From the NCBI RefSeq assembly GCF_003362725.1, contig NZ_QKTV01000001.1, positions 248,001 through 312,000 of the forward strand: a stretch of DNA of 64,000 nt, read 5' to 3'. The notes under the pieces are model-generated. The model was not told the origin of the DNA, made no database searches, and was given only the letters and a program-made list of their open reading frames with translations. The DNA is from Winogradskyella aurantiaca (GTDB lineage: Bacteria; Bacteroidota; Bacteroidia; Flavobacteriales; Flavobacteriaceae). Below are positions 1-64,000 of this stretch, in pieces. The position numbers were made by a program, and so were the translations under genes. The first letter of the stretch is position 1, and each line of letters opens with the position of its first letter.

Positions 1-1391
1 ACATAGCTACATTGGACCCTGTAATTTATTATTCATTCAAAAAAATCAAAAGGAAATCTTCAAATATCGATTATGATGCCGTTATAACTATTCAGCCAAC
101 TTCTCCACTATTAAGCCCTGATTCAATTGAAATGGCCGTTGACAATTTTTTTAGCAATAACTTGGACACTCTTATTTCTGGAATAGATGAGCGGCATTTG
201 ACATGGAAGAAGATTAATAACAGATATGTACCTAATTACAAAGAACGATTAAACAGGCAGCAATTGCCTAAAGTATACAAAGAAACAGGTGGTTTTGTCA
301 TCACCAAGCCAGAGTTTATTACAATAAATTCACGTTTTGGCCCAAAAGTTGAAATATTTCCTCTTAGTAAAAAAGAGAGTATAGATATTGATGATTTTGA
401 TGACTGGAATTTATGTGAGTATTATATTAAAAGAAAGACAATTTTATTTGTTGTTTCTGGCTATTCGGAAATTGGTATGGGACATGTGTACAATACTTTA
501 AGTATAGCCAATGAAATTTTAAACCACAGAGTGGTTTTTTTAGTTACTAAAAAAAGTCAGTTAGCCTATGATAAGATATCCGAATCTAACTATGAAGTTC
601 ACCTTCAAAAAGAAGATGATATAATTGATGATATACTAAAGTATAAACCAGATGCAGTAATAAATGATATCTTGGATACTGAAAGAAGTTATATAATTAA
701 GCTTAAATCGAACAGTATCAAGTGCATTAATTTTGAAGATTTAGGTGAAGGCGCTGAACTTGCTGACTTGGTTATAAATGCTATGTATCCTGAAAATAAA
801 ATTAGTTTAAATCACTATTACGGCTCAAATTATTTTATTCTAAGGGATGAATTCTTATTTACAAAAAAAATTACAATTAAAGAAAATATAGAAAATATAC
901 TGATTTCGTTTGGTGGGGTTGATCCGAACAATTATACCGAAAGAGTATTAGATCTTCTCTGTAGTAAATTTGACAAAAGCTATAATATCTCCGTTGTCAC
1001 AGGGTTAGGTTATAACGGATTTAGAAGGCTACAAAAAAAACACCCTAATATTGACATAAAAGTCAACATTAACAATATATCAGACGAATTTAAGAATTCT
1101 GATCTCATCTTTACCTCAGCAGGTAGAACTACTTTTGAAGCAGCTTCATTAGGTGTGCCATGCATCGTATTATGTCAAAACAGAAGAGAAACAACTCATT
1201 TCTTTGCCTCCGAAAAAAATGGCTTTTATAATTTAGGATTGGGGTATGAATCTTCGGATTCGAAAATTCTAATGGCATTTAATAAAGTAACGGACCTAAA
1301 ATTAAGACAATTAATGCATCAAAGAATGTTAAGTAATAGTATTAAAATGGGGAAACGAAGAGTTGTTAAATTAATTAATGAAGTTTTGTGA
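1..1391 (+). CDS. Fused CMP-nonulosonate cytidylyltransferase / PseG-like nucleotide-sugar hydrolase, 5' end missing
   Basis: The reading frame is already open at the window edge, so the N-terminus, including the nucleotide-binding loop of the cytidylyltransferase, lies upstream. The first ~140 visible residues match the NeuA/PseF family: the stretch IQPTSPLLSPDSI is the characteristic core strand after which the sugar-binding part follows. After about residue 145 a second domain starts (LFVVSGYSEIGMGHV), which has the GT-B-like N-terminal glycine/His motif of PseG, the UDP-sugar hydrolase that releases 2,4-diacetamido sugars. FTSAGRTTFEAASLGVP near the C-terminus is the matching GT-B donor-site motif. 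Together with the NeuB-like gene that follows, this points to pseudaminic or legionaminic acid activation as a CMP sugar in the cytoplasm. Which nonulosonic acid is made cannot be decided from the sequence. Only 1 nt separates its stop from the most likely start of the next gene. Confidence 0.82.
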   Translation, partial: IATLDPVIYYSFKKIKRKSSNIDYDAVITIQPTSPLLSPDSIEMAVDNFFSNNLDTLISGIDERHLTWKKINNRYVPNYKERLNRQQLPKVYKETGGFVITKPEFITINSRFGPKVEIFPLSKKESIDIDDFDDWNLCEYYIKRKTILFVVSGYSEIGMGHVYNTLSIANEILNHRVVFLVTKKSQLAYDKISESNYEVHLQKEDDIIDDILKYKPDAVINDILDTERSYIIKLKSNSIKCINFEDLGEGAELADLVINAMYPENKISLNHYYGSNYFILRDEFLFTKKITIKENIENILISFGGVDPNNYTERVLDLLCSKFDKSYNISVVTGLGYNGFRRLQKKHPNIDIKVNINNISDEFKNSDLIFTSAGRTTFEAASLGVPCIVLCQNRRETTHFFASEKNGFYNLGLGYESSDSKILMAFNKVTDLKLRQLMHQRMLSNSIKMGKRRVVKLINEVL

Positions 1392-1392
1392 A

Positions 1393-2454
1393 ATGAGAAA
1401 ATTAAAAGAAATAATTAAAGATTTTAGTTATAATCCTTATTTAGTAGAAAGACCATATGTTATAGCTGAGGCTGGTGTAAACCATGAAGGATCAATGGAT
1501 CTCGCCAAGCAATTAATTGATGAGGCTAAAGAAGGTGGTGCGCATGCTATCAAGTTTCAAACCTATAAGGCTGAAACAATAGCGTCGAAATTCAGTCCAT
1601 CATACTGGGATACAACTAAAGAATCCACTAAGAGTCAGTTTGAACTATTTAAGAAATATGATAAATTTTGGAAAAAGGAATATGAAGAATTAAAAACATG
1701 TTGCGATAAAGCAAATATTGAGTTTTTATCTACACCATTTGACATTGAGTCAGCTAAGTTTCTAAATGACTTAATGGATGTTTTCAAAATATCATCTTCA
1801 GATATTACAAATACCCCCTTTATTGAGTATATGTGTAGTTTCAAAAAGCCAATTATTTTATCTACAGGAGCATCTTATCTTTGGGAAATACAAGAAGCCG
1901 TTGAGACAATAATGCACCATGGTCTTCCTTTATGTTTAATGCAATGTGTATTAAATTATCCCACTTTAGATCATAATGCAAATCTAGGTATGATAAAGGA
2001 TTTAATGATGAAATTTCCAAGATGTATGCCTGGATATTCTGACCACACTCTGCCAAACGATATGAGCGTTTTGATAACAGCAAACCTATTGGGGGCCGTA
2101 ATTTTAGAGAAGCACTTTACGCATGATAAAACATTACCCGGAAATGACCATTATCATGCTATGGATAAAGTTGATCTAAAGCACTTTTTTGAAAGGATTT
2201 CGTCTATCTATAACACTGTTGGAAATGTAACTAAACGACCACTCGAATCTGAAAATACCTCAAGGAACAACGCAAGAAGAAGTTTAATTGCAAAACAAGA
2301 AATTAAAGCTGGAAAAATTATTACAAGACAAGATTTGACCTGGAAGAGACCAGCTCATGGAATATCACCAAGGGAGATAAATAACTTAATAGGGAAAACC
2401 GCTATTGAAACTATAGAGGAAGATAGTGTGTTAAAGTGGGATATGTTTAAATAA
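1393..2454 (+). CDS. N-acetylneuraminate synthase family protein (NeuB/PseI-like)
   Basis: This enzyme condenses phosphoenolpyruvate with a six-carbon amino sugar to form a nine-carbon nonulosonic acid. The N-terminal TIM barrel shows the family hallmarks VIAEAGVNHEGSMDLA near residue 25, IKFQTYKAE, the ILSTGAS strand, and GYSDHT followed by LEKHFTHD with the metal-binding histidine. The last ~60 residues (RRSLIAKQEIKAGKIITRQDLTWKRP) are the antifreeze-like SAF domain that closes the active site. Total length (~353 aa) is normal for the family. An in-frame ATG also exists at 1378, inside the upstream gene; I prefer 1393, one base after the upstream stop. It sits directly after the PseF/PseG-like fusion, so the pair forms a nonulosonic-acid module. 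The exact substrate (Leg, Pse or Neu type) is not readable. Confidence 0.9.
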   Translation: MRKLKEIIKDFSYNPYLVERPYVIAEAGVNHEGSMDLAKQLIDEAKEGGAHAIKFQTYKAETIASKFSPSYWDTTKESTKSQFELFKKYDKFWKKEYEELKTCCDKANIEFLSTPFDIESAKFLNDLMDVFKISSSDITNTPFIEYMCSFKKPIILSTGASYLWEIQEAVETIMHHGLPLCLMQCVLNYPTLDHNANLGMIKDLMMKFPRCMPGYSDHTLPNDMSVLITANLLGAVILEKHFTHDKTLPGNDHYHAMDKVDLKHFFERISSIYNTVGNVTKRPLESENTSRNNARRSLIAKQEIKAGKIITRQDLTWKRPAHGISPREINNLIGKTAIETIEEDSVLKWDMFK

Positions 2455-2460
2455 ATAGGA

Positions 2461-3501
2461 ATGATTGTATTACTCTCGGGCCAAATCAAAAATATTGGTG
2501 ATTTTCTTATAACAGATAGGGCTAAGAAGCTTTTTGAGGCCTATGTAGATAAGGATATTATTATTTTAGATAGGACAAAAAAACTTGACGATCATTTGGA
2601 GATCATCAATAAATCTCGTTTTGTAGTTTTATGTGGCGGTCCAGCTTACGCCGAAGACATTTACAAAGGGATTTACCCTCTTGTTGATGATTTAGAGAAA
2701 ATAAAAGTGCCTATAGTTCCATTTGGCCTTGGCTGGTGCGGAAGACCATCAGGTAGGCCGAACGATTTTAAATTTAACGACGAATCTAAAGTATTTTTAA
2801 AGAAAGTACATTCAGAAATAAAACGATCAAGCTGCAGAGATAATATTACTCAAAGCATTTTACATAACAACGGATTTAATAATGTGGAAATGACTGGTTG
2901 CCCAGTATGGTATGATTTGCCTTCAATTGGAAAAAGGTTTAAAACTTATCAGAAAGAGGACATCAAAAACATTGTTTTTACTACAGCTGCTGATCCAAAA
3001 CTTATAAAACAAACACTAGCTATAATCAAACTAGTAGTCAAGCATTTCCCTGATGCTAATATTACTATGTCTTACCATCGAGGTATCTTTCCTGACAAGT
3101 ATACAACTATTAGGGCCACAACAGGGTATTTAATAAAAGCCTTAGGCGCTAAACTCGTAAAGAGAAGTATAAAAATAAAAGATGTCTCATATGATTTAAA
3201 TAAATTAAAATTTTATGATAGTTGTGACTTTCATATTGGATATCGTGTCCACGCACATCTTTATTTTTTGAGTAAAAGACTTCCTTCGATGTTAATAAAT
3301 GAGGACGGAAGAGGCAAGGGAATGGTACAAACTATGAACCTGCCATGTTATAATATTGAGGACAAATCACTAATTAAGAATATAGATCAAGATATTCATC
3401 GACATGTAGATGATAGTTTTAAGTCATTTGAGAATGTGGCGAACTACATTGACAATCAATTTGATGTTATGAAAGAATACCTAAACTCTTTGAAAAATTA
3501 G
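2461..3501 (+). CDS. Polysaccharide pyruvyl transferase family protein
   Basis: Members of this family add pyruvate ketals to sugars of exopolysaccharides or act as related GT-B-like transferases. Visible hallmarks are the N-terminal NIGDFLITDRA motif (residues ~12-22), the glycine-rich VVLCGGPAYAED strand near residue 58 and, near the C-terminus, GYRVHAHLYFLSKRLPSMLINEDGR, which corresponds to the conserved R-x-H segment of the pyruvyl transferase fold. Length (346 aa) is usual. It begins 6 nt after the NeuB-like gene and ends 6 nt before an acetyltransferase, so it is embedded in the polysaccharide operon and probably modifies the repeat unit. The precise acceptor is unknown; a glycosyltransferase-like role is the main alternative. 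Confidence 0.78.
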   Translation: MIVLLSGQIKNIGDFLITDRAKKLFEAYVDKDIIILDRTKKLDDHLEIINKSRFVVLCGGPAYAEDIYKGIYPLVDDLEKIKVPIVPFGLGWCGRPSGRPNDFKFNDESKVFLKKVHSEIKRSSCRDNITQSILHNNGFNNVEMTGCPVWYDLPSIGKRFKTYQKEDIKNIVFTTAADPKLIKQTLAIIKLVVKHFPDANITMSYHRGIFPDKYTTIRATTGYLIKALGAKLVKRSIKIKDVSYDLNKLKFYDSCDFHIGYRVHAHLYFLSKRLPSMLINEDGRGKGMVQTMNLPCYNIEDKSLIKNIDQDIHRHVDDSFKSFENVANYIDNQFDVMKEYLNSLKN

Positions 3502-3507
3502 AGGGTT

Positions 3508-4104
3508 ATGATTATATCTAGACTCTTGCAAACCTACAGGAAATTATTTCGAAGAAATAATTCCATACGTCTAGGAGCAGAACTAAAGAATACAGTATTA
3601 GGTTATAATATTAATATTTCCAGATACAGTTTTATCAGTAATTCAAGTATAGACAATTATACTTCAATTGGGAGAAATACTGTCATATCAAATGCGAATG
3701 TGGGTAAATTTTGCTCAATTTCTTGGAATGTAACAATAGGAGCAACCCAACATAATTACAAAAAACTATCTACACATGCTTTTACTTATATTAAGTATTA
3801 TGGTTTTACAAAATCTGATCACCGCATAACTATATTTACCGAGATAGGGAACGACGTGTGGATAGGGGCAAACGCAATAATTATGCCTGGAGTTACAATA
3901 GGAAATGGGGCAGTTATTGGAGCAGGTTCCATTGTAACAAAAAATGTAGAACCTTATCAAATTGTAGTTGGAAACCCAGCAAGACAAATTGGCTATAGGT
4001 TTTCTCAAAAAAAAATAGAGTATGTAAAGGGTTTGCAATGGTGGGACTGGGAGGAATCAAAATTAAAAGAAAAAATTCATTTATTTCAAGAGCCAATTGA
4101 GTAA
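3508..4104 (+). CDS. Left-handed beta-helix O-acetyltransferase (CatB/hexapeptide family)
   Basis: Repeated hexapeptides of the type [IV]GxxxxI are visible through the middle of the protein (for example TSIGRNTVISNANVGKFC, then EIGNDVWIGANAIIMPGVTIGNGAVIGAGSIVT). These form a left-handed beta helix and place it with the xenobiotic/CatB-like acetyltransferases. The conserved histidine of that family fits the ATQHNYKKL segment. The closing VVGNPARQIGYRF is the classic C-terminal exit of the helix. It is likely to O-acetylate a sugar of the surface polysaccharide made by this operon, using acetyl-CoA. Its 3' end overlaps the flippase start by 8 nt, so the two are probably translationally coupled. 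Confidence 0.85.
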   Translation: MIISRLLQTYRKLFRRNNSIRLGAELKNTVLGYNINISRYSFISNSSIDNYTSIGRNTVISNANVGKFCSISWNVTIGATQHNYKKLSTHAFTYIKYYGFTKSDHRITIFTEIGNDVWIGANAIIMPGVTIGNGAVIGAGSIVTKNVEPYQIVVGNPARQIGYRFSQKKIEYVKGLQWWDWEESKLKEKIHLFQEPIE

Positions 4105-5347
4105 AAATTTGATTAAACTTTTTAAGGAGAATATAGGTTTCCTTTATTACCTAATCGGTGAAGGGCTTTCAAAGGGTATAGTTTTTTTGTCTATACCCTT
4201 TTTTACTGATCAACTCACGAAAGAAGAATTTGGTAAATTGTCATTATATTGGGTATCTGTTCCATTACTATCCGTTTTTTTAGACTTATCTCAGAGAAGC
4301 TTTGTCAAATATTCTTATGTAAATGACAAGGAAAATATTCGTTCTGTTTTAATGGTAATTAAATCCTTGTTATTTCTTAATAGTATAATTGTATTATCAC
4401 TAATATTGATAAAGAATATACTAGGTGTTTACTTAATAGATAAAAGGGCCGACCTTATTTTAGCCCTGACAGCTGCTATGTACGCTTTCCTTGAAATAAA
4501 CCTTTCTTATTATCAAATAAGAGGACAATATAAGTCCTACAATTATCTTTTCTTGTTAAGAAATGGTCTTCCTTATGTTTTAACTTTTATCACTTTGAGT
4601 GTCTTCAAAAGCGTCTATACATTTATGGGCTTGCAATTGGTTGTTTTTTCTTTATTGGTGATCTTGTTCTTATCTAGATCCAAATATACCACCGTAACAC
4701 GCGAATTTTTTCTTAGCACCTTAAAAAAGTCAATTTCATTTAGCCTTCCATTTTTACCAGCAATGTTATCCGTGTTAACTTTGAGTTTTTCAGACAGGTT
4801 CATTATTAACTATTATTATTCTGAAATTGATGTTGCAGAATATACTATTGCTTATACTATTGGATCTGTATTTATGGCTTGTTTTTTGGCAACAAATAAA
4901 ATGTGGCAAAAGTTTATTTTAGAAAACTTAAAAAATAATCAGATTCAAAGAATTTCTAATGCGGCAAAAATATATAGTGCAATAATTTTTTTATTGGGAA
5001 TTATAATTGTTCTGAACAAGAATACCTTGGTGGTACTTATATCAAATGATTCTTATTTAAAGATAGTTGAATTGGTTGTGCCTATTGTTTGTGGTATGTT
5101 TTTTTATTTTTTGTATACATTGATATCCAACATCCCATTTTTTTATAACCACACAGGCTTAATGGTAATACCCGCTATAGTATCAGCAGCCGTAAACTTA
5201 ATCTTAAATTTTGTTTTTATCCCTGAATATGGCTACAGTATTGCAGCATATACAACGATGATAAGTTATATATTACAATTTTTGATTTTATACTTTATTT
5301 GTCTTTCAAAGTATAACCTAGATATTTTATTTAATGTTAAAAGGTGA
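4097..5347 (+). CDS. Oligosaccharide flippase (Wzx-like, MOP superfamily)
   Basis: This is an integral membrane protein of about 12 hydrophobic segments. It starts with a short cytoplasmic tail and the family signature IGEGLSKGIVFLSIPFFTDQLTKEEFGKLS, which resembles the first helix pair of Polysacc_synt/Wzx proteins. Wzx flips undecaprenyl-diphosphate-linked repeat units across the inner membrane. The start is TTG at 4097, overlapping the acetyltransferase by 8 nt; no ATG in this frame lies close to the N-terminal motif. The 3' end overlaps the next gene by 14 nt. The context (Wzy, glycosyltransferases, initiating transferase downstream) supports a Wzx/Wzy-dependent pathway. Confidence 0.85.
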   Translation: MSKNLIKLFKENIGFLYYLIGEGLSKGIVFLSIPFFTDQLTKEEFGKLSLYWVSVPLLSVFLDLSQRSFVKYSYVNDKENIRSVLMVIKSLLFLNSIIVLSLILIKNILGVYLIDKRADLILALTAAMYAFLEINLSYYQIRGQYKSYNYLFLLRNGLPYVLTFITLSVFKSVYTFMGLQLVVFSLLVILFLSRSKYTTVTREFFLSTLKKSISFSLPFLPAMLSVLTLSFSDRFIINYYYSEIDVAEYTIAYTIGSVFMACFLATNKMWQKFILENLKNNQIQRISNAAKIYSAIIFLLGIIIVLNKNTLVVLISNDSYLKIVELVVPIVCGMFFYFLYTLISNIPFFYNHTGLMVIPAIVSAAVNLILNFVFIPEYGYSIAAYTTMISYILQFLILYFICLSKYNLDILFNVKR

Positions 5348-6662
5348 AGAAGAATTAATAGAATTTCTTTCAAGAACAGAGGTTAGTTTTGATGGTTTAA
5401 ATTTTTCAATGCTATCTCAAATTTTTTTATTTGAAAGAGGACTTGGCAGATTAAAAATTAATTCAATATTATCATGTATAAAAATCTTCAGCTTAGAAAG
5501 CTATGTTAAGTCCTTGTTTGCACTAACATATAGAATTAAAGAAGTAAATGAGGATGTAATTTTTGTAAATGAGATAAACAATAATAGCATGATTGATAAT
5601 ATCAGGGCTGTTGAAAAAAGGTATAAACATAATTTTAAAGAATTAATTACAGATAAAAGATTAAAAAATAGAAACTCAATATTCTTATGGTCGTTTTTTA
5701 GGTTTAGGAGTTATTTTGCCAATTTCTTTTCCTTTTGTGCTCTATTATTTAAAGAAAGAAAAAAAATAAAAACCATTTCTTCTCGATTTAATGTCAGCTA
5801 CATCCTCTTAATATTCAATTTTTTTGATTCTTATTTTGTGGTTAATTGCTTACAGGGGCTGTTAAAAAAAGCCCGATATCTAGATGTCCTAGTTCTAAAC
5901 ACTGATGTCCATAAAATTTCAAGGGCACTAGTTTTTCTCACTTCCAAAAAGGCAATCACATCATATGTGTTGCAACATGGGTCTACGGTTTTACCCTATG
6001 GATACCTCCCTGTATCAGCAGATAAAATTTTCACTTGGGGGGAATTATCTAACAAGTGGTTTATCGAGAGAGGCACTCCAAATAATAAGTTATTGACTGC
6101 GGGCACCCCTAAAATGGATAACATCTTAAACTATTTGAAAGAGACTAAAAGAAAAAAAGGAAAGAACATATTAGTTATTGTAAACCCTATTGGAATTAAT
6201 CAAGTAATCAAGTATTTGACTATTTTGTACAATTCAAATATTCATATTAACTATTCAGTAACAATTAAACTGCACCCTAGCTCCGAGGATAATAGGAGTG
6301 AAGTAATACGAGTATTTGGTAAAACAAGTGTTACAATTAGAAAAAATGTTGATATTCACCAATTAATATCTGAATCCAATTTTGTAATCACTACAACTTC
6401 AACAGTTGCAAATGAGGCTATTGCCCTTCGAGTACCTCTTATTCAGATAGTATTGGACGATTCCTCACCAAAACTTGAATATGATTCTTTTGGATGTAGT
6501 ATGAACATACGAGACTCTAACGAATTAGTAAAATCTTTAACAAACAATAGTTTGCATAAAAGCAAATTGAGAACCTACGAAAAGTATATAGAAGAGTATT
6601 TTTATAAATTAGATGGCTTATCAACAGAAAGGATAATTAAAGAGATATCAAAACATAAATGA
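5334..6662 (+). CDS. GT-B-fold glycosyl/glycerophospho-transferase-like protein of the polysaccharide operon
   Basis: I do not recognise a named subfamily. The C-terminal half has GT-B features: YVLQHGSTVLPYGYLPVSADKIFTWG near residue 225, IKLHPSSED near residue 320, and ITTTSTVANEAIALRVPLIQI near residue 350. This order resembles poly-glycerolphosphate transferases, polysialyltransferase-like and capsule-synthesis proteins, in which the His of KxHP and the S-T-x-x-x-E motif contact the nucleotide. The N-terminal ~200 residues are basic and aromatic and show no motif known to me. It starts 14 nt inside the flippase gene and ends with an ATGA overlap to the polymerase, so it belongs to the same operon. 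It may transfer the nonulosonic acid made by the first two genes; that is inference. Confidence 0.6.
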   Translation: MLKGEEELIEFLSRTEVSFDGLNFSMLSQIFLFERGLGRLKINSILSCIKIFSLESYVKSLFALTYRIKEVNEDVIFVNEINNNSMIDNIRAVEKRYKHNFKELITDKRLKNRNSIFLWSFFRFRSYFANFFSFCALLFKERKKIKTISSRFNVSYILLIFNFFDSYFVVNCLQGLLKKARYLDVLVLNTDVHKISRALVFLTSKKAITSYVLQHGSTVLPYGYLPVSADKIFTWGELSNKWFIERGTPNNKLLTAGTPKMDNILNYLKETKRKKGKNILVIVNPIGINQVIKYLTILYNSNIHINYSVTIKLHPSSEDNRSEVIRVFGKTSVTIRKNVDIHQLISESNFVITTTSTVANEAIALRVPLIQIVLDDSSPKLEYDSFGCSMNIRDSNELVKSLTNNSLHKSKLRTYEKYIEEYFYKLDGLSTERIIKEISKHK

Positions 6663-7915
6663 GCTGGTCAATTATTATCATAAGCATAGTAATGTTATAT
6701 TTAGTCAATAAGTACTTTGACTTAAAAAACTTACTTAACCCTTTCGTGTTCTTCTATTTATATCAAACAGCGTTTTTGTTTATAGCACTTTCATATTGCG
6801 ACATTCGATATCCTCGAATTCCAATTTCAGAAGATCTAAAGACCTTTATTATTTTATCCTATCTGCTAACATTTATTGGTGCGATGATCTCAAGATATGT
6901 TTTTTACACAATAGGCACAAAATATGTTAGAATAAACGAAATTTCAATAAGAAGTAAACCGTCTAAATCATTTCAGGTTAGTGGTTTTATAGTATTTCTT
7001 TTAGGAGTTTTGTTTTTTGTTATGTTTACGTTTAAAACAGGAGGGATAATTATATTCGCTGATGACATTGAAAATGATAGGATTACAAGAAAAGCTGGAG
7101 CGGGGCTTTATAACTTGCTTTTTCTTGCCTTTATGCTCTATGGTTATGCCGTAATCTTGTTGATGAAAGACAAGACAAGGATTATTAAAATAGGATTATT
7201 TTTGTTTACAGCTTTCGCCCTGATTTCCTATGGAAGTAGAGCTCCTTTATTAAAGTTACTAATTGTCACTTTCATAATAGTCACTATTAAGAGCGCAAGA
7301 AAACTATCTTTAAAGCAGTATGCTAAAATTGGATTAGTTCTATTTCTTATTCTAATTACGTTTGGTGCAATAAGATCAAATTTTCAAGACTCTAGAGTAA
7401 GCTTCTTCTCTCTTATGGAATTTAGAATGGCTTGGAGGCCTTTTGTGAACATTCAAAATTTACAGCGGATTTACGATTTCTTTCCCGAACAAAACAATTA
7501 TCTGAAAGGGTATAGTTATTTGGTTGATATGAAATTATTTCTACCAGGTTCAAACCCTAATTTTGGGACTTATTTAAAGGACCTTATGAACTGGGATTTC
7601 GACGGAGGGAGTGTAACAACATCTTTTGTAGGGTTAGGATACTTAAATTTTGGAAAGATAGCTTTTTTCGTATATCCAATTTTTTATGGATTTTTATTTA
7701 ATAGTCTATATCAGCTAATCGTTAATAAGAAAGAAATAAAGAATACAGGCCTTATAGTTCTCTTATTTTTTTCAATTGGTGTATCGGGTTCAGTTAGTAC
7801 TGGCCTATTTGGAACGCTCATTAATAACGTCTTATTTTTGTTTTTTGCATTTTTTTGCCATCTATTCCTAAAACAACTTATGCTCAAAAAACCTATTAAA
7901 TTTAGTTTTGAGTAA
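6659..7915 (+). CDS. O-antigen / oligosaccharide repeat-unit polymerase (Wzy-like)
   Basis: A 418-residue membrane protein with about ten hydrophobic helices and a long periplasmic segment containing TSFVGLGYLNFGKIAFFVYPIFYG, typical of the oligosaccharide repeat unit polymerase family. LISYGSRAPLLKLLIV at about residue 185 carries the conserved S-R pair common to these polymerases. It would join flipped repeat units in the periplasm. The start codon overlaps the preceding stop (ATGA, 6659-6662) and its stop overlaps the next start by one base (TAATG), showing tight coupling. Wzy proteins diverge strongly, so the assignment rests on topology, motifs and position after Wzx. Confidence 0.72.
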   Translation: MSWSIIIISIVMLYLVNKYFDLKNLLNPFVFFYLYQTAFLFIALSYCDIRYPRIPISEDLKTFIILSYLLTFIGAMISRYVFYTIGTKYVRINEISIRSKPSKSFQVSGFIVFLLGVLFFVMFTFKTGGIIIFADDIENDRITRKAGAGLYNLLFLAFMLYGYAVILLMKDKTRIIKIGLFLFTAFALISYGSRAPLLKLLIVTFIIVTIKSARKLSLKQYAKIGLVLFLILITFGAIRSNFQDSRVSFFSLMEFRMAWRPFVNIQNLQRIYDFFPEQNNYLKGYSYLVDMKLFLPGSNPNFGTYLKDLMNWDFDGGSVTTSFVGLGYLNFGKIAFFVYPIFYGFLFNSLYQLIVNKKEIKNTGLIVLLFFSIGVSGSVSTGLFGTLINNVLFLFFAFFCHLFLKQLMLKKPIKFSFE

Positions 7916-9363
7916 TGTCAAAGACGTATCGGATTTTACAATTTCTATCTTGCTTATATTCTGCAATTTTAGTACTCCTGTTAATTGTAACTATTTTAGG
8001 TTATAGAAATGGAATTATTCACTTTCAAAAACCAACCCATATTGAAGTTTTATCTTTAGTCATTTTTTTGACGAGTTTTTATTTAGGGTCAAAGAACATT
8101 AATATTTTTTTGATATGCCTAGTATTTAACTTTTTAGCCATGCCCTCAAGTGTCAATAATTTGATGCCTAGTGTTCTTATTTCTTCCCATGTTGATTACA
8201 GGCAGGTTTATTATCCATTGATTACAAATGTTGATATTTTTTTAATATTTGGAATAATAAAATACACTAATCTTGAGAGTATTAGCTCAATAAGTTTTAA
8301 ATATTTCAGAATAATTCTGTCAACTTGTATTATTATTCTAAGCTCCTTGATTTTCAATCTAGTCACAAGTATTGACCTGTCTGATATACTTATAATTATA
8401 GCAAACAGTTATCACCTAAGGTATTTAATCTTGATCTTAATTTTAGTTTATTATTTGAAAAGTAGATTTGACCCTAGATTTCTTTTTTATGGAGTTTTGA
8501 TCAGTACGTTATTTTTAATTTCAGAGGCTATAGTCTTTTCGAAAATTTATTACAGTTACGACCGATTAGTGAGCGGAACGCTTAGGAATAATACGTTTGC
8601 TAATACTATCTGCGCTATTAATGCATACATAATGCTACTACTTTATAGAAAAAAGATTTCAATTTATTATGGTTTTGTATGTCTTATTATTTTCGCAGCA
8701 ATTCTATTTAGTTCGTGCAGATCAGCTTTGTTTATTTCCATTTTAACTTTCATAGTATTTTATTTTCTGACCATATTAAACCATTTTAAGAATAAATTAT
8801 GGATTAGAGTTTGCGTGGATATTTTTTTTGGTATTGTTGTTTTTATGGGGTTAATGTACCTTAATAGAGAAGAACGGCTTTCAGTCAAGAATTTTGAAAT
8901 AGAATCTATTGATTTTTCAAAAAAGAGAATCGATAGTATAATAGTTTTTTCTGATAATCCATTTACAGAATCGTTAAGTCTTAGACTTAACCATTATCAA
9001 ACATCCATCAATATGATAGCAGAAAACCCATTTTTTGGTGTAGGGCCAGGAAGATGGAATAAGACAAAAGGAGACTATGGGTCTAAAGATAAAAATCTTA
9101 TGGATTCTCATAATGATTTTTTAGCACTAGCCTCCCAATATGGACTACCTGCTGGTGTTTATCTTTTTTATTTAATATTCATATTACCATTTAAATTGTT
9201 TAAAGGAAAAGGGTCGGGGCATAATATTTTTATTAATTATTTACTTATTGTAAATATTGTAATGATATTTGCTGGAATTACAAATGCTGGTATTTTTAAG
9301 CATCAGGTTTACGCTTTCTTACTTTTTATTTGCATGATAAATTTATTCAATAAAAACTACTAA
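7915..9363 (+). CDS. O-antigen ligase family membrane protein (Wzy_C domain)
   Basis: A 482-residue polytopic membrane protein. The diagnostic segment is the large periplasmic loop ending in NPFFGVGPGRWNKTKGD followed by DSHNDFLALASQYGLPAGVYLFYLI, the Wzy_C / WaaL pattern G-x-G-x(n)-H-N-x-(F/Y)-L. The family includes O-antigen ligases and some polymerases, and sequence alone does not separate them. It is the second of three polymerase/ligase-type proteins in this operon. The start overlaps the upstream stop by one base; an 7-nt gap leads to the next glycosyltransferase. Confidence 0.78.
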   Translation: MSKTYRILQFLSCLYSAILVLLLIVTILGYRNGIIHFQKPTHIEVLSLVIFLTSFYLGSKNINIFLICLVFNFLAMPSSVNNLMPSVLISSHVDYRQVYYPLITNVDIFLIFGIIKYTNLESISSISFKYFRIILSTCIIILSSLIFNLVTSIDLSDILIIIANSYHLRYLILILILVYYLKSRFDPRFLFYGVLISTLFLISEAIVFSKIYYSYDRLVSGTLRNNTFANTICAINAYIMLLLYRKKISIYYGFVCLIIFAAILFSSCRSALFISILTFIVFYFLTILNHFKNKLWIRVCVDIFFGIVVFMGLMYLNREERLSVKNFEIESIDFSKKRIDSIIVFSDNPFTESLSLRLNHYQTSINMIAENPFFGVGPGRWNKTKGDYGSKDKNLMDSHNDFLALASQYGLPAGVYLFYLIFILPFKLFKGKGSGHNIFINYLLIVNIVMIFAGITNAGIFKHQVYAFLLFICMINLFNKNY

Positions 9364-9370
9364 AGGTTTA

Positions 9371-10468
9371 ATGAAAATAGCAATAATTGGGACTAGAGGT
9401 ATTCCAAATGATCATGGTGGGTTTGAACAGTTTGCAGAATCACTAGCATTTTTTTTATCAAAAAAACAACATAAAGTCTATGTTTATAATTCTCACGACC
9501 ATCCATATAAACTAGACGAGTGGAATGGAGCCAAAATAATCCACAAATATGATCCCGAATATTTAATCGGTACACCGGGTCAGTTTGTTTATGATTTGAA
9601 TTGCATTTTAAATTCGAGGAAGCATAATTTTGATATAATCTTACAGCTCGGATATACTAGTAGTTCAATATGGGGGGTGTTTCTTCCAAAAAATGCAGTT
9701 ATAATTACTAATATGGATGGTCTTGAATGGAAGAGATCGAAGTATAATAGAATAACCAGGAAATTTTTGAGTTTTGCTGAAAAGCTTGCTATCTTAAGAA
9801 GTGATTATCTAATAGCTGATTCTCTAGGAATTAAGGATTACCTAACTAGAAAATATAATAAAGAATCAATTTATATTGCATATGGCGCCAGGGTTTTTGA
9901 AGATCCTAATGAAAAGGTACTGGAGCAGTATTCTTTACAAAAAGGGAATTATGACATTTTAATTGCCAGATTGGAGCCAGAAAACAACATTCAAACAATT
10001 CTTGATGGTGTAGTAAAAGCCGAACTAGAAAGAATCTTTGTTGTTGTTGGAAAGCATGAAACTAAATATGGGAAATATTTAAAAAAAAGATATTCTGCAA
10101 AATCTAATATTAAATTTCTAGGCGGAATATATGAGCAAGATCATTTAAACAATATCCGATATTTTTCAAATCTTTATTTTCATGGACATTCTGTTGGTGG
10201 AACCAATCCTTCATTGTTGGAGGCAATGTCCTGTGGTTGTGCAATAATAGCTCATAACAATCCCTTTAATAAAGGTATTTTAGGTTCAGACGCATTGTAT
10301 TTTAATAACTCTAACGACATAAAGAAAAACTTAAAACCGAATCGTTCACATTTTGACACATTTGCGGCAAATAATCTAAATAAGATTCATAATTTATTCT
10401 CAGAAGAGAAGATTAATTTAAAATACGAAGAATTTTTTCAAAAGTGCAAAAGCGCAAAACTTTATTAA
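9371..10468 (+). CDS. DUF1972-type family 4 glycosyltransferase
   Basis: The N-terminus MKIAIIGTRGIPNDHGGFEQ is the hallmark of the DUF1972 glycosyltransferases, which include rhamnosyltransferase-like enzymes of capsule operons. The C-terminal GT1/GT4 domain has the donor-binding segment HGHSVGGTNPSLLEAMSCGCAIIAHNNPFN, with the E of the EX7E-type motif. It is a cytoplasmic or membrane-associated transferase that adds a sugar to the lipid-linked repeat unit; donor and acceptor are unknown. The 3' end overlaps the following gene by 25 nt. Length (365 aa) is normal. Confidence 0.85.
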   Translation: MKIAIIGTRGIPNDHGGFEQFAESLAFFLSKKQHKVYVYNSHDHPYKLDEWNGAKIIHKYDPEYLIGTPGQFVYDLNCILNSRKHNFDIILQLGYTSSSIWGVFLPKNAVIITNMDGLEWKRSKYNRITRKFLSFAEKLAILRSDYLIADSLGIKDYLTRKYNKESIYIAYGARVFEDPNEKVLEQYSLQKGNYDILIARLEPENNIQTILDGVVKAELERIFVVVGKHETKYGKYLKKRYSAKSNIKFLGGIYEQDHLNNIRYFSNLYFHGHSVGGTNPSLLEAMSCGCAIIAHNNPFNKGILGSDALYFNNSNDIKKNLKPNRSHFDTFAANNLNKIHNLFSEEKINLKYEEFFQKCKSAKLY

Positions 10469-11682
10469 ATAGTTATCTGCCTTATAAGGGTTCATTCATT
10501 TTTTTATGCTCATCCTTATTTTTGGGCAATGCCTTGGTTTCAATTTCTTCAGTAATTGCTCTGTTGGTTTTGTTAATTGATGTGTTTAGAAATAAATTCA
10601 AAGTTCAATTTAAGAAATTGTACCTCTTGTTTTCTGTTTACTTCTTTACAGTAGTTATTGCAACGGTATTGAATGCAAATAGTTTTACAGATTTAATTAA
10701 TCTTACCTCCCTGCTACCATTTATATATATTCCTCTTTATGTTTCGGTATTAATAAACAAGAAAGAATGGGGGAAAATTGTCAAATCAGGCCTAAATGCT
10801 TTTATTATTTCCGGGGTTCTATCTTTTATATTGTCTTTTTTTTATGGGGTTTTTAGAGCATTTCATGCTGAAAAATCGTTCAATTCAATCTATATAACAT
10901 ATCGCCATTTAAATGATTTATTCGGAGTGGAGCCAATTTATGTTTCAGCTCTTTATTTTTTTTCTATTGTTATTATATTGGAGTATTCTTTTTTACTTAA
11001 AACTATAGTAAAAAATAAAATTACACTAAGCGTGTTGTTTATTTTCGCTATATTTTTAAGCTCGTCAAGAATCACATTGGTTGTTACTTTGATTTATGTT
11101 GGGACAAAGTTTTTTCTAAATTTAAATCGGATGAACAAAAAGTCAATTTTTTTACTTCTAAGTTGCATGGCTTTAGTTTTTATAATTTCCTTTACCATAC
11201 CTACTTTGAAAAGTAGGATTATGAATTTTGATCAAAACATATCTTCCTACTCAGGTTTAGCTTTAAGGAAAAAATTATGGAAAAATAGTTGGGAATTAAT
11301 TGAGGCTTCACCATTAATGGGTTATGGTTTTAGAATATCACAAATAGAATTACAAGGCACATATAAAAAAAACAACTTTAGAAGAGCGTTTATTAATAAG
11401 TTGAATTGCCATAATCAATATTTTCAATCCTTGTTAGACTCAGGCATTTTTGGATTGATTGTCCTATTAGCGATAGGTTTATCTCCTTTTTATTTTATTA
11501 AAGACAATAGGCCTTTGTATTTGTTTGTAGCATCTTTTTTCTTTTTGATAATAACAGAGTCGTTTTTGGTTAGACAAATTGGCATCACTTATTTTGTTTT
11601 GTTCTTTTTCTTATTACTTGGAATTAATGATAAAAACTGTATAACTGAACAACAAAAATATCAGGAGCTTGAGTTTATTTAA
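10444..11682 (+). CDS. Second O-antigen ligase/polymerase family membrane protein
   Basis: A 412-residue protein with ~10 predicted membrane helices. The central region (ILSFFYGVF) and the loop MGYGFRISQIELQGTYKK with LNCHNQYFQSLLDSGIFGLIVLLAI show the Wzy_C/WaaL H-N-x-(Y/F) signature. The start is GTG at 10444, which lies 25 nt inside the preceding glycosyltransferase gene; no ATG is available before the first membrane helix. The 3' end overlaps the next gene by 14 nt. Having this together with the gene at 7915 and the Wzy-like gene at 6659 means one of the three is probably the polymerase, one the ligase to lipid A or another anchor, and the third of uncertain role. Confidence 0.76.
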   Translation: MQKRKTLLNSYLPYKGSFIFLCSSLFLGNALVSISSVIALLVLLIDVFRNKFKVQFKKLYLLFSVYFFTVVIATVLNANSFTDLINLTSLLPFIYIPLYVSVLINKKEWGKIVKSGLNAFIISGVLSFILSFFYGVFRAFHAEKSFNSIYITYRHLNDLFGVEPIYVSALYFFSIVIILEYSFLLKTIVKNKITLSVLFIFAIFLSSSRITLVVTLIYVGTKFFLNLNRMNKKSIFLLLSCMALVFIISFTIPTLKSRIMNFDQNISSYSGLALRKKLWKNSWELIEASPLMGYGFRISQIELQGTYKKNNFRRAFINKLNCHNQYFQSLLDSGIFGLIVLLAIGLSPFYFIKDNRPLYLFVASFFFLIITESFLVRQIGITYFVLFFFLLLGINDKNCITEQQKYQELEFI

Positions 11683-13027
11683 ACACGGTAGGTATTCTGG
11701 TTTTCTCAGACCTATTTCTTACGCGATTGATATTGTAATTATAAATTGCGTAGCCCTCTTTTTCTTACTTAATCAAGAGGATTTCCTTATTTTCTCGAGT
11801 TTTGTGACGATTGGATGGATATTACTATCCATTTATTCAAAGTTCTATGAGGTTTATAGATTTACACGTCCAGTTACCATAATCACATTATTAGTAAGAC
11901 AGGGGATTCTTTTTTTATTGTTGGTATTCGCATTTTCTGGCCTATACCATGAATTCAAGATATATCCACGCCCAATAGTTTATTTCGTTGCGCTCAGCTT
12001 TACAATTATTGGACTCTTGAAGTTTGCCATTTATTTTCTGCTTCAAAAATACCGTGTATCCTTTGGAGGAAATTATAGACGCACCGTTATTTTTGGTTTA
12101 AATCAAAAGACTAGAGCTCTGGAAAAATTCTTTAATACCAAAAAAGAATTTGGGTATAATCATATAAGGACAATTGACTTTTCTGAAAATGACCGTGAAG
12201 CCCTTCGTAACAGTTTAGAGTTTGTATTAAAAAATGACATAGATGAGATTTATTGCTCTATTTCTGAGTTGAACAATAATGAATTAGCTGAGATTATAGA
12301 TTTTGCGGATAATAATCTTAAAATTGTGAAATTCTTACCTGATTCAAAAGAGATTTATTCTAAGAAATTGCAATATGAGTATTATGATTACACCCCCATT
12401 TTGTCGCTTAGAACAACACCTCTAGATGAATCGATTAATACATTTATTAAAAGGTTATTTGATATTGTGTTTTCTGCATTTGTAGTTGTATTTATACTTT
12501 CATGGTTAACACCAATTGTTGGCCTGCTCATTGTACTGGAATCGCGTGGTCCTATATTTTTTAAGCAATCTAGGAATGGGTTTAACTACAAAGAATTTGA
12601 CTGTTATAAATTTCGATCAATGACCCCTAACAAGGACGCTCATTTATACCAAGCAACTAGAGGCGATCAAAGGATTACCAAGGTTGGGGCATTTTTAAGA
12701 AAGACCAGTATAGATGAACTCCCTCAATTTTTTAATGTCCTTTTTGGGGACATGTCGGTAGTTGGGCCTAGACCTCACATGGTTAGCCATACAAATATGT
12801 ATGCAAAACGCATAGATAAATTTATGGTGAGACATTTTGTGAAACCAGGGATTACCGGATTAGCACAAACAAGAGGATTTAGAGGTGAAGTAGAGTCTGA
12901 CAAGGATATTATTGGAAGAGTCAAGTATGACATTTTCTATATAGAGAATTGGTCGCTGCTCTTGGATCTAAAAATCATATTTCAAACCTTCATCAATGCT
13001 GTCAAAGGGGAAGATAAAGCCTATTAA
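11669..13027 (+). CDS. Exopolysaccharide polyprenyl glycosylphosphotransferase (WcaJ/WbaP-like initiating transferase)
   Basis: This enzyme starts repeat-unit synthesis by moving a sugar-1-phosphate onto undecaprenyl phosphate. The N-terminal ~125 residues hold four membrane helices, followed by a degenerate CoA-binding-like Rossmann domain (RRTVIFGLNQKTRALEKF) and a fifth helix near residue 265. The C-terminal catalytic domain shows all hallmarks: GPIFFKQSRNGFNYKEFDCYKFRSM, RKTSIDELPQFFNVLFGDMSVVGPRP and VKPGITGLAQTRGFRGE. Length (452 aa) is typical for the WcaJ/undecaprenyl-phosphate glucose phosphotransferase group. The start is TTG at 11669, overlapping the previous gene by 14 nt, with an AGGAG directly before it. 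It ends the plus-strand operon, overlapping the convergent gene by 4 nt. Confidence 0.93.
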   Translation: MSLFKHGRYSGFLRPISYAIDIVIINCVALFFLLNQEDFLIFSSFVTIGWILLSIYSKFYEVYRFTRPVTIITLLVRQGILFLLLVFAFSGLYHEFKIYPRPIVYFVALSFTIIGLLKFAIYFLLQKYRVSFGGNYRRTVIFGLNQKTRALEKFFNTKKEFGYNHIRTIDFSENDREALRNSLEFVLKNDIDEIYCSISELNNNELAEIIDFADNNLKIVKFLPDSKEIYSKKLQYEYYDYTPILSLRTTPLDESINTFIKRLFDIVFSAFVVVFILSWLTPIVGLLIVLESRGPIFFKQSRNGFNYKEFDCYKFRSMTPNKDAHLYQATRGDQRITKVGAFLRKTSIDELPQFFNVLFGDMSVVGPRPHMVSHTNMYAKRIDKFMVRHFVKPGITGLAQTRGFRGEVESDKDIIGRVKYDIFYIENWSLLLDLKIIFQTFINAVKGEDKAY

Positions 13028-14196
13028 CCAAGGGCTTCCTTTAATCTGTTTAATTGGGTTTCATTATTAAATTTTAACTCAAAGGTGTGCCTAATCATCT
13101 TTCGATCTATATTTTTAAATTCATTTTTGACAGCTGAATTGATTATTCTATTCAGCCCCTCGTAATCTTTAGGACTGATCACCCAGCCAAGATTGTTTTC
13201 AAGGACGATGTTCTCTCCTTCACCACCTCCAAAATAAAGTACTGGTAATCCTAGAGAAGCCATCTCAAAAATTTTAGAGGGTACAGAGCCGTAAATACGT
13301 TTTACTAAGGGAATAATAGCAAGATCATATTTAATTAATTCACCATGCAGAGTCTCTCGGTCTAAACTACCGTGATAAAATATGGGAAGATCTGGATTGT
13401 TTTGAAGTAAGGATTCGATTTCATTGGTTTCGGGGCCAGAACCATATATGTGGAATTCTATGTTCTGAAACGACAGTTCGTTGCAAAGAGCGACAATGCC
13501 TTGAGCAACACCTAATAGCCCTGCATATACTAATCTGAGAGGCTTTGAATTATTAGTTGATTCTCGTACGAGATGTTGTGTTTTTGGTAATTGAGGATAG
13601 TTTCTATAAAGTAAGACTTTAGGTCTGGTTGTTATTTTTACCACCTGATCTAAGATTTCCTGGCTTTGTCCCAAAACCAGTTGAGCATTCCTATAAATAA
13701 AGGATTCCATTTTTTTAAGCAATTTGAAAAATAAATTTTTTTGGAATGCGCCAAGATCTAGACCAGCATCTGGCCAAAGATCACTAATATTTAATACCAG
13801 TTTTCGTTTTTTGGACCGTAGAAAAAATACACTTGTAAAGGCTACTAATAAAGGAGGTGATTGTATGATGACAGTTTTGGGAATTGAATTGAATAGAAAG
13901 TAAATTAAGAGACTTAAACTATAGGATATCATAGACATCAGTCTAATTACTTTATTCTTTGAGTTAGACGGAAGTATCCATAGACGTCGAACTGATATTC
14001 CATCTTTTTCTGAATAGTCTTTTAACCTCCCCTTAAATTCTTTAAATATTTTTCCTTCAGGATAATTCGGTAGTGGAGTGAGAACAGTAACCGAAAAATC
14101 ACCCTGTAAACCATTAGCTAATTGATATATACGATTGGAAGCTGCTCCTATTTCAGGGGGGTAGTAAGATGTTATTATAGTTAATGGCTTTTTCAA
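13024..14196 (-). CDS. Family 4 glycosyltransferase (WbuB-like)
   Basis: The N-terminus (LTIITSYYPPEIGAASNRIYQLANGL) is the acceptor-domain signature of WbuB-type GT4 enzymes, and the C-terminal domain carries YAGLLGVAQGI and the donor-site segment VPSKIFEMASLGLPVLYFGGGEGENIV with the conserved E. It is probably a peripheral membrane enzyme acting on a lipid-linked sugar. It is read toward the end of the polysaccharide operon (4-nt tail-to-tail overlap) and starts 4 nt after the CapK-like gene, so the two minus-strand genes form a small operon that flanks the main cluster. Confidence 0.87.
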   Translation of the reverse strand: MKKPLTIITSYYPPEIGAASNRIYQLANGLQGDFSVTVLTPLPNYPEGKIFKEFKGRLKDYSEKDGISVRRLWILPSNSKNKVIRLMSMISYSLSLLIYFLFNSIPKTVIIQSPPLLVAFTSVFFLRSKKRKLVLNISDLWPDAGLDLGAFQKNLFFKLLKKMESFIYRNAQLVLGQSQEILDQVVKITTRPKVLLYRNYPQLPKTQHLVRESTNNSKPLRLVYAGLLGVAQGIVALCNELSFQNIEFHIYGSGPETNEIESLLQNNPDLPIFYHGSLDRETLHGELIKYDLAIIPLVKRIYGSVPSKIFEMASLGLPVLYFGGGEGENIVLENNLGWVISPKDYEGLNRIINSAVKNEFKNIDRKMIRHTFELKFNNETQLNRLKEALG

Positions 14197-14200
14197 TTCA

Positions 14201-15511
14201 TCAATAAATTTTAGAATGAAATTGCTTCAATTTCCCAGAGGCACTTCTTTTTAATTGAGGCACCCTTTTGTAACTAATAGTAAGCCCGTCTTCTAAATAC
14301 TGACTTATAGCGGTTTCAATTTTTACCTTCTGCTCAGGGGTGAGCTCATTTTTGCTAGCATATACAATGTTAAAATGCTCTATTTTTGCTTGCTCGATCA
14401 CAAATTCTTTCACATTTCCAGATTCTTCAATAACACTTTTAGTTACATAATAAAAGGTAAGTCCTGCTGCAGTCTTACCACTAGGCAATTGAACCAGATC
14501 ATTAGTGCGGCCCGTTAGCTTTTTTAATATTGGATATGGAGAGTTTTCTTTTACCTCAATAATGCCAATATCACCAAGATCATAGCGAATAAAGGGGTGT
14601 GCCTTGTTGAATAATGACGTTATAATGATTCTTCCTTCTTTACCATAGGGCAGAACTTTATCATTCTCATCAACAATCTCAACATAGAGGGTGTCATTGT
14701 TTAACTGCAGTTCTCCGTGCGTATTTTCGAAGGCAATAAGATCCAGCTCTGAGGCACCATACTCATTCACTACAGGGACTCCGAATCTTTCTTGCATAAG
14801 GGATCTATCACTATCAAATAACATCTCTGAGGTCACTATACAAACCCTAAGGCTAGGACAGACATCGGTTAAAATAAGCCCCTTTCTTTTTAAGAATTTT
14901 GCAAATTGAACAATTGGGCTGGTATAACCATTGATGAACTCAAATGCAGTTGCTTTAAACTGAACTAAACACTCCTCAAAGGCTGTATCACTAAGATCAA
15001 AGACCGAAAATCGATATCTGTTGGAAAACCAATCCTTTAAGCGTTCCTTTTTATTACCTATAAAATCTAAAGGAATCCCATAGAACCGAGCCTGTGACGA
15101 CGAGTTAAAGTCGATACCGTACCAGCTGAAGCGATCCATAATTTGTGCCCAGGTCATAGCATGACACCACTTATCCTTAGCAAAAATAAAGGGGTCACCG
15201 GAAGATCCGGATGTTTTATTTACATAGATAGTTTTGTTACTAAATCCATTGGAAAGACGTTCTTTTAAGGGTCTTTGCAAGTCCTGTTTGGTCATAATCG
15301 GTACGGACTCCCATTGGTTGTTATAAGAAGATAAAAAATGATGCTCATAATAAGGGTTGTTCTCGATGTGGTATTCTACAATGTGATTTCGTCGGTTTAT
15401 TATATCAAGTTGCTTGTTTGCTCTGTCAAGCTTTTGGAGTGTGGCCAACTCATGTTTTGCTTTGCTTATATTGTAGCCATTTAGGGTTAAAGATAAATCG
15501 AAGAATCGCAA
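14201..15511 (-). CDS. CapK/PaaK-like adenylate-forming enzyme
   Basis: The protein has the adenylate-forming core motifs: VNKTSGSSGDPFIF (P-loop-like, near residue 115), NEYGASELDLIAFE (A5-like, near residue 250), RYDLGDIGII (A7-like) and the lysine region KRSASGKLKQF at the C-terminus (A10-like K). This combination marks the phenylacetate-CoA ligase superfamily; members beside capsule genes are called CapK-like and are thought to activate an acyl or amino-acid group for transfer to a polysaccharide. Its substrate cannot be read. It is the first gene of the minus-strand pair. Length (436 aa) is full-size. Confidence 0.82.
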   Translation of the reverse strand: MRFFDLSLTLNGYNISKAKHELATLQKLDRANKQLDIINRRNHIVEYHIENNPYYEHHFLSSYNNQWESVPIMTKQDLQRPLKERLSNGFSNKTIYVNKTSGSSGDPFIFAKDKWCHAMTWAQIMDRFSWYGIDFNSSSQARFYGIPLDFIGNKKERLKDWFSNRYRFSVFDLSDTAFEECLVQFKATAFEFINGYTSPIVQFAKFLKRKGLILTDVCPSLRVCIVTSEMLFDSDRSLMQERFGVPVVNEYGASELDLIAFENTHGELQLNNDTLYVEIVDENDKVLPYGKEGRIIITSLFNKAHPFIRYDLGDIGIIEVKENSPYPILKKLTGRTNDLVQLPSGKTAAGLTFYYVTKSVIEESGNVKEFVIEQAKIEHFNIVYASKNELTPEQKVKIETAISQYLEDGLTISYKRVPQLKRSASGKLKQFHSKIY

Positions 15512-15567
15512 GAATACTGGGGGATAAGGTTTCTGAAATTTAATTATTTTTTCACTCTAAAAGCAAC

Positions 15568-15575
15568 TATTTTTG
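15568..15575 (+). promoter_or_regulatory. Candidate -7 element of the purD promoter
   Basis: TATTTTTG matches the Bacteroidota -7 consensus TAnnTTTG and lies 19 nt before the purD ATG. No good -33 TTG was found at the usual spacing, so the call rests on the -7 box and on its position in the short divergent gap. Confidence 0.4.
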
Positions 15576-15594
15576 CGCAATAATTGAGATCATT

Positions 15595-16866
15595 ATGAAT
15601 ATTCTAGTATTAGGGTCAGGAGGAAGAGAACACACCTTTGCATGGAAGATAGCACAAAGTCCAAAATGTGAGAATTTATTTGTGGCTCCGGGAAATTCCG
15701 GAACTAATAGTATTGCCACTAATTTGCAGATAGCTGTTACAGATTTTGATGCCATAAAGAGTGCTGTACGAGAAAACGATATTGATATGATTGTTGTGGG
15801 ACCTGAAGACCCTTTAGTTAAGGGCATTCATGATGAGTTCACAAAAGACTCCGAATTTAAGAATGTCCTAGTTATTGGCCCATCTCAAGCCGCTGCACAA
15901 TTAGAGGGGAGCAAAGAATTTGCAAAAGAATTCATGAGTAGGCATAATATTCCAACTGCAGCCTATCAGAGTTTTACTGCCAATGACTTAGAATCGGGTT
16001 ATAGTTTTTTAGAGTCACTTATGCCTCCCTATGTGTTAAAGGCTGATGGCTTGGCAGCTGGAAAGGGTGTACTTATTATTCAAGATCTTGATGAAGCCAA
16101 ACAAGAGCTTAAAAACATGTTGATTGATGAGAAGTTTGGGGCTGCAAGTTCTAAGGTTGTTATTGAAGAGTTTTTGGATGGTATTGAACTCAGTTGTTTT
16201 GTTTTAACAGACGGAAATGGTTATAAGATACTGCCAATGGCCAAGGACTATAAAAGAATTGGCGAGGGTGATACTGGATTAAATACGGGCGGAATGGGCG
16301 CAGTGTCTCCAGTGCCATTTGCTTCTCAGGAATTTATCGATAAGATTGAACAACAAATTGTAATTCCTACGGTGAAGGGTCTTAGTATTGACGAACTCCC
16401 TTACCAAGGGTTCATTTTTATCGGCTTAATTAAGGTTGGTAACGATCCCAAGGTAATTGAGTACAATGTAAGAATGGGCGACCCTGAAACTGAAGTGGTT
16501 TTGCCGAGATTAAAATCGGATCTTGTTGAATTATTTGAAGCTATTGGGAGTGGAGATCTAGCATCTCAGGAAATAGAGATTGATGATAGAGCGGCAAGCA
16601 CTATTGTTATGGTTTCAGGCGGTTATCCGGAATCTTATGAAAAGGGAAAGGTAATATCAGGACTAGAGAATATCACGGATTCAATTGTATTCCATGCAGG
16701 AGCAAAAAAAGTGGGTAATGACGTAGTGACCTCAGGAGGCCGAGTAGTGGCTGTCACTTCATATGGCGAAACGTTTAATGATGCCATAAAAAAATCCTAT
16801 CAATCTATAGAGTTACTAAAGTTTGATAAGATGTATTACCGAAAGGATATTGGTTTTGATCTATAG
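15595..16866 (+). CDS. purD: Phosphoribosylamine--glycine ligase
   Basis: PurD joins phosphoribosylamine and glycine with ATP in the second step of purine synthesis. The start MNILVLGSGGREHTFAWKI and VAPGNSGT are the N-domain signature. SKEFAKEFMSRHNIPTA marks entry to the ATP-grasp domain, KADGLAAGKGV is the glycine-rich ATP loop near residue 147, and GFIFIGLI with EYNVRMGDPETEVVLPRL carries the metal-binding residues and the PurD signature. Length (423 aa) is standard. It stands divergent from the polysaccharide genes and its 3' end overlaps a convergent small gene by 6 nt. Function is secure. Confidence 0.97.
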   Translation: MNILVLGSGGREHTFAWKIAQSPKCENLFVAPGNSGTNSIATNLQIAVTDFDAIKSAVRENDIDMIVVGPEDPLVKGIHDEFTKDSEFKNVLVIGPSQAAAQLEGSKEFAKEFMSRHNIPTAAYQSFTANDLESGYSFLESLMPPYVLKADGLAAGKGVLIIQDLDEAKQELKNMLIDEKFGAASSKVVIEEFLDGIELSCFVLTDGNGYKILPMAKDYKRIGEGDTGLNTGGMGAVSPVPFASQEFIDKIEQQIVIPTVKGLSIDELPYQGFIFIGLIKVGNDPKVIEYNVRMGDPETEVVLPRLKSDLVELFEAIGSGDLASQEIEIDDRAASTIVMVSGGYPESYEKGKVISGLENITDSIVFHAGAKKVGNDVVTSGGRVVAVTSYGETFNDAIKKSYQSIELLKFDKMYYRKDIGFDL

Positions 16867-17088
16867 ATAAGAGTGTGCAGTAACGCTTTTATCTTCTTCT
16901 CCACTTTTATTGAATTTAGATAATTCTCTCATCCAATAAACAAAGGCTACAAAGCCAATTGCCATAAAAATCCAACTAAACATGTTGGCGCCAAACCAAC
17001 TGGACAGTTCCAATTCTCTCAACGCATCAAGCGGGGCGAATAAAACATTTACAAACAAATCCTGAATAGCGTAAAAGAAGTCCTTCAT
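16861..17088 (-). CDS. Small flavobacterial membrane protein (DUF6341-like)
   Basis: A 75-residue protein beginning MKDFFYAIQDLFVNVLFAPLDALREL, with one membrane helix (NMFSWIFMAIGFVAFVYWM) and a charged tail GEEDKSVTAHSYL. I recall this as a conserved short family in Flavobacteriaceae (DUF6341), usually near purD and upp as here; homologues are sometimes mislabelled as uracil phosphoribosyltransferase because of that neighbourhood. A longer frame reaches 17118, but the start at 17088 removes ten atypical residues and leaves room for a promoter. Function is unknown. Confidence 0.75.
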   Translation of the reverse strand: MKDFFYAIQDLFVNVLFAPLDALRELELSSWFGANMFSWIFMAIGFVAFVYWMRELSKFNKSGEEDKSVTAHSYL

Positions 17089-17127
17089 AAGTTTTAAATT
17101 TACTTGGCAAAAATACAAAAAGAGTTA

Positions 17128-18045
17128 ATGATCGCAAGCATTTTTAGTAAATCTAAGCCTGTAAATATTATCATTATTGCGGCATTTTTAATTCTGATTT
17201 CCACAATTTATAACTGGAATCTTTTTTTCACAGATATATCAAGATCTGGTCAAATGGTCTTGAACATTATTGTACTTCTGTTCTCGCTTTTGATTTTTGA
17301 CTTTATAAATTCAAAAAATAACATTACCCAAAGAAACGGTTTTGCAGTGCTATGCTTCGGACTCGTATTGGGATTGTTTCCTGAAATAATTAAACATTCA
17401 GAATTATTGTGGTCCAATGTATTCCTATTATTTGCATTAAGGCGATTGGTTAGTTTGCATTCAAGAAAGCATGTTAAAAAGAAGCTTTTTGATGCTGGAT
17501 TCTGGATTGGTTTGGCCATATTAATAAACCCAACCCTCATACTTATACTCCCAATACTGGTAATTGCCGTTGGGTATTATTCAGGTAATGACGTTAAGAC
17601 CGCTATAATTCCTATAGTTGGTTTATTGTGTGTTTTGGTAATTAAGATTTGTTATAACATACTTGTGTTCGACACCTATTTTTTAGAAAGAGACTTACAA
17701 GTTCAGTTCAATTTAGATTTATCTAATTATTGGACACAAGATTCTTTAACAAGGATTGTTCCGTTTTTACTGATTTTATTTTGGTCTCTAATTAAGGTAA
17801 TCGCATCCTATAACGAGAGAAACACCGACGAGAAACCAACGTACATGATATTGATCTGGTACACCATTAGTGCCTTATTAATTATTGGATTTTCAGTGAT
17901 TCAAGATGGAGGACAAATGATTTTTTTATTGGTGCCCGCCTCCTTTGTAGTGGCCCTGAACATGGAGACAATTGATCGTGAATGGATAACCAACACTATA
18001 ATAGGGGTATTGATCATAGCAATAATTGTTAATCTAGTTCTATAG
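17128..18045 (+). CDS. Polytopic flavobacterial membrane protein (DUF6427-like)
   Basis: A ~305-residue protein starting MIASIFSKSKPVNIIIIAAF with about nine hydrophobic helices and few polar loops. I associate it with the DUF6427 family of Flavobacteriia, often between the small DUF6341-like gene and upp. An in-frame TTG at 17104 would add eight residues; the ATG at 17128 gives the conserved N-terminus. No catalytic motif is visible, and the overall look recalls glycosyltransferase-C-like or oligosaccharide-handling membrane proteins only loosely. The 3' end overlaps the convergent upp gene by 6 nt. Confidence 0.75.
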   Translation: MIASIFSKSKPVNIIIIAAFLILISTIYNWNLFFTDISRSGQMVLNIIVLLFSLLIFDFINSKNNITQRNGFAVLCFGLVLGLFPEIIKHSELLWSNVFLLFALRRLVSLHSRKHVKKKLFDAGFWIGLAILINPTLILILPILVIAVGYYSGNDVKTAIIPIVGLLCVLVIKICYNILVFDTYFLERDLQVQFNLDLSNYWTQDSLTRIVPFLLILFWSLIKVIASYNERNTDEKPTYMILIWYTISALLIIGFSVIQDGGQMIFLLVPASFVVALNMETIDREWITNTIIGVLIIAIIVNLVL

Positions 18046-18693
18046 CTTAGAACCAAAAGCTAGATCACCAGCATCACCAAGTCCTGGGACTATATAACTT
18101 TTATCATTCAATTGAGGATCCACATCTGCGATCCAAAGATGGGAGGCATCAGGCAAAGTGGAATTTATATGATCAACTCCATAGGACGAGCCAATGACAC
18201 ATACGACATGAATTTGTTTAGGAATGCCAAATTTCAATAGGGAGTTGTATGTGGCGATTAAGGAATCACCCGTGGCAAGCATCGGATCAGCAAGAATTAG
18301 AGTTTTACCTTCTATATTTGGAGTGGCGACGTAGTCCGTGATTATTTCAAATCCACGTTCATTTTCAGCCGGATGTCTGAAAGCCGAAATAAATGCATTT
18401 TCAGATCTATCAAACACCTGTAAAAGGCCCTGGTGGAGTGGAAGCCCTGCGCGAAGTACAGAACAAATAACTAGAGATCCACTAAGTTTTTTAGCTGATG
18501 TCTCCACTAGAGGAGTGGTTATTGGCTGATTTTTATACTCCAAAGATTTGCTCAGTTCATAGCCTAAAAAGTTTCCAATTCGTTCAAGGTTTCTCCGAAA
18601 CCTCATCGTGTCTTTTTGAATGGTTTCATCCCTAATTTCTAATAGGTACTGATTAAGTACGGAGGCTTGATCAGAAAGGTTGTGTATGTGCAT
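18040..18693 (-). CDS. upp: Uracil phosphoribosyltransferase
   Basis: Converts uracil and PRPP to UMP (pyrimidine salvage, cytoplasm). The PRPP-binding loop is seen as TLILADPMLATGDSLIATYNSL near residue 130, and the C-terminal uracil-binding region as YIVPGLGDAGDLAFGS, both diagnostic for UPRTase. SVLRAGLPLHQGLLQVF is the family-specific N-terminal block. Length (217 aa) is typical for Bacteroidota. It is convergent with the membrane gene upstream in the map and divergent from the DUF4254 gene. Confidence 0.95.
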   Translation of the reverse strand: MHIHNLSDQASVLNQYLLEIRDETIQKDTMRFRRNLERIGNFLGYELSKSLEYKNQPITTPLVETSAKKLSGSLVICSVLRAGLPLHQGLLQVFDRSENAFISAFRHPAENERGFEIITDYVATPNIEGKTLILADPMLATGDSLIATYNSLLKFGIPKQIHVVCVIGSSYGVDHINSTLPDASHLWIADVDPQLNDKSYIVPGLGDAGDLAFGSKL

Positions 18694-18734
18694 GGCGACA
18701 ATAAGCTTATAGACCTAAAGTTAATAATTCAGAG

Positions 18735-18742
18735 TATATTTG
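18735..18742 (+). promoter_or_regulatory. Candidate -7 element for the DUF4254-GT9 operon
   Basis: TATATTTG matches TAnnTTTG and lies 19 nt before the ATG at 18762. The -33 region is not clear. Confidence 0.38.
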
Positions 18743-18761
18743 TAGTCTTAAATTTTCAATC

Positions 18762-19370
18762 ATGATTTCAGAGAAAGCCAATTCAATTTTTCAAAAAGTC
18801 ATTGCAGAGTATAAAGTCTTAAATACGGTAGATCAGCCATTCAATAATCCTATTGAAAAGAATGAAGATTTGATTGGGCATTTGCTTTACAGAAAGTGCT
18901 GGATAGATACAGTTCAATGGGCCTATGAAGACATAATTAGAGACCCTAATATTGACCCAGTTGCCGCCTTAGAATTAAAACGAAAAATTGATGCTTCAAA
19001 CCAGGACAGAACAGATACGGTTGAATATATTGACAGTTACTTTCTAGACAAATACAAAGATGTCTCTGTAAAGGAGGATGCTAAAATCAATTCCGAAAGT
19101 CCTGCTTGGGCCATAGATAGATTGTCAATTCTGGCGCTTAAAATTTACCACATGCATTTGGAAACTGTTAGGGATGACGCCTCTGAAGCTCATAAAGAAG
19201 CATGTCAAAATAAATTGAATGTTCTGTTAGAACAACGTATGGATTTAAGTACGGCTATTGATGATCTTCTTCACGACATTTCCAACGGTGATAAATTCAT
19301 GAAAGTGTACAAGCAAATGAAGATGTACAACGATGATGAATTGAATCCGGTCTTGAGAGGTCAGAAATAA
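18762..19370 (+). CDS. DUF4254 family protein
   Basis: A 202-residue, mostly helical soluble protein. The block HLLYRKCWIDTVQWAYEDIIRDPNID near residue 45 and RKIDASNQDRTDTVEYIDSYF near residue 75 are what I recognise as the DUF4254 family. It is followed 30 nt later by a GT9 glycosyltransferase, the partner with which DUF4254 genes are usually found, so a role in lipid A/LPS core glycosylation is plausible. No catalytic residues are apparent. It could be a helper or regulator of the transferase. Confidence 0.82.
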   Translation: MISEKANSIFQKVIAEYKVLNTVDQPFNNPIEKNEDLIGHLLYRKCWIDTVQWAYEDIIRDPNIDPVAALELKRKIDASNQDRTDTVEYIDSYFLDKYKDVSVKEDAKINSESPAWAIDRLSILALKIYHMHLETVRDDASEAHKEACQNKLNVLLEQRMDLSTAIDDLLHDISNGDKFMKVYKQMKMYNDDELNPVLRGQK

Positions 19371-19400
19371 ATTTCCTTTTTGTGGCCTTATTAATCTATC

Positions 19401-20420
19401 ATGGCAAATTACAGGCATATTCTTGTTATTCGTTTTTCAGCAATGGGAGACGTGGCAATGACAGTACCCGTTATTAGAGCGGTATTAGATAAAAACCCAA
19501 AGATTCGTATTACGGTACTCACACGAACCAGATTTACCCCCTTATTTTCTAGTATTCCTGGTATTGATGTAATTGGTGTCAATTTAGAAGCCGAGTATAA
19601 AGGTGTTTCAGGAATTTTTAAACTGGCCAGAAAACTTAAAAAACAGCGGTTTGATGCTATTGCGGATCTTCATAACGTGTTGCGTACCAAACTACTAAAG
19701 TTATTATTAAGGGGTATTCCTTTCTTTCAATTGGACAAAGGACGTTCTGAAAAGAAAGAACTAGTTACTGGTCTTAAGATTCAACAATTAAAATCAACCC
19801 ATCAACGTTATGCAGATGTTTTCTCTGAAATGAATATTCAGTTAGATCTTCATTCTCCCATATTTCCTCGCAAGGCTGAAATAGATGGATTTTTAGATAA
19901 TGTAAACATCGATTCAAAAACCAATTTAATTGGAATTGCTCCCTTTGCAGCACATGAAGCAAAGATGTATCCATTAGAGTTGATGGAAAAGGTTATTGCT
20001 GAGTTATCTAAGACCCATCAACTAGTTTTATTTGGAGGAGGTGCGGCCGAGTCATTAGCGTTATCAAGAATTGAAAAGCAATTTAATAACGTCCTTTCTG
20101 TTGCGGGTAATTTATCGTTTCAAGAGGAGTTGGATTTGATTTCCAATTTGGATCTTATGATATCTATGGATTCAGGGAATGGTCATTTGGCCGCTATTTA
20201 CGGGATTCCGGTCATTAGCGTTTGGGGAGTAACACATCCTTTTGCCGGATTTACTCCATTTAATCAACCAGCTGGAAACTCCTTATTGGCCGATCAAAAA
20301 AAATACCCACAAATTCCAACTTCGGTCTACGGTAACAAATTCCCTAAAGGTTATGAAAATGCAGCGGCTTCAATACCTCCGGAGGCAATTATTAAAAAGG
20401 TTAGAGAGGTTCTTAATTAA
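19401..20420 (+). CDS. Family 9 glycosyltransferase (heptosyltransferase-like)
   Basis: The N-terminal HILVIRFSAMGDVAMTVPVIRAV is the classic ADP-heptose:LPS heptosyltransferase-like start. The second Rossmann domain has IGIAPFAAHEAKMYP (nucleotide-sugar loop), LVLFGGG, and ISMDSGNGHLAAIYGIPVISVWGVTHP, the GT9 D-S-G-x-x-H-L-A motif that contacts the donor. It most likely transfers a sugar to the LPS inner core at the cytoplasmic face of the inner membrane; the donor need not be heptose in this phylum. It is paired with the DUF4254 gene and ends 6 nt before the convergent reductase gene. Confidence 0.88.
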   Translation: MANYRHILVIRFSAMGDVAMTVPVIRAVLDKNPKIRITVLTRTRFTPLFSSIPGIDVIGVNLEAEYKGVSGIFKLARKLKKQRFDAIADLHNVLRTKLLKLLLRGIPFFQLDKGRSEKKELVTGLKIQQLKSTHQRYADVFSEMNIQLDLHSPIFPRKAEIDGFLDNVNIDSKTNLIGIAPFAAHEAKMYPLELMEKVIAELSKTHQLVLFGGGAAESLALSRIEKQFNNVLSVAGNLSFQEELDLISNLDLMISMDSGNGHLAAIYGIPVISVWGVTHPFAGFTPFNQPAGNSLLADQKKYPQIPTSVYGNKFPKGYENAAASIPPEAIIKKVREVLN

Positions 20421-20426
20421 ATCCGT

Positions 20427-21482
20427 TTAGACATCATCATAATCTACAACAATTGATGCAGAAGTAGGGTGTGCCTGGCAGGTTAGAATTAATCCTTCAG
20501 CGACTTCATTATCGGTAAGTATATTGTTCTGAGTCATTTTGGCTGTCCCTTCTGATACCCTGGCAATACAACTGCTGCAAATACCTCCTTGGCAAGAGTA
20601 AGGAGCATCTATATCCGCTTTAAGAGCCGCCTCTAAAATCGATTGTTTTTGAGACATCTCTAGATCAAACTCTTCATCATCAACAATAACTTTAACTTTA
20701 GAGTTACCATCAGCCAGCATTACTTCCTCATTCTCTGAAACAGCAGGCGCAGTGAATAATTCGAAAAATATTTGCTGCTCTTTAATACCATTTTCAATAA
20801 GAGTATCTTTTACAGTGTGGATCATGGCTTCTGGACCACATAAATAAAAGTTTTCTATGGTTATCCCTTGGTATTTATTTTTTACGATGAGGTTGACAAT
20901 GCTTTTGTCAATTCTCCCAAATAAGGCTTCATTAGCTCGTATTTGGCTATAGATGTTGTGTATATGAAATCTATTGCCATAGTTACTAGAAAGGGCGTCA
21001 AGGTCATTTTTAAACATAGAGTCAGAAGCAGATTTATTACCATACACTAATATAAAATTGCTAAACGGCTCTTCTTCTAGAAGAGTTTTAGCAATACTGA
21101 GAATTGGAGTAATACCACTTCCAGCTGCAAATGCTGCAATGGTTCTTGTTTTTTCAGAGTTTGATTCAAACACAAAACGGCCTTGAGGTTCTGCCACAGA
21201 AATCGTATCCCCTTCCTTTAAGATCTTATTGGCGTGTACTGAAAATGTACCTCCTTCAACCGCCTTAATTCCAACAGTTAGTGAGCCACTGTTAGCAGAA
21301 GAACAAATGGAATAATCACGACGAATAGAGTCCCCGTTAATAGTTGCTTTTAGTGTTAAATACTGTCCTGCTTTAAAGACAAAGTGCGATTTTAATTCAG
21401 ATGGGATGTCAAAACTTATGGCCACAGATTGATCCGTGACTTGGGAAATACCTTTTATAGTTAGGTCGTGAAATTGTGCCAT
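20427..21482 (-). CDS. PaaE-like 2Fe-2S ferredoxin / NAD(P)H flavin oxidoreductase
   Basis: Three modules are visible in order. First, an FAD-binding beta barrel with RRDYSICSS (residues ~50-60, the RxYS flavin motif). Second, an NAD(P)-binding Rossmann domain with FAAGSGITPILSIAKTLL and FYLCGPEAMIHTVKDTL. Third, a C-terminal plant-type ferredoxin domain with C-x4-C-x2-C (YSCQGGICSSC) and a fourth cysteine in LILTCQAHP. This is the layout of PaaE/HmpA-type reductases that pass electrons from NAD(P)H to an oxygenase. No oxygenase component or other paa gene lies nearby, so the electron acceptor is unknown; in flavobacteria such stand-alone reductases are common. Length (351 aa) is normal. Confidence 0.88.
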   Translation of the reverse strand: MAQFHDLTIKGISQVTDQSVAISFDIPSELKSHFVFKAGQYLTLKATINGDSIRRDYSICSSANSGSLTVGIKAVEGGTFSVHANKILKEGDTISVAEPQGRFVFESNSEKTRTIAAFAAGSGITPILSIAKTLLEEEPFSNFILVYGNKSASDSMFKNDLDALSSNYGNRFHIHNIYSQIRANEALFGRIDKSIVNLIVKNKYQGITIENFYLCGPEAMIHTVKDTLIENGIKEQQIFFELFTAPAVSENEEVMLADGNSKVKVIVDDEEFDLEMSQKQSILEAALKADIDAPYSCQGGICSSCIARVSEGTAKMTQNNILTDNEVAEGLILTCQAHPTSASIVVDYDDV

Positions 21483-21498
21483 GCTAGATTTTTTGGTG

Positions 21499-21506
21499 CA
21501 AAAATA
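21499..21506 (-). promoter_or_regulatory. Candidate -7 element of the reductase gene
   Basis: Read on the minus strand this is TATTTTTG, matching TAnnTTTG, 17 nt before the ATG ending at 21482. No clear -33 box. Confidence 0.35.
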
Positions 21507-21530
21507 ATGACCTCATGAAATAGAAGCAGT

Positions 21531-21561
21531 TTTGTTTGTAACAAATTAACAGTTATGTTTA
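21531..21561 (+). promoter_or_regulatory. Candidate promoter of the DUF5687-ABC exporter operon
   Basis: TTTG at 21531-21534 is followed after exactly 19 nt by TATGTTTA (21554-21561), one base off the TAnnTTTG consensus. The spacing is that of Bacteroidota housekeeping promoters. The ATG follows 31 nt after the -7 box. Confidence 0.5.
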
Positions 21562-21592
21562 CTAATGTTAGGCATTAACCTCTTAAAAAGCT

Positions 21593-23071
21593 ATGATTAA
21601 ACACTTTATCTCACTGGAGTGGAAACAATATTTTCGTTCCTCATACTGGCAAAAAAGTATAGCACTCAATATACTTTTAGTTTTTTTCGCTCTTTATTTT
21701 GTTGCCATTTTCTTAGGAGGAGGTTTTATTTTGTTAAAAGTTCTAAAGAAACTGTTTCCAGATCAAGACCCATTTGTGGTTCTTAATGGGTTTTTGTTTT
21801 ACTGGATTATCGCAGATTTATTAATCAGATTCTTTTTACAGAAACTTCCTGTCATGACCGTGAAACCTTTACTTACATTACCCGTAAAGCGTTCTACCGT
21901 GGTCCATTTTGTATTGGGTAAATCGGCCCTGTCTTTTTTTAATTTCTTACCTCTTTTTGCCATCATTCCGTTTAGTATCATGGCTATTAATGATGGGTTT
22001 GAGACTTCTATGGTGATCACCTGGATGTTCACCATGATAATTGTTGTTCTAGTCCTTAATTTCCTGAACTTTATTATTGAAGCGGTATCCTCAGACTCTG
22101 AGTATTCATTTTTACCATTACTCCTTGTCGTGGGGAGTTTATATGCCCTTAATTATTTTGATATTGTCTCGATGACCTCAATTGTTGGTGGGCTCTTTCA
22201 GACGGTTTCAAACACCCCAATACTAATCCTAGCACCAGCAGCAGTGCTTGGGATTTGCTATGCGTACAATTACAAAATTTTAAAAGACAAACTTTATCTG
22301 GACGCGTCACTGCAATCAAAGGTGGAGGAAGTAAAAGCAGCAGATCTATCATGGACCAAACGCTTTGGTGATATTGCACCATTTATGCAATTGGATTTAA
22401 AACTTATTTGGAGAAATAAACGAACCAAATCAATGGCTCTGCTAATGATTATTGGATTGTTATATGGTCTGTTCTTTTATCCCCAACAAATCTATCGAGA
22501 GATGGAATTTATGTGGGCATTTATTGGCATTTTTTCTACAGGGTTCTTCTTAATTAACTTTGGTCAATTTATTCCTGCCTGGGATAGTGCCTACTATAAA
22601 ATGCTGATGAGTCAGAATATTAAGTATGAACAATATTTACGTTCAAAATTTATTCTTATGGTCATGAGTGTTGTGGCAATGTTTGTTCTAGGGATACCTT
22701 ATGTGTATTTTGGTTGGAAAATTTTATTGGCCCATTTTGCGGCAGCCGTCTATAACATTGGTGTAAATTCTCATGTGATTCTTTGGGGGGGATCATACAA
22801 CAGGAAAAAAATAGAGTTAGATAAAAAAGCAGCCTTCAACTATCAAGGTACAGGTGCGGTACAATGGTTAATTGGAATTCCACTAATGCTCGTTCCTATG
22901 GCACTATTTGGTCTGCTAAATTGGCTATTAGGATTTGAAGTTGCCATTGGTACGTTACTCATTCTTGGAGTTACTGGAGTCGTTCTTCATAGGAGACTCA
23001 TGAGTTTTATAACATCAAAATACCTCGATTCAAAATATAAAATGATTGACGCCTTTAGTCAGGATACTTAA
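21593..23071 (+). CDS. ABC-2-like permease (DUF5687 family)
   Basis: A 492-residue membrane protein starting MIKHFISLEWKQYFRSSYWQKS, an amphipathic start typical of ABC exporter permeases, followed by about ten to twelve helices in two halves. I recognise it as the DUF5687 family. It is followed 11 nt later by an ABC ATPase gene, so the two form an exporter: this chain is the transmembrane part, the next the motor. The substrate is unknown. The middle soluble loop (residues ~235-265) is charged and probably contacts the ATPase. Confidence 0.82.
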   Translation: MIKHFISLEWKQYFRSSYWQKSIALNILLVFFALYFVAIFLGGGFILLKVLKKLFPDQDPFVVLNGFLFYWIIADLLIRFFLQKLPVMTVKPLLTLPVKRSTVVHFVLGKSALSFFNFLPLFAIIPFSIMAINDGFETSMVITWMFTMIIVVLVLNFLNFIIEAVSSDSEYSFLPLLLVVGSLYALNYFDIVSMTSIVGGLFQTVSNTPILILAPAAVLGICYAYNYKILKDKLYLDASLQSKVEEVKAADLSWTKRFGDIAPFMQLDLKLIWRNKRTKSMALLMIIGLLYGLFFYPQQIYREMEFMWAFIGIFSTGFFLINFGQFIPAWDSAYYKMLMSQNIKYEQYLRSKFILMVMSVVAMFVLGIPYVYFGWKILLAHFAAAVYNIGVNSHVILWGGSYNRKKIELDKKAAFNYQGTGAVQWLIGIPLMLVPMALFGLLNWLLGFEVAIGTLLILGVTGVVLHRRLMSFITSKYLDSKYKMIDAFSQDT

Positions 23072-23082
23072 TAAAAAGAACT

Positions 23083-23805
23083 ATGATACAGACAAAAGAA
23101 TTATCTAAAACATATAGTGATACAACTGTGTTGACAATCGACGCACTCGATATCCCAAAAGGTCAGAGTTTTGGCTTGGTTGGTAATAACGGAGCCGGGA
23201 AAACAACATACTTCAGTTTACTTCTAGATCTGATAAAACCAACAACCGGGAGCATCACCAATGATGAGGTTGTTGTTTCAGAAAGTGAAGACTGGAAACC
23301 TCATACTTCGGCTTTTATTGATGAGAGCTTCTTAATCGGATATCTAACACCTGAAGAATATTTTTATTTCATAGGAGATCTTAGAGGCCAGAATAAGGCA
23401 GATGTAGATGCCTTAACCTCGCAATTTGAAGATTTTTTTAACGGAGAAATCATTGGTAAGAAAAAATACCTACGTGATTTAAGTAAGGGAAATCAAAAGA
23501 AGGCAGGTATTGTGGCTGCTTTAATTGGTAATCCTGATGTGATTATTCTGGATGAACCGTTTGCCAATTTAGACCCGTCTACACAAATTCGTTTAAAGGG
23601 AATTCTAAAAGATCTGGCCGAAACGAAAGGGGTGACGGTCCTTATCTCAAGTCACGATCTTATGCATGTTACTGACGTATGTGAGCGAATTGTAGTTTTG
23701 GAAAAAGGTGAGGTTGTTAAAGACCTGGAAACGAATCCTACAACCTTAAAGGAATTAGAAGCTCATTTTGCCGGGAATTTGATGATTAGTTCGGAGGAAG
23801 AGTAA
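23083..23805 (+). CDS. ABC transporter ATP-binding protein
   Basis: All nucleotide-binding motifs are present: Walker A VGNNGAGKTT near residue 35, Q-loop region around residue 80, signature LSKGNQKKAG, Walker B VIILDEPFANLDP, and the switch histidine in ISSHDLMHV. The length (240 aa) and the short C-terminal tail fit a two-component exporter. It is the partner of the DUF5687 permease just upstream and ends 26 nt before a strong terminator. Confidence 0.93.
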   Translation: MIQTKELSKTYSDTTVLTIDALDIPKGQSFGLVGNNGAGKTTYFSLLLDLIKPTTGSITNDEVVVSESEDWKPHTSAFIDESFLIGYLTPEEYFYFIGDLRGQNKADVDALTSQFEDFFNGEIIGKKKYLRDLSKGNQKKAGIVAALIGNPDVIILDEPFANLDPSTQIRLKGILKDLAETKGVTVLISSHDLMHVTDVCERIVVLEKGEVVKDLETNPTTLKELEAHFAGNLMISSEEE

Positions 23806-23831
23806 GCCCTACAAAGACTAACAAAAAACTA

Positions 23832-23862
23832 AGCCCATGCTAGTATAGCATGGGCTATTTTT
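23832..23862 (+). terminator. Rho-independent terminator after the ABC exporter operon
   Basis: A perfect 10-bp stem (AGCCCATGCT at 23832-23841 with AGCATGGGCT at 23847-23856), a 5-nt loop and a following ATTTTTAT stretch. It lies 26 nt after the ATPase stop. Confidence 0.88.
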
Positions 23863-23988
23863 ATGGTGAAACCTTGGCTATGACTCGAAAACCTTCTAAA
23901 AACGACCTATAATCCCAAAAGATGATTAATTTTAACCCTGTGCAATAAAAGTTGTAATCAAAAGTTATCTTTTAATCACAATCCCACT

Positions 23989-26547
23989 GTGTTGAGAACC
24001 CTGTCGAAATCTCTTCTTATTCTTCTGAGCCTAACGGTTCTAATTGGTTGTTCTCGTAAAAAAGATAAATGGTTAAACAGGAACTTCCACGCCATGGGTA
24101 CCAAATTTAATGTGCTTTACAATGGAAACATTGCTTTGGAAAATGGATTGGCTTCTGTTAACAATGAATTTACCGAAAACTTTTGGGAGCTTCTTCCTGT
24201 TGAGCGTATGCAAGTAACAGGGGATATTTTTCTTCCGGGGCAAGCGAGAAATCAGGATTTTGAGCGTGCAGAGGAAAAAGCAATAAAAGCCATTCAAAAG
24301 CATGGAATGACCATTGACAGTAAAGAACGAAATCCTCAAATAGATGAGGCCTACCTTCTTTTAGGAAAGGCCAGATATTACGATGAACGATTTGTCCCTG
24401 CCTTAGACGCCTTTAATAATATACTTAATAAGTATCCAACAAGTGATAAAATTAACCAGGTAAAGGTTTGGAGAGAGAAATCTAATATGCGTCTTGGAAA
24501 TAACGAGGTGGCAATAAAGAACCTAAAAAGACACATAAAACAAGAAGAAGTTGAGGGCCAGGACCTGGCCGATATCACAGCTACAATTGCCCAGTGTTAT
24601 ATTAATCTGCAAGTCAAAGATACAGCTCAAATGTACCTGAAGATTGCCGCCTCAAGCACTAAGGTTAATCTGGAAAAGGCAAGATATAATTTTATAATAG
24701 GTCAATTATACGACGAGTTTGGAAAAAAAGACAGTGCAAATTTAGCCTACGATAAAATCATTGAGCTTCACAGAAAAATCCCCCGTGCTTACTATATTAA
24801 TGCGCACTTGTCCAAAGCGCAAAACTTTAGTTTTGAGGAAGGGGATCCCATTGCATTTGAAGAGTACCTACTTGAAATGGAAGAGAACCGTGAAAACCGA
24901 CCATATCTGGATAAAGTTTATCATGGGATAGCAGAATTTTACAGAAGAAGGGGATCTGAATTTCAGGCCGAAATGTATTATGAGCGATCTCTAAGAGCAA
25001 ATTCGGCTGACCTGACATTGAACGCCAAAAACTACAACACACTTGGCGACATGTATTTTGATAGGAAAGAATATAAGACAGCTGGGGCTTATTTTGATAG
25101 TACTCTTATTAACATGGATAAGAATACACGGCCCTTCCGAGCAATAAAGAAAAAACGGGACAATTTACAAGACGTTATATATTATGAAGGGGTGGTGACT
25201 TCCAATGATAGTATATTAAGAATATTGGACATGTCTGACGCAGAGAAAACCATGTATTTTGCAAAGGTGTCACAAGACTTAAAGGCAGAAGAGGAAAAGA
25301 GGAAAGCCAAAGAGCAACAAATTCAAGATAGCAAGAATAGAGTTAAGGTTGGTGGGAATTTATTTCCAGGGGTGGCCTCACCGCAAGATGTGGGTATAAA
25401 AGGCGCCTCTGAGAGTTTTTATTTTTACAATCCAACAACGGTTGCCTATGGTAAAAATGAATTTCTAAAGCAATGGGGGCGTAGGCAGCTTCAGGATAAT
25501 TGGAGATTCTCAACAACATTTAGTGTTGCCAAGGCGGGTGTGCTAGATTCTATTAATACTACGGAGGTAAAAACGGATGTCTTCGACCCTAGCTTTTTTA
25601 TGGCCCAATTGCCACAAACGCAAGAGGAAATTGACACACTTGTCATAGACAGAAACTATGCCTATTATCAATTAGGAGTCATCTATTTTGAGAAGTTTCA
25701 AGAGCTACCATTAGCTCAGTTTAGGTTAGAAACTTTGCTGGATAGTGATCCCGAGGAGCGTTTGGTGCTGCCTGCCATGTATAATCTTTACAAGATTTAT
25801 GAATTGAGAGGGCTTGAGTCTAAGTCGGATCAAATGAAGACAGAAATTGTCACCAATTACCCCGAGTCCCGTTATGCTGAGATACTTTTGAATCCAAACT
25901 CCGAGTTGTCCAAGGATGAAAATAGTCCCGAACAACTTTACAATAGCATATACAGGTTGTTTGACGCACAGAAATTTGAAGAATGCATAGCTGAATCAGA
26001 AAAGCAGATAAAACGATACGAAGGAGAGGACATAGTTCCCAAATTAGAATTGCTAAAGGCCACAGCAATGGGAAGATTGTATGGCTTTGAGTCTTATAAA
26101 GAAAGCATCACTTTTGTGTCTTTAACATATCCTAACTCAGAAGAGGGTAAAAAAGCTGAAGAAATCCTACAAGAAGCCATACCGGTTCTAGCGGAAAGTG
26201 ATTTTTTTCCCGAGGATGATGCGCTCTTTTTTAATTTGGTTTATGAGTTTGAAAAAAATGACTCTACAGCCATTGAAAAAACCATAAAGGACCTTAACAT
26301 CGTAATTAAAGATATTACGTATTACGATTTATCAGTATCATTAGATGTGTACTCCATAGAAAAAGTATTTGTAATTGTACATGGCTTTAAAAACTTAGCT
26401 GCAGCTGCTAGTTTTGGTGAAGATTTGACAAAAAAGCGTAATAAGAAAAGGCCAACCATAAAAAGAGAATACTTTGCCATATCATCACCCAATTATGCTA
26501 TTGTTCAGCGTCATAAAAGTTTAGATAAGTATTTAAAACCCCAATAA
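23989..26547 (+). CDS. sprE: Type IX secretion lipoprotein PorW/SprE
   Basis: An 852-residue TPR lipoprotein. The lipoprotein signal LLILLSLTVLIGCSRKKDKW places the acylated cysteine near residue 22. It is followed by WLNRNFHAMGTKFNVLYNGN, which I recognise as the start of SprE (F. johnsoniae gliding and secretion) / PorW (P. gingivalis). TPR-type helical repeats occupy about residues 95-380 and again 560-720; a Lys/Glu-rich stretch near 430 joins them. In the literature PorW/SprE is needed for T9SS function and links the outer and inner membrane parts of the machine. The start is GTG at 23989 (TTG is the next codon). It is followed 10 nt later by a bactofilin and then the ATP synthase genes. 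Confidence 0.9.
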   Translation: MLRTLSKSLLILLSLTVLIGCSRKKDKWLNRNFHAMGTKFNVLYNGNIALENGLASVNNEFTENFWELLPVERMQVTGDIFLPGQARNQDFERAEEKAIKAIQKHGMTIDSKERNPQIDEAYLLLGKARYYDERFVPALDAFNNILNKYPTSDKINQVKVWREKSNMRLGNNEVAIKNLKRHIKQEEVEGQDLADITATIAQCYINLQVKDTAQMYLKIAASSTKVNLEKARYNFIIGQLYDEFGKKDSANLAYDKIIELHRKIPRAYYINAHLSKAQNFSFEEGDPIAFEEYLLEMEENRENRPYLDKVYHGIAEFYRRRGSEFQAEMYYERSLRANSADLTLNAKNYNTLGDMYFDRKEYKTAGAYFDSTLINMDKNTRPFRAIKKKRDNLQDVIYYEGVVTSNDSILRILDMSDAEKTMYFAKVSQDLKAEEEKRKAKEQQIQDSKNRVKVGGNLFPGVASPQDVGIKGASESFYFYNPTTVAYGKNEFLKQWGRRQLQDNWRFSTTFSVAKAGVLDSINTTEVKTDVFDPSFFMAQLPQTQEEIDTLVIDRNYAYYQLGVIYFEKFQELPLAQFRLETLLDSDPEERLVLPAMYNLYKIYELRGLESKSDQMKTEIVTNYPESRYAEILLNPNSELSKDENSPEQLYNSIYRLFDAQKFEECIAESEKQIKRYEGEDIVPKLELLKATAMGRLYGFESYKESITFVSLTYPNSEEGKKAEEILQEAIPVLAESDFFPEDDALFFNLVYEFEKNDSTAIEKTIKDLNIVIKDITYYDLSVSLDVYSIEKVFVIVHGFKNLAAAASFGEDLTKKRNKKRPTIKREYFAISSPNYAIVQRHKSLDKYLKPQ

Positions 26548-26557
26548 TATCATAAAT

Positions 26558-26986
26558 ATGTTCTCTTCAGATCAAAAAAAAACCAAGTTAGGTATGGAAA
26601 CAAGTTCACAACAAAATGTTATTGCCCAGGGCACGAAAATCATCGGTGATGTTATTAGCTCAGGACCGTTTAGAATTGATGGTAGTATTGAGGGTAATGT
26701 TAAAACCACAGGAAAAGTTGTTGTCGGTAAGACAGGTGCAATTAAAGGTACTTTGCATGGTGAGAATGCAGATTTTGAAGGTCGCTTCTCAGGGAAACTT
26801 ATTTTGTCCGGGACGCTATCCTTAAAATCCACAGCACAAATAGATGGAGAAGTACAAGTCAATAAATTGGCGGTTGAGCCTGGTGCCAATTTCAATGCGA
26901 TTTGTAGCATGAAAGGTGCTGTTAAACCGTTGTCTCATGAATCAGCCAAAAGACAAGAACCCATTAAAGAAGAAAGACCAGCTTAA
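26558..26986 (+). CDS. Bactofilin (polymer-forming cytoskeletal protein)
   Basis: The core TKIIGDVISSGPFRIDGSIEGNVKTTGKVVVGKTGAIKGTLHGENADFEGRF is a run of short beta-strand repeats with regular Gly/Ile spacing, the right-handed beta helix of bactofilins, flanked by disordered polar tails. Bactofilins polymerise without nucleotides and scaffold cell-envelope enzymes. It starts 10 nt after sprE and its 3' end runs 50 nt into the AtpZ-like gene, so the three are very likely co-transcribed. Length (142 aa) is typical. Confidence 0.93.
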   Translation: MFSSDQKKTKLGMETSSQQNVIAQGTKIIGDVISSGPFRIDGSIEGNVKTTGKVVVGKTGAIKGTLHGENADFEGRFSGKLILSGTLSLKSTAQIDGEVQVNKLAVEPGANFNAICSMKGAVKPLSHESAKRQEPIKEERPA

Positions 26987-27176
26987 CTCATATGCCAGAT
27001 TATCTGGTTTGGGTCTTCAGATGCTTGGAATTATTGCTGTTGGCACCTTTGTTGGTGTTAAACTTGATGAGCGGTATCCAAACGAGTCGAATTGGTTTAC
27101 CTTAGGCTTGACATTATTCTCTGTAATTGGGGCCATAGTTTATGTGATTAGGCGTATTATTGCAGCTTCAAATTAA
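26937..27176 (+). CDS. AtpZ/AtpI family F0F1-associated membrane protein
   Basis: An ~79-residue protein with a charged N-terminus (MNQPKDKNPLKKKDQLNSYARLSG) and two membrane helices, with the family pattern GLGLQMLGIIAVGTFVGVKLDERYP. AtpZ/AtpI proteins sit at the head of ATP synthase operons and are implicated in c-ring assembly or Mg2+ handling. An in-frame start at 26916 exists, but 26937 gives the conserved N-terminus. The gene overlaps the bactofilin by 50 nt in another frame, an unusually long overlap. Confidence 0.85.
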   Translation: MNQPKDKNPLKKKDQLNSYARLSGLGLQMLGIIAVGTFVGVKLDERYPNESNWFTLGLTLFSVIGAIVYVIRRIIAASN

Positions 27177-27182
27177 TCGGGT

Positions 27183-27578
27183 ATGGAAGAATTTAGAAAA
27201 CGTCAGATTTCATTTTTACTGCAGTTAGTAGGAGTAACGCTGGTGGTTTTTGGAATTCATGCATATTTATTGAGCCACTTTGCTAAAGAGATCAACTTCT
27301 TTTTCCCACTTTGGCAGATTTATCTATTCCACGTACTTATTACGACGGTATTGTATTCTACCATCAACTACAGATTTTCAAATGGAAAAAAAGACATCTT
27401 TAATTTGTTTATGGTATTGACCTTTTTGAAGATGATCTTGGCCATAATTTTTTTACTACCCCTCTTACTTTCTGAATTTGAAAATAAGCAGCCAGACGTA
27501 TTCAATTTTTTCATTCCATACTTCCTCTATTTGTTCTTTGAGGTGTTTGCGTTGACAAGGTTCTTACAGAAGCAATAG
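27183..27578 (+). CDS. Small membrane protein upstream of atpB (DUF6168-like)
   Basis: A 131-residue protein with four hydrophobic helices and a conserved-looking acidic end (FFIPYFLYLFFEVFALTRFLQKQ). Position between AtpZ and AtpB is where many bacteria carry AtpI/AtpR-type membrane proteins, and I tentatively recall the Flavobacteriia version as DUF6168. It starts 6 nt after the AtpZ-like gene. A role in ATP synthase assembly is inferred only from position and topology. Confidence 0.7.
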   Translation: MEEFRKRQISFLLQLVGVTLVVFGIHAYLLSHFAKEINFFFPLWQIYLFHVLITTVLYSTINYRFSNGKKDIFNLFMVLTFLKMILAIIFLLPLLLSEFENKQPDVFNFFIPYFLYLFFEVFALTRFLQKQ

Positions 27579-27654
27579 ATTTAAAGTCACAACACACTGT
27601 TTATCAGGTGGATATGATGAATTAAAGTATCGAGATTTTAGAGCCTAATATTTG

Positions 27655-27685
27655 TTTGTCAATTCACATAATGTGCGTACATTTG
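27655..27685 (+). promoter_or_regulatory. Promoter of the atpBEFHAG operon
   Basis: TTTG at 27655-27658, a 19-nt spacer and TACATTTG at 27678-27685 match the Bacteroidota consensus TTTG-N19-TAnnTTTG exactly. Transcription should start near 27691, giving a ~30-nt leader before atpB. It is the best promoter in the window and separates the atp structural genes from the sprE-bactofilin-atpZ group. Confidence 0.72.
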
Positions 27686-27721
27686 CAGCGAATTTAAAGT
27701 CAGGGATTTTAAGCGTACATA

Positions 27722-28807
27722 ATGAGAATCAACACTTTCAGAAACCTTTTATTAATCACAACGTTTTTAGTAATTGGAAATTTCGGATTCGCAAGTTCAG
27801 ATAAAGAGTCAGGAGACGATGCTGAGTTCGATCCAAAAGAAATGATTTTACATCACGTAAAAGATGCATATGGGATGCATTTATTTGATTGGGACGGTCA
27901 CCCAATATCCATTCCTCTTCCAGTAATTACTTATACTGATAATGGTTTCACTGTGTTTTCATCATCAGAGTTTCATCATGATTATTCAGGAGAAGTTATC
28001 GTTGAAAAGAATGGACAGAAATTTGCAAATGTTCATGAAAAGGTCTACGTGTTAAACGAGGGAGAGACAGAAGTAACTTATGATGCAGAACATCATCCTA
28101 CGAATGCCAAAAGACCAATAGATATTTCTATAACAAGGAATGTCTTTATGATGATGGTATCAGTGGTCGTGCTGTTATTAATTTTCTTATCAGCTTCAAG
28201 ACGCTATAAAAATTCAAAGGACAACGTACCTTCTGGAATCGCAAGTTTTGTGGAACCTTTGGTATTATTTGTAAGAGATGAAATTGGAAGGCCAATGATA
28301 GGTGAAGAGAAGTACAAAAAGTACATGCCGTACCTACTAACTATATTCTTCTTTATATGGATCAATAACATCTTTGGATTAATTCCAATCCTTAATGGTG
28401 CTAATTTAAGTGGAAATATAGCCTTCACTTTTACCTTAGCTGTACTAACATTTATCATTACTAATGTTAGTGGCAACAAGAACTATTGGAAACATATTTT
28501 TTGGATGCCAGGAGTTCCCGTACCAATGAAAATATTTTTAATGCCTATTGAGATTATTGGTGTGTTTGTAAAACCAATTTCTCTAATGATTCGTTTGTTT
28601 GCAAACATCACAGCCGGACACGTTATTATCCTGGCATTAATGTCCTTAATATTTGTATTTAAAACCATAGCGATTGCTCCGGTATCTGTTGGATTTGCAT
28701 TATTCATTACAGTTATCGAAATTATTGTAACCGCTATACAAGCATATATATTTACAATTTTGTCAGCCTTATATTTTGGTATGGCAACAGAAGAAGCACA
28801 TCATTAA
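27722..28807 (+). CDS. atpB: F0F1 ATP synthase subunit a
   Basis: Subunit a forms the proton half-channels beside the c ring. The C-terminal two thirds hold five to six helices; the essential arginine lies in ISLMIRLFANITAGHVI near residue 292, and the last helix region (IVTAIQAYIFTILSALYF) is also conserved. The first ~140 residues are unusual compared with the enterobacterial protein: a signal-peptide-like helix ending near residue 25 (GFASSDKES) followed by a His/Asp/Glu-rich periplasmic domain. Long N-terminal extensions of this kind occur across Bacteroidota. 361 aa against ~270 in E. coli. Confidence 0.96.
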   Translation: MRINTFRNLLLITTFLVIGNFGFASSDKESGDDAEFDPKEMILHHVKDAYGMHLFDWDGHPISIPLPVITYTDNGFTVFSSSEFHHDYSGEVIVEKNGQKFANVHEKVYVLNEGETEVTYDAEHHPTNAKRPIDISITRNVFMMMVSVVVLLLIFLSASRRYKNSKDNVPSGIASFVEPLVLFVRDEIGRPMIGEEKYKKYMPYLLTIFFFIWINNIFGLIPILNGANLSGNIAFTFTLAVLTFIITNVSGNKNYWKHIFWMPGVPVPMKIFLMPIEIIGVFVKPISLMIRLFANITAGHVIILALMSLIFVFKTIAIAPVSVGFALFITVIEIIVTAIQAYIFTILSALYFGMATEEAHH

Positions 28808-28811
28808 TTAA

Positions 28812-29036
<225 letters not shown>

Positions 29037-29043
29037 AACAATT

Positions 29044-29078
29044 AACCACAGAAGTAACGGTTGGTTACTTCTGTGGTT
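29044..29078 (+). other. Intercistronic 15-bp hairpin between atpE and atpF
   Basis: AACCACAGAAGTAAC (29044-29058) pairs perfectly with GTTACTTCTGTGGTT (29064-29078) around a 5-nt loop. It starts 7 nt after the atpE stop and no T-run follows (TATAAG), so it is probably a 3' stabiliser, processing site or partial attenuator rather than a full terminator. Confidence 0.8.
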
Positions 29079-29118
29079 TATAAGTACGAAGATTTAAGTT
29101 TTTTAAAACAGAAAAAGA

Positions 29119-29613
29119 ATGGATTTAATTACACCAGAATTTGGATTAGTTTTTTGGACGCTGATCATGTTTATGATCTTATTGTTTATTCTAAGAAAGT
29201 TTGCTTGGAAACCAATATTAGGCGCAGTAAGTGAAAGAGAAGAAGGAATCAAAAAAGCCTTAACGGCGGCTGACGAAGCTAGAAGAGAAATGGAAAATCT
29301 TCAAGCTGATAATGAGCGTATTTTAAACGAGGCAAGAGCTGAAAGAGAAAGTATGCTTAAAGATGCACGTGACATGAAGGCTAAAATGATTGCTGACGCA
29401 AAGGAAGAAGCACAAGTTCAGGCTAATAAAATGATTGAGCAGGCGCAAGCAGCTATTGAGAGTGAAAAGAAAGCAGCCATGACTGAGTTAAAAAATCATG
29501 TTGCAGGATTGTCAATGGAAATTGCTGAGAAAATTGTGGGTGCTGAACTTTCTACAGATAAAAAGCAATTGGAACTTGTTGACGAAATGCTTAAAGAAAC
29601 AACATTAAACTAA
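29119..29613 (+). CDS. atpF: F0F1 ATP synthase subunit b
   Basis: One N-terminal membrane helix (FGLVFWTLIMFMILLFILRKFAWKPI) is followed by a long, highly charged, alanine-rich helix from about residue 35 to the end that would form the peripheral-stalk coiled coil (repeating EARAERESMLKDARD). KFAWKPILGAVSEREEGI is the family junction. Length (164 aa) is normal. It lies between atpE (82-nt gap with the hairpin) and atpH (6-nt gap). Confidence 0.95.
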   Translation: MDLITPEFGLVFWTLIMFMILLFILRKFAWKPILGAVSEREEGIKKALTAADEARREMENLQADNERILNEARAERESMLKDARDMKAKMIADAKEEAQVQANKMIEQAQAAIESEKKAAMTELKNHVAGLSMEIAEKIVGAELSTDKKQLELVDEMLKETTLN

Positions 29614-29619
29614 TAGTTA

Positions 29620-30156
29620 ATGGCAGAATCAAGAGCAGCAATAAGATATGCAAAGGCGGTATTGAGCTTGGCAACGGAACAAAAAGTTGCTGATGTGGTT
29701 GCTGGTGACATGAAAGAAGTTTCAACGGCAATTCAGAATAATCCTGAATTAGCAACGATGCTTCAAAGTCCTGTCATTCGCTCTGCTGATAAAAAAGCTG
29801 TATTGTCACAGGTATTCAAAGGAGCAGGGAAAGAAACCCAAAATTTAATAGAGACCTTAATCACCAATAAGCGTGTGTCTTTACTTGGCGATGTGGCCAG
29901 TAAATATGTGCAGTTATATGACACTTTAAGAGGAAGTCAAGTAGCAAGAGTTACAACTGCAGTTGCGTTAACGGATGACTTAAAGAAGAATGTACTCGCA
30001 AAGGTTCAAGAGTTAACTGGAAAAACAGCGGAACTCGAGAATATAATCGATACATCAATAATTGGTGGCTTCATATTGCGTGTTGGTGATTTGGAGTACA
30101 ATGCTAGCATTGTTAGCAAACTAAATAATTTAAAAAGAGAATTTTCATTAAACTAA
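29620..30156 (+). CDS. atpH: F0F1 ATP synthase subunit delta
   Basis: The start AIRYAKAVLSLATEQ and the C-terminal IIGGFILRVGDLEYNASIVSKLNNLKREF are the delta/OSCP signatures. Delta joins the tip of the alpha/beta hexamer to the b stalk. Length (178 aa) is standard. It follows atpF by 6 nt and precedes atpA by 32 nt. Confidence 0.95.
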   Translation: MAESRAAIRYAKAVLSLATEQKVADVVAGDMKEVSTAIQNNPELATMLQSPVIRSADKKAVLSQVFKGAGKETQNLIETLITNKRVSLLGDVASKYVQLYDTLRGSQVARVTTAVALTDDLKKNVLAKVQELTGKTAELENIIDTSIIGGFILRVGDLEYNASIVSKLNNLKREFSLN

Positions 30157-30188
30157 TAGCTAGGCTTATAGCTAAAGACTAAAATAAA

Positions 30189-31766
30189 ATGGCAGAAGTA
30201 AAACCAGCTGAAATATCAGCAATATTAAAACAACAACTTTCAGGTTATGAAGCAGGTGCTTCGTTGGATGAAGTGGGAACAGTTTTAACTGTTGGAGATG
30301 GTATTGTACGTGCTTACGGATTATCTAATGCGCAATACGGAGAATTAGTAGAATTCGAAGGTGGATTAGAAGGTATTGTACTTAACCTAGAAGAAGATAA
30401 TGTTGGTATCGTATTATTGGGTCCTTCCAAAGAAATTAAAGAAGGTGCAACTGTAAAACGTACTAAGCGAATTGCCTCTATTAAAGTTGGAGAGCAAATG
30501 GTAGGACGTGTTGTTGATACGCTAGGATTTCCAATTGATGGAAAGGGGCCAATTGGAGGAGATTTATACGAAATGCCATTAGAGCGTAAAGCTCCTGGTG
30601 TTATCTTCCGTCAGCCGGTTGATGAGCCATTACAAACGGGAATTAAGTCTGTAGATGCTATGATTCCAATTGGTAGAGGTCAGCGTGAGCTAGTTATTGG
30701 TGACCGTCAAACAGGAAAAACAACTGTTTGTATTGATACCATCCTTAATCAAAAAGAATTTTATGATGCAGGAGAGCCTGTATTCTGTGTTTATGTTGCT
30801 GTAGGTCAAAAAGCATCTACGGTAGCAAATATTGCTAAAACTTTAGAAGATAAAGGAGCAATGGCTTACACTGTAATCGTTGCTGCTAATGCATCAGATC
30901 CTGCTCCAATGCAGGTATATGCACCTTTTGCTGGTGCTGCTATTGGTGAATACTTTAGAGATACTGGACGTCCAGCTTTAATCATCTATGATGATTTATC
31001 CAAGCAAGCGGTTGCATATCGTGAGGTTTCACTTCTTTTAAGACGACCTCCAGGGCGTGAAGCCTATCCTGGTGATGTATTCTACTTACACTCAAGATTA
31101 TTAGAGCGTGCTGCTAAGGTAATCGGTGATGACGACATCGCTAAGGGAATGAATGATCTTCCTGAATCTTTAAAGCCTGTTGTTAAAGGTGGAGGATCCT
31201 TAACGGCCTTACCAATCATTGAAACACAGGCTGGTGACGTTTCTGCATATATCCCAACGAACGTTATTTCTATTACAGATGGTCAGATCTTCTTAGAGTC
31301 AGATTTATTCAACTCAGGTGTACGTCCTGCGATTAACGTAGGTATCTCGGTATCTCGTGTTGGTGGTTCTGCACAGATTAAATCCATGAAGAAAGTAGCA
31401 GGTACCTTAAAGTTAGACCAAGCGCAGTTCCGTGAATTAGAGGCCTTTGCCAAATTTGGTTCAGACTTAGATGCTGCTACATTAAATGTAATTGAAAAAG
31501 GTAAGCGTAATGTTGAGATCTTAAAGCAAGCTCAAAACGATCCGTTTACAGTTGAAGATCAAGTAGCGATCATCTATGCGGGATCTAAAAACCTATTAAA
31601 GGAAGTTCCAGTTGAAAAAGTAAAAGAATTTGAAAGAGATTATATCGAATTCTTAAATGCCAAGCACAGAGACGTACTTGACACCCTTAAAGCTGGTAAA
31701 TTAACTGATGAGGTTATAGATACTTTAACAAAGGTAGCTAAAGACCTTTCAGCAAAGTTTGCATAA
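30189..31766 (+). CDS. atpA: F0F1 ATP synthase subunit alpha
   Basis: The 525-residue non-catalytic nucleotide-binding subunit. Walker A is GDRQTGKTT near residue 172, preceded by [17 protein letters not shown]; the arginine-finger region appears later as [31 protein letters not shown]-like sequence near residue 390, and [23 protein letters not shown] is the alpha signature. Codon use looks more optimised (many CGT, GGT) than in the polysaccharide genes, as expected for a highly expressed gene. Confidence 0.97.
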
Positions 31767-31770
31767 TTAG

Positions 31771-31792
31771 AAGTCCGAGCGCATTCGGATTT
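31771..31792 (+). other. Weak intercistronic hairpin between atpA and atpG
   Basis: AAGTCCGA (31771-31778) can pair with TCGGATTT (31785-31792, one G-T pair) around a 6-nt loop. It follows the atpA stop by 4 nt and has only a diffuse T-rich sequence after it. May modulate the atpA/atpG ratio. Confidence 0.35.
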
Positions 31793-31812
31793 GAAACTTT
31801 TAATTTTTAAAA

Positions 31813-32673
31813 ATGGCGAATTTAAAAGAAATACGTAATAGAATATCCTCAGTATCCTCAACGATGCAGATTACCAGTGCCATGAAAATGGTGTCGGCAG
31901 CTAAGTTGAAAAAGGCTCAGGACGCTATTACTGCCATGAGACCCTATTCCAACAAACTAACTGAGTTATTACAGGACTTAAGTGCAACTTTGGATGCTGA
32001 TAGTGGTAGTAAGTATGCAGAGCAGCGACCTATTAATAAGGTATTGCTTGTTGCAATTACTTCTAATCGTGGGTTATGTGGCGCTTTCAATTCTAATATC
32101 ATAAAGCAGGTAGGGCATTTAATGAATGATACCTACAAAGGGAAAAGTGTTTCTGTATTAGCTATTGGAAAAAAGGCGAATGATGCATTTTCTAAAAGTA
32201 ACTTGGTAGTTGCTAATGAAAGTGATGTCTTTGATGATCTCACTTTTGAGAATGTTGAACGAGTTGCCAATGCAATAATGACCATGTTTGAAGAAGGGGA
32301 ATACGATCGTGTAGATATTGTGTACAATAGCTTCAAGAATGCGGCCACACAGATTGTGATGACAGAACAGTTTCTTCCAATAAAACCTATAGAGGGTGAC
32401 GCCAATAATAATTTGGATTATATTTTTGAGCCTTCTAAATTAGAAATAGTAGAAACCTTAATTCCTAAGTCTCTTAAAACACAGTTGTTTAAGAGTGTTA
32501 GAGACTCTTTTGCTTCAGAACATGGCGCTAGAATGACGGCCATGCACAAGGCAACAGATAACGCCACAGAGCTTAGAGATCAATTGAAGTTAACATACAA
32601 TAAAGCAAGACAAGCTGCCATTACCAACGAAATTTTAGAGATTGTTGGTGGAGCTGAGGCTTTAAATAGTTAA
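31813..32673 (+). CDS. atpG: F0F1 ATP synthase subunit gamma
   Basis: Gamma is the rotor shaft. Both terminal helices are recognisable: N-terminal LKEIRNRISSVSSTMQITSAMKMVSAAKLKKAQ and C-terminal SEHGARMTAMHKATDNATELRDQLKLTYNKARQAAITNEILEIVGGAEAL, the gamma signature. SNRGLCGAFNSNI near residue 80 is the conserved core. Length (286 aa) is normal. A terminator follows, so atpD (beta) and atpC (epsilon) are not part of this operon. Confidence 0.96.
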   Translation: MANLKEIRNRISSVSSTMQITSAMKMVSAAKLKKAQDAITAMRPYSNKLTELLQDLSATLDADSGSKYAEQRPINKVLLVAITSNRGLCGAFNSNIIKQVGHLMNDTYKGKSVSVLAIGKKANDAFSKSNLVVANESDVFDDLTFENVERVANAIMTMFEEGEYDRVDIVYNSFKNAATQIVMTEQFLPIKPIEGDANNNLDYIFEPSKLEIVETLIPKSLKTQLFKSVRDSFASEHGARMTAMHKATDNATELRDQLKLTYNKARQAAITNEILEIVGGAEALNS

Positions 32674-32720
32674 TTCAAACATAAGGTTTGATAGAACAGA
32701 TTAGACTTTAAAAGAAAACA

Positions 32721-32750
32721 AAAACCCTGCATATTGCAGGGTTTTTTATT
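32721..32750 (+). terminator. Rho-independent terminator of the atp operon
   Basis: AAAACCCTGC (32721-32730) pairs perfectly with GCAGGGTTTT (32736-32745) around a 5-nt loop, followed by TTATTTTT. It lies 48 nt after the atpG stop. Confidence 0.9.
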
Positions 32751-32780
32751 TTTACCAAAGCGATAAAGAAAGCTTCGAAA

Positions 32781-33278
32781 ATGAAAATGTTCCTCTTAGT
32801 TCTATTATGTTTTTATAATCACAGTTATATTTTCGATAATGGAATAGAGTTCCACAGAGATTTTAATGACCAAACTAGCGCTATAAAAAGTGTCTACTAT
32901 GAAGACTGGACTGCTGGGGTAAAAGGTGGAGGAGGTGGAGTATTGTGCACGGTAGTGTTAGATGAGAATTCCTCTGTTGAATTGGACTCTATTTTTTTTC
33001 AGGGCTACTCTGCAAAATTAATCCCTTTAAAACAGAATTCTCTTATTTACAAGGCAAGTATATCATTCAGAAATCTAAATAATTTTGATCTGCAAAGCAA
33101 TGATGTAAAAACTTCCGAGTCAAATGCTGAACTCTACCAAAAAAATAAGGATGTATTTGACATGAAATTAGAACACGAGAATTGTGTTGTATCTTATCTA
33201 GAGAACACGGTTTTTAAGTATATTAAGTTTGAAAACATACCTTTTTATGAAGAGAAACTTAAACAGCGTAGAAATTAA
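32781..33278 (+). CDS. Exported hypothetical protein with a poly-glycine motif
   Basis: I do not recognise a characterised family. The first ~17 residues (MKMFLLVLLCFYNHSYI) look like a weak signal peptide. Residues ~38-55 contain VYYEDWTAGVKGGGGGVLCTV; a W-x-A-G-(V/I)-x-GGGxG segment of this sort recurs in small flavobacterial envelope proteins as far as I recall. The rest is beta-rich with polar linkers and two cysteines. It lies alone between the atp terminator and the flippase gene on the same strand. Base composition is like its neighbours. A secreted or periplasmic role is inferred only from the N-terminus. Confidence 0.6.
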   Translation: MKMFLLVLLCFYNHSYIFDNGIEFHRDFNDQTSAIKSVYYEDWTAGVKGGGGGVLCTVVLDENSSVELDSIFFQGYSAKLIPLKQNSLIYKASISFRNLNNFDLQSNDVKTSESNAELYQKNKDVFDMKLEHENCVVSYLENTVFKYIKFENIPFYEEKLKQRRN

Positions 33279-33325
33279 GTTCAGTTGCCAAAATGAATTT
33301 TAATGCAATTACATTTTACGAATAA

Positions 33326-34783
33326 ATGGCGTTAAAATCATTATTCAAGCAAACGTTTATCTATGGATTAGCAACAGTACTCCCCCGTATGCTAAGCTTT
33401 CTCCTGGTGCCACTTTATACTTCGGAAAAGGTTCTAGGGTCCCCCGCTGAGTACGGTACTGTCTCCCTAATATTCTCATACTTTGTTTTATTCAATGTCA
33501 TTCTTGCCTATGGTATGGAAACTGCGTTTTTCAGGTTTTATAACAAAGAAAAAGACCAGGATACTATTGTAGGGACCTCAAGTATCTCTTTAATTGTCAG
33601 CTCATTTATTTTTTTAGTTATAAGTTACCTTTCAATAGACCAGATTTCCCAAATAACAGTCATTGAACCTAGATACCTTAAGTTGGTGATATGGATCTTG
33701 TTTTTGGATGCACTTGTAATTATTCCGTTTGCCTGGTTACGAGCTCAAACTAAAGCCACCACTTATACCATAATTAAACTAAGCAACGTAGCCATTAATT
33801 TAGGTCTAAACTTATTTTTCCTATTAGTGCTACCCGAATTGTCAAAAAGCTCAAACTTTTGGGATTCCTTATATATCGAAGGGTATCAAATAAGTTACAT
33901 TCTATGGGCCAACATCATTGCAAGTGGCCTTACGTTAGTAATGGTGTCCCCAACCTACATAAGATTAAAATGGAGTTTTAATAGGCAACTCTGGATGCGT
34001 ATGATGCGTTATGCCTATCCTGTCTTAATTGCAGGAATAGCATTTTCTATTAATGAGACTTTTGACAGGATATTATTGAAAGGCCTTTTACCATCTGATG
34101 TGGCAGATACGCAAATAGGCATGTACTCTGCCTGTTACAAACTGGCTTTATTCATGACCTTGTTTGCTACGGCGTTTCGCCTAGGGGTGGAACCTTTTTT
34201 CTTCAGCCATGCAAATACTAAAAACCCCCAGACCAACTATGCCCGCATTCTTGAGTTTTTTGTAGCTATTGGGTCTTGCATACTTCTGGTGGTAGTAGTT
34301 TTTGCTGATGTATTGAAAGTTCTTATTATTAGAAGTGAGGCGTATTGGGAAGCTATGTGGATTGTCCCTATTGTACTAATGGCTAACTTTTTTCTAGGCA
34401 TATATCATAACCTCTCTGTTTGGTACAAGATTACAGATCGCACTAAATATGGGGCTATTATCTCGGTCATTGGTGCATTAGTCACATTGGGAATTAACCT
34501 TGTGTTTATTCCGCAATTTGGATTTAAGGCTTCAGCGGTGGCCACTCTTATGGCTTATAGCTTAATGGCTTTCATTTCATACTTTTTAGGAAGACACTAC
34601 TATCCGATTCCGTATAACCTAAAAAAGATTGGAACCTATTTGGCCTTAAGCACTGGTTTAGCGTGGATAAGTTTTTATCAACTCTCTGGTAATTATTACT
34701 TCGGTATCCTGGCTATAGTTGTATTTTTATTGACGATTTATATTTCGGAAAAACAGAATATCGAGTCCATTTTAAAACGGTAA
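33326..34783 (+). CDS. Lipopolysaccharide/oligosaccharide flippase (MOP superfamily)
   Basis: A 485-residue protein with about 14 hydrophobic helices. The N-terminus FKQTFIYGLATVLPRMLSFLLVPLYTSEKVLGSPAEYGTVSL is the Polysacc_synt signature, and FNETFDRILLKGLLP-like sequence near residue 245 (INETFDRILLKGLLPSD) marks the second half. It is distinct in sequence from the Wzx at 4097. It heads a plus-strand run with dut and a sugar nucleotidyltransferase, a gene order common in Flavobacteriaceae, so it is more likely a conserved envelope flippase than part of the variable polysaccharide cluster. The cargo is unknown. Confidence 0.88.
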   Translation: MALKSLFKQTFIYGLATVLPRMLSFLLVPLYTSEKVLGSPAEYGTVSLIFSYFVLFNVILAYGMETAFFRFYNKEKDQDTIVGTSSISLIVSSFIFLVISYLSIDQISQITVIEPRYLKLVIWILFLDALVIIPFAWLRAQTKATTYTIIKLSNVAINLGLNLFFLLVLPELSKSSNFWDSLYIEGYQISYILWANIIASGLTLVMVSPTYIRLKWSFNRQLWMRMMRYAYPVLIAGIAFSINETFDRILLKGLLPSDVADTQIGMYSACYKLALFMTLFATAFRLGVEPFFFSHANTKNPQTNYARILEFFVAIGSCILLVVVVFADVLKVLIIRSEAYWEAMWIVPIVLMANFFLGIYHNLSVWYKITDRTKYGAIISVIGALVTLGINLVFIPQFGFKASAVATLMAYSLMAFISYFLGRHYYPIPYNLKKIGTYLALSTGLAWISFYQLSGNYYFGILAIVVFLLTIYISEKQNIESILKR

Positions 34784-34795
34784 AAAAACGGAAGG

Positions 34796-35230
34796 ATGAC
34801 AGTTAAAATTATCAATAAATCTAATCACGATTTACCACACTACGAGACACTAGCTTCAGCAGGGATGGACCTGAGAGCCAACTTGTCTGAGAGTAGAGTT
34901 TTAAAACCATTAGAACGTACCATAGTGGGTACGGGCTTGTTTATTGAGTTACCCATTGGTTATGAGGCACAAGTAAGGCCTAGAAGTGGCCTCGCCGCAA
35001 AAAAAGGAATTACAGTGCTCAATGCCCCAGGGACTATTGATGCTGACTATAGAGGTGAAATTGGTGTCATCTTAGTCAATTTATCCAATGAGGATTTTCA
35101 AATTAATAACGGTGAAAGGATTGCCCAATTGGTCATTGCTCAATACGGTCGAATAGAGTGGGAACAGGTAAAGGTCCTATCTGAAACAGCTCGCGGCACC
35201 GGAGGATTTGGAAGTACTGGAACTAAATGA
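34796..35230 (+). CDS. dut: dUTP diphosphatase
   Basis: Hydrolyses dUTP to dUMP and diphosphate, keeping uracil out of DNA and feeding thymidylate synthesis. All five dUTPase motifs are visible: [39 protein letters not shown] (with the catalytic Asp and Tyr), RIAQLVI and the C-terminal P-loop-like [10 protein letters not shown]. Length (144 aa) is typical for the trimeric enzyme. It starts 12 nt after the flippase gene. Confidence 0.97.
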
Positions 35231-35348
35231 TTGATGATTACAGTTTTGCGAAATATGAAATGGAAGTATTAAAAACTATAATAAAGTAAAATTATGGAAC
35301 CCTCAAGCTTCTAATTTTTGAGAGCGAGACGGTTTATTATCCCTATCT

Positions 35349-36368
35349 ATGAAAATTATTGTTCCAATGGCGGGCAGAGGCTCGCGTTTAAGACCTCACA
35401 GTTTAACAGTTCCCAAACCCTTGATTCCCGTTGCAGGACAACCAATAGTTCACCGATTGGTGAAGGATATTGCTAAGGTCTTAAAACAACCAATTGAAGA
35501 GATTGCTTTTGTTTTGGGAGACCCTGCTTTTTTTGGGAATGACGTAGTATCAAGTTTAACTTCATTAGCTGAAGAATTAGGCGCAAAGGCCTCCATTTAC
35601 CGTCAAGACCAACCATTAGGAACTGGGCATGCTATAATGAGTGCTGAACCCTCACTTTCGGGACCTGCAGTCATTGCATATGCAGACACCTTAATAAGGG
35701 CTGAATTTGATCTGGATTCAGAAGCTGATAGCGTCATTTGGACTAAAAAGGTGGATAATCCAGAGGCCTATGGTGTTGTGCAATTAAATGACAAGGATCA
35801 AATTGTCGAGTTAGTTGAAAAGCCTGAAGAATTTGTGAGTGATCAAGCTGTTATAGGCATCTATTACTTTAAGGAGGTTGGAGAGCTTAAAGCAAAATTA
35901 CAGGAGGTTTTAGGCGAAAATGTAATGAATGGGGGCGAGTATCAGATCAATGATGGAATAAAGCGAATGATGGCAGCTGGTAAGGTATTTAAAACAGGTA
36001 CCGTGGATGAGTGGATGGACTGCGGTAATAAGAACGTAACTCTGGAAACCAATGCTAAAATGTTAGGGTTTATTGAGGCTGATGGCCTTGAGACAATGAT
36101 TGATGATTCGGTTGAATTCATTAATTCTAAGATCATTCCACCGTGTATTGTTGGACCTAATACAGTGCTCAAAGATAGTACTGTTGGTCCGTTTGTATCC
36201 ATAGGAGCTAATTGTGTAATAGACAATAGTGAAGTTAAAAATAGCTTAATACAAAATCATACCTCTATCAAAAATGCTACCTTGGATGAAGCCATGATTG
36301 GTAATCACGTTACTTATAAGGGTGACTATACAAGAATAAGTATTGGTGACTACAGTCATTTGGACTAG
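35349..36368 (+). CDS. Sugar-phosphate nucleotidyltransferase with beta-helix domain
   Basis: The N-terminal MKIIVPMAGRGSRLRPHSLTVPKPLIPVAGQPIV is the nucleotide-binding start of sugar-1-phosphate nucleotidyltransferases (GlmU-N / RmlA type), followed by DQPLGTGHAIMSAE, YADTLI (metal-binding Asp) and EKPEE. From about residue 245 hexapeptide repeats (PPCIVGPNTVLKDSTVGPFVSIGANCVI) form a left-handed beta helix. It makes an NDP-sugar in the cytoplasm; whether UTP or dTTP is used and which sugar is activated cannot be read. Length (339 aa) is shorter than GlmU because no full acetyltransferase domain is present. It precedes the TPR gene by 4 nt. Confidence 0.88.
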   Translation: MKIIVPMAGRGSRLRPHSLTVPKPLIPVAGQPIVHRLVKDIAKVLKQPIEEIAFVLGDPAFFGNDVVSSLTSLAEELGAKASIYRQDQPLGTGHAIMSAEPSLSGPAVIAYADTLIRAEFDLDSEADSVIWTKKVDNPEAYGVVQLNDKDQIVELVEKPEEFVSDQAVIGIYYFKEVGELKAKLQEVLGENVMNGGEYQINDGIKRMMAAGKVFKTGTVDEWMDCGNKNVTLETNAKMLGFIEADGLETMIDDSVEFINSKIIPPCIVGPNTVLKDSTVGPFVSIGANCVIDNSEVKNSLIQNHTSIKNATLDEAMIGNHVTYKGDYTRISIGDYSHLD

Positions 36369-36372
36369 TGAG

Positions 36373-37716
36373 ATGAAAAAACTGAGTATCATACTATTAT
36401 TAAGTGTTCCACTTTTAGTTTGGACTCAGGAACCCCTTGCTACCCCAGTAGAAGATGATATGGGCATTGTAGAAGATCAATTCCAGGAGTTGTTTTTTGA
36501 GGCCTTAAAGCAAAAGGGCATTGAAAACCATGAAAAAGCCATTGAAGCTTTACAACAGTGCCTTCAGATCAATCCAAATTTACCCGAAGTATATTTCGAG
36601 CTTGGAAAGAACTACAAAGCTTTACAGCTCTATCTCGAGGCGGATCAGGCCTTAAAAAAAGCCCTACAATTAAAGCCTGGGGAGGAATGGATTTTAGATG
36701 AATTATACGATGTGTATTTTCAACAAGGAGCTACCGAAAAAGCCATGCAGATTGTAAAGCAGCTTGTAGACATTCATCCAGATTATAAGCAGGATCTTGC
36801 TACACTATATCTTAAGCAACAAGAGTTTCAGCAAGCCCTTAAATTGTTGGATGAATTGGACAAGGAGTTTGGCCCAACCGTTTTAAGAGATGCAATGAGA
36901 GACGATATTTACAATGCCACAGGTAATGATGGGGGACGCATTGAAAACTTAAGGCAGCGTATCATTGAGAATCCTAAGAATGAAGAGAATTATCTGAATT
37001 TAATTTATCGCTATAGTGAATTAGGAATGGAGAACGAAGCTTACGAAACTGCCCAAAAGTTGATTCAAGAAATTCCTGAATCTGAGTTAGCTCATTTAGC
37101 GCTTTATAAATATGCTTTGAGGCAGGGAAAATCCAATGAAGCTGTTAACTCCATGAAAATTGTTCTTAATAGTTCAAAGGTCGATGCCGGAACAAAAACC
37201 TTAATTCTGAATGATTTTGTAAAACTAGCTCAAATAAATCCAGAGTATAAAGACGATCTTTTGGAAGTGACCTCAAAAATTGCTTCAGAAAATGAATCGA
37301 AATTTGAATTGGGCTATTTCTATCTCCAAAATGGTGAAAAAAAGAAAGCCTTAGAAAATTTAAGCTTAGCGCTTGAGGAGGATTCAACTAATTATGACCT
37401 TTTGAGAGATGTACTACTATTAAAAATTGAATTTGAACAGTATACTGAGGTGGCTGAGCAAAGCAGTGAGGCTTTAGAATTATATCCCGCTCAGCCTTTA
37501 CTCTATTTAATTAATGGGGTTTCTAATAACCGTTTGTTTAGTACAGAAAAAGCAATTGAAAGTCTTGAAATGGGTTTGGATTTTTTGGTAGACGATATAG
37601 AAATGGAAATTGATTTTTACAAGGAGTTGAGTTTTGCTTACAAGCAATTAAATAATAATAGCAAGTCCGAAACGTTTGCTAAAAAGGCAGAATCCTTAAA
37701 ACAACAGCAGAAGTAA
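36373..37716 (+). CDS. Exported tetratricopeptide-repeat protein
   Basis: The preferred start at 36373 gives a clean signal peptide (MKKLSIILLLSVPLLVWTQEP); a longer frame from 36343 would overlap the upstream gene and bury it. The mature part is nearly all helical, with TPR consensus units such as AIEALQQCLQINPNLPEVYFELGKNY near residue 55 and AIESLEMGLDFL near the end. TPR scaffolds bind protein partners. It sits between a nucleotidyltransferase and a LolA-like lipoprotein plus EnvC-like protein, so a periplasmic or outer-membrane assembly role is plausible. No specific function can be given. Confidence 0.85.
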   Translation: MKKLSIILLLSVPLLVWTQEPLATPVEDDMGIVEDQFQELFFEALKQKGIENHEKAIEALQQCLQINPNLPEVYFELGKNYKALQLYLEADQALKKALQLKPGEEWILDELYDVYFQQGATEKAMQIVKQLVDIHPDYKQDLATLYLKQQEFQQALKLLDELDKEFGPTVLRDAMRDDIYNATGNDGGRIENLRQRIIENPKNEENYLNLIYRYSELGMENEAYETAQKLIQEIPESELAHLALYKYALRQGKSNEAVNSMKIVLNSSKVDAGTKTLILNDFVKLAQINPEYKDDLLEVTSKIASENESKFELGYFYLQNGEKKKALENLSLALEEDSTNYDLLRDVLLLKIEFEQYTEVAEQSSEALELYPAQPLLYLINGVSNNRLFSTEKAIESLEMGLDFLVDDIEMEIDFYKELSFAYKQLNNNSKSETFAKKAESLKQQQK

Positions 37717-37726
37717 AGCCCCAATT

Positions 37727-38515
37727 ATGAAGCCAGTGTTTATTAAAAGAGCAGTAGTTATAGTATCGTCTTTAGCTATCCTATTAAATTATTCATGTAA
37801 CTCAGCTAAACGATTAACGGCTTCAGGAGAACCTAATGCCGATCTTAGTACAAGGCAATTAATTAAAACACATAAAAAACGGTTTACCGATTTTAAAACA
37901 CTTCAGGCTAAGGTTAAGGTAGACTTAACACAGCGAGGTAAAACGCAAGGGGTGTCTTTTAGTTTAAGAATGGAGAAAGATAAGGTGATCTGGCTCAGTG
38001 CTACATTAGGTTTGGCTAGATTAAAAATCACTCCTGAAAAGGTACAGTATTACTCAAAAATTGATAATGAATATTTTGACGGAGATTACCAGTTGATTTC
38101 AGATTTTGCGGGCGTTGACCTTGATTTTATAAAGGTTCAGAATTTATTGCTGGGGCATGCCATATACGATCTTGAGAATCCCCAACATCAGGTTTCTATA
38201 ACTGAATCTTCCTATATCTTAAAACCCAAAGAGTCTGATGCACTTCTTGATATTCTGTATTTAATTAATCCATCACATTTTAAATTAGATGCCTTGGAGC
38301 TGTATCAGCCAAAGAATAGAAGGATGCTTCAGGTAGATTATAAAAGTTACCAGGAAGTAGAAGATCAAGTGCTGCCAAAGGATATTAGAATTGTGGCAGT
38401 TGATCAAAAAGATGAAGCGGCCATTGCCCTTGAGTTTAAATCCATAAATCTCGATAAGGAATTGCGTTTTCCATTTAAAATTCCAGCTGGGTATAAGGAG
38501 ATACAAGTTAAATGA
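37727..38515 (+). CDS. LolA/LolB-like lipoprotein (DUF4292)
   Basis: A 262-residue lipoprotein: the signal VIVSSLAILLNYSCNSAKRL ends with a lipobox cysteine near residue 24. The mature part contains FKTLQAKVKVDLTQRGKTQGVSFSLRMEKDKVIWLSATLGLARLKITPEKVQYYSKI, the strand pattern of the DUF4292 family, which resembles the open beta barrel of LolA/LolB lipoprotein carriers. It may carry a lipid or lipoprotein in the periplasm. The 3' end overlaps the EnvC-like gene by 4 nt (ATGA), so the two are coupled. Confidence 0.85.
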   Translation: MKPVFIKRAVVIVSSLAILLNYSCNSAKRLTASGEPNADLSTRQLIKTHKKRFTDFKTLQAKVKVDLTQRGKTQGVSFSLRMEKDKVIWLSATLGLARLKITPEKVQYYSKIDNEYFDGDYQLISDFAGVDLDFIKVQNLLLGHAIYDLENPQHQVSITESSYILKPKESDALLDILYLINPSHFKLDALELYQPKNRRMLQVDYKSYQEVEDQVLPKDIRIVAVDQKDEAAIALEFKSINLDKELRFPFKIPAGYKEIQVK

Positions 38516-39732
38516 CATATAGACTGCTTACATACGTCATTTTTATTTCTGCAATGGTCTTATTGCCTTGCTCACTTCCGGCTCAAAATAGAACCCAAAA
38601 ACAATTGGAAGCCAAGAGGCAGCAATATCTGCGTGAGATTAAACAGATGGAGAGCCTGCTTAATACAGATAGGAAAAAGCAAAAATCCATAGTGGATCTG
38701 GTTGAAAATATAAACTACAAAGTAAGTGTTCGCCAGAATTTAATTAAGGTCACTAATGATCAGGTTAATTTCTTAACACGACAAATCAATAACAATCAAG
38801 CAAAAATTTCGGATTTACGTGTCCAGCTAGAAACCCTTAAAAAGGATTATGCTCAAATGGTGGTGAGGTCTTACAAGAATAAATCCGATCAATCCAGAAT
38901 CATGTTTTTGTTATCATCTGATAATTTTAAACAGGCCTATAAACGCTTCCAATACATGAAGCAGTACAGAGCCTATCAGGCGGATCAAGCAGATGAGATT
39001 AAACTTAAAACACAAGAACTTCAAGATTTAAATCTTGAATTGTTGGACCAGAAGGAGGACAAAAGCAAATTAGTAGCTCAGAATAGAGAGGCAAAAGAAC
39101 AATTACAATTAGAAATGTCTCAGCAAGAAGAGGCAATGTCGGCTTTAAAGAAGAACATGAATAAGTATGCTGCCGACATTAAAAAAAGACGTCAGGAGAT
39201 TGATCGCATTGACGCTGAGATTGATAGATTGATTAAGGCTGCTATTGCAGAATCCAATAAGAAGGCCGGAAATACCAAATCAACAGGGAAATTTGTTCTT
39301 ACCCCAGAGGGAAAAAGAATCGCTGCCAGTTTTGCTGCTAATAAAGGCAATTTGGATTGGCCTGTAGAAAAAGGAGTTATTAAGTCCAAGTTCGGCCGAG
39401 GGCGGTCTTTAAGCGATCGATCAGCAACTGTAAACAATCAAGGAGTTATTATTGCGACTGAAACAAAAGCAAAGGTAAAGGCAGTGTTCGAGGGTGAAGT
39501 GCGCATACAAATTATTAAACGAGCAAACCCAGTTATAATCGTTAAACATGGAGATTATTTGACCGTTTATAAAAATATGGGTAAGATCTATGTGAAGACT
39601 GGGGAAAAAATAAAAGCAGGTCAGGTTATTGGTGAGGTATTCACCAATAAACGTTCAGGGGAATCTTATTTAGGCTTTGGGGTGTATAAGAATACCAAAG
39701 CGCAAAACCCAGAATACTGGCTGGCTAAATAA
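38512..39732 (+). CDS. EnvC-type murein hydrolase activator (degenerate M23/LytM)
   Basis: A signal peptide (to about residue 24, LPCSLPAQN) is followed by ~230 residues of coiled coil (regular Lys/Glu/Gln heptads) and a C-terminal LytM domain from about residue 290. The layout matches EnvC, which activates amidases to split the septal wall. The zinc ligands of active M23 peptidases are missing: the first His/Asp motif reads NNQGVIIA instead of H-x-G-x-D, and the H-x-H region reads VYKNMGKI. It should therefore be an activator without its own endopeptidase activity. It forms an operon with the TPR and DUF4292 genes. Confidence 0.9.
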   Translation: MTYRLLTYVIFISAMVLLPCSLPAQNRTQKQLEAKRQQYLREIKQMESLLNTDRKKQKSIVDLVENINYKVSVRQNLIKVTNDQVNFLTRQINNNQAKISDLRVQLETLKKDYAQMVVRSYKNKSDQSRIMFLLSSDNFKQAYKRFQYMKQYRAYQADQADEIKLKTQELQDLNLELLDQKEDKSKLVAQNREAKEQLQLEMSQQEEAMSALKKNMNKYAADIKKRRQEIDRIDAEIDRLIKAAIAESNKKAGNTKSTGKFVLTPEGKRIAASFAANKGNLDWPVEKGVIKSKFGRGRSLSDRSATVNNQGVIIATETKAKVKAVFEGEVRIQIIKRANPVIIVKHGDYLTVYKNMGKIYVKTGEKIKAGQVIGEVFTNKRSGESYLGFGVYKNTKAQNPEYWLAK

Positions 39733-39734
39733 AT

Positions 39735-39947
39735 TTACACCCGCACAACAACATAGCCTTTTCGTGTTTTCTTATAATGTCTGCCATTAAAATAGTAGTA
39801 GCGATGCCCCTTTATTTTGACAACTTTATAGGATCGCGGTAATTTTTTTACAACAGTAACAGTTTGTGGTTCTGCAACAACCACACGACTTCTACAACTA
39901 CTTAATAGAACAATTGAGACTAAAGCAATGAAGATAATTCGATTCAT
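39735..39947 (-). CDS. Small basic lipoprotein
   Basis: A 70-residue protein with a lipobox (IALVSIVLLSSCRSRVV, Cys near residue 18) and a very basic, tyrosine-rich mature part ending in GHRYYYFNGRHYKKTRKGYVVVRV. Such YY-x-x-G-R-x-Y-x-K tails recur in small flavobacterial lipoproteins. It is convergent with the EnvC-like gene, 2 nt apart. Function unknown; the basic surface could bind LPS, peptidoglycan or nucleic acid, which is speculation. Confidence 0.7.
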   Translation of the reverse strand: MNRIIFIALVSIVLLSSCRSRVVVAEPQTVTVVKKLPRSYKVVKIKGHRYYYFNGRHYKKTRKGYVVVRV

Positions 39948-39992
39948 GATAGGGTGTGTTTTTACTTAAGACCCCAAGACATGAAAGAAGGT

Positions 39993-40508
39993 TTAATTAT
40001 CAAAGAAGAGCGCTTTTAACTCGGTAGCGTCTTCTGGCTTCATTTTACCAGCAAGGACCAGACTTAATTGTTTACGTCTTAGAGCCGCTTTATAGCGCTC
40101 TTTTTCGAGTTCAGTTTCAGGAATTAAAGCCGGTATTTTAACTGGGCGTCCAGTATCATCAACGGCTACAAAGGTATAAATAGCCTCATTAGCCTTAATA
40201 CTTTCACCAGATTCACGGTCTTCAATCCATACATCCATATAGACTTCCATAGAGGACGAAAAAGCCCTTGAAACCTTGGCTTCAATAGTAACAACACTTC
40301 CTAAAGGAACTGATCTGTTAAAAGCAACGTGGTTTACTGAAGCCGTAACTACAATTCGTCTGGAATGTCTTCTTGCCGCAATACTTGCTGCTCTGTCCAT
40401 ACGGGCCAGAAGTTCTCCTCCAAACAGATTATTAATGGGATTGGTTTCACTGGGTAAAACCAAGTCTGTAACAATGGTTTTAGATTGAAATGCCGTTTTT
40501 CCTTCCAT
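39993..40508 (-). CDS. Acyl-CoA thioesterase, hotdog fold (YciA-like)
   Basis: The segment NPINNLFGGELLARMDRAASIAARRHS near residue 25 is the signature of the YciA/BACH acyl-CoA hydrolases, with the conserved Asn/Gly-Gly helix start and acidic residue. VVTASVNHVAFNRSVPLGSVVTIEAKV follows as the central hotdog strands, and NEAIYTFVAVDD later. It hydrolyses fatty acyl-CoA to free acid and CoA. Length (171 aa) is usual. It is transcribed away from the HU-SPOR gene's stop by 62 nt. Confidence 0.92.
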   Translation of the reverse strand: MEGKTAFQSKTIVTDLVLPSETNPINNLFGGELLARMDRAASIAARRHSRRIVVTASVNHVAFNRSVPLGSVVTIEAKVSRAFSSSMEVYMDVWIEDRESGESIKANEAIYTFVAVDDTGRPVKIPALIPETELEKERYKAALRRKQLSLVLAGKMKPEDATELKALFFDN

Positions 40509-40524
40509 AAATCAAAATTCACGA

Positions 40525-40532
40525 CAAAGTTA
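40525..40532 (-). promoter_or_regulatory. Candidate -7 element of the thioesterase gene
   Basis: On the minus strand this reads TAACTTTG (TAnnTTTG), 16 nt before the ATG. The same octamer precedes the HU-SPOR gene at 41517-41524. Confidence 0.38.
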
Positions 40533-40570
40533 GTCGAAATTTAGTTTTAAGATTTATAACAGGAGAGGAA

Positions 40571-41509
40571 TTAGTCTATTTTTTTAATGAGTAACCAGGC
40601 TTCAGGATTGTGATTAATTCTAATTGTTCTAAGGGCCTGTTGAGCTTCTTGGCGAGACGAATAACTGGAATAAACTACTTCATGAAGTCCATATCTATTG
40701 ACCCCAATTTTACGTGCTTTATACCCAAGTGCTTTTAGTTGTTTTACCTTTTTATCAGAGTTGGCTTCCACACGAAAAGCACCAGCTACAATATGAAAAT
40801 TACCAGTTTGCTTTTCAATCTCTAATAGGGCACTTGGTAGCGGATTTGATATCACAAAAGTAGCCTCTTGCACTTTCGACTCAACTACTTTATTAGCTTC
40901 ATCCTGAACCATAAGATTGTGTGCGTTGACATTTTTCTCATGATACTTAAGCCCGCCAAAGCCCGTTAACCCAAGGACTACAACTGCAGCAGCTGCATAG
41001 CCAATCCAGTTTCTTCGACGCTCACCACTTGGATGCGCCAGAACTGGAGCAGCGCTTTCTTTTATGACTTCTACTTCTTTAATGGCTTGGCGTTCAATGG
41101 CGTTTATGGCCACATCAGATAAACCAAAACTAGAAGTCAGGTAATTAATAGAGGCATTAGGTTCAAATACCAAAGATCCAGAGGCATCTAAAACTAAAGC
41201 GCCAATATTTTTAAACTCAAGAGTCTTTTGCTCTGCAATATGTTTCTTAAACCTTGAAACTGCATCGGAAATCAGGCCAAGCGCTTGTTCATATGGGATC
41301 TTCTCAAGTTCGGCTACATAATTGCATAATAAACCGTCGTTGTGCTGCAACTGCGAATTAAAGGACAACACCTTTGATGGTGGTAAAAACAAATGGTTCT
41401 CTGTATCAATTTGGGCTGAGATACGCTTTGTTAAAAACGCCCCAAACTCAGGGATGATAACACAATCGTAGCGGTATAGTAAATCGCTTATGTAGGTCTC
41501 CAATGGCAT
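40571..41509 (-). CDS. HU-fold (CCDC81-like) / transmembrane / SPOR protein
   Basis: Three parts can be read. Residues 1-~125 hold the two CCDC81-type HU-like domains (ISDLLYRYDCVIIPEFGAFLTKRI; LEFKNIGALVLDASGSLVFEPN). Residues ~168-186 form one membrane helix, preceded by the basic SGERRRNW, so the HU part should be cytoplasmic. Residues ~236-310 are a SPOR domain (HIVAGAFRVEANSDKKVKQLKALGYKARKIG), which binds glycan strands lacking stem peptides at division sites. A single chain could thus link a nucleic-acid-like or protein-binding module to septal peptidoglycan. It is divergent from dprA. Which partner the HU part binds is not known. Confidence 0.88.
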   Translation of the reverse strand: MPLETYISDLLYRYDCVIIPEFGAFLTKRISAQIDTENHLFLPPSKVLSFNSQLQHNDGLLCNYVAELEKIPYEQALGLISDAVSRFKKHIAEQKTLEFKNIGALVLDASGSLVFEPNASINYLTSSFGLSDVAINAIERQAIKEVEVIKESAAPVLAHPSGERRRNWIGYAAAAVVVLGLTGFGGLKYHEKNVNAHNLMVQDEANKVVESKVQEATFVISNPLPSALLEIEKQTGNFHIVAGAFRVEANSDKKVKQLKALGYKARKIGVNRYGLHEVVYSSYSSRQEAQQALRTIRINHNPEAWLLIKKID

Positions 41510-41516
41510 AGTAAAA

Positions 41517-41524
41517 CAAAGTTA
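41517..41524 (-). promoter_or_regulatory. Candidate -7 element of the HU-SPOR gene
   Basis: On the minus strand TAACTTTG, matching TAnnTTTG, 7 nt before the ATG ending at 41509. The short distance implies a leader of only a few bases or a leaderless mRNA. Confidence 0.3.
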
Positions 41525-41614
41525 TAAATTTTTAAATCACACTAAAATCATGTTGTTCTTAGTTATTAACAGCCGAAAAAAGATGTACATTTAGTTGATT
41601 ATCATTGATTTATT

Positions 41615-42718
41615 ATGACAGAAAATGAGCTTCTGGCAGTATTGGCGCTTCAAAATGTTCCAAATATTGGATCTACCATCGCCAAGAAATTGATTGCTCA
41701 TTGTGGATCAGCCGAAGCGGTTTTTAAAGAAAAAAGAAAAATACTGTCCAAGATAAATGGCATAGGACAGTTTGCACTTCAGGGGCTTCATGATCAAGTA
41801 CATTTTGATGCTGCTGAATTGGAACTTAGATTTATTAAAGATGAAAAGGTCCGAGTGCACTACTTTTTGGAGGACAACTACCCACGTAATTTAAAACACT
41901 GTATTGACGGACCGGCACTATTATTTTCCAAAGGACATATTAATCTTGAAAACAAGCGTATTATTAGTATAGTTGGATCCAGAAAAGCAACAAACTACGG
42001 CTTGGCTTTTTGTGATGAACTGGTTGAAATGCTCCTTCCATATAATCCAGTTATTGTTTCAGGATTCGCCTACGGAATCGATATTGCTGCTCAAAAGGCT
42101 GCTTTAAACCATAATTTACAAACGATAGGTTGCCTCGCTCATGGATTAAACCAGATCTACCCTAAAGCGCATAGTAAATATGTCAATGCTGTCGAAAATC
42201 ATGGGGGGTTCTTTACAGATTTTTGGAGTACCGACGTATTTGATCGCAATAACTTCTTAAAACGAAACCGCATTATTGCTGGCCTATCAGAGGCAACTAT
42301 AGTTATTGAATCTGCAGAAAAAGGGGGCAGTTTAGTAACAGCAGATATTGCTAATTCTTATGACAGAGACGTTTTTGCATTACCAGGAAGAGCTTCGGAC
42401 AATCAAAGCAAAGGATGTAATAACCTCATTAAAACGCAGCAAGCTCATTTGCTTTCCAACCCCCTGGATGTGCCCTACATTTTAGGCTGGCAATTAGAGC
42501 CAGAGCAAAAACCGAGCATTCAAAAAAAGATGTTTGTTGAATTGAACCCTGAGGAAAGGGTAGTTTTTAACTTTCTCAAGAATCAAGATAAGGAACAACT
42601 AGACGTCATTGCAATTAAGTGCAATATTCCAACATTTAAGCTAGCAGGTATTTTGTTGAATATGGAACTAAAAGGAGTTGTTAGGCCGCTTCCAGGCAAG
42701 CAATTTCAATTAATATAA
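41615..42718 (+). CDS. dprA: DNA-processing protein DprA
   Basis: DprA binds incoming single-stranded DNA during transformation and loads RecA. The N-terminal SAM/HhH-like part (LALQNVPNIGSTIAKKLI; LSKINGIGQFAL) is followed by the Rossmann-fold core: ISIVGSRKATNYGL, VIVSGFAYGIDIAAQKAAL, TIGCLAHGLNQIYPKAH, KRNRIIAGLSEATIVIESAEKGGSLVTADIA and DVFALPGRASD, all diagnostic. The last ~60 residues form the winged-helix DprA C-domain. Length (367 aa) is typical. Its presence suggests at least vestigial natural competence; other competence genes are not in the window. Confidence 0.95.
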   Translation: MTENELLAVLALQNVPNIGSTIAKKLIAHCGSAEAVFKEKRKILSKINGIGQFALQGLHDQVHFDAAELELRFIKDEKVRVHYFLEDNYPRNLKHCIDGPALLFSKGHINLENKRIISIVGSRKATNYGLAFCDELVEMLLPYNPVIVSGFAYGIDIAAQKAALNHNLQTIGCLAHGLNQIYPKAHSKYVNAVENHGGFFTDFWSTDVFDRNNFLKRNRIIAGLSEATIVIESAEKGGSLVTADIANSYDRDVFALPGRASDNQSKGCNNLIKTQQAHLLSNPLDVPYILGWQLEPEQKPSIQKKMFVELNPEERVVFNFLKNQDKEQLDVIAIKCNIPTFKLAGILLNMELKGVVRPLPGKQFQLI

Positions 42719-42845
42719 ATGCAAAACGTACTCCATAAGCTACCAAAAATAACGATGACGTGATTTGTGGTTAATTCAACATCGTAATTAAACGAAAATC
42801 TACGCAGTATGCCTTGATTATTAAGTGCTGGGACTCATCATTGCA

Positions 42846-42858
42846 TAACTTTGCTAGC
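42846..42858 (+). promoter_or_regulatory. Candidate -7 region shared by the two T9SS cargo genes (copy 1)
   Basis: TAACTTTG (42846-42853) matches TAnnTTTG, and the following CTAGC makes a decamer CTTTGCTAGC (42849-42858) that recurs upstream of the second cargo gene. It lies 28 nt before the ATG at 42886. No -33 box at standard spacing. Confidence 0.42.
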
Positions 42859-42885
42859 ACGCTATTAATCAACTACTTAAAAGTC

Positions 42886-45800
42886 ATGAAAAAACACACT
42901 CTACCTACGGAGATAAAAATGACTACCCCTCAAGTCTTTAAGTCGTCTGTGTCATTTTTTAAAAGTACCACTCTCATTACTCTTGCGATATTACTTAGCC
43001 ATAGTATGGCTATAAATGTATGGGCGCAAACAATTACAGATGTGTACCCTACGAGAGTAACCAATGGTTCTACTATTACGATTGAAGGAACTGATTTTAC
43101 TCAGGCCATAGCTAATACTATAAGATTTGATAATGGCGGGGGCATGGATGCTGGCAGCAAGTCGGTGAGTGCCGATGGGACCAGAATGTTTTTTATCATA
43201 GGAAGAAGTAATGTGACAACTAATACTCCGGCAACGGCAGTTGCTCCAGAGGATCTGACAAGACAATTGCAGGTTGATTTGGGTTCTGGTTTAATTGACG
43301 TTGAGATCTCTAATCAACCCGTAGATATTACCTATATCGCACCAACGGCTATGATTCACGCCGTTTCAAGTGCCCCAGCAAATATTATTGACGGACGAAT
43401 TCTAGCACCTAATAGAGTAGAAGAAATATACACTGATTATGGTGGCTTAAAACGATACGAACAAGGAGATGCCTTTAATAGAGGTGATTTTAATTCTGGA
43501 ACTTTTGGACGATGGGAGTTTTTTGGACTTCAGTTTCCAGCCGTCCCAACAGGAATTTTAGTAGAAGCTGGTGGTCGGGGACGTGGAATGTTTATTGGAT
43601 TCAACAGTTCAGGTGATTTTGTAGCCAGAGGGGGTGACGGGCGTACTGTAACTGCTAATGGTTGTGCAAGACTTGTATTACCTGCTTCGACGTTTGCTGG
43701 TAAGAACGGAAGGCTATTAGTGACCTTGGAGCCTAGACAAGGCTTGCTGACAAGTGGACAACTGACCATTGAGTGGGATGAAGATGATGACGGTAGTATA
43801 GACTATTCAAATACAATAACAGCAGCCTCAAATTATCTAGGATATGATTCTTTTAGAGAATGGTCAGGAGGTAATGCCGGTTTTGTTGGAAAGTCCAATG
43901 GCAATATCGCTGGTTCAGAGGTTAGTGGAGCAGCTACCTTTAATGGGACAATTGACTACATGACCTTTAGTAATTTTGAAGATACGCCAATTGCCTGGAG
44001 ATCGTCATGGGGGACCTACAGTAATCAACCGGCTAGTGAGAGACCAGATAACCCAATTATACCCGATAATTACCATGATTTACTCGGATTTAAATATGAT
44101 GGTATAGTCTATGCCACTGGAGCCGATAATGATCTGTTAGAAGAGTTTCTAGGAAGTGAGATCGTGGACGGTAGTGGAGATCCAATACCGGGCCAATACG
44201 ATCGTACACGATTTAAAGCTTACTCTACTAATGGGGTGCAAAATACCACTGTAAAGCAGCATCATATTTTCACTGGTGAATATGTGGATGGTAAGGAATT
44301 AGAGGGTACAGTGGAATTTCGAAGCGCTCCTAATATTGACCCTAATGATGAAGATTATGAACCAGCTTTTGCAAATATAAGAAGCTTATCTATGTTTGAC
44401 GTCTTGGTTGACGGGAAGAACGGGCTTAACATCGGTTCAGGAATTAACAATTTAAATCAAACTACTGAAATACAATTCTTTAGTGGAAATGGTGAAGTGG
44501 GTAACGCCGCGGATGAGGTCCCCGACTTATTAATACCCAATATGGCGGAAGCCGGGGGTACAGATGTTTATTATTATTCAGATGAATTGGGTAATATTGT
44601 TGGACGCCCCATTAGCATTCGCATTAACAATAGCGATGCACATAACCCACCTTTATCGCACTGGCAGAACGATCAGTATCGTGTAACCTTTCCAGGAGTA
44701 AGCTTTAATGATGCAGAACCTATTGAACGCATTTATGGGAATGCGCAGCAACGCCCAATGCGGTTGATTGCCTTTAAATTATCTGATTTTGGAATAGGTG
44801 ATAATGTCAACCCGGCATTTGATATCACAAGTATAGAAAATATTAATGCTGGTGCTGGCGGAACCGCTGATATTCCGTTTCTAGCTTATAATGGAGCTAC
44901 TTTTCAAATTCGATCTCCTGAGGTTAGGGTTAGGCCTAGTGGACGGTCCATCTGTGAAGTTCCTAGTAATATTGATGTGGCTTTTACAGTTGCAGCAAGT
45001 GTTGATGGTGGTTTTTCTTTTGGGGATTCCGACGAATTAGAGAAAGAAAGACTTACGTTTGAGTGGTTCCGTTTTAATACATTGATTCAAACAGATTCTG
45101 ATGTTTCTCCCTCAACTGCTCCTATCATATCTCCCTCCGGAGAGAATGCTATTTCAAGTTATACGGTTACTGATGTAGGTGTTGAAGAGTTAGGGCTCTA
45201 CAGAATTAGAATCAGTAACGATTATGGTACCACGATTGTTACGGTGCCCATTGAAGAAGGGGGAGTACCTGCTATCTGGGATGGTACCCAGTGGAATTTT
45301 CCAAGTGGGTACGTAGCCGAAGGAACACCTAACCCTGGTTCTGGGATTACGGTTGTTGCCGATGAAGACCGGCGATTGATCTGGCAAGAAGATGTTATTA
45401 TTAATGGCTCTGATGTGGTGGGCTGTGACTGTGTTATTCCTTCGGGGAAAACAGTTGAAATCACCAATCAAAAAGCCTTACGATTGTATGGTCAGTTAAG
45501 TATTGGCCCGGCAACCCCCGAATTGGATGACGATGGTAATCCAACAGGAGCCATGACACCAGCAGGTCAGTTAATTATTAACGATGGGGCAAGTTTAATT
45601 CAAACCAAAGATACGGACGTTAATAGCAATGTGGGCGAGATCGATATGAAGCGTACCACGAGTAATTTAAAGCTGTACGATTACATCTATTGGTCTTCAC
45701 CGGTAGCGGATTTTGAGCTGAGTGACATACCCAATGATCGCAGTTATTTATGGGATGTAAGGGCTGTGAATGCCAATGGTACGGATGGTAACTGGAATTA

Positions 45801-47019
45801 TTATACGGGTGCCATGGATATGGGTCGTGGGTATATAGCTAGAGTTCCGTCTGCTGCCGATTTTACGGTGGATTATAAAGGGGTGCCTAATAACGGTAGA
45901 ATACTTCAGCCTGCTTTAACTTCAGTCGGTTCTCAGGATGTTGGGGACAAGCATTGGAATTTAGTGGGTAATCCCTATCCTTCGGCGATAAGTGCCGAGA
46001 AATTCTTAACCCACCCCGCCAATAGTATGTTAACTGGTGCGGTGTATATCTGGAGCCGTTCAGGAGCCTTATCCAGCACTAATCAAAGTCCTTACTATCA
46101 GGATTTTGGATATAATTATGCCGATTCCTTTATCACCTACAATTCAGTTGGATCTGTGCCGGCAGATAGCTTTAGTGGTAATATTGCCGCAGGACAGGGG
46201 TTTTTTGTAAAGGTCGCTGATGGGGTGTTACCAGGCAATGTAGAATTTAGAAATACCATGCGTTCTGGGGTATCAGATAGTGTCCTGGATAACACTGAGT
46301 TTTATCGTACCAGTGAGGGTAATACCACTCCAGAGCCAGAGCCTGAAAAGGAGCGTGTTTGGTTGAGTATTGTAGATGCTAATGATCAATCGGCCTCTAC
46401 CCTAATTGGTTATATAGATGGTGCTACAACAGGGATGGACAGATTGTACGAAGCGTTTTTAAACAAAGGACCTAATGAATTGGCAATCTACTCACCTTTT
46501 GAACAGGGGAGAATGGTTATACAGGGAAGACCATTACCATTTGATGATACAGATGTGGTTAACTTAGGTGTACAGATTCCAGCAACGGGTGAATACACTA
46601 TAGGAATTGATAAGTTAGACGGTGAGGCATTAATGGAAGAAGATCTGCCAATTATTTTAGAAGACTTACTCACTGGTCTTACCTATAATTTAAAAGAAGC
46701 ACCAGCGACCATTACAATTGATGAAGGTGCTTATGAAGATAGATTTGTACTGCGATACAATGCCAATCAGCTAAGTACTAAAGACGTTGATACTACAGAA
46801 ACCATAGCTTATATCAAGGATGATATCCTGCATGTACAATCCTCTATGGTAATAGATAAAGTACAGGTATACGATATGACAGGGAAGCGGGTAATGGAAT
46901 ACGAACCAGAGACCAACAGAACTATAATACAAACAGACTTTAACTTCTCAAGAGGGGTTTATATCACCCTGATAAGTTTGAACGGAGAAATCAATATTAG
47001 TAAGAAGCTCATCAATTAG
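42886..47019 (+). CDS. Giant T9SS-exported IPT/TIG and Ig-like surface protein A
   Basis: A ~1377-residue secreted protein. The start at 42886 gives a long basic N-region and a hydrophobic core ending in AINVWAQ, a plausible signal-peptide cleavage; an upstream TTG at 42814 adds 24 unlikely residues. Next comes an IPT/TIG domain (ITDVYPTRVTNGSTITIEGTDFT), then a ~160-residue LamG/lectin-like or other beta insertion absent from protein B. A shared middle region (GINNLNQTTEIQFFSGNGEVG), an Ig-like domain (LTFEWFRFN...ELGLYRIRISNDYGT) and a 462-residue C-terminal module follow. The module ends in a type IX sorting signal resembling the ChiA/type C form (VQVYDMTGKRVMEYEPE...GVYITLISLNG...SKKLIN). 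It is thus exported by T9SS and probably displayed or released at the cell surface; ligand unknown. Confidence 0.85.
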   Translation: MKKHTLPTEIKMTTPQVFKSSVSFFKSTTLITLAILLSHSMAINVWAQTITDVYPTRVTNGSTITIEGTDFTQAIANTIRFDNGGGMDAGSKSVSADGTRMFFIIGRSNVTTNTPATAVAPEDLTRQLQVDLGSGLIDVEISNQPVDITYIAPTAMIHAVSSAPANIIDGRILAPNRVEEIYTDYGGLKRYEQGDAFNRGDFNSGTFGRWEFFGLQFPAVPTGILVEAGGRGRGMFIGFNSSGDFVARGGDGRTVTANGCARLVLPASTFAGKNGRLLVTLEPRQGLLTSGQLTIEWDEDDDGSIDYSNTITAASNYLGYDSFREWSGGNAGFVGKSNGNIAGSEVSGAATFNGTIDYMTFSNFEDTPIAWRSSWGTYSNQPASERPDNPIIPDNYHDLLGFKYDGIVYATGADNDLLEEFLGSEIVDGSGDPIPGQYDRTRFKAYSTNGVQNTTVKQHHIFTGEYVDGKELEGTVEFRSAPNIDPNDEDYEPAFANIRSLSMFDVLVDGKNGLNIGSGINNLNQTTEIQFFSGNGEVGNAADEVPDLLIPNMAEAGGTDVYYYSDELGNIVGRPISIRINNSDAHNPPLSHWQNDQYRVTFPGVSFNDAEPIERIYGNAQQRPMRLIAFKLSDFGIGDNVNPAFDITSIENINAGAGGTADIPFLAYNGATFQIRSPEVRVRPSGRSICEVPSNIDVAFTVAASVDGGFSFGDSDELEKERLTFEWFRFNTLIQTDSDVSPSTAPIISPSGENAISSYTVTDVGVEELGLYRIRISNDYGTTIVTVPIEEGGVPAIWDGTQWNFPSGYVAEGTPNPGSGITVVADEDRRLIWQEDVIINGSDVVGCDCVIPSGKTVEITNQKALRLYGQLSIGPATPELDDDGNPTGAMTPAGQLIINDGASLIQTKDTDVNSNVGEIDMKRTTSNLKLYDYIYWSSPVADFELSDIPNDRSYLWDVRAVNANGTDGNWNYYTGAMDMGRGYIARVPSAADFTVDYKGVPNNGRILQPALTSVGSQDVGDKHWNLVGNPYPSAISAEKFLTHPANSMLTGAVYIWSRSGALSSTNQSPYYQDFGYNYADSFITYNSVGSVPADSFSGNIAAGQGFFVKVADGVLPGNVEFRNTMRSGVSDSVLDNTEFYRTSEGNTTPEPEPEKERVWLSIVDANDQSASTLIGYIDGATTGMDRLYEAFLNKGPNELAIYSPFEQGRMVIQGRPLPFDDTDVVNLGVQIPATGEYTIGIDKLDGEALMEEDLPIILEDLLTGLTYNLKEAPATITIDEGAYEDRFVLRYNANQLSTKDVDTTETIAYIKDDILHVQSSMVIDKVQVYDMTGKRVMEYEPETNRTIIQTDFNFSRGVYITLISLNGEINISKKLIN
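45634..47019 (+). repeat. Direct repeat, copy 1: C-terminal cargo module
   Basis: This 1386-bp segment is homologous over its entire length, without net insertion or deletion, to 49087-50472 (offset exactly 3453). By hand I count about 44 amino-acid differences in 462; the last ~225 residues differ at only about ten. Many of the nucleotide differences are synonymous. Confidence 0.93.
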
Positions 47020-47042
47020 AAAACAATAAAATTAAAATAATA

Positions 47043-47105
47043 GCCATATGCTACATCCTGGAGATATCTATTTCTCCTCGGATTAAACTCATATGGCGAT
47101 TATTT
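47043..47105 (+). terminator. Possible terminator after cargo gene A
   Basis: GCCATATG (47043-47050) pairs with CATATGGC (47090-47097), enclosing an inner stem GGAGA/TCTCC (47060-47064 with 47073-47077); GATTATTTTT follows. The long irregular loop makes it weaker than other terminators here. Confidence 0.45.
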
Positions 47106-47148
47106 TTGTCGATTAACTGAATTGTTTTCGTCTATTTTGATGAATATC

Positions 47149-47161
47149 GACCTTTGCTAGC
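47149..47161 (+). promoter_or_regulatory. Candidate -7 region shared by the two T9SS cargo genes (copy 2)
   Basis: GACCTTTG (47149-47156) is one base off TAnnTTTG and continues as CTAGC, giving the same decamer CTTTGCTAGC (47152-47161) found before cargo gene A. It lies 35 nt before the ATG at 47197. Confidence 0.38.
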
Positions 47162-47196
47162 TGACATTTAACAATTTACATAGCTAGACCGCACTA

Positions 47197-50100
47197 ATGT
47201 TCAATTTGAAGTCAATCAACTTAGTCATACTTTTGACACTATTTTCATTTGAGATGTCATTTGTTTGTGCTCAAACCATTTTAAATGTTGAGCCAACGAG
47301 GGTTACTTGGGAATCAAAAGTTACTATTACGGGAACAGGGTTTACCCCCGGTATGGAAAACAACTTGATTATAAATGGGATTGCCATTGATAACGAGACA
47401 TTTGTAAACTCCGAAACCATTACATTTGAGATTAATGAAACTAGTAGGGCTAATGACGCGTCGGAAGATATTAATCCATTTAATAGCGCTTCAAATGACC
47501 GACTAGGAAGAGTCTTAACATTTAATGGTTCTTCAACCTCTGTAACTTTTGATTTTATTGCACCTACCATACGCGTTCATAGAAAAACAGGTAGTGCTAC
47601 AAATCCGGTTGATCAGATTACAGAGATTTTTACTAATATGAATGGGTTTTCTAGGTTTTCTAGCAAAACTGATATTGTTGATGATAAGCACGAACTTTTA
47701 GCATTTACGTATAAAGGGGTAACTTATTCAACAGGAGTTGATGACCAACTTTTAACTGATAATGCAATTACATTCGTCTCTCAGGAATATAAAGCCTATT
47801 CGACGAATGGGGTTGAGGGGACTACAAATTCTGGTCATTATTTAGCAGCTGCCGATTCATCAGATGGCTTGTCGGGCAGCCCTGAAAGTGATGGAACTCC
47901 TGCTTCAAATTACTCTGACTTAAACAACCTTTTGATATACGACACTCTAATTGATGGGGTTAACGGATTAGAATTGGGGACAGGAATAACCAATCTTAAT
48001 CAAAACAACACCGTACGATTTTTTTCTGGCAATGGTCAGGTTGGAGCATTAGGAAATGAAATACCAGATTTAGTTCTAACCCAGATTGCTCAAGCCGGGG
48101 CCTGGGATATCTACTATTATGCGGATATCAATGGGAACGTAGTTGGTCGCCCGATAAGGCTTTACATTGAAGAAAACCAATCTCAAAATGAACCATTAGC
48201 AACCAATAATTGGGATTTTTACAGGTACCAACAGAATGTGAGCTTTGATGTTGCGGTTCCTGGAAATAAGGCGCTGGGTGACAACGCTACAAGACCTTTA
48301 AGGATGATGGCCTTTAAACTTGAAGAATTTGCTATTGATGCCACCAATATAGCAGATATCAATAATATTAATATGTCTGCTGGTGGAAAGGCCGATTTGG
48401 CATTTATGGCTTATAATAAATCAGCTTTCGCCATTAGATCTCCTTTTATTTCCAGTAGACCTCCCTCTCGTTACGTTTGCGAACTTCCGAGCTCAAACAT
48501 AATCTCGTTTGAGGTTGGTATTACAATCGATGGAGAAGAAAATAATTCTGGATATATTCCAACGGCAGATGAAGCTCTGTCTTACCAGTGGTATAAATAT
48601 AACTCTGAATTAGCAGGTGAAATTGATGAAGATCTTGAGTTCAATGGAGTGAGTTCGTCAGACCTGGGAACATATAGGGTAATAGTTTCCAACACCTACG
48701 GGGCTGTAATTGTACCGGTGACACTTAATGAAGGAGGGACACCAGCATTCTGGAATGGGTCATCTTGGCAATTACCAGTAGGTTATGGATCAGGACCAGG
48801 TGAAATTGCCGTAGAGGATAAAGAACGTAGTTTAAGATTTGATGAAGACTACAATGAATCTGTGGATTTAGAGGGTTGTGATTGTACGGTATCTGCTGGG
48901 AGTGATGTTGTGATACCTTCAGGTTATAGCCTTAAAGTTTTTGATGGATTTACTGTAGAGGATGAGATCCCTGCTTCTACAGATATTGATGGAACTCCTA
49001 TCCCTGCTGTCCCTGCTGGTACGTTTGTGTTAGAAAATAATGCTAGTCTGGTTCAGATCAACGATGTTTCTACCAATGACAATACTGGCGAGATCGACAT
49101 GAAGCGTACCACGAGTAATTTGAAGTTGTATGATTACATATACTGGTCTTCACCGGTAGCGGATTTTGACTTAAGTGACATACCCAACGATCGCAGTTTT
49201 TTATGGGATGTAAGGGCTGTGAACGCTAATGGTACAGATGGTGACTGGATTTCTTACACGGGTGCCATGGATATGGGGCGCGGTTATATAGCCAGGGTCC
49301 CATCAGCAGTTGATTTTACAGTGGATTATAAAGGAGTCCCTAATAATGGATTAGTAACTCGGTTTCTTGCTAAATCTGTTGGTGCACAGGATACAGGAGA
49401 TAAGCATTGGAATTTAGTGGGTAATCCCTATCCTTCAGCAATAAGTGCGGAGAAATTCTTAACCCATCCCGCCAATAGTAGGTTGACGGGTGCGGTGTAT
49501 ATCTGGAGCCGTTCAGGGGCTTTATCCAGCAGCAATCCAAGCCCTTACTATCAGGACTTTGTATACAGTTATGCTGATTCCTTTATTACTTATAATGCTG
49601 TTGGATCAGTACCATCTCGTACGTTTAGTGGTAATATTGCCGCGGGACAAGGATTTTTTGTAAAAGTAGATGATGGGGCGTCAGAAGGAAATATAGAATT
49701 TAGAAATACCATGCGTTACGGGGTGTCAGATAGCGTATTGGATAATACTGATTTCTATCGTACCAGTGGTGGTAATGCTAGCCCAGAACCCGAGCCTGAA
49801 AAGGAGCGTGTTTGGTTGGGTATTGTAGATGCTAATGATCAATCGGCTTCTACTTTAATTGGCTATTTAGATGGTGCTACAACAGGGATGGACAGATTGT
49901 ATGAAGCGTTCTTAAATAAGGGGCCTAATGAGTTGGCCATCTATTCACCATTTGAACAGGGGAGAATGGTTATACAGGGAAGGCCATTACCATTTGATGA
50001 TACGGATGTGGTTAACTTAGGTGTACAGATTCCAGCAACGGGTGAATACACTATAGGAATCGATAAGCTGGATGGAGAGGCATTAATGGAAGAAGACTTA

Positions 50101-50472
50101 CCGATTATTCTGGAAGACTTACTCACTGGTCTTACCTACAATTTAAAAGAAGCACCAGCAACCATTACAATTGATGAAGGTACTTATGAAGATAGATTTG
50201 TACTGCGATATAATGCCAATCAGCTAAGTACTAAAGACGTTGATACTACAGAAACCATTGCCTATATCAAGGATGATATCCTGCATGTACAATCCTCTAT
50301 AGTAATAGATAAGGTACAGGTATACGATATGACAGGGAAGCGTGTGATGGAGTATGAACCAGAGACTAACAGTACTACGATACAAACAGACTTTAACTTC
50401 TCAAGAGGGGTTTATATCACCCTTATAAGTTTGAATGGGGACCTCAGTATTAGTAAGAAGCTTATTAATTAG
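47197..50472 (+). CDS. Giant T9SS-exported IPT/TIG and Ig-like surface protein B
   Basis: A 1091-residue paralogue of protein A. It has a signal peptide (MFNLKSINLVILLTLFSFEM...VCAQ), an IPT/TIG domain (ILNVEPTRVTWESKVTITGTGFT), the shared middle region (GITNLNQNNTVRFFSGNGQVG and DIYYYADINGNVVGRPI), an Ig-like domain (LSYQWYKYNSELAG...DLGTYRVIVSNTYGA) and the near-identical 462-residue C-terminal module with the T9SS sorting signal. It lacks the ~160-residue N-terminal insertion of protein A. Outside the C-terminal module the two proteins are clearly homologous but much more diverged. Function unknown; adhesion or polymer binding is an inference from the domain types. The stop lies 5 nt before the convergent trpS stop. 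Confidence 0.86.
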   Translation: MFNLKSINLVILLTLFSFEMSFVCAQTILNVEPTRVTWESKVTITGTGFTPGMENNLIINGIAIDNETFVNSETITFEINETSRANDASEDINPFNSASNDRLGRVLTFNGSSTSVTFDFIAPTIRVHRKTGSATNPVDQITEIFTNMNGFSRFSSKTDIVDDKHELLAFTYKGVTYSTGVDDQLLTDNAITFVSQEYKAYSTNGVEGTTNSGHYLAAADSSDGLSGSPESDGTPASNYSDLNNLLIYDTLIDGVNGLELGTGITNLNQNNTVRFFSGNGQVGALGNEIPDLVLTQIAQAGAWDIYYYADINGNVVGRPIRLYIEENQSQNEPLATNNWDFYRYQQNVSFDVAVPGNKALGDNATRPLRMMAFKLEEFAIDATNIADINNINMSAGGKADLAFMAYNKSAFAIRSPFISSRPPSRYVCELPSSNIISFEVGITIDGEENNSGYIPTADEALSYQWYKYNSELAGEIDEDLEFNGVSSSDLGTYRVIVSNTYGAVIVPVTLNEGGTPAFWNGSSWQLPVGYGSGPGEIAVEDKERSLRFDEDYNESVDLEGCDCTVSAGSDVVIPSGYSLKVFDGFTVEDEIPASTDIDGTPIPAVPAGTFVLENNASLVQINDVSTNDNTGEIDMKRTTSNLKLYDYIYWSSPVADFDLSDIPNDRSFLWDVRAVNANGTDGDWISYTGAMDMGRGYIARVPSAVDFTVDYKGVPNNGLVTRFLAKSVGAQDTGDKHWNLVGNPYPSAISAEKFLTHPANSRLTGAVYIWSRSGALSSSNPSPYYQDFVYSYADSFITYNAVGSVPSRTFSGNIAAGQGFFVKVDDGASEGNIEFRNTMRYGVSDSVLDNTDFYRTSGGNASPEPEPEKERVWLGIVDANDQSASTLIGYLDGATTGMDRLYEAFLNKGPNELAIYSPFEQGRMVIQGRPLPFDDTDVVNLGVQIPATGEYTIGIDKLDGEALMEEDLPIILEDLLTGLTYNLKEAPATITIDEGTYEDRFVLRYNANQLSTKDVDTTETIAYIKDDILHVQSSIVIDKVQVYDMTGKRVMEYEPETNSTTIQTDFNFSRGVYITLISLNGDLSISKKLIN
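49087..50472 (+). repeat. Direct repeat, copy 2: C-terminal cargo module
   Basis: Second copy of the 1386-bp module at 45634-47019. The tight conservation of this half beside diverged N-terminal halves suggests recent duplication, gene conversion or shared constraint from the sorting and attachment machinery. Confidence 0.93.
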
Positions 50473-50477
50473 ACTAA

Positions 50478-51446
50478 CTAATAACCTACTTTATCTCTCA
50501 CCCTTGATAAGACTGAATTGGCGACTTTTGATGCTTTTTCAGCTCCCTTTGATAAAGCCATATCAATTTCATCTAAGTTGTTCATGTAATGGGAATAAAG
50601 TGCACGAGGTTCTTCAAAAACACTAAGAACTAGTTCAAAAAGTGCTTGTTTGGCATGACCATAACCATAACCACCTTGTTCGTAGTTAGTTTTCATTTCT
50701 TCAACAGCATCTTCTGGAGCGAGCAGGCGGTATAGTGCAAAACAATTACAAGTTTTCCAATCTTTAGGATCTTCAAGTGGTGTACTATCTGTCTTAATAG
50801 ACATGATTTGTTTTCGTAGCTGTTTTTCGGGGAGAAAAATATTAATAATATTACCCTTACTCTTGCTCATTTTTTCACCATCCGTACCAGGGATTAACAT
50901 GGTTTCTTTTTGCACATCTGCTCTCGGAATTACAAACGTATCTCCCATTTTAGCATGAAATCTACTAGCTACATCTCTTGTCATTTCGATGTGTTGTTCC
51001 TGATCTTTTCCAACAGGTATTATCTCAGAATCGTAGAGTAGAATATCAGCGGCCATAAGCATGGGGTACGTAAACAATCCTGAATTGACATCTGAAAGGC
51101 GATCGGCTTTATCTTTAAAGCTGTGGGCAAGCGTTAATCGTTGGTATGGAAAAAAACAACTTAGGTACCAGGTTAACTCTGTCACCTGTGGAATATCGCT
51201 TTGTCTATAAAAAACCGTTTTCTCAATATCAAGGCCAAAGGCAAGCCAAGTCGCTGCTGTGGAATAGGTATTATTCCTAAGGGTTTCCGCATCTTTAATT
51301 TGGGTCAGTGAATGCAAGTCTGCAATAAAAAGAAAGGAATCATTTTCTGGTTCTTGAGACATCTTAATTGCTGGTAATATTGCTCCTAAAATGTTTCCTA
51401 AATGAGGGGTTCCAGTACTTTGAATTCCCGTTAAGATGCGCGCCAT
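50478..51446 (-). CDS. trpS: Tryptophanyl-tRNA synthetase
   Basis: A class I aminoacyl-tRNA synthetase that charges tRNA-Trp. The HIGH-like motif is TGTPHLGNILGAI near residue 12, and the KMSKS motif is intact in GEKMSKSKGNIINIF near residue 190. MLMAADILLYDSEIIPVGKDQEQHIEMTRDVA is the TrpRS-specific tryptophan-binding block. Length (322 aa) is normal. It is convergent with the second cargo gene and has its own -7 element upstream. Confidence 0.97.
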   Translation of the reverse strand: MARILTGIQSTGTPHLGNILGAILPAIKMSQEPENDSFLFIADLHSLTQIKDAETLRNNTYSTAATWLAFGLDIEKTVFYRQSDIPQVTELTWYLSCFFPYQRLTLAHSFKDKADRLSDVNSGLFTYPMLMAADILLYDSEIIPVGKDQEQHIEMTRDVASRFHAKMGDTFVIPRADVQKETMLIPGTDGEKMSKSKGNIINIFLPEKQLRKQIMSIKTDSTPLEDPKDWKTCNCFALYRLLAPEDAVEEMKTNYEQGGYGYGHAKQALFELVLSVFEEPRALYSHYMNNLDEIDMALSKGAEKASKVANSVLSRVRDKVGY

Positions 51447-51464
51447 TTGAGTTTAATTTAGTGG

Positions 51465-51472
51465 CAAATTTA
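51465..51472 (-). promoter_or_regulatory. Candidate -7 element of trpS
   Basis: On the minus strand TAAATTTG, matching TAnnTTTG, 18 nt before the trpS ATG and downstream of the terminator of the neighbouring minus-strand gene. Confidence 0.4.
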
Positions 51473-51487
51473 TTGATAAGATTACAA

Positions 51488-51513
51488 TAAAAAAAGCGGC
51501 AAAGGCGCCGCTT
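51488..51513 (-). terminator. Rho-independent terminator of the GlsB-like gene
   Basis: Read on the minus strand: stem AAGCGGC / GCCGCTT (7 bp, 51507-51513 with 51494-51500), a 6-nt loop and a run TTTTTTTATT. It lies ~20 nt after the stop of the small membrane protein gene and separates it from trpS. Confidence 0.85.
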
Positions 51514-51532
51514 CCTTTGCATCTCAAAAAAG

Positions 51533-51775
51533 TTACTTTTTAAATAATCCTGCTATAAACAAAATAATAATTGCTCCAATTCCACCAGTTAGAAGATCTC
51601 CAATGATACCGTCGGATACCGATATGCCAAGGAGGCCAAATACCCAGTTACCTACAAGCCCCCCAACAATACCAAGAATTACGTTTAATAATAGGCCAAA
51701 ACCTCCACCTTTCATAATCTTTCCAGCTAACCATCCGGCAATAGCACCAATAATAATAGAATACAATAAACTCAT
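51533..51775 (-). CDS. GlsB/YeaQ/YmgE-type stress membrane protein
   Basis: An 80-residue protein of three glycine-rich helices with the family pattern IIGAIAGWLAGKIMKGGGFGLLLNVILGIVGGLVGNWVFGLLGI. These transglycosylase-associated or YeaQ-type proteins are induced by stress in several bacteria, with no known biochemical activity. It is monocistronic here, with its own terminator, and divergent from the acyltransferase gene. Confidence 0.9.
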   Translation of the reverse strand: MSLLYSIIIGAIAGWLAGKIMKGGGFGLLLNVILGIVGGLVGNWVFGLLGISVSDGIIGDLLTGGIGAIIILFIAGLFKK

Positions 51776-51819
51776 ATGAATATAATTTTAGTTAGTAGTG
51801 TCCTAAAATTAAACAATTA

Positions 51820-51827
51820 TATCTTTG
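51820..51827 (+). promoter_or_regulatory. Candidate -7 element of the acyltransferase gene
   Basis: TATCTTTG matches TAnnTTTG and lies 22 nt before the ATG at 51850. No standard -33 box seen. Confidence 0.38.
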
Positions 51828-51849
51828 AAACCTTTAATGCTTGTCTTGA

Positions 51850-52581
51850 ATGATATTTAAGTATCTGTTTTGGATTTTGTACCGCGTATGGTTTTACATA
51901 TTAGTGGCCATTCCAATTATTGTGTTATTTCCGTTACTGTTGATATCTATTTCTAAAAAGGAATGGTATGGTTTCTTTTTTAAGTTGGCTCGTTTTTGGG
52001 CAAAGTTCATACTAATTGGGATGGGCTTTAGGTATCGGATAAAAACAGAAACTACTTTAGATAGTCATAAAAGTTACATGTTTATTGCCAACCATACGTC
52101 CATGGCAGATATTATGATGATGCTGGTTTCAGTTAAAAATCCATTTGTTTTTGTGGGGAAGAAGGAATTAGCGTCCATTCCACTTTTTGGGTTTTTCTAT
52201 AAACGGACCTGCATTTTAGTGGACCGTTCCGACGTAAAAAGCCGACAGGCGGTATTTCACAGTGCTCAAGAGCGTCTCAATCGAGGCTTGAGTATTTGTA
52301 TTTTCCCAGAAGGAGGGGTGCCAGATGAGACCATACTATTAGATGACTTTAAGGATGGTGCCTTTCGCTTAGCAATTAATCATCAAATACCAGTAGTTCC
52401 ATTGGTGTTTTATGATAATAAAAAGCGTTTCTCATATACTTTTTTTAGTGGAGGGCCAGGAAGGATGAGAGCACAGATCCAGCAGCCAATTGTAACCTCT
52501 GGAATGGAGTTAGCCATGACTAAAGCGCTTAAGGACAAATCGAGAAATAGGATCCTCGAATCATTGACGTCAGCACAATAA
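51850..52581 (+). CDS. 1-acyl-sn-glycerol-3-phosphate acyltransferase (PlsC-like)
   Basis: Two hydrophobic segments at the N-terminus (residues ~5-35) anchor the protein in the inner membrane. The PlsC motifs follow in order: NHTSMADIMMML (the catalytic H-x4-D as HTSMAD), GKKELASIPLFGFFYKRTCILVDR, FPEGG (motif III) and VVPLVFYDN (motif IV). It acylates lysophosphatidic acid to phosphatidic acid, a step in phospholipid synthesis. Length (243 aa) is typical. Homologues acting on other lysolipids cannot be excluded. Confidence 0.92.
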   Translation: MIFKYLFWILYRVWFYILVAIPIIVLFPLLLISISKKEWYGFFFKLARFWAKFILIGMGFRYRIKTETTLDSHKSYMFIANHTSMADIMMMLVSVKNPFVFVGKKELASIPLFGFFYKRTCILVDRSDVKSRQAVFHSAQERLNRGLSICIFPEGGVPDETILLDDFKDGAFRLAINHQIPVVPLVFYDNKKRFSYTFFSGGPGRMRAQIQQPIVTSGMELAMTKALKDKSRNRILESLTSAQ

Positions 52582-52607
52582 AAAAGGTCCTCTGTGAGAG
52601 GACCTTG
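52582..52607. terminator. Bidirectional terminator between the acyltransferase and Dma-like genes
   Basis: AAGGTCCTCT (52584-52593) pairs perfectly with AGAGGACCTT (52597-52606) around a 3-nt loop. The T-run (TTTTTTATTG) is on the minus-strand side, so it chiefly ends the minus-strand sigma operon; on the plus strand it follows the acyltransferase stop by 2 nt. Confidence 0.82.
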
Positions 52608-52671
52608 CTACAGTCATTGCATTCATCATTGCTTAGGTGGTGTGCAATAACTAATCTAACTAACGAAAAAC

Positions 52672-54153
52672 CTAAAACTTAAAATTTAATCCTGTATATA
52701 CTCCAATAAACATAGGTTGTACATTTCCAAATGTTCTATTGAAAGTATTGAATTGATACTTCAACGTCGGTTCAAGCATCACATTTAATTGTTTTGTAAT
52801 TCCATAATCAAATCCAATTCCAAAATTGGCACTGTAACTGGTACTATTTAAATTACTGGATTGACCAATGACTTCTCTTTCGCCACTAAAAATGGTAGAT
52901 ACCTGATTGTTGTTTAAAAAGAAGGTACTAAATCCACCAACTAAATTGACACCAAATTTTTTGTCTAAAACGCGGTATTCAAGAGCTACCGGAAGTTCTA
53001 CATAACCATAATCCAGTACTAATTGCCCTAGATCCTCTTCCATGTTGGCCATGCTATTGGCAGAAGCCCCTTTTAATAAAGGGCTAGCACTCATTAAGTA
53101 GACATTGGAATCTGAATTTAGTACTACTGTTGCTAATGCCAGTTCAGAAGGAGGCTCTAATGAATTAACAACAGAATTGAAGGCCATAACCTCATTAGTG
53201 GTATTGGTAAAATCTACTCTGTTTAATCCGGCTCTAACTTTTAATCGATTGGAAACTGCATAACTTGCTCCAACTCCATAACTAACGGTGACATCGCTGG
53301 ATTTAGAATTTTCATTGAATTGACTGTGAATTGTAGATCCTTCGCCAAGTGCCATTGAATAAACGGGCGCCACTACAGGAGAAACACTCCAACGCTGGGG
53401 TAAGGCTTCTTTAGCCACGGGAGCATCTTTTAAGGCTTCTGCTTCGGCAATCGCTTCTTCAATGGTTTGACTCTGGGTTAATTCTTCTTTTTCAATTATA
53501 TCTTCTTTCTGTGCTTCTTCGGGTTTTATTGCTGCTGTAATAATAACCTCGTCAGATGTTACTAGGCCATTTTGCAATACATCAGTCTTGATAGCAGCGT
53601 TACTAGGCTCTTTGGAATCAGAACTATAGCTACTTCCGTTATCTGGGGTATTGTATTCTTGAGAAGCCACCAAAGTTGTTTTAGATTCCCCATTGGTAAT
53701 AGATTTTGACGATCCTTTTTCAATGTTGGTCACTTTCTCATTTTCAGATGAGGCCTCTAAGCCAGAATTGGAAGCTTCAGGTCCGTTGGGTTGACCTGTA
53801 TTGGTTTCCTCAACAGCAACCTTTGGGGTTGTGGCATCCGTATTTATATCGAAAGTAGAATCTGGGGATTCACTGTCTTCTTTTGGGATCGCAGAATTTT
53901 CAGTATCTACTATTACTGGGGTGCTAGTATTGGAAGTTTCAGAGGATGTCAACCAATTTATACCTGCGGTTAAAAATAATAAGAGCATGGCAGCAACACC
54001 ACCAACGCGCCACCAAATAGGAATAACGCGTCTCTTCTTTTTATCCTTATTCAGTTCTTGTTCAATCCTATTCCACATTTCCGGACTAGGACTTTGTTCA
54101 AAATCTTTGAACTTTTCCTGAAACAGTCTATCTATGTCCTTCTTTTCACTCAT
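52672..54153 (-). CDS. Putative dual-membrane-spanning anti-sigma protein (cytoplasmic domain, inner-membrane helix, periplasmic linker, outer-membrane barrel)
   Basis: A 493-residue protein with an unusual order of parts. Residues 1-~42 are charged (IDRLFQEKFKDFEQSPSPEMWNRIEQEL) and resemble the short cytoplasmic anti-sigma motif of Bacteroidota. Residues ~44-68 are one membrane helix (WWRVGGVAAMLLLFLTAGI). Residues ~70-253 are a low-complexity Ser/Thr/Glu/Asn-rich linker, long enough to cross the periplasm. Residues ~254-493 are an amphipathic beta-strand region typical of small PorT-like outer-membrane barrels, ending in the aromatic NFKF. There is no cleavable signal. The gene starts 2 nt after the ECF sigma gene. 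This matches what has been described in Bacteroides as dual membrane-spanning anti-sigma factors. A plain outer-membrane protein with an N-terminal anchor is the alternative. Confidence 0.8.
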   Translation of the reverse strand: MSEKKDIDRLFQEKFKDFEQSPSPEMWNRIEQELNKDKKKRRVIPIWWRVGGVAAMLLLFLTAGINWLTSSETSNTSTPVIVDTENSAIPKEDSESPDSTFDINTDATTPKVAVEETNTGQPNGPEASNSGLEASSENEKVTNIEKGSSKSITNGESKTTLVASQEYNTPDNGSSYSSDSKEPSNAAIKTDVLQNGLVTSDEVIITAAIKPEEAQKEDIIEKEELTQSQTIEEAIAEAEALKDAPVAKEALPQRWSVSPVVAPVYSMALGEGSTIHSQFNENSKSSDVTVSYGVGASYAVSNRLKVRAGLNRVDFTNTTNEVMAFNSVVNSLEPPSELALATVVLNSDSNVYLMSASPLLKGASANSMANMEEDLGQLVLDYGYVELPVALEYRVLDKKFGVNLVGGFSTFFLNNNQVSTIFSGEREVIGQSSNLNSTSYSANFGIGFDYGITKQLNVMLEPTLKYQFNTFNRTFGNVQPMFIGVYTGLNFKF

Positions 54154-54155
54154 TG

Positions 54156-54701
54156 CTATAAGGAATGTGAATTCCTTGATGCTTTATAGTTTTCAATCTT
54201 TTGTTTTAAAATCAACCTGGCTCTTGCCAAATTAGATTTTGAGGTTCCTTCACTGATCTCTAAAAGACCGGCGATCTCTTTGTGGGTGTACCCATCTAAA
54301 GCGTATAAATTAAATACGAGTCTGTATCTATCGGGGAGTTCCTGGATTAACTGCAAAAGAAAATCCACATTAAAGAGCGATTCATCTTCAATTTCAACAC
54401 TGACAGAAGAAATATTTTCCTCTTTTACAATGTCAAACACCGCTGTCCCGCGATAACGTTGTAAAGCAGTATTAACTGCTATACGCTTCATCCAACCTTC
54501 AAAAGAACCTTTAAAATTATACTGATCTATTTTCTTGAAAATAGTTATAAACGCATCTTGCAAATTATCTTCTGCGTCCGCATAATTTTTTGAATACTTA
54601 AGACAGAGTGTAAACAGCTTACTTGCGTATAGCTGATAGAGCTGACCCTGTGCTTTGGTATCATTTCTTTTACAATTTTCTATGAGCTGTTTTAAACTCA
54701 C
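54156..54701 (-). CDS. ECF-type RNA polymerase sigma factor
   Basis: A 181-residue sigma-70 family factor with only regions 2 and 4. Region 2 contains LKYSKNYADAEDNLQDAFITIFKKIDQYNFKGSFEGWMKRIAVNTALQRYR; region 4 contains LPDRYRLVFNLYALDGYTHKEIAGLLEISEGTSKSNLARARLILKQKI with the helix-turn-helix. The start is GTG at 54701 (the nearby ATG at 54703 is in another frame and hits a stop at once). It lies between a lipoprotein gene (22-nt gap) and the Dma-like gene (2-nt gap). Its targets are unknown; autoregulation is common for such operons. Confidence 0.94.
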   Translation of the reverse strand: MSLKQLIENCKRNDTKAQGQLYQLYASKLFTLCLKYSKNYADAEDNLQDAFITIFKKIDQYNFKGSFEGWMKRIAVNTALQRYRGTAVFDIVKEENISSVSVEIEDESLFNVDFLLQLIQELPDRYRLVFNLYALDGYTHKEIAGLLEISEGTSKSNLARARLILKQKIENYKASRNSHSL

Positions 54702-54723
54702 ATTACTATTGGGATTAGTTGAT

Positions 54724-55134
54724 TTATTCTATTATTGGAACCTCTACGGTGTAAAATTCATTGTTTCCGGTGTAACCCAGACCTTGATAGAATTTAAACA
54801 CAAATGATCCTGTTCCATCAACAGTAAAATCAAAACTAACTCTAACTTCTTCAGGAACATCATTGCAATTATCAGTTAAATCAACTGAATTTACAACGCC
54901 TACGGTTCGTTCTTGATTGTTACCTTGAAATGAGAAATCACTGAACGTATAGCAGCTATTTGGTGCGATATACGTTACTTCAATTTCATAAGATTGCCCT
55001 TTTGAAAATTCAGTAGGCAAAACCACTTCCTTAACAGGCAACACTTCAAGATAGAAGTCTGGGGTACTATCAATGTCATTACTGCAAGCAGAAATGAAAA
55101 CTGATATCACTATCAGAAATACCAATCTTCTCAT
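54724..55134 (-). CDS. Lipoprotein encoded ahead of the ECF sigma factor
   Basis: A 136-residue lipoprotein: signal LVFLIVISVFISACSNDIDSTPD with the lipobox cysteine near residue 17. The mature part is beta-rich, with SKGQSYEIEVTYIAPNSCYTFSDFSFQGNNQERTV and a second cysteine pair (SCYTF; DNCND) that may form a disulfide in the periplasm. I do not recognise a named family. Position as the first gene of the sigma/anti-sigma operon suggests a sensor, ligand or modulator of the pathway, which is inference. Confidence 0.75.
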   Translation of the reverse strand: MRRLVFLIVISVFISACSNDIDSTPDFYLEVLPVKEVVLPTEFSKGQSYEIEVTYIAPNSCYTFSDFSFQGNNQERTVGVVNSVDLTDNCNDVPEEVRVSFDFTVDGTGSFVFKFYQGLGYTGNNEFYTVEVPIIE

Positions 55135-55193
55135 AGATTCCCAATTAGCATTTAGTAGATGTATAAATTCTAAAATGGTTGCGTCTTAAAAGC

Positions 55194-55222
55194 AAAAAAT
55201 CCTGAATTATCAGGATTTTTTT
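55194..55222. terminator. Bidirectional terminator between recA and the lipoprotein-sigma operon
   Basis: ATCCTGA (55199-55205) pairs with TCAGGAT (55210-55216) around a 4-nt loop, flanked by an A-run on the left and a T-run on the right, giving a T-run on either strand. It lies just after the recA stop (minus strand). Confidence 0.82.
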
Positions 55223-55226
55223 AATA

Positions 55227-56225
55227 TTATGATGAAACTGCGGTCCTCACTTTTTCTTCAAGTTCCTCCATCAGTTCCGGGTTATCTTTTATTAATCCCT
55301 TTACGGCGTCACGCCCCTGGCCTAACTTGGTATCATCATAGCTAAACCATGAACCACTCTTTTTAATGATGTCATGCGCTACAGCGATGTCCAATATCTC
55401 ACCAACTTTAGATATCCCTTCTCCATACATAATGTCAAATTCTGCAGTTCTAAATGGAGGTGCCACCTTATTCTTAACAATCTTAACACGGGTTTTATTT
55501 CCGGTTACATTGCTATCTGTATCTTTAATCTGAGTCGAACGTCTGATATCAATCCTTACAGAAGCATAGAATTTTAAGGCATTACCACCGGTTGTGGTCT
55601 CTGGATTCCCGAACATAACACCAATCTTTTCGCGTAGCTGATTAATAAAGATCATGGTGCAATTAGTCTTGCTAATAGAGCCCGTAAGTTTTCTCAAGGC
55701 TTGTGACATCAAACGGGCATGAAGGCCCATTTTAGAATCTCCCATTTCTCCTTCTATCTCACTTTTTGGAGTTAGAGCAGCAACAGAATCAACAACGATG
55801 ATGTCAATGGCTCCAGAGCGTACAAGATTATCGGCAATTTCTAATGCTTGTTCTCCGTTATCTGGCTGAGAGATAATTAAGTTGTCCAGATCAACTCCTA
55901 ATTTTTCGGCATAAAACCTGTCGAAAGCATGTTCTGCATCTATAAAGGCGGCTATACCACCACTTTTTTGCGCTTCGGCTATAGCATGCAAGGTCAATGT
56001 CGTCTTTCCTGAAGATTCAGGACCGTAAATTTCAATAACACGACCTCTTGGATAGCCGCCCACTCCAAGGGCAATATCCAATCCTAAGGATCCGGACGAA
56101 ATAGTGTCTACATCAATAACGGATTGATCACTCATTTTCATAACGGTTCCTTTACCGTAAGCCTTATCTAGTTTGTCAAGTGTAAGTTTTAGCGCCTTTA
56201 ATTTGGCATCTTTTTCGCTGCTCAT
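55227..56225 (-). CDS. recA: Recombinase RecA
   Basis: ATP-dependent strand exchange and SOS co-protease. Walker A is GPESSGKTT (residues 68-76), Walker B lies in [12 protein letters not shown], loop L1 around [24 protein letters not shown], and the L2 region [36 protein letters not shown] is intact. The C-terminal helix-rich domain ends in a Glu/Lys-rich tail. Length (332 aa) is slightly short but normal for the phylum. A -7 element lies 31-38 nt upstream. Confidence 0.98.
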
Positions 56226-56255
56226 TAATCTGTCTTTTCTGAATTAGTAGAACAT

Positions 56256-56263
56256 CAAAAATA
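56256..56263 (-). promoter_or_regulatory. Candidate -7 element of recA
   Basis: On the minus strand TATTTTTG, matching TAnnTTTG, 30 nt before the recA ATG. No -33 box at standard spacing; no LexA-type box was recognised. Confidence 0.4.
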
Positions 56264-56349
56264 CCATTTATTTTACTTTTTTTAATTCCAGACGCAACCA
56301 TTTTGGAGTTTTCACATCTAATAAAAAAAGCAATGAATAAATTTTGATT

Positions 56350-56530
56350 TCGTAGGATGTTTAAATGGTTTAAAAACATCAGAAATCGTGCACATTCGGT
56401 GGTCCAATAGTGAAAAAGAGATCTATTGATAAGCCCATAGTAGCTAGTGAGCGTATTTAGATTTTAGCACAAATATTTAACGAGTTAGGCTACAAAAAAG
56501 CACCTTAATTTTATTTTGAGGTGCTTTTTT
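56350..56530 (+). ncRNA. Candidate small RNA with its own terminator
   Basis: A stretch of ~180 nt with two stem-loops (7 bp at 56356-56380 and 6 bp at 56405-56428) is followed by a clear terminator, yet contains no reading frame. The downstream gene appears to start transcription after the terminator. No recognised promoter was found at its 5' end, so the boundaries are guesses. It does not match tmRNA, RNase P or SRP RNA as far as I can see; a 6S-like RNA is possible but not demonstrated. Confidence 0.35.
56492..56530. terminator. Orphan terminator upstream of trhO
   Basis: AAGCACCTTAA (56498-56508) pairs with the TTGAGGTGCTT arm ending at 56526 (one G-T pair), with an A-run before and TTTTTT after. 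It works on either strand by sequence. No protein gene ends immediately before it on the plus strand. Confidence 0.82.
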
Positions 56531-56564
56531 TATTGCACAATCCTTTCTAACCGCTTAAATATGA

Positions 56565-56572
56565 TACCTTTG
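56565..56572 (+). promoter_or_regulatory. Candidate -7 element of trhO
   Basis: TACCTTTG matches TAnnTTTG and lies 47 nt before the ATG at 56620, downstream of the orphan terminator. Confidence 0.42.
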
Positions 56573-56619
56573 TGCCCATAATTTAAAGGACATTCTTTAA
56601 CCTTAATAATTAGTATAGC

Positions 56620-57708
56620 ATGCAACTGTACAATTCACTAAGCGCTAAAGAAAGAGAAGAACTTATTACTAAGGCAGGTAAAGACCGTCTTACTATCTCT
56701 TTCTATACTTATGCCAAAATTGGCAATCCACAGATTTTTAGAAACCACTTATTTCTGGCCTGGGACGAACTACATGTTTTGGGGAGAATTTATGTGGCAA
56801 ACGAAGGAATTAACGCTCAGTTATCGCTACCGGCTGACAACTTTAATGCCTTCAAAGCACATCTCGATAGCATTACCTTTCTTGAAAATGTGAGATTAAA
56901 TATTGCCCTTGAGCAAGACAACTATTCCTTCTTAAAACTTAAGATTAAGGTACGTCATAAGATTCTGGCCGATGGCTTAAATGATGAGACCTTTGATGTT
57001 ACCAATAAAGGGGTCCATGTTAATGCTGAGCGTTTCAATGACCTCATCGAGGATGAGAATACCATTTTGGTGGATATGCGCAACCATTACGAAAGTGAAA
57101 TAGGTCAATTTAAGAATGCTATGACTCCGGATGTGGATACTTTTAGAGAGTCACTGGATTTAATTGCAGAAGATCTAGAACCTCATAAAGAGGACAAGAA
57201 CATCGTTATGTATTGTACCGGAGGAATCCGTTGTGAGAAGGCGAGTGCTTATTACAAACATCAGGGCTTTAAAAAGGTATTTCAGTTGGAAGGTGGTATC
57301 ATCAACTACGTAAGACAGATTGAGGAACAAGGTCTTGAAAATAAATTCATTGGGAAAAACTTTGTGTTTGATGAAAGGCGATCCGAGCGTATTTCAGATG
57401 ATATAATTGCACAGTGCCACCAGTGTGGTAAGCCTTGTGACACACATACCAACTGCGCTAATGAGGCTTGCCATTTGTTATTCATTCAATGTGACGAGTG
57501 TAAGGCCGAAATGGAAAATTGTTGTTCCACAACTTGCATGGATATTAACAGACTCCCTTATGAAGAGCAAAAGGCGTTACGAAAGGGTCAGGGGAATAGT
57601 AATGATATCTTTAAAAAAGGAAGGGCTGATCATCTCAAAGTTTCAAAAAACCTAAGAAATATCGAAGAAAAAATGCCTGCGGTAGATGAAAACTCGAGCA
57701 CGGATTAG
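56620..57708 (+). CDS. trhO: tRNA uridine(34) hydroxylase TrhO (rhodanese family)
   Basis: TrhO makes 5-hydroxyuridine at position 34 of certain tRNAs using oxygen. The N-terminal ferredoxin-like domain (LGRIYVANEGINAQLSLPADNFNAF) and RHKILADGL precede a rhodanese domain (DMRNHYESEIGQFKNAMTPDVDTFRE) with the catalytic cysteine in MYCTGGIRCEKASAYYKHQGFKKVFQLEGGI. A C-terminal cysteine-rich zinc-like region (CHQCGKPCDTHTNCANEACHLLFIQCDECK) is also present, as in the YceA-type family. Length (362 aa) is normal. Confidence 0.94.
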   Translation: MQLYNSLSAKEREELITKAGKDRLTISFYTYAKIGNPQIFRNHLFLAWDELHVLGRIYVANEGINAQLSLPADNFNAFKAHLDSITFLENVRLNIALEQDNYSFLKLKIKVRHKILADGLNDETFDVTNKGVHVNAERFNDLIEDENTILVDMRNHYESEIGQFKNAMTPDVDTFRESLDLIAEDLEPHKEDKNIVMYCTGGIRCEKASAYYKHQGFKKVFQLEGGIINYVRQIEEQGLENKFIGKNFVFDERRSERISDDIIAQCHQCGKPCDTHTNCANEACHLLFIQCDECKAEMENCCSTTCMDINRLPYEEQKALRKGQGNSNDIFKKGRADHLKVSKNLRNIEEKMPAVDENSSTD

Positions 57709-57814
57709 TAGCTTCTCAATTCTACACTGTTTATTCCTAAATAGTTTTATCTTTACTTTTTAATTGAATGTAATATTGAATTTCAGAGATGAACTCTGAA
57801 AATTTTGAAGATAT

Positions 57815-58981
57815 ATGGCTTGTACCAGTTGTTCAACTGCTAAAGATGGCCAGCCTAAAGGATGCAAAAATAATGGTACCTGTGGTACCGATAGCTGTAA
57901 TAAACTCACCGTTTTTGATTGGTTATCAAACATGTCGCTTCCGGGCGGACAAGAAGCTTTTAAGGGAGTGGAGGTCCGATTTAAAAATGGCAGAAAGCAG
58001 TACTATATAAATTCCGAAAACCTATCCCTCTCTATTGGAGATGTTGTGGCGACCCAGGCTAAAAATGGTCACGACATAGGCATGGTAACCCTTACTGGAG
58101 AATTAGTAAGAGTTCAGATGAAACGTAAAAAAGTTTCTCTGGATGATGAGGATATCATGAAAATTTACCGCAAAGCGTCACAAAAAGATATTGATGTCTG
58201 GGTAAAGTGTCGCGACAAGGAAGAGGATATGAAGGTCAAGGCGCGACAGTTCGCCATTGATCTAAATCTTAAAATGAAGATCTCGGATATAGAATATCAG
58301 GGGGATGGTTCTAAGGCTACCTTTTTTTATACAGCTGAAGAGCGTGTTGATTTTAGGGAGCTGATTAAAGTGTTTGCAAGAGAGTTTAGGACACGTATAG
58401 AAATGCGTCAAATAGGCTTTAGACAAGAAGCAGCCCGTCTTGGTGGTATTGGATCCTGTGGCCGAGAATTATGTTGTTCTACTTGGCTAACAGATTTTAG
58501 AAGCGTCAGTACATCGGCGGCACGCTACCAGCAATTATCCTTAAATCCACTTAAATTGGCAGGGCAATGCGGGAAGTTAAAGTGTTGTTTGAATTACGAA
58601 TTAGACACCTACTTAGATGCCTTAAATGAGTTTCCTAAGACCGATTTAAAGTTAAAAACCGAAAAAGGTCTGGCCGTTTGTCAGAAGACCGATATTTTCA
58701 AAGGACTCATGTGGTATGCCTATGAAGGCGAATGGATGAATTGGTTTGAATTGTCTACAGATAAGGTTAAAGAAATCATCGCTGTGAACAAAAAAGGAAA
58801 ACCAGTTCAAAGCCTTGAAATGTTCGTGTCTGAAGCACTTCCAGATACTAAAGTGGTCTTTGAAAACGTTGTTGGTCAGGATAGCCTTACTAGGTTTGAT
58901 AATCCAAAACAACGCCGTAAACGTAAAAACAATAAACGAAAGAAGAATCGCAATCCTAGAAACAATGCCAAGAATAAGTAA
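57815..58981 (+). CDS. RicT-like PSP1-domain protein
   Basis: The protein opens with a short cysteine-rich segment (MACTSCSTAKDGQPKGCKNNGTCG), then shows the PSP1 domain with VEVRFKNGRKQYYINSEN, GDVVATQAKNGHDIGMVTLTGELV, IKVFAREFRTRIEMRQIGFRQEAARLGGIGSCGRELCCSTWL and LAGQCGKLKCCLNYELDTY. Those cysteines are the family hallmark; in Bacillus RicT they help bind Fe-S clusters in a complex affecting RNase Y. The tail is very basic (RRKRKNNKRKKNRN), which suggests RNA or ribosome contact. Its 3' end overlaps gldH by 17 nt. The B. subtilis complex partners RicA and RicF were not seen here. Confidence 0.9.
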   Translation: MACTSCSTAKDGQPKGCKNNGTCGTDSCNKLTVFDWLSNMSLPGGQEAFKGVEVRFKNGRKQYYINSENLSLSIGDVVATQAKNGHDIGMVTLTGELVRVQMKRKKVSLDDEDIMKIYRKASQKDIDVWVKCRDKEEDMKVKARQFAIDLNLKMKISDIEYQGDGSKATFFYTAEERVDFRELIKVFAREFRTRIEMRQIGFRQEAARLGGIGSCGRELCCSTWLTDFRSVSTSAARYQQLSLNPLKLAGQCGKLKCCLNYELDTYLDALNEFPKTDLKLKTEKGLAVCQKTDIFKGLMWYAYEGEWMNWFELSTDKVKEIIAVNKKGKPVQSLEMFVSEALPDTKVVFENVVGQDSLTRFDNPKQRRKRKNNKRKKNRNPRNNAKNK

Positions 58982-59462
58982 TGCAGTGCTCCTTGTAACA
59001 CTGCTAGTAGTTTGTTTTTCTTGCGACAATAAACAGGTTTTTGATGCTTATCAATCCACGGATAAACGTTGGCATAAAGATTCGATTATTCAATTTCAGT
59101 TTCAAGCCCCGGACACACTTAATTCCTATAACCTATTTGTCAATTTAAGGAATACGCATGAGTACCCTTACAATAATCTTTACCTAATCACCACCTTGAC
59201 ATTCCCACACGGGAAAACCATAAGAGATACATTAGAATATCGTATGGCGGCACCAAATGGCGAATTATTGGGGTCAGGGTTCTCCGATATTAAAGAAAAT
59301 AAATTGTGGTACAAAGGACATATGGAATCGTTTGTGTTTGAAGAGTCCGGAGACTATACGCTCGGAATTCAACACGCCATGAGAAAAAACGGATCTGTTG
59401 ATGGGGATTTGTTTCTGGAAGGCGTTACAGATGTAGGATTTAGAATTGAACAGAAGGACTAA
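58965..59462 (+). CDS. gldH: Gliding motility lipoprotein GldH
   Basis: A ~165-residue lipoprotein. The start at 58965 gives MPRISNAVLLVTLLVVCFSCDNKQVFDAYQ with the lipobox cysteine near residue 20; a longer frame upstream has no signal. The mature part shows WHKDSIIQFQFQAPDTLNSYNLFVNLRNTHEYPYNNLYLITTLTFP, the GldH core. GldH is required for gliding in Flavobacterium and is linked to the type IX system. It overlaps the RicT-like gene by 17 nt and ends 1 nt before the penicillin-binding protein start, so the three are co-transcribed. Confidence 0.9.
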   Translation: MPRISNAVLLVTLLVVCFSCDNKQVFDAYQSTDKRWHKDSIIQFQFQAPDTLNSYNLFVNLRNTHEYPYNNLYLITTLTFPHGKTIRDTLEYRMAAPNGELLGSGFSDIKENKLWYKGHMESFVFEESGDYTLGIQHAMRKNGSVDGDLFLEGVTDVGFRIEQKD

Positions 59463-59463
59463 T

Positions 59464-61803
59464 ATGACAAAGAAGAAGGCTCAGGAGAACACACAAAATT
59501 TCATCAAATACGTTCGATTGTTTTGGATTGTATTTGCTTCGGGTATCCTAGGGGTATTCTTGATTTTTATGCTAGCCTCATGGGGGTTTCTAGGTGAAAT
59601 GCCAGATTACACAGTATTAGAAAATCCTCAAACCAATTTGGCTTCCGAAGTTATTTCTTCCGATGGTAAGACCTTAGCCAAGTTTTATTTCAATGATAAT
59701 CGCACTCCTGTTCCTTATGAAGATCTCCCGCAACATTTAGTGGATGCCTTAATTGCAACTGAAGATGTTAGGTATTATGAGCATTCGGGAATTGATGCCA
59801 GGGGAACGCTTCGGGCTATAATGAAAGCAGGAAGTGGAGGTGGAGCTAGTACTATTTCGCAACAATTGGCGAAACAACTCTTCACAAAACAAGTATCAAG
59901 AAATAAGTTTGAAAGGGCCTTTCAGAAGGTTAAAGAATGGGTGATTGCCATACGTCTAGAACGTCAGTATACTAAAGAGGAGATTATTGCCATGTATTTC
60001 AATATTTATGATTTTGGTAATAATGCAGATGGTATTCGGTCAGCAGCTCGCATTTACTTTGGAAAAGAGCCTCAGGATCTTGATATTAAAGAGTCGGCAA
60101 TGTTGGTAGGGATGTTCAAGAATTCGTCTCTTTTTAACCCTAGAAGACGCCCGGAAATGACACTTGACAGACGAAATGTTGTGTTATCACAAATGTCTAA
60201 GTACGAGTTTATAACCGAACAACTTAAAGATTCTCTTAAGACTACAGATTTAGATATTAACTACAATCCTGAATCTCATAAAACGGGATTGGCCACTTAC
60301 TTTAGAGCTTATCTGGACAGGTTTATGAAAGAATGGATAGCAGAAAACCCCAAACCAGATGGAGGTAAATACAGCTTGTATAATGATGGTCTTAAAATAT
60401 ACACAACCATAGATTCCAGAATGCAGGCCTATGCCGAAGAAGCAGTGGCACAGCACATGCCGAGACTTCAGGCCGAGTTTGATCATCAGAACACCACCCT
60501 ACGAAACCCTACAACCCCTTTTAGTGAGTTGGAACGAGAGGAAATTGATCAAGTAATGCGCTTGGGAATGCGTAGGTCTGAGAGACGTCGTCATATGAAA
60601 TACGACCTTGGAAAAAGTGATGAAGAAATTGAAAAATCGTTTACCGAGCCTACAGAGATGCGCATATTTTCGTGGAAGGATGGAATGGTCCACGAAATAG
60701 ATACGGTCATGACTCCAATGGATTCCATGCGTTATTATAAGAAGTTTTTACGTCCCGGTCTTATGTCAATGGATCCACAATCCGGTCATGTAAAAGCCTG
60801 GGTCGGAGGAATGAATTATAAGCACTTTCAATACGATATGGTAAAACAAGGTAAGCGTCAAGTTGGTTCTACATTTAAACCCTTCGTTTACGCTACCGCC
60901 ATTGATCAGCTGCAGCTATCTCCATGCGACTCACTCCCAAAAACTCCAATAACTATAGAGGCGTATAAGTACGGGAATCCGGAACCATGGACCACCAAAA
61001 ATTCCAATGGCAATTACGATGGTTTTCAAACATTAAAGGATGCCCTTGCCAATTCAACCAATACTATAACAGCCAGGATTATGAATATGATTGGCCCGCA
61101 GCCTGTTGTTAATATGGCTAAAAGACTTGGTGTTGAACAGGACATTTTACCAGTGCCAGCAATTGCGTTAGGGACTCCAGATTTGAGTGTTTATGAAATG
61201 GTAGCAGCCTATTCTACTTTTGCCAATAAAGGGATTTACACAAAACCTGTGATGGTGATGCGTATCGAGGATAAGAATGGAACAATTTTATATCAGGTAC
61301 AACCCGAGAATCGTGATGTGTTAAGTGAAGAGGCGGCCTATGTCACGGTAAAGTTAATGGAAGGAGTTACACAGTCAGGATCGGGTGTTCGTTTACGTCA
61401 TAAGAGTGCTGGGGAACAAGCTGTTTATAAAGAAATTATTACGGGATATCCCTATGAGTTTGATAATCCCATAGCCGGTAAAACCGGAACCACTCAAAAC
61501 CATAGTGATGGTTGGTTTATGGGAATGGTGCCAAATCTTGTTACAGGTGTTTGGGTTGGTGCTGAGGATCGGTCTGTTCATTTTAAGTCGATTACGTATG
61601 GTCAGGGGGCTTCTATGGCATTGCCAATTTGGGCCTTGTATATGAAAGCCTGTTATGAAGACGAAGAACTTAATATTTCAAAAGAAGCCTTTGAAGCACC
61701 TTTAGAATTATCTATAAAGGTTGATTGTGACCTTGTTGACGAGGAACTTTTAGAGGATGAGAAACCTAAAGAGGAGCAGGAAGACGACATCGATTTCTTC
61801 TAA
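59464..61803 (+). CDS. Bifunctional class A penicillin-binding protein (PBP1A-like)
   Basis: One membrane anchor (residues ~18-40) is followed by a glycosyltransferase family 51 domain with the catalytic glutamate in ALIATEDVRYYEHSGIDARG, GGASTISQQLAKQLF and the second-motif region ERQYTKEEIIAMYFN. The transpeptidase domain has the active-site serine in STFKP (Ser near residue 469), an S-x-N motif NSTNT and KTGT near residue 673. It polymerises and cross-links peptidoglycan in the periplasm. The acidic C-terminal tail (EEEQEDDIDFF-like) is short. A TTG 18 nt upstream is possible, but the ATG at 59464 is preferred, 1 nt after the gldH stop. Confidence 0.95.
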   Translation: MTKKKAQENTQNFIKYVRLFWIVFASGILGVFLIFMLASWGFLGEMPDYTVLENPQTNLASEVISSDGKTLAKFYFNDNRTPVPYEDLPQHLVDALIATEDVRYYEHSGIDARGTLRAIMKAGSGGGASTISQQLAKQLFTKQVSRNKFERAFQKVKEWVIAIRLERQYTKEEIIAMYFNIYDFGNNADGIRSAARIYFGKEPQDLDIKESAMLVGMFKNSSLFNPRRRPEMTLDRRNVVLSQMSKYEFITEQLKDSLKTTDLDINYNPESHKTGLATYFRAYLDRFMKEWIAENPKPDGGKYSLYNDGLKIYTTIDSRMQAYAEEAVAQHMPRLQAEFDHQNTTLRNPTTPFSELEREEIDQVMRLGMRRSERRRHMKYDLGKSDEEIEKSFTEPTEMRIFSWKDGMVHEIDTVMTPMDSMRYYKKFLRPGLMSMDPQSGHVKAWVGGMNYKHFQYDMVKQGKRQVGSTFKPFVYATAIDQLQLSPCDSLPKTPITIEAYKYGNPEPWTTKNSNGNYDGFQTLKDALANSTNTITARIMNMIGPQPVVNMAKRLGVEQDILPVPAIALGTPDLSVYEMVAAYSTFANKGIYTKPVMVMRIEDKNGTILYQVQPENRDVLSEEAAYVTVKLMEGVTQSGSGVRLRHKSAGEQAVYKEIITGYPYEFDNPIAGKTGTTQNHSDGWFMGMVPNLVTGVWVGAEDRSVHFKSITYGQGASMALPIWALYMKACYEDEELNISKEAFEAPLELSIKVDCDLVDEELLEDEKPKEEQEDDIDFF

Positions 61804-61884
61804 TATGTAGCCTTGTATTTATTACTTCATTTGTAGAAAAAACGCTCTTGATTTCGTAATTTTCGGAGATTAAAATCACCCGAA

Positions 61885-62586
61885 ATGATAAGTAAAAAAG
61901 TAGCCACTGTATCCCAAGCACTACAAGGGGTTGATGATAACATGACTTTTATGTTTGGTGGCTTTGGATTAAGTGGTATTGCTGAAAACGCGATTGCTGA
62001 ACTGGTTAATCTTGGTATTTCTGGATTAACCTGTATTTCTAACAATGCAGGCGTTGACGATTTTGGACTTGGGCTACTTCTTCAACAAAAACAAATTAAG
62101 AAGATGATTTCCTCATATGTAGGGGAGAACGATGAGTTTGAACGTCAAATGCTAAGTGGAGAATTGGAAGTGGATCTAATTCCACAGGGGACCTTAGCAG
62201 AGCGCTGCCGTGCTGCTCAGGCTGGTATTCCTGCTTTTTTTACACCAGCTGGTTATGGGACCGAGGTGGCAAAAGGTAAAGAAAGCAGAGATTTTAATGG
62301 AAAGATGCATTTAATGGAATATGCGTTTAAGGCAGATTTTGCCTTTGTAAAGGCATGGAAAGGTGATGAAGCGGGTAACCTAATCTTTAAGGGTTCAGCC
62401 AGAAATTTTAACGCTAACATGTGTGGTGCGGCAAAAATAACGGTAGCTGAGGTTGAAGAACTACATCCCGTTGGAGCTTTAGATCCTAATCAGATTCACA
62501 TTCCTGGGATTTTTGTGCAACGAATTTTTAAAGGTGCACATTATGAAAAACGAATCGAACAGCGTACAGTTCGCTCTAGAGATTAA
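61885..62586 (+). CDS. 3-oxoacid CoA-transferase subunit A
   Basis: [19 protein letters not shown] is the glycine-rich CoA-binding start of the alpha subunit, followed by [39 protein letters not shown] and the [24 protein letters not shown] block. The family moves CoA from succinyl-CoA to acetoacetate or related acids (ketone-body type). Length (233 aa) is normal. Subunit B follows after 17 nt. Substrate range cannot be settled here. Confidence 0.95.
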
Positions 62587-62603
62587 TTAAAGTACTCAAG
62601 TTT

Positions 62604-63257
62604 ATGTTAGATAAGAATGGAATTGCAAAGCGGATAGCCCAAGAGGTTCAGGATGGCTATTATGTCAATTTGGGAATTGGTATACCCACCTTGGTTGCCA
62701 ACTATGTAAGAGAAGATATTGAAGTTGAGTTTCAAAGTGAGAATGGGGTTTTAGGGATGGGACCCTTCCCTTATGAGGGTGAAGAAGATCCTGATGTGAT
62801 TAACGCAGGAAAACAAACGATAACAACCTTACCCGGAGCGTCTTTTTTTGATTCAGCCACTAGTTTTTCAATGATACGTGGTCAGCATGTAGATCTTACC
62901 ATTCTTGGAGCTATGGAAGTTGCCGAGAATGGGGATATTGCTAACTGGAAGATCCCAGGAAAGATGGTAAAAGGTATGGGAGGTGCAATGGATTTAGTGG
63001 CTAGTGCAGAAAATATAATAGTAGCCATGATGCATACGAACAGAGCAGGGGAATCTAAATTATTGCCTAATTGTTCCTTACCATTGACAGGGGTCAGCTG
63101 CGTTAAAAAGATTGTCACAAACCTAGCTGTTATAGAGGTGACAGATCAGGGGTTTAAACTACTAGAACGGGCACCTGGAGTTAGTGTTGAGATGATTAAA
63201 AAGGCCACAGCGGGACATTTGATTGTTGAAGGAGACATTCCTGAAATGACACTTTAA
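62604..63257 (+). CDS. 3-oxoacid CoA-transferase subunit B
   Basis: The beta subunit carries the catalytic glutamate in EFQSENGVLGMGPFP near residue 47, after YVNLGIGIPTLVANYV. GQHVDLTILGAMEVAENGDIANWKIPG and LTGVSCVKKIVTNLAVIEV are further family blocks. Length (217 aa) is normal. With subunit A it forms the heterotetrameric enzyme of cytoplasmic short-chain acid/CoA exchange. Confidence 0.95.
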   Translation: MLDKNGIAKRIAQEVQDGYYVNLGIGIPTLVANYVREDIEVEFQSENGVLGMGPFPYEGEEDPDVINAGKQTITTLPGASFFDSATSFSMIRGQHVDLTILGAMEVAENGDIANWKIPGKMVKGMGGAMDLVASAENIIVAMMHTNRAGESKLLPNCSLPLTGVSCVKKIVTNLAVIEVTDQGFKLLERAPGVSVEMIKKATAGHLIVEGDIPEMTL

Positions 63258-63465
63258 AAAATACTTCGACCAACAGACTTCACAAAGTAAGAAAAATCAG
63301 AATAAAAGTTAAAATAATATGCATTTCATCGATAAATAATGCATATTAACTGATTAATTGAATTTTATCTTCATATTAGCAATCCCAAATTTGTTCAGAT
63401 AATCGACCAAATTTATCATGAACTTAACTTAAAATTTGTACCAAATCTACCATGAACGACCACTT
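63258..63465. other. AT-rich gap after the CoA-transferase genes
   Basis: Only short signals are seen. An inverted repeat TAATATGCATT / AATGCATATTA lies at 63315-63325 and 63338-63348, with no T-run after it. An imperfect 18-bp direct repeat, ACCAAATTTATCATGAAC (63406-63423) and ACCAAATCTACCATGAAC (63440-63457), differs at two positions. No protein gene or RNA gene is visible. The pair of repeats could be an operator or leftover of a small duplication. Confidence 0.6.
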
Positions 63466-63588
63466 ATGAAAACGAATTCAAATCTACCAGAACCTACTTT
63501 TGAAAAACGTTTGAATGAGAAATTAAGACATACGTCTCAATTTATTTCTGGCGTTTTTACTTTAACTAAGAAATTATTCATGCTATAA
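63466..63588 (+). CDS. Candidate 40-residue small protein
   Basis: An ATG-started frame encodes MKTNSNLPEPTFEKRLNEKL followed by RHTSQFISGVFTLTKKLFML. The composition is protein-like, basic, with an amphipathic second half. Its 3' end overlaps the convergent ABC gene by 6 nt. There is no recognised homology in my memory that I can confirm, and no clear promoter. Chance open frames of this size are common in AT-rich DNA, so this is a candidate only. Confidence 0.3.
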   Translation: MKTNSNLPEPTFEKRLNEKLRHTSQFISGVFTLTKKLFML

Positions 63589-64000
63589 TCCTTTGGGAAT
63601 AGCATGAATTAATTTTTTGGTATAATCTTTTTTAGGGTTTCTATAAATACTGTCTGCTTCACCGGATTCTTCGATTTCTCCAGATTTCATAACTAAAAGC
63701 TGGTCCGACATATAGTTCACTACGTTAAGGTCGTGCGAAATAAAAATATAGGTGAAATTGAATTCTTCTTTTAGTTCATTAAGCAAATTAAGCACTTGAG
63801 CTTGCACTGAAATATCAAGAGCAGAAACGGATTCATCACAAATAATCAGTTTTGGCTTTAGGGCAATTGCACGTGCAATTCCAATACGTTGTCGTTGACC
63901 ACCTGAAAACTCATGGGGATATTTTTTTAAGTCTGTTCTCGAAAGCCCCACTCGCTCCAGAATTTCGATAGCGCTGGAGATTCGATCAGTTGTATTGGTT
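63583..64000 (-). CDS. Oligopeptide/dipeptide-type ABC transporter ATPase, 5' end missing
   Basis: The frame is open to the window edge, so the N-terminus with Walker A lies outside. The visible part shows the signature FSGGQRQRIGIARAIAL, Walker B PKLIICDESVSALD, the D-loop, and the switch histidine in YIFISHDLNVVNYM. ISVQAQVLNLLNELKEEF and the tail SIYRNPKKDYTKKLIHAIP are characteristic of Opp/Dpp-family ATPases, which power peptide uptake; the oligopeptide C-terminal extension is short. The permease genes are not in the window. Confidence 0.9.
   Translation of the reverse strand, partial: TNTTDRISSAIEILERVGLSRTDLKKYPHEFSGGQRQRIGIARAIALKPKLIICDESVSALDISVQAQVLNLLNELKEEFNFTYIFISHDLNVVNYMSDQLLVMKSGEIEESGEADSIYRNPKKDYTKKLIHAIPKGL

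Follow-up and report, generated by a model that had tools for sequence, protein, structure and literature searches.

A lipoprotein gene followed by genes for an ECF sigma factor and a long membrane-anchored protein raises the question of whether such a locus forms an outer-membrane stress switch and, if so, which genes it would turn on. We addressed this question in a 64,000 nt stretch of the Winogradskyella aurantiaca genome, referred to here as the window. Three minus-strand genes form one operon, encoding in order a lipoprotein (136 aa), a two-region ECF sigma factor (181 aa), and a long protein (493 aa), with gaps of 22 nt and 2 nt, respectively. The operon ends at an intrinsic terminator (52606-52584, minus strand) of 10 pairs and a T-run; because five terminator-like sites occurred across the 64-kb stretch, compared with 3.8 in shuffled sequences, its location counts more than its existence. 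The first-pass annotation had proposed this operon, with the same gaps and terminator, and our analysis confirmed it. In a sample of 100 genomes of the family Flavobacteriaceae, sigma adjoined the gene for the long protein at 81 of the 82 loci fetched (79/80 named loci), and the lipoprotein gene lay directly upstream of sigma in 61/82 (75/80 named loci). Sigma and the long protein were kept with no lipoprotein match before sigma in 18 of the 82; in the other three, the lipoprotein was 2 kb away (L062) or a contig end cut the locus (L125 and L134). One genus carried a different lipoprotein, with a 132-aa gene between it and sigma.

The sigma factor (54156-54701, minus strand, GTG start) contains regions 2 and 4, as indicated by matches to Sigma70_r2 (5.8e-14) and Sigma70_r4_2 (5.9e-17) in Pfam, together a general ECF match. 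The closest solved chains were SigW (5wuq, E 8e-17) and sigma-E (1or7, E 6e-16).

The long protein (52672-54153, minus strand) was modeled with AlphaFold2 on 69 aligned sequences, and the model contained a barrel and a single helix, as anticipated by the first-pass annotation. Residues 1-45 (54019-54153, minus strand), the predicted cytoplasmic part, form helices at 7-15 and 24-36 with block pLDDT values of 61-81; W27 was invariant in alignment A1. This charged start precedes the single inner-membrane helix at residues 46-69 (53947-54018, minus strand), in which W47, A54, and A55 were at least 90% conserved. Residues 70-254 (53392-53946, minus strand) form a tether that was predicted to be disordered (pLDDT below 50 at 73-114 and 116-229) and ends in a short helix (231-243); the linker measured about 157-185 residues, in line with the earlier estimate of about 180. 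Residues 255-493 (52675-53391, minus strand) fold into a barrel with eight main strands within 255-492, modeled mostly at pLDDT above 90. The best Foldseek match in the PDB was OmpA (9fzc, E 3e-8), and Pfam OMP_b-brl matched the barrel at 1e-7; searches of solved structures with the long protein gave nothing useful. Judged by its sequence and model, the protein appears to have no cleavable signal, which agrees with the earlier reading.

An inner-membrane helix, a tether, and an outer-membrane barrel encoded behind a sigma gene make the protein a candidate anti-sigma factor of the Dma/Reo type, as the first-pass annotation had suggested, and its layout places the operon core among systems of a known kind. 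Residues 1-45 would be the part that holds sigma. It could be argued that the protein is simply a tethered, OmpA-like structural protein with no anti-sigma function, given the OmpA-like barrel and the weak match to the anti-sigma profile NF052375 (E 0.002, 18 bits, cut-off 100). However, the same N-terminus followed a sigma ORF in 12/12 extra family loci fetched from 35 extra places listed, and in 28 of the 29 loci of a phylum search, which include 11 family orthologues (L348-L358). This N-terminus adjoined sigma genes even in proteins without a barrel match, and proteins of the same layout function as anti-sigmas in published work (PMC9308784, PMC13088901, in the portions available). A purely structural role is thus very unlikely.

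The first gene encodes a small lipoprotein (54724-55134, minus strand) with Cys17 in MRRLVFLIVISVFISAC followed by SND. Among 64 sequences, C17, P40, and C61 were invariant and C90 was at least 90% conserved, and the structure model was all-beta with a mean pLDDT of 92. The 64 relatives share the consensus SCSxDDD, a lipobox Cys followed by an acidic export signal, of which the window copy, CSNDIDS, is a weaker variant; these sequence features fit a surface-exported lipoprotein. Membership of the NigD family was considered and rejected on sequence evidence. The NigD profile did not match the window lipoprotein at E up to 1, NigD was absent among the best 25 of 40 families matched by the 64-member lipoprotein profile, the window genome gave no NigD_C (PF17415) match at E 0.001, and an alignment of the lipoprotein profile with 15 NigD-type proteins covered the signal peptide only. 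What remains is a fold resemblance near noise: the top row of a fold comparison, which bears only on the families among its rows, was 3qwn, a structure labeled NigD-like (Z 6.2, rmsd 3.5, 92 aligned); other Bacteroides or Parabacteroides proteins occupied rows 6, 7, and 10, and complement domains scored 5-6. With Foldseek alone the model had no match at an E value of 0.001 or below, and a search of solved structures with the lipoprotein profile was uninformative.

Upstream of the operon lies a promoter-like word, ACGCAACC-N15-CATCT (55157-55184, minus strand), whose general form is ACGCAACC-N15-YATCT. In one sample, 77 of the 81 orthologous loci carried its GCAACC core upstream of the operon, as did 79/80 named loci. 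Across 93 sigma loci, the core was accompanied by CATCT or TATCT in 77, at a spacing of 15 in 75 and of 14 in two. The 16 loci without the word were 12 extra loci plus L062, L094, L111, and L125; the word was one base off in L094 and L111, and L125 reached a contig end. In the 100 family genomes the word occurred 318 times, compared with six for the reversed control, and the exact word gave no match in 300 shuffled 600-nt stretches; these controls ruled out chance. Beyond the family, 25 matches were found in 179 genomes against 16 for the reversed word. The window genome itself contains only five full copies; of seven looser matches there, L161 and L167 lack the leading ACG, and L161 lies inside an ORF. 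In another genome (G202), eight of 12 matches were copies of a single repeat that may be an insertion element, and were left out of the regulon count below.

We then compared the distribution of the word with that of the long protein. The word was present in 81/100 family genomes and absent from all 16 that had no long-protein match, a co-occurrence that is partly built in because the operon itself carries a copy. Three genomes had a long-protein match and no word: in G022 the match was weak and N-terminal only, in G029 a G replaces the first A, and in G088 a contig ends. In a second sample, 12 family genomes had a full-length relative, and the exact word preceded the operon in six of these. 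Near forms were present in G167 and G240 (spacing 14) and in G229 (AAGCAACC); a search of 600 nt from the chosen gene start showed no word in G206 and G187, and in G183 its position fell outside the stretch examined.

Position and co-occurrence make the sigma factor a candidate reader of the word. Alternatively, sigma might not read the word, or not alone, and another ECF factor could drive the operon and the lipoprotein genes. Flavobacteria possess several such factors, seven in F. psychrophilum according to the accessible part of a promoter survey (PMC9723704), and the link proposed here is itself positional. In addition, one second-sample genome without a long-protein match (G252) had a single word copy, before a lipoprotein, with only a more distant sigma (40% identical), and a copy lay near a 41%-identical sigma in L251, L253, and L256. 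Against this explanation, the word was missing from the 16 first-sample genomes that lack the long protein; moreover, it stood directly before sigma where the lipoprotein had been lost and was absent upstream of the 12 extra sigma genes. Control by a different sigma factor therefore seems improbable. The same survey gives six motifs, none of which is presented as GCAACC/CATCT in the part available (PMC9723704). The word and the divergent RNA candidate described below were not found in print in the open-licence literature searched.

To which genes would the word direct the sigma factor? Among 99 further word sites, 78 had a start codon within 100 nt downstream and 21 did not. A home-made lipoprotein rule was passed by 69 of these 78 genes, compared with 88/1072 background ORFs drawn mostly from one locus type (Fisher test, 3e-56); after three RmlD enzymes were dropped, 66/78 remained lipoprotein-like. 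RmlD-type genes lay behind six word sites, five identified by Pfam and the sixth (L230) by eye. At least two acidic residues among the six after the Cys were present in 49 of the 69 word-linked proteins and in 28/88 of the background, which fits the published surface-export signal of Bacteroidota lipoproteins, acidic residues after the Cys (PMC5080379, as given in the accessible text). The word also occurred upstream of some genes for SusC, SusD, and other outer-membrane proteins. The lipoprotein genes that share it number in the dozens, are scattered, and are mutually unrelated. This conserved start signal suggests that, in many relatives, the switch turns on a small RNA as well as a set of surface lipoproteins.

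These data also bear on the operon lipoprotein, which the first-pass annotation had regarded as a possible input. In that role it would bind the barrel on its surface or periplasmic side and set the anti-sigma. Its frequent place as first gene of the operon, in the counts given above, favors this view, and its two conserved Cys residues and conserved core suggest a defined function. Nevertheless, the 18 loci that keep sigma and the long protein with no lipoprotein match before sigma, and a promoter word shared with so many unrelated lipoproteins, speak against an input role, which we consider unlikely. The lipoprotein is more likely to be an output.

A second copy of the word (56292-56319, plus strand) lies upstream of recA and points toward trhO. 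This divergent copy was found in 49 of 74 recA-bearing loci, including the window locus, and in 67/77 named loci. It precedes a small-RNA candidate (56327-56533, plus strand) with terminator arms at 56494-56508 and 56516-56530; the fold z was -2.49, and four of 200 shuffles folded equally well. In many genera the divergent transcript contains an ORF for a 30-aa peptide with DGG at its end, and in the window genome this ORF has decayed. Because the ORF was kept in only 22/67 named loci and 45 of 110 non-redundant divergent transcripts, with hairpins persisting by eye in transcripts without it, a plain peptide gene was judged an insufficient explanation. RNAalifold on the whole alignment gave a single hairpin (energy -3.2) inside the ORF, a region in which selection on codons could look like base pairing. 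Downstream of the stop codon, the stem averaged 10.1 pairs, compared with 6.0 for shuffled partners and a null 99th percentile of 10, as computed with a custom script that ignores the tree; 35 different stems occurred in 45 sequences, the shortest with 6 pairs. Rfam gave no match at gathering in ten relatives, and all matches in the window stretch were far below gathering (rli40, E 8e-5, 29 of 100 bits; ncr1015, E 0.002, 39 of 60 bits). The divergent transcript beside recA is put forward as a structured-RNA candidate.

Taken together, these data make it probable that the operon is a Dma/Reo-type stress switch for the outer membrane, one that regulates itself and has surface lipoproteins as its main output. 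The cytoplasmic part of the long protein would hold sigma, and the protein would sense the outer membrane directly. A disturbed outer membrane, or disturbed barrel or lipoprotein assembly, would send a signal along the tether and free sigma, which would then read the word at the operon, at lipoprotein genes, at SusC, SusD, and other outer-membrane genes, and at the divergent RNA. The outcome would be more surface lipoproteins and the small RNA. The first-gene lipoprotein would serve mainly as output, with possible feedback on the sensor, and would take the place that NigD has in Bacteroidales. A bolder version, to which we give slightly less than even weight, is a Flavobacteriaceae-wide surface-lipoprotein regulon under the membrane-spanning switch, with a sigma-dependent RNA beside recA as a second arm. 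Since the RNA in many genera also encodes the conserved peptide, RNA and peptide may both act.

The sigma-E system of enterobacteria is an envelope sigma system with a small-RNA arm. The operon described here resembles it in logic, since its sigma factor would likewise serve the envelope and control a structured RNA along with proteins. It differs in that the RNA candidate adjoins recA and can encode a peptide.

Closer likenesses are found among gut Bacteroidales. The long protein shares with Dma1-Das1 and Dma2-Das2 of Bacteroides thetaiotaomicron an N-terminal anti-sigma part (here predicted), a transmembrane helix, a disordered tether, and a barrel, and likewise adjoins an ECF sigma gene. 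According to the available text of that study, Dma2 belongs to a three-gene operon that is upregulated in its own mutant, BT_1557 is an operon partner, and NigD1 is induced in the dma1 mutant and required there for vesicles (PMC13088901). In Phocaeicola vulgatus, the order of an ECF sigma and a protein spanning from the cytoplasm to an outer-membrane barrel is the same as in the window; as far as the accessible reports describe, EcfO drives three NigD surface lipoproteins, Reo reaches from the cytoplasm to the surface, and outer-membrane toxins induce the system (PMC9308784, PMC13114119). One nigD gene (M0N98_03762) has a locus number adjacent to those of ecfO (M0N98_03761) and reo (M0N98_03760) (PMC13114119), which suggests a surface lipoprotein gene beside the pair, as in the operon here; the earlier view that the lipoprotein is the part least like known cases is not supported. 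In 19 NigD loci that we fetched, a sigma gene lay beside nigD in four (three divergent, one on the same strand).

The present operon differs from EcfO-Reo in that its 136-aa lipoprotein has no NigD sequence match, its promoter word is above chance in this family only, and its lipoprotein set is wider and variable and is joined by the divergent RNA candidate. What is new is the output side, namely the promoter word, the lipoprotein set, and the RNA candidate. The word yields a list of possible direct targets throughout a large environmental family, adds an RNA candidate without an Rfam family match, and suggests that lipoproteins are a common output even though the proteins themselves are unrelated. 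Systems of the Dma/Reo kind are known from gut Bacteroidales, and the word provides a starting point for asking how Bacteroidota remodel their surface in response to a disturbed outer membrane.

The minus-strand operon encodes a lipoprotein (54724-55134, 136 aa), an ECF sigma factor (54156-54701, 181 aa), and a long protein (52672-54153, 493 aa). The three genes, their gaps, and the terminator were found as described in the first-pass annotation, and the two regions proposed for the sigma factor were identified as regions 2 and 4; its nearest solved structures were SigW and sigma-E. The single membrane helix and barrel expected of the long protein were both present in an AlphaFold2 model built on 69 aligned sequences, which comprised two short helices and a membrane helix (residues 46-69), followed by disordered sequence and then a barrel of eight strands that resembles OmpA by structure comparison. 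W27, in the cytoplasmic part, was invariant across the long-protein alignment.

A long-protein profile matched 44 of 196 phylum genomes (E 1e-5). Outside Flavobacteriaceae, mostly the N-terminal part alone was matched, with the whole length in one genome (G287) and later parts alone in a few. A sigma ORF lay directly upstream of the N-terminus match in 28 of the 29 loci fetched from this search, 11 of which (L348-L358) were family orthologues; the sigma ORF of L356 was short (135 aa). At the sole exception (L361, genome G272, 1498-2154 minus), one ORF joined the first ~64 sigma residues to a Dma-type barrel end, the result of a natural deletion within a sigma-anti-sigma pair. The pairing was also present at all 12 extra family loci fetched out of 35 extra places listed. 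The N-terminus thus accompanies sigma genes both with and without a barrel behind it, and this pairing is the best evidence in our analysis for the predicted anti-sigma role of the long protein.

The operon belongs to a block of the chromosome that is conserved. Of 100 family genomes sampled, 84 contained a long-protein match and 66 a lipoprotein match (E 0.001). Within the stretches fetched around the best long-protein matches (82 loci), recA was present in 73, a convergent acyltransferase gene in 74, and trpS in 72, and 64 of 81 sigma/long-protein pairs overlapped or lay at most 12 nt apart. The adjacency of the lipoprotein gene held in part: it stood directly before the sigma gene at 61 of the 82 loci, and at 18 the sigma and long-protein genes occurred with no lipoprotein match. 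One of these 18 genomes (G016) carried a lipoprotein copy elsewhere (L154), one of six stand-alone relatives in six genomes (L154-L159), none of which had the promoter-like word described below upstream. Among 80 loci from Winogradskyella, Psychroserpens, Algibacter, and others, a set sharing some genomes with the 100-genome sample, sigma was found at 79, the lipoprotein at 75, and recA at 77. Elsewhere in the window, the sorting domain of type IX secretion was weakly matched by a secreted protein of 1091 aa (47197-50472 plus; Por_Secre_tail, E 7e-4, short of the family cut-off).

When aligned on the start codon, the lipoprotein upstream regions showed ACGCAACC, then 15 bases, then C or T plus ATCT. 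The core of this word was present at 77 of 93 sigma loci (spacing 15 in 75 and 14 in 2), and at most loci lacking the lipoprotein the word preceded sigma; it was absent before the 12 extra family sigma loci. The exact word gave 318 matches in the 100 family genomes, compared with 6 for the reversed word. It had zero copies in the 16 genomes of this sample that lacked a long-protein match, a co-occurrence that is partly built in because the operon itself has a copy, but word-bearing genomes had about four copies each. In a second sample, the word was matched in 15 of 19 family genomes, and the 179 genomes outside the family gave 25 matches against 16 for the reversed word. The exact word preceded the operon in 6 of the 12 family genomes of this sample with a full-length long-protein relative. 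Two others (G167 and G240) had it with a spacing of 14, G229 had the variant AAGCAACC, none was found before the operon in G206 and G187 over the 600 nt next to the assumed gene start, and the site of G183 fell outside the fetched stretch. G252 had one copy, a more distant sigma, and no long-protein match. At eight places on one contig (G202:C1), the word lay within a repeat that may be an insertion element and could put genes under sigma control.

Five full copies of the word in the window genome preceded the operon, a divergent transcript, two other lipoproteins, and a SusC-like receptor. Further sites (80 of 94 listed from relatives, 16 from the second sample, and 3 of its own) brought 99 under study, and at 78 a start codon lay within 100 nt. 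A simple rule classed 69 of the 78 genes as encoding lipoproteins, or 66 after three miscalled RmlD-type enzymes were removed, compared with 88 of 1072 ORFs in a background set drawn from the window and the family loci. The Cys was followed by acidic residues more often than in the background (49/69 versus 28/88), a feature described as an export signal in PMC5080379. Pfam searches of 82 products returned SusD-like, PrcB_C, LVIVD, lipocalin-like, TonB-receptor plug, and RmlD families, and among the 25 families listed none occurred in more than five products. In an alignment of all word-site products, Met1 and Cys17 alone reached 90%. What they have in common is the address rather than the protein. 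Six genera that lack the operon lipoprotein (L170, L197, L199, L204, L230, and L239) showed what looks like a clade-specific change of target: there the word preceded an RmlD-like gene, and the spacers resembled one another and had GAYTGG at their end, ahead of YATCT. At L175 and L179, a leader of 377-392 nt, possibly another small RNA, separated the word from a gene that looked SRPBCC-like by eye.

A second copy of the word (56292-56319 plus in the window) pointed away from recA towards trhO at 49 of 74 loci and at 67 of 77 in the Winogradskyella/Psychroserpens/Algibacter-type set. Its distance to trhO ranged from 176 to 1933 nt, so trhO is no fixed target. In most of the divergent transcripts read by eye, a hairpin and T-run lay before trhO. 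GCTATGAA was present near the 5' end in 42 of 67 from the Winogradskyella-type set and 32 of 49 others. An ORF of about 30 codons with a DGG end occurred in 45 of 110 non-redundant transcripts. One such peptide, searched in the 100 genomes, matched a single place in each of 28. Of these matches, 26 lay at the recA-linked operon; that of G078 stood on a different contig together with paired word copies, and the last, a weak one, fell within an unrelated ORF. A hairpin within the ORF persisted although both of its sides had changed (per position, 37-45 of 45 paired). The stem 3' of the stop codon was longer than with shuffled partners. In the window, the small-RNA candidate (56327-56533 plus) had a decayed peptide but kept its terminator (arms 56494-56508 and 56516-56530) and a fold with z -2.49. 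The divergent transcript gave no Rfam match over gathering, in the window or in ten relatives, and none in Pfam or NCBIfam. In three genomes of genus g101, perhaps Flavobacterium, recA was followed by two tandem word copies 176-179 nt apart before the acyltransferase gene (L248, 3240 and 3416; L249, 2920 and 3099; L250, 3139 and 3317), with a short Lys-rich ORF in the second transcript. The word also preceded a lipoprotein of 286-291 aa in these genomes, separated in the two checked from a 41%-identical sigma by a 132-aa exported protein; G167 and G240, of the same genus, kept the lipoprotein-sigma-long protein order.

Taken from sequence comparisons, these loci are predicted to form a family-wide regulon that includes an RNA arm. 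In the most likely mechanism, trouble at the outer membrane would be reported through the tether by the barrel or by its assembly, and the sigma factor, once freed, would raise expression of its operon together with that of a set of surface lipoproteins and of the RNA. The lipoproteins might serve in remodelling, shielding, or as a sacrificial coat. According to PMC12045153, 47 outer-membrane lipoproteins changed in Flavobacterium johnsoniae on depletion of the assembly factor TamL, and 31 of them, above all those at the surface, rose. PMC13088901 links vesicles to NigD1 in Bacteroides thetaiotaomicron.

The F. psychrophilum transcriptome paper (PMC9723704) describes a different ECF motif, which contains a CGT box, and states that more ECF starts may await discovery. 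The layout of the long protein is that of Dma and Reo (PMC13088901, PMC9308784), and the operon core is of an already known kind. In Phocaeicola vulgatus, the sigma factor EcfO drives NigD surface lipoproteins, and the gene number of one of them (M0N98_03762) adjoins those of ecfO and reo (PMC13114119). A sigma gene stood beside nigD in 4 of 19 NigD loci examined. Sequence and profile comparisons gave no match of the operon lipoprotein to NigD, and their fold resemblance was near noise; it therefore fills NigD's place and probably comes under similar regulation. The earlier suggestion that the lipoprotein may be an input is turned round: it is more likely an output.
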